A model generated the notes under the pieces. That model searched no databases and was not told the origin of the DNA. It worked only from the letters and a program-made list of their open reading frames with translations. A stretch of 6,083 nucleotides of DNA, taken from NCBI GenBank assembly GCA_046760705.1, contig JBHIER010000218.1, positions 1-6,083 on the forward strand, in the 5' to 3' direction. This DNA comes from JBHIER01 sp046760705 [NCBI: bacterium]. Lineage in GTDB: Bacteria; JBHIER01; G020348925. Below are positions 1-6,083 of this stretch, piece after piece; the stretch's first letter is position 1, and the number at the start of each line of letters is the position of its first letter. A program made the position numbers and the translations under genes.

Positions 1-1079
1 CCGCGTTTGAATCTATGAAGCAGATCTAAATCCTTGTTGAATACCATTAAAGTCCCATCATGGCCCCCGGCGATGATCTCCTTGGCACCATCCCGATTGA
101 GATCTCCCAATATGAATCCGCCAGTGTAGGTTAAAGGAAAATATTTTTTGACGGACCCGGTCTGTCCGTCCCGAACCTGAAGCTCGAACTTCGTATTTGG
201 GTCGTCCACATCTCCGCTGGCAAAGGTGTTAATGACCTCCGTCCGGCCGTCCCGGTCCAAATCTTCGGTTTCAATGTAAGGAGCAAAAAAGATTCCTGAT
301 GTCACCTGCTTCCACAGAAGATTTCCCCTCCTGTCCAGGGCGATAATGTAACTGTGGGCGTCGTCCATACCATTGATTTCATAACCGTTCGAAGGGGCAC
401 TTGTGCTAAGGATAATTTCTTCAGTCCCATTTCCGTAAAGATCATCGATCATAATTCTGATGATATGACAGGCTGTTGGAAAATGCCACAAAAGATTCCC
501 TGTCTCCCAACCGTAGGCGTAAACCCCTCGGGGCAAACGGTCGTAGCCGGTTAGAACAGACGCCAGAATGTCCTTCTGGCCGTCTCTATCGACATCAATA
601 ATATTAAATTTATCAATAAAGCCATCCCATGTGCCATCGCCCCGTTGGTCCACACCGGTGACGGGCTCAGTCTCTTTCAGAAGTTCCCGATTGGCGTCGT
701 ACACCTGAACCCAGGCCGTGTCGCCCATCTTCACAGAGACAAACACCTCAGGGGCCCTGTCGCCGACAATGTCGTGAGCATCCACACCGCGGAACTCCCC
801 CTTGAATATGGGTAGATGCCAGACGGGGCGGAAGATCCCATGATCAGCGTCCCAGAGCAACACACCACGTCGATCCGAGCTCAGGGTAATGACTTCGTCA
901 ATGCCATCGAGGTCGAAGTCGGCCACCGCATAGCGCTCTACCCTTGGTATCCTTGATACCTCCTCCAGGGCAATGTACTGCGGGGTTGGGCCACTCTGAG
1001 CAAGATCGGTCGCAACCGTCAGGGTGCACAGCCCGAAAACGGCCGCTGTAGCCAGCCTACCCTTTCGAAGCGAAATCAC
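1..1079 (-). CDS. Exported FG-GAP/VCBS-repeat beta-propeller protein, 3' end outside window
   Basis: The frame is open from a GTG at 1079-1077 to the left edge (359 codons, no stop seen). The start is fixed by a TAG immediately upstream in frame (1082-1080) and a good ribosome binding site. Residues 1-27 form a Sec-type signal peptide: basic start (R5, K6, R8), hydrophobic core about 9-23, small residues near A23/A27. There is no convincing lipobox. The mature part repeats a calcium-binding DxDxDG-like motif at residues 54-59 (DFDLDG), 162-167 (DVDRDG), 273-278 (DLDRDG) and 326-331 (DLNRDG), with degenerate copies near 103 and 213. Spacing is 49-60 residues, as expected for blades of an integrin-alpha-like propeller. 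GNLLW strands at 194-198 and 252-256 also recall PQQ-type propellers. It probably acts outside the cytoplasm in binding or surface structure. No enzymatic residues are evident and the ligand is unknown. It does not look functionally tied to the redox genes upstream. Confidence 0.88.
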   Translation of the reverse strand, partial: MISLRKGRLATAAVFGLCTLTVATDLAQSGPTPQYIALEEVSRIPRVERYAVADFDLDGIDEVITLSSDRRGVLLWDADHGIFRPVWHLPIFKGEFRGVDAHDIVGDRAPEVFVSVKMGDTAWVQVYDANRELLKETEPVTGVDQRGDGTWDGFIDKFNIIDVDRDGQKDILASVLTGYDRLPRGVYAYGWETGNLLWHFPTACHIIRIMIDDLYGNGTEEIILSTSAPSNGYEINGMDDAHSYIIALDRRGNLLWKQVTSGIFFAPYIETEDLDRDGRTEVINTFASGDVDDPNTKFELQVRDGQTGSVKKYFPLTYTGGFILGDLNRDGAKEIIAGGHDGTLMVFNKDLDLLHRFKR

Positions 1080-1084
1080 CTACC

Positions 1085-1090
1085 ACCTCC
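1085..1090 (-). promoter_or_regulatory. Shine-Dalgarno site of the FG-GAP gene
   Basis: The minus strand reads GGAGGT here, five bases before the GTG at 1079. It supports GTG as the true start; an in-frame stop directly upstream excludes a longer protein. Confidence 0.8.
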
Positions 1091-1136
1091 GCTAGGAATG
1101 GAAGGACAAAAGGTTTAAGAGTTGTAGAATTTTGAC

Positions 1137-1167
1137 ATAATAAATGGTGAAAATGGGGGTTTGTCAA
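1137..1167 (-). promoter_or_regulatory. Sigma70-type promoter for the FG-GAP gene
   Basis: On the minus strand a perfect -35 box TTGACA lies at 1167-1162. Two overlapping -10 candidates follow: TTTATT at 1144-1139 with 17-bp spacing, and TATTAT at 1142-1137 with 19-bp spacing. Transcription would start near 1130, giving a leader of about 50 nt before the GTG. A second -35-like TTGACT lies directly upstream at 1172-1167. The call is by consensus match only. It implies that this gene is transcribed separately from the redox genes. Confidence 0.6.
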
Positions 1168-1242
1168 GTCAAATTTTGGAGATTTTTTATGAGGGGGGCG
1201 GTTGGGGCCAGGTGATGCTTGTAGTAAGCTCCGTAATGGAAT

Positions 1243-1266
1243 GGAGTGGCGTTAGGGCGGCACTCC
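1243..1266. repeat. Imperfect hairpin in the 257-bp gap between the HdrA-like and FG-GAP genes
   Basis: GGAGTG (1243-1248) pairs with CACTCC (1261-1266). After a G-G mismatch two more C/G pairs close a TTAGGG loop. No T-run follows on either strand, so it is not a standard intrinsic terminator. It sits in a G/C-rich block (about 1190-1310) between the stop of the 807-aa gene and the promoter of the FG-GAP gene. I see no convincing gene in this block. Confidence 0.5.
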
Positions 1267-1314
1267 GCTGTCGCTTCGTCTCTGAGTACGAACAGCCCCA
1301 CCCCCAGAGAGAAA

Positions 1315-1337
1315 TAAACCCGTAAACGGGTAACTCC
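1315..1337 (-). repeat. Short hairpin repeat (GGAGTTACC...GGTTTAT family) at the stop of the 807-aa gene
   Basis: On the minus strand GGAGTTACC begins on the last base of the TAG stop codon. The stem is ACCCG/CGGGT (1318-1322 with 1327-1331) around a four-base loop, followed by TTTATTTCTCTC. The element shares its flanks and loop design with three hairpins at 3767-3853, while the stem bases differ. The weakly T-rich sequence after the stem means it could help end transcription of the redox operon, but the T-run is poor. Confidence 0.75.
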
Positions 1338-3760
1338 TAATGACTGGACAGGATCAACCCCGCTTTGCCAGCGGCGGCGCTGGCCTGGGAGAGAGTTTCA
1401 GATATGGACTGAGGGGAATGGGCAAGACCGCAGATGAAGATCCCATCACGGTCGGTTTCAACCGGCCTCAATTTGGAATCGGCCTCTTTGAAGAATCCAT
1501 TACTATCAAGAGGTACACCCAAAAGCTGCGCCAGCTCAGGGTTTCCCTCAGAGGGCACAATCCCGGTGCTGAGAACCACAATGTCAGCCTTGAGCGCCAC
1601 CAGCTTTTTTGTCGATCTGTCTGCAACAGATACAGTTAAGCCGTCCTTGTCGCTCACTTCAGGAGGACCATCCATGCGAATAAACTGAACACCACTCTCT
1701 TCCGCTTCAGTGAGAAAGTCTTCTTCAAACCCATATGCCCTCATGTCTCTGTGAAGAATGGTAACCTGGGCCTGCGGGGCGATCTCTTTGATCTTGAGCG
1801 TGTTCTTAATGGCCTCAGCACAGCAAATTCGGCTGCAATAGGGATGCTCTTTGTTGCGTGATCCGACGCACTGGATCATCACGACAGAGGCAAGATGAGA
1901 GATGTCAGATGAGAGTGGGGAAAGGAGAGTCTCGAGTTCAATCTGAGTCACAATCCTTTTATCTTTGCCGTACAAATGATCTTTTGGCGTAGAGAGGTCG
2001 GCTCCGGTGGCGACGATGAGGACCCCGTGGTCGACTGTCACATCCTTCCCGTCGGAGGAGATGACCGTCTTGAAGTGGCCAATCTCTCCCTCGAATTCTT
2101 TTAGCAGGGATTTTGTATGAACATGGATTTTCTCGTGGGCTTCGACCTTTTCGACGAGGGTTTTTGCCTGCTCGATGGGGTCCTCCTCACCGAGGTGATA
2201 CTTGAGGCCCTGTATGTTCCCACCGAGGCGTTCGCTCTTATCGACGAGATGGACGTCGAACCCCTGTTCGGCTACGTCCAAGGCCGCGGTCATCCCAGCA
2301 AGGCCACCGCCTAAGACCAGGACGGTAGGAACAGTAGAAGGGTGCTCTTTCCGCCGAGCTTCACCGGTCCGAACCCTCTCCACAGCCTTGGTTATTTCCT
2401 CCTTTGCCAATTCTATATTCATGGAATCTTTGTCGAAGTCCACAATTGTTACCTCGTCTGAGGCAAGTCCGACCTCCTGGGCCATCTCCTCAAATTGTTG
2501 TTGATGGGATTTTGAATAGCAGGGAACAATAACGATCTTATTGACACCGGCCTCTCTCACTGCCTTTGTAATCTCTTCTCTTCCAAAGGGGAGACAACCG
2601 TACAGAGTTTCACCAACGCATGTAACATCTGGCAGTTTCTGGCTGTGCGTCTTCAGAGCCCCAAGGTCGATATTCCCCTGGGTTTGGGCCCCGTATTGGC
2701 ACAAGAAAACCCCGATCATGGCTTTCTCATTCTTTAATGGTTTCGCACCCTGCTCCTCCTGTTGTGGAGGTACAATACCCTTCGGTGATAAGGCCGCCAC
2801 CTTTCCTGCAGCTCCGCTGGCCTGAGCGATGCTCTCCGATATGTCCTTGGGACCGCAGAAGGCCCCGGCCACGTAGACGCCCTCTCGGGACGTGTTCAAA
2901 GGGGCGAAGGGGTTGACGAGGCAGAAATTGTATTTATTCAACTTGATTCGGGTTCTCCGGGATAGGCTCCGGGCGGTGGAGGGCGCTTGCAGGCCGACGG
3001 ACAAGACAACCAGATCGAACTCCTCAGATAGGGATGTTCCATTGTCGGAATATGCGATGGTGACGGTTCCGCTCTCCTTGTTCTCCTTGATGTCAGTCAC
3101 ATCCGCCCGGACAAATTCGACACCCAAATCGTCCTTGGCTTTCCGATAATATTCCTCTGATCCTTTGGTGAGGGGACGGATGTCCCGGTGAAAAAAGGTG
3201 ACGCTCAGCCCTTCTATTCTCTCATGGGCGACAATGGCTTCCTTAAGTGCATAAGTGCAACAGACGTTGGAACAGTAGTTGGCCCCAATGCCCTCTTCGC
3301 GGGAGCCGACGCACTGCACGAAGGCGATTCGTCTTGGGATCTCTCCGTCGAAAGGGCGCATCACCACACCACCGTAAGGCCCGGTTGGGCTCAAAATCCG
3401 CTCGAACTCTATGCTTGTGATCACATTGAAGGATCTGCCGTAACCGAATTCAGATTTGCGATTGGCATCGAATTCATCGAAGCCAGGAGCGAGTATGACC
3501 GCCCCGACCTGCAACTGTATTGTCGCAGGGGATTCATCATACACAATGGCCTTCTGGTCGCATTCAGCCAAACAGAGCCCGCACCCGATGCAGCGTCTGC
3601 AGCTCAAACACCGCTTAGCTTCAGCCACGGCCATCTCCTCGGTGAGACCCAATTCCACCTCCTTGAAATTGAGGCGCCGCTCCTCAAGGGAGAGCTCCGG
3701 CATCTTCGCCCGTTTTGTCGGGATGTCTTTGAATTCAGGTATGAATTTTGGTTTTTTCAT
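1337..3760 (-). CDS. HdrA-like iron-sulfur flavoprotein: C-terminal HdrA half plus a second HdrA-like module (807 aa)
   Basis: HdrA is the flavin and Fe-S electron-bifurcating subunit of heterodisulfide reductase systems. Residues 20-50 (MPELSLEERR...EAKRC) match the segment that usually follows GltD-type domains. Cysteines follow at 51, 54, 57, 60, 63 and 67, enough for one ferredoxin cluster plus an extra pair. Residues 85-325 are the C-terminal half of an HdrA, with QCVGSR (C150) and YCSNVCC (C163, C167, C168), which I take as Fe-S ligands next to the flavin. Residues 348-465 resemble the HdrA N-terminal domain (C354, C389, C414). A new dinucleotide fold starts at G484-G-G-L-A-G489 with D507 and GG at 513-514, then a second QCVGSR (C631) and YCSRICC (C642, C646, C647). 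The C-terminal double ferredoxin of classical HdrA is absent. The first half lacks its own FAD-binding GxGxxG, which lies in the 567-aa gene upstream. The protein is soluble and cytoplasmic. Confidence 0.9.
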   Translation of the reverse strand: MKKPKFIPEFKDIPTKRAKMPELSLEERRLNFKEVELGLTEEMAVAEAKRCLSCRRCIGCGLCLAECDQKAIVYDESPATIQLQVGAVILAPGFDEFDANRKSEFGYGRSFNVITSIEFERILSPTGPYGGVVMRPFDGEIPRRIAFVQCVGSREEGIGANYCSNVCCTYALKEAIVAHERIEGLSVTFFHRDIRPLTKGSEEYYRKAKDDLGVEFVRADVTDIKENKESGTVTIAYSDNGTSLSEEFDLVVLSVGLQAPSTARSLSRRTRIKLNKYNFCLVNPFAPLNTSREGVYVAGAFCGPKDISESIAQASGAAGKVAALSPKGIVPPQQEEQGAKPLKNEKAMIGVFLCQYGAQTQGNIDLGALKTHSQKLPDVTCVGETLYGCLPFGREEITKAVREAGVNKIVIVPCYSKSHQQQFEEMAQEVGLASDEVTIVDFDKDSMNIELAKEEITKAVERVRTGEARRKEHPSTVPTVLVLGGGLAGMTAALDVAEQGFDVHLVDKSERLGGNIQGLKYHLGEEDPIEQAKTLVEKVEAHEKIHVHTKSLLKEFEGEIGHFKTVISSDGKDVTVDHGVLIVATGADLSTPKDHLYGKDKRIVTQIELETLLSPLSSDISHLASVVMIQCVGSRNKEHPYCSRICCAEAIKNTLKIKEIAPQAQVTILHRDMRAYGFEEDFLTEAEESGVQFIRMDGPPEVSDKDGLTVSVADRSTKKLVALKADIVVLSTGIVPSEGNPELAQLLGVPLDSNGFFKEADSKLRPVETDRDGIFICGLAHSPQSISETLSQASAAAGKAGLILSSH

Positions 3761-3766
3761 GGGCTT

Positions 3767-3793
3767 AATAAACCTCTCTGAAGAGGTAACTCC
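3767..3793 (-). repeat. Short hairpin repeat upstream of the 807-aa start
   Basis: On the minus strand: GGAGTTACC at 3793-3785, then an arm, loop and arm, then GGTTTATT. The stem is ACCTCT/AGAGGT (3772-3777 with 3782-3787), six pairs around a four-base loop. Flanks match the copies at 1315-1337 and 3808-3853 but the inner stem bases differ in a paired way. It ends only six bases before the ATG at 3760. Confidence 0.8.
3773..3778 (-). promoter_or_regulatory. Possible Shine-Dalgarno site of the 807-aa gene, inside a hairpin arm
   Basis: GAGAGG on the minus strand is the best purine-rich stretch ahead of the ATG at 3760, but the 12-base spacing is long. It overlaps one arm and the loop of the hairpin at 3772-3787, so it would be partly paired if the hairpin forms. 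No earlier start codon exists in frame after the TAA at 3814-3812, so ATG 3760 is the first usable start. Confidence 0.35.
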
Positions 3794-3807
3794 GATTTGT
3801 TGTTTTT

Positions 3808-3853
3808 GGGGTTACCCGTTCACGGGTTTATAAACCGCTGAAGCGGTAACTCC
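3808..3853. repeat. Head-to-head pair of short hairpin repeats
   Basis: Two copies of the hairpin family face each other. Stem ACCCG/CGGGT occupies 3814-3818 and 3823-3827. Stem ACCGC/GCGGT occupies 3834-3838 and 3843-3847. Both have a TTCA loop on one strand (TGAA on the other). They are joined by the perfect palindrome GGTTTATAAACC (3825-3836), and the outer ends read GGGGTTACC and GGTAACTCC, so the whole unit is nearly symmetrical. Together with the hairpin at 3767-3793 it fills most of the gap between the two HdrA-like genes. Confidence 0.8.
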
Positions 3854-3862
3854 GAGTGCCTC

Positions 3863-5566
3863 CTATTTCGCCAGTTCTCTCAAGTAATTATGTATTCCTT
3901 CTGCTGCAGCGTGACCGGCGGCGATGGCCTCGATCACCGTTGACGGTCCTGTGTCAGCGTCACCACCGGAGAAGATTCCGGGCCGATTCGTCATCTTGGT
4001 TCGCGAATCGATGACGAAAGAGTTCCATTTTGAGATCTCTAAGCCATGTCCTTCATGCAAAAATGATATGTCAGGTTCCTGGCTGATGGCGGGGACAACG
4101 ACGTCCGCCTCCACCACAAATTCCGATCCTTCAACAGGAATGGGGCGCCGTCTCCCACTGGCGTCGAGCTTGCCCAGTTCCATGCGCGTGCAATTCATGC
4201 CGACAACCTTCCCGTTTTCACCAAGAATCTCAACGGGAGCGGCCAGGTAATGAATTTTCACTCCTTCCTTCTCAGCTTCGTCGATCTCCCACGGGTTGGC
4301 CGGCATCTCTCTGCGCGAACGGCGATAGAGGATGGTCACCTCGTCGCTTCCCAGACGGAGGGCCGTGCGAGCCGAATCGATGGCTGAGTTGCCACCACCA
4401 ATAACGACAACTTTCTCACCGGGCTTGGAATGGTCTCCTAAGTTTACTCGTCGCAAAAAGACGATGCAGTCGAGGAAGCCCTCAAAATCGTCCTCTCCCG
4501 GCACGCGGAGCTTCAAGCCCTTGTGCGCCCCGATTCCGAGAAAGATGGCCTTATAGCCCTGCTTGAACAGGTCGTCGATGGTCAAATCCGGGCCGATGGG
4601 TGTGTTCAGCTTTATTTCAACCCCGAGATTCAGGATGTAGTCAACCTCGGTCTGTATGATGTCTCTTGGCAGTCGATACTCGGGAATACCCAACCAGAGC
4701 ATACCTCCCGGCACCGGGGCAGCCTCGAAAATGGTCGATTGGTACCCTTTCAGAGCTAAATCGTGGGCCACGGTCAATCCAGCAGGTCCCGCTCCCACAA
4801 TGGCCACTTTCTCTTTGTAAATCTTTTTCGGTGGTTTTGGCTTGGGCAGTTTCCCCTCGCGAGCGAGCTTCAGTTCATAATCGGCCACAAATCTCTTCAG
4901 TCCATCGATAGCCACAGGCTCATCCTGCCACCCACGATTGCAGGCATCCTCGCAAGGGTGATTGCACACCCGTCCACATATGGCTGGCAGCGGATTTCGC
5001 TCCCGAACTGTGGCCAGGGCCTCCAGAAACTTACCCTCGGCAATCAACCCGACATACTTTCGGATGTTGATGTGGACCGGGCAGGTCTCCTGACAGACGG
5101 GTGTTTCTTTGTCGATACTGTAAATCGGAGGGATAGGACATGTGTTTTGAACGTCGATGGCCGTGCGGAGCACAAGGCCTTCATTGAATGGATCGTATGG
5201 CTTGATAGGACAGACCTGAACACAGGCTCCACATAGGTTACACTTCTCATTCACCCGGAAGGGATCCCTCCGAACAGTGGCCTCAAAATTTCCCACCTCG
5301 CCCTTCAGTCGTTCAAGATTGGCATTGGTGATGAGCTCGATGTTAGGGTGCCTGTTCACCGCATCGAGCATGTGGCTCATCTGGCACAGGGCCGGTCTGT
5401 CCTGAGGGAAGGTTCGATCCAGTTGGGCCATCGTTCCCCCGATGGCCGGAGCCTTATCCAAAAGGTAGACGTGAAAACCCCTCTCAGCCAGGTCCAAGGC
5501 AGATTGGATACCAGCGATTCCGGCCCCAACCACTAAGACTGCTCCGTTCGATCTCTCTTCGCTCAT
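3863..5566 (-). CDS. HdrA N-terminal FAD half with an inserted GltD/NfnB-type NADPH oxidoreductase module (567 aa)
   Basis: This is predicted to move electrons between NADPH and an HdrA flavin/Fe-S chain in the cytoplasm. The first dinucleotide fold has G14-A-G-I-A-G19 with D37 and GG at 43-44, followed by the HdrA-like stretch to about 105. A ferredoxin-type set is C109, C112, C115, C119-P. At about residue 150 the HdrA similarity stops. From C158/C162 a GltD-like module begins: C197, C201, C205, C209 for Fe-S clusters; FAD fold G258-A-G-P-A-G263 with E281 and GG at 287-288; NADPH fold G390-G-G-N-S-A395 with R415, R416, R418, R419, well placed for the 2'-phosphate; and the C-terminal FAD motif GGDADTGPSTVIEAIAAG at 534-551. 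The missing HdrA remainder is encoded by the next gene, in the same reading phase. ATG 5566 is chosen because the FAD motif starts 13 residues later; no clear ribosome binding site precedes it. Partner subunits may lie to the right of the window. Confidence 0.9.
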   Translation of the reverse strand: MSEERSNGAVLVVGAGIAGIQSALDLAERGFHVYLLDKAPAIGGTMAQLDRTFPQDRPALCQMSHMLDAVNRHPNIELITNANLERLKGEVGNFEATVRRDPFRVNEKCNLCGACVQVCPIKPYDPFNEGLVLRTAIDVQNTCPIPPIYSIDKETPVCQETCPVHINIRKYVGLIAEGKFLEALATVRERNPLPAICGRVCNHPCEDACNRGWQDEPVAIDGLKRFVADYELKLAREGKLPKPKPPKKIYKEKVAIVGAGPAGLTVAHDLALKGYQSTIFEAAPVPGGMLWLGIPEYRLPRDIIQTEVDYILNLGVEIKLNTPIGPDLTIDDLFKQGYKAIFLGIGAHKGLKLRVPGEDDFEGFLDCIVFLRRVNLGDHSKPGEKVVVIGGGNSAIDSARTALRLGSDEVTILYRRSRREMPANPWEIDEAEKEGVKIHYLAAPVEILGENGKVVGMNCTRMELGKLDASGRRRPIPVEGSEFVVEADVVVPAISQEPDISFLHEGHGLEISKWNSFVIDSRTKMTNRPGIFSGGDADTGPSTVIEAIAAGHAAAEGIHNYLRELAK

Positions 5567-5590
5567 AGTGTGTTTTCTGTCTTTTTTACA

Positions 5591-5650
5591 ACCCCTAAAT
5601 CCCCCTTTAATAAGGGAGACTCCCTTACCGTCTCCCCTATAAAGGGGAGA
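5591..5650. repeat. Cluster of G/C-rich palindromes upstream of the 567-aa gene
   Basis: Three possible stems lie in the 117-bp gap: CCCTT/AAGGG (5603-5607 with 5612-5616), TAAGGGA/TCCCTTA (5611-5617 with 5621-5627) and a perfect eight-pair stem TCTCCCCT/AGGGGAGA (5631-5638 with 5643-5650, loop ATAA). The first two share an arm, so only one can form at a time. The CCCCTAAATCCCCCTTTA wording resembles dispersed intergenic repeats that I associate with anaerobic bacterial genomes (from memory). No T-run follows, so a plain terminator is unlikely. Confidence 0.65.
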
Positions 5651-5683
5651 TATAGAGCGGTGTCTTTCACAATTGTTTCATAT

Positions 5684-6083
5684 CTATTTCGAAACGGCTG
5701 CTGCCTGAACTTCTCTGGCCTGCCAGAGGGGACTGTTGTTATCGAAGCCAATGTGGTTCACCAGCCCCATCCTTCGCATATCTGCCAGGTGGCGCAACAC
5801 TTTGTACTTGGGCAATGCCATCCGCTCCGACAGGCTTCTTACCGTGTGCGGTTTTTCCTTGGTTCTCAACAGGATCTCCTGAACGGTGCACTCGTCCAGA
5901 ATCACTTCGTCGAAGAGCCGGTTGATCTCATGCTGAGTGAACACCTCACCGTAGAGATTGCCGTCGTTCAGAAATTCCGTCCGCTTGCCCACCACCCAGC
6001 GGACCTTTTTGCCCTCGACACCATTTTTTGCCGCCGTCAGTTTGAGCTTGAGTTCGTCAGGGGTCACCCCTTCGCCCTGGACC
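5684..6083 (-). CDS. C-terminal part of an unidentified protein ending in a winged-helix domain
   Basis: The frame is open from the right edge to TAG at 5686-5684. A GTG at 6067-6065 could start a 127-aa protein, with AGGG seven bases upstream, but the frame stays open to the edge without a stop, so I prefer a longer gene starting outside. Numbering from that GTG, residues 1-59 are a basic then acidic segment containing VRWVVGKRTEF and GNLYGE. Residues 60-115 look like a winged helix-turn-helix: helix about 61-71, helix 76-83, recognition-type helix 86-100 (PKYKVLRHLADMRRMG), and a wing around 104-115 ending in PLW. It lies 117 bp upstream of the HdrA/GltD gene on the same strand and could be a regulator. 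It could equally be the tail of a redox subunit such as an MvhD- or HdrC-like protein, since its first half resembles no common transcription factor domain. I do not recognise it with certainty. Confidence 0.6.
   Translation of the reverse strand, partial: VQGEGVTPDELKLKLTAAKNGVEGKKVRWVVGKRTEFLNDGNLYGEVFTQHEINRLFDEVILDECTVQEILLRTKEKPHTVRSLSERMALPKYKVLRHLADMRRMGLVNHIGFDNNSPLWQAREVQAAAVSK

Follow-up and report, generated by a model that had tools for sequence, protein, structure and literature searches.

The window, a stretch of 6,083 nucleotides from the bacterium JBHIER01 sp046760705, carries two adjacent genes, P1 and P2, that together encode the parts of an HdrA-GltD protein. The pair is explained with good confidence as an old two-subunit HdrA-GltD flavoprotein of the HdrL type that lies behind an MvhD-HTH gene, was separated by one early cut and acquired its palindromic repeats later. 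The window thus appears to hold a variant of a known enzyme type in which the break is confirmed and the repeats are secondary.

According to this explanation, a single-chain ancestor would have been cut once, in the linker that follows GltD, ahead of the divergence of the split lineage. The gap would afterwards have drifted in both length and phase, and in the lineage of the window a family of REP-like palindromes would later have settled in the existing gap and behind P2. The P1 and P2 chains probably rejoin by assembly in trans.

Domain organization of the locus

The genes, domains and palindromic elements are listed in Table 1. The domains of P1 and P2 are complementary: the HdrA2 profile NF040770 is matched at positions 140-296 by P1 and at positions 284-565 by P2, and the solved HdrA structure 5odc_A is divided in the same manner (residues 146-294 match P1 10-157; residues 283-570 match P2 47-330). 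A second HdrA unit, absent from an earlier note on this DNA, occupies P2 from about 345 to 807, and within it P2 344-569 matches 8rvu_a 9-244. The domain order is that of HdrL and the GltD-containing HdrA proteins, in which the HdrA FAD domain is interrupted by GltD, though here it runs across two genes. The single polypeptide of those proteins is not encoded since a TAG and a TAA stand in frame between P1 and P2.

Table 1. Genes, domains and palindromic elements of the window.
Feature	Positions	Strand	Description
HTH gene tail	5684..6082	-	Probable MvhD-HTH protein, C-terminal winged-helix part; truncated at window edge; PF01022 HTH_5
P1, 567 aa	3863..5566	-	N-terminal half of HdrA FAD domain, then GltD module
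P1 aa 9-157	5096..5542	-	HdrA FAD domain, first half; matches 9sfi_A 145-294 and 5odc_A 146-294
P1 aa 155-563	3878..5104	-	GltD / NfnA-like module; matches NfnA and GltD chains
Intergenic gap P1-P2	3761..3862	-	102 nt, in phase, TAA at 3814-3812
E1	3830..3853	-	GGAGTTACC-GCTTCAGC-GGTTTAT
E2	3808..3831	+	Overlaps E1 in inverted orientation; minus-strand reading supplies the TAA
E3	3767..3793	-	GGAGTTACC-TCTTCAGAGA-GGTTTATT; just ahead of P2 start; direct repeat with E1, spacing 60
P2, 807 aa	1337..3760	-	Ferredoxin cysteines, second half of first HdrA FAD domain, second HdrA unit
P2 aa 47-330	2771..3622	-	Rest of first HdrA (C150/C163/C167/C168, E120, K173); matches 5odc_A 283-570
P2 aa 345-807 (about)	1340..2728	-	Second HdrA unit, no C-terminal ferredoxin domain
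E4	1312..1337	-	Begins inside P2 TAG stop
FG-GAP repeat protein	3-1079	-	Same strand as P1/P2, downstream of P2

The first-codon bases of P1 (5566) and P2 (3760) lie 1806 nt apart, a multiple of three, and the gap amounts to 34 codons, with the P1 TAG and the TAA as the only in-frame stops between the halves. The earlier note had described the two proteins, their common phase, the gap and its one further stop in these terms, and all of this is confirmed by the open reading frames and the two matching HdrA halves. By themselves, the phase agreement and the one stop in 34 codons are unremarkable. Phases match in one case in three by chance, and the chance expectation of stops is 3/64 x 34 = 1.6, so that one stop is close to chance.

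Upstream of P1 the window holds only the tail of the HTH gene. The MvhD part would lie beyond the edge, as judged from relatives; the proteins at the equivalent place of two split relatives contain the Pfam domain FlpD/MvhD (PF02662).

Fused and split relatives

The earlier note had proposed a search for single homologues spanning both genes. In a genome scan, a single protein of 1,541 aa (L001) was found to span P1 and P2. When two candidate regions per genome were scored in the 297 genomes of its phylum, 206 gave a match with E no higher than 1e-150, although many of these matches were partial. At least 79 places in at least 67 of the 297 genomes span query residues ≤20 to ≥1401 within one frame of 1,457-1,767 codons. 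Since fused homologues are common, a single-chain ancestor of P1 and P2 is likely from these sequence comparisons. For alignment, a fused set of 30 rows was assembled from L001 and 29 of 30 fetched loci, further fused places being present in the genomes; L002, L003 and L004 (the last being the same place as L001) stand outside this alignment. An additional 13 "other" rows (t3) were picked by hand from the same scan and include full fused proteins. In the 30 fused rows, the linker from GltD to the next conserved block measures 39-49 residues. The corresponding linker of the window is 33 residues when the gap is omitted and 68 codons when the stop and the gap are included.

Two variations were observed in the family. 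Some fused loci, such as L019, L023 and L030, contain an in-frame TGA that possibly encodes selenocysteine, which has been reported for HdrL1 and HdrL3 (PMC2702500); the window genes contain no such codon. At two other places, L170 1-5201 (G154) and L171 1-5101 (G288), the cut in a protein of the family falls in another linker, the one that joins the first HdrA unit to the second, giving a frame of 917 or 899 codons followed by one of 571; the spacer contains several stops.

Three weaker matches of the scan consist of two ORFs that are broken at the same linker as P1 and P2. The P2 start of these three forms and of the window served as the query (A1) for a search of 395 genomes of one phylum, in which ten candidate regions were scored per genome. 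At E up to 1e-42, matches were obtained in 26 of the 395 genomes: 20 are short separate frames (260-364 aa, at least 187 bits) and six are long frames (1,137-1,514, at most 161 bits). Three of the 20 are in A1 by construction. In every one of the 20 split loci (L204-L223), P1 and P2 are separate ORFs and the cut lies at the linker after GltD. From its homologous start, P2 of these relatives is about 260-300 aa long and is without the second HdrA unit (20/20).

The gaps of the split loci range from 0 to 238 nt when the P2 start is taken as the homologous Met located by motif; with the first start codon in its place, the gaps of L217, L220, L221 and L223 would differ. Twelve gaps are 0-6 nt, one is 13 nt, and seven are 56-238 nt. 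Phases 0, 1 and 2 are found in 15, 2 and 3 loci, respectively, and phase 0 in three of the seven loci with a gap above 20 nt. The exact repeat pattern of the window has no match in the 20 split-form genomes. From these gap lengths and phases, and from the absence of an exact repeat, it follows that neither the repeats nor the phase belong to the break.

At least six of the 20 split genomes (G105, G134, G233, G257, G275, G298) also carry a full-length fused copy. As a result, the split pair is regarded as a lineage of its own and not as a broken fused copy, and it defines a subfamily that some genomes carry alongside fused copies. In genome G316, a reversed locus (L226 111-2535) has formate dehydrogenase-like genes, a likeness that was read from the sequence without a family search, upstream of HdrC, HdrA, MvhD-HTH and the split pair. 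No nearer relative of the window was found among 17 genomes of the order of G009 or 17 genomes of the class of G316.

The position of the window was examined with unrooted trees. The P1 tree, from which L211 and L220 were left out since P1 is cut there, places the window and 18 split rows on one side of a branch and 43 other rows on the other with a support of 100/100, and requires one change of state whether the window is included or not; P1 was not part of the A1 query. In the tree of the P2 start, the window lies on the stem between the 20 split rows and the 43 other rows (100/98), and the shortest paths from it lead to fused rows or to other rows picked by hand. In both trees the best-supported branch groups the window with the split rows, and the window sits on the stem, and therefore the trees alone also allow two separate fissions, one in the window and one in the other 20. 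A tree of the second HdrA unit left its placement unresolved, with an end branch of 2.09. Identity to the window over the P2 start is 42-49% for the 30 fused rows compared to 34-43% for the 20 split rows, in which conserved sites are lost, and the best identities among the split forms are 57% for P1 (over part of its length) and 43% for the P2 start. With a short P2, no cluster cysteines, mostly no K173 and no second HdrA unit, none of the 20 is a close match.

Further weight comes from gene order and derived residues. An MvhD-HTH match lies directly upstream in 17 of the 20 split loci, the other three having only 0-47 nt of upstream sequence. There is no such upstream match in the 30 fused or the 13 other loci, of which four and one, respectively, have less than 500 nt of upstream sequence; two of the 30 fused loci have a weak match downstream. 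The Arg-Arg pair R55 and R56 of P2 is present in the window and in 20/20 split forms versus 0/30 fused forms, and a CLSCRRC motif is common to the window and the split relatives. The window likely belongs with the split forms, which would make the fission old and shared, as far as trees, gene order and residues can indicate.

Palindromic elements at the break

Four elements of the form GGAGTTACC-hairpin-GGTTTAT occur within 6 kb, three in the gap and one on the P2 stop. Their stems, as read from the sequences, vary among the copies but remain self-complementary. The exact pattern GTTACC-N8-GGTTTAT has three copies in the window, two inside the gap and a third where P2 ends, compared to none in 200 shuffles; E3 has a spacer of 10 and falls outside this count. 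The palindromic repeats noted earlier at the break are therefore real. In two cases an element starts no more than 10 nt after a stop codon. REP elements frequently begin shortly after stop codons. A second type of palindromic repeat (CCCCTAAATCCCCCTTTAATAAGGGAG...) was seen by eye at 5588-5645, between the HTH gene and P1.

E4 is terminator-like by pattern; such patterns are no commoner in the window than in its shuffles, and neither promoter nor terminator patterns are in excess. The RNA fold of the gap is weak (z -1.85), and no Rfam family was matched at the gathering score. A search of 395 genomes for GAGTTACC-N8-12-GGTTTAT, with no mismatch allowed, returned one match each in five genomes, which is the chance level since the reversed control pattern returned four. 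In viral contigs, a loose form of the pattern was found in at least 120 stretches, with one match each in the 80 listed, and was read as chance; two stricter patterns had no matches. Viral contigs contained no relative. Plasmids had no DNA match to the gap, and none of 24 plasmid records matching the read-through query covered 80% of it, coverage being at most 40% among the 20 listed.

The end of P2, where E4 overlaps the TAG, falls just ahead of the place where the ferredoxin domain of the fused homologues would start. The idea that E4 may have severed this domain from P2 was considered and is unsupported, as the three minus-strand frames downstream hold no remnant of it.

The earlier note had favored an ancestral single gene broken by repeat insertion or by stops adjacent to the repeats. 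This would be a breakage in the lineage of the window, apart from the other split forms, and it is an unlikely event. Several observations are in its favor: fused forms exist; the read-through linker of 68 codons exceeds the 39-49 of the fused forms by 57-87 nt, a length similar to that of the repeat array in the gap (87 nt); the TAA sits within E2; and the window retains fused-type features that are lost in the split relatives, with a P2 start that is nearer to the fused forms by identity. However, breakage by repeats requires that this linker was cut a second time, despite the gene order and derived residues that the window has in common with the 20 split forms. In addition, the first stop, the TAG of P1, lies 9 nt beyond the array, and repeats are unnecessary for the break since in 13 of the 20 relatives the two separate ORFs lie only 0-13 nt apart. 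Thus, the part of the proposal concerning a single-gene ancestor stands as likely, whereas the 20 of 395 genomes that are split at the same linker without an exact repeat speak against the repeats as a cause, and the grouping of the window with these forms speaks against a recent break. The alternative that the earlier note had also offered, an ancient split with a phase match by luck, fits better.

Under the preferred explanation of one early cut, the repeats most likely entered a pre-existing gap. A different palindrome (GGGCGAGGTTACCTCGCCC) is present within the P1-P2 gap of one split relative (L223, G316), and therefore such a gap can hold repeats. As a general caution, a gene break that contains repeats may have had another cause.

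Cofactor sites and known systems

In the alignment with the 5odc_A chain, P2 residues E120 and K173 fall on positions 356 and 409, and E356/K409 (M. thermolithotrophicus numbering) is the pair that marks bifurcating HdrA flavins (PMC9430772). Both are present in 30/30 fused forms; among the split relatives, E120 is retained in 19/20 and K173 in 1/20. The cluster cysteines C150, C163, C167 and C168 are all present in the window, and each is found in 0/20 split relatives. The short P2 without cluster cysteines that is a trait of those relatives is not seen in the window, where P2 has 807 aa. Of the 21 split forms observed, only that of the window has retained the cluster cysteines together with the Glu/Lys pair and the second HdrA unit. 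This unit has a Glu/Lys pair of its own, E610 and K652, for which the Glu is found in 18/30 and the Lys in 22/30 fused forms. Past the last residue of the window protein, all 30 fused rows contain CxxCxxCxxxC (two motifs in 28 rows, one in 2). The corresponding C-terminal 2x[4Fe-4S] domain is absent from P2 and from the three minus-strand frames downstream.

Among the 30 fused homologues, 38 cysteine columns show a conservation of at least 80%, and 28 of these are kept in the window; those lost are P1 C58, P2 C356 and the eight of the C-terminal domain. P1 C58 is replaced by a gap in 19 of the 20 split relatives and by Gly in one, and its absence is therefore a trait of the group. At positions conserved in at least 95% of the fused rows, P1 keeps 113/123 (93% in the lowest homologue) and P2 keeps 128/191 (94% in the lowest homologue). 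By this measure P2 is strongly diverged. The window could tentatively be placed as a stage between fused HdrL and the split forms that lack the sites, with a bifurcating HdrA flavin site in an FAD domain that would be built from two polypeptides; such a stage is not present in the other split forms sampled.

The loss of ten conserved cysteine columns and of one third of the nearly invariant positions of P2, along with the long end branch of the window in the joined tree (1.64), are features that a decaying pseudogene disabled by stops and repeats might also present. This explanation is highly improbable since P1 and P2 have open frames of 567 and 807 codons, both Glu/Lys pairs persist along with the other cluster cysteines, the loss of P1 C58 is common to the group, and 20 genomes conserve the arrangement. 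Equally improbable is an ancestral two-gene form with a single later fusion as the origin of the fused proteins: the unrooted trees agree with one change, whichever its direction, but the break crosses a single FAD domain that solved HdrA chains contain as one contiguous piece (5odc_A 146-570), so that a contiguous HdrA with an inserted GltD most simply came first, and P2 of the split relatives looks eroded.

Returning to a two-subunit flavoprotein derived from a single chain, the GltD module in P1 would receive electrons from NAD(P)H, as it should by analogy with Moorella HdrA and HdrL, and hand them across ferredoxin-type clusters. The HdrA FAD site would be formed by the dinucleotide-binding half from P1 and by the cluster cysteines, E120/K173 and C-terminal FAD motif from P2, and may send electrons on to HdrA/MvhD/HdrBC partners. 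In anaerobes, GltD-containing HdrA proteins are thought to connect NAD(P)H with other electron carriers. The natural occurrence of a two-chain version suggests that a cut after GltD is tolerated by the FAD domain, and may provide a route to expressing and studying the halves separately.

In a literature search covering mostly papers available without subscription, no description of a break after GltD was encountered. The split pairs L204-L223 share with the window the same break, the MvhD-HTH gene upstream on those contigs that extend far enough, and CLSCRRC; they differ in having a P2 of about 260-300 aa with neither cluster cysteines, second HdrA unit nor exact repeat. The type III HdrA of ANME-1 and Bathyarchaeota (PMC12054007) resembles the window in that GltD is inserted in HdrA, where it is proposed as the entry of NADH. 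It is archaeal, its domain pattern otherwise resembles that of HdrA1 of type I, and the sections covered describe no split form.

The Moorella thermoacetica HdrA (1,487 aa), which is reported to oxidize NADH, has an extra TrxR-like domain interrupted by GltD and then a second HdrA, as in the window, and the Glu and Lys are likewise conserved in both TrxR-like units (PMC9430772). It is, however, one chain with a C-terminal ferredoxin domain (PMC9430772), compared to two chains without such a domain in the window. The HdrL of Desulfobacterium autotrophicum HRM2 also combines HdrA and GltD modules with an adjacent MvhD gene (PMC2702500). It is a heterodisulfide reductase/glutamate synthase fusion with MvhD after it (PMC2702500), whereas the window has a break after GltD and the MvhD-HTH gene upstream. 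According to a supporting-information legend of the same paper, the Hdr domains of HRM2 are encoded by at least two colocalized, colinear genes (HdrA1 to HdrA3: two and three genes; PMC2702500).
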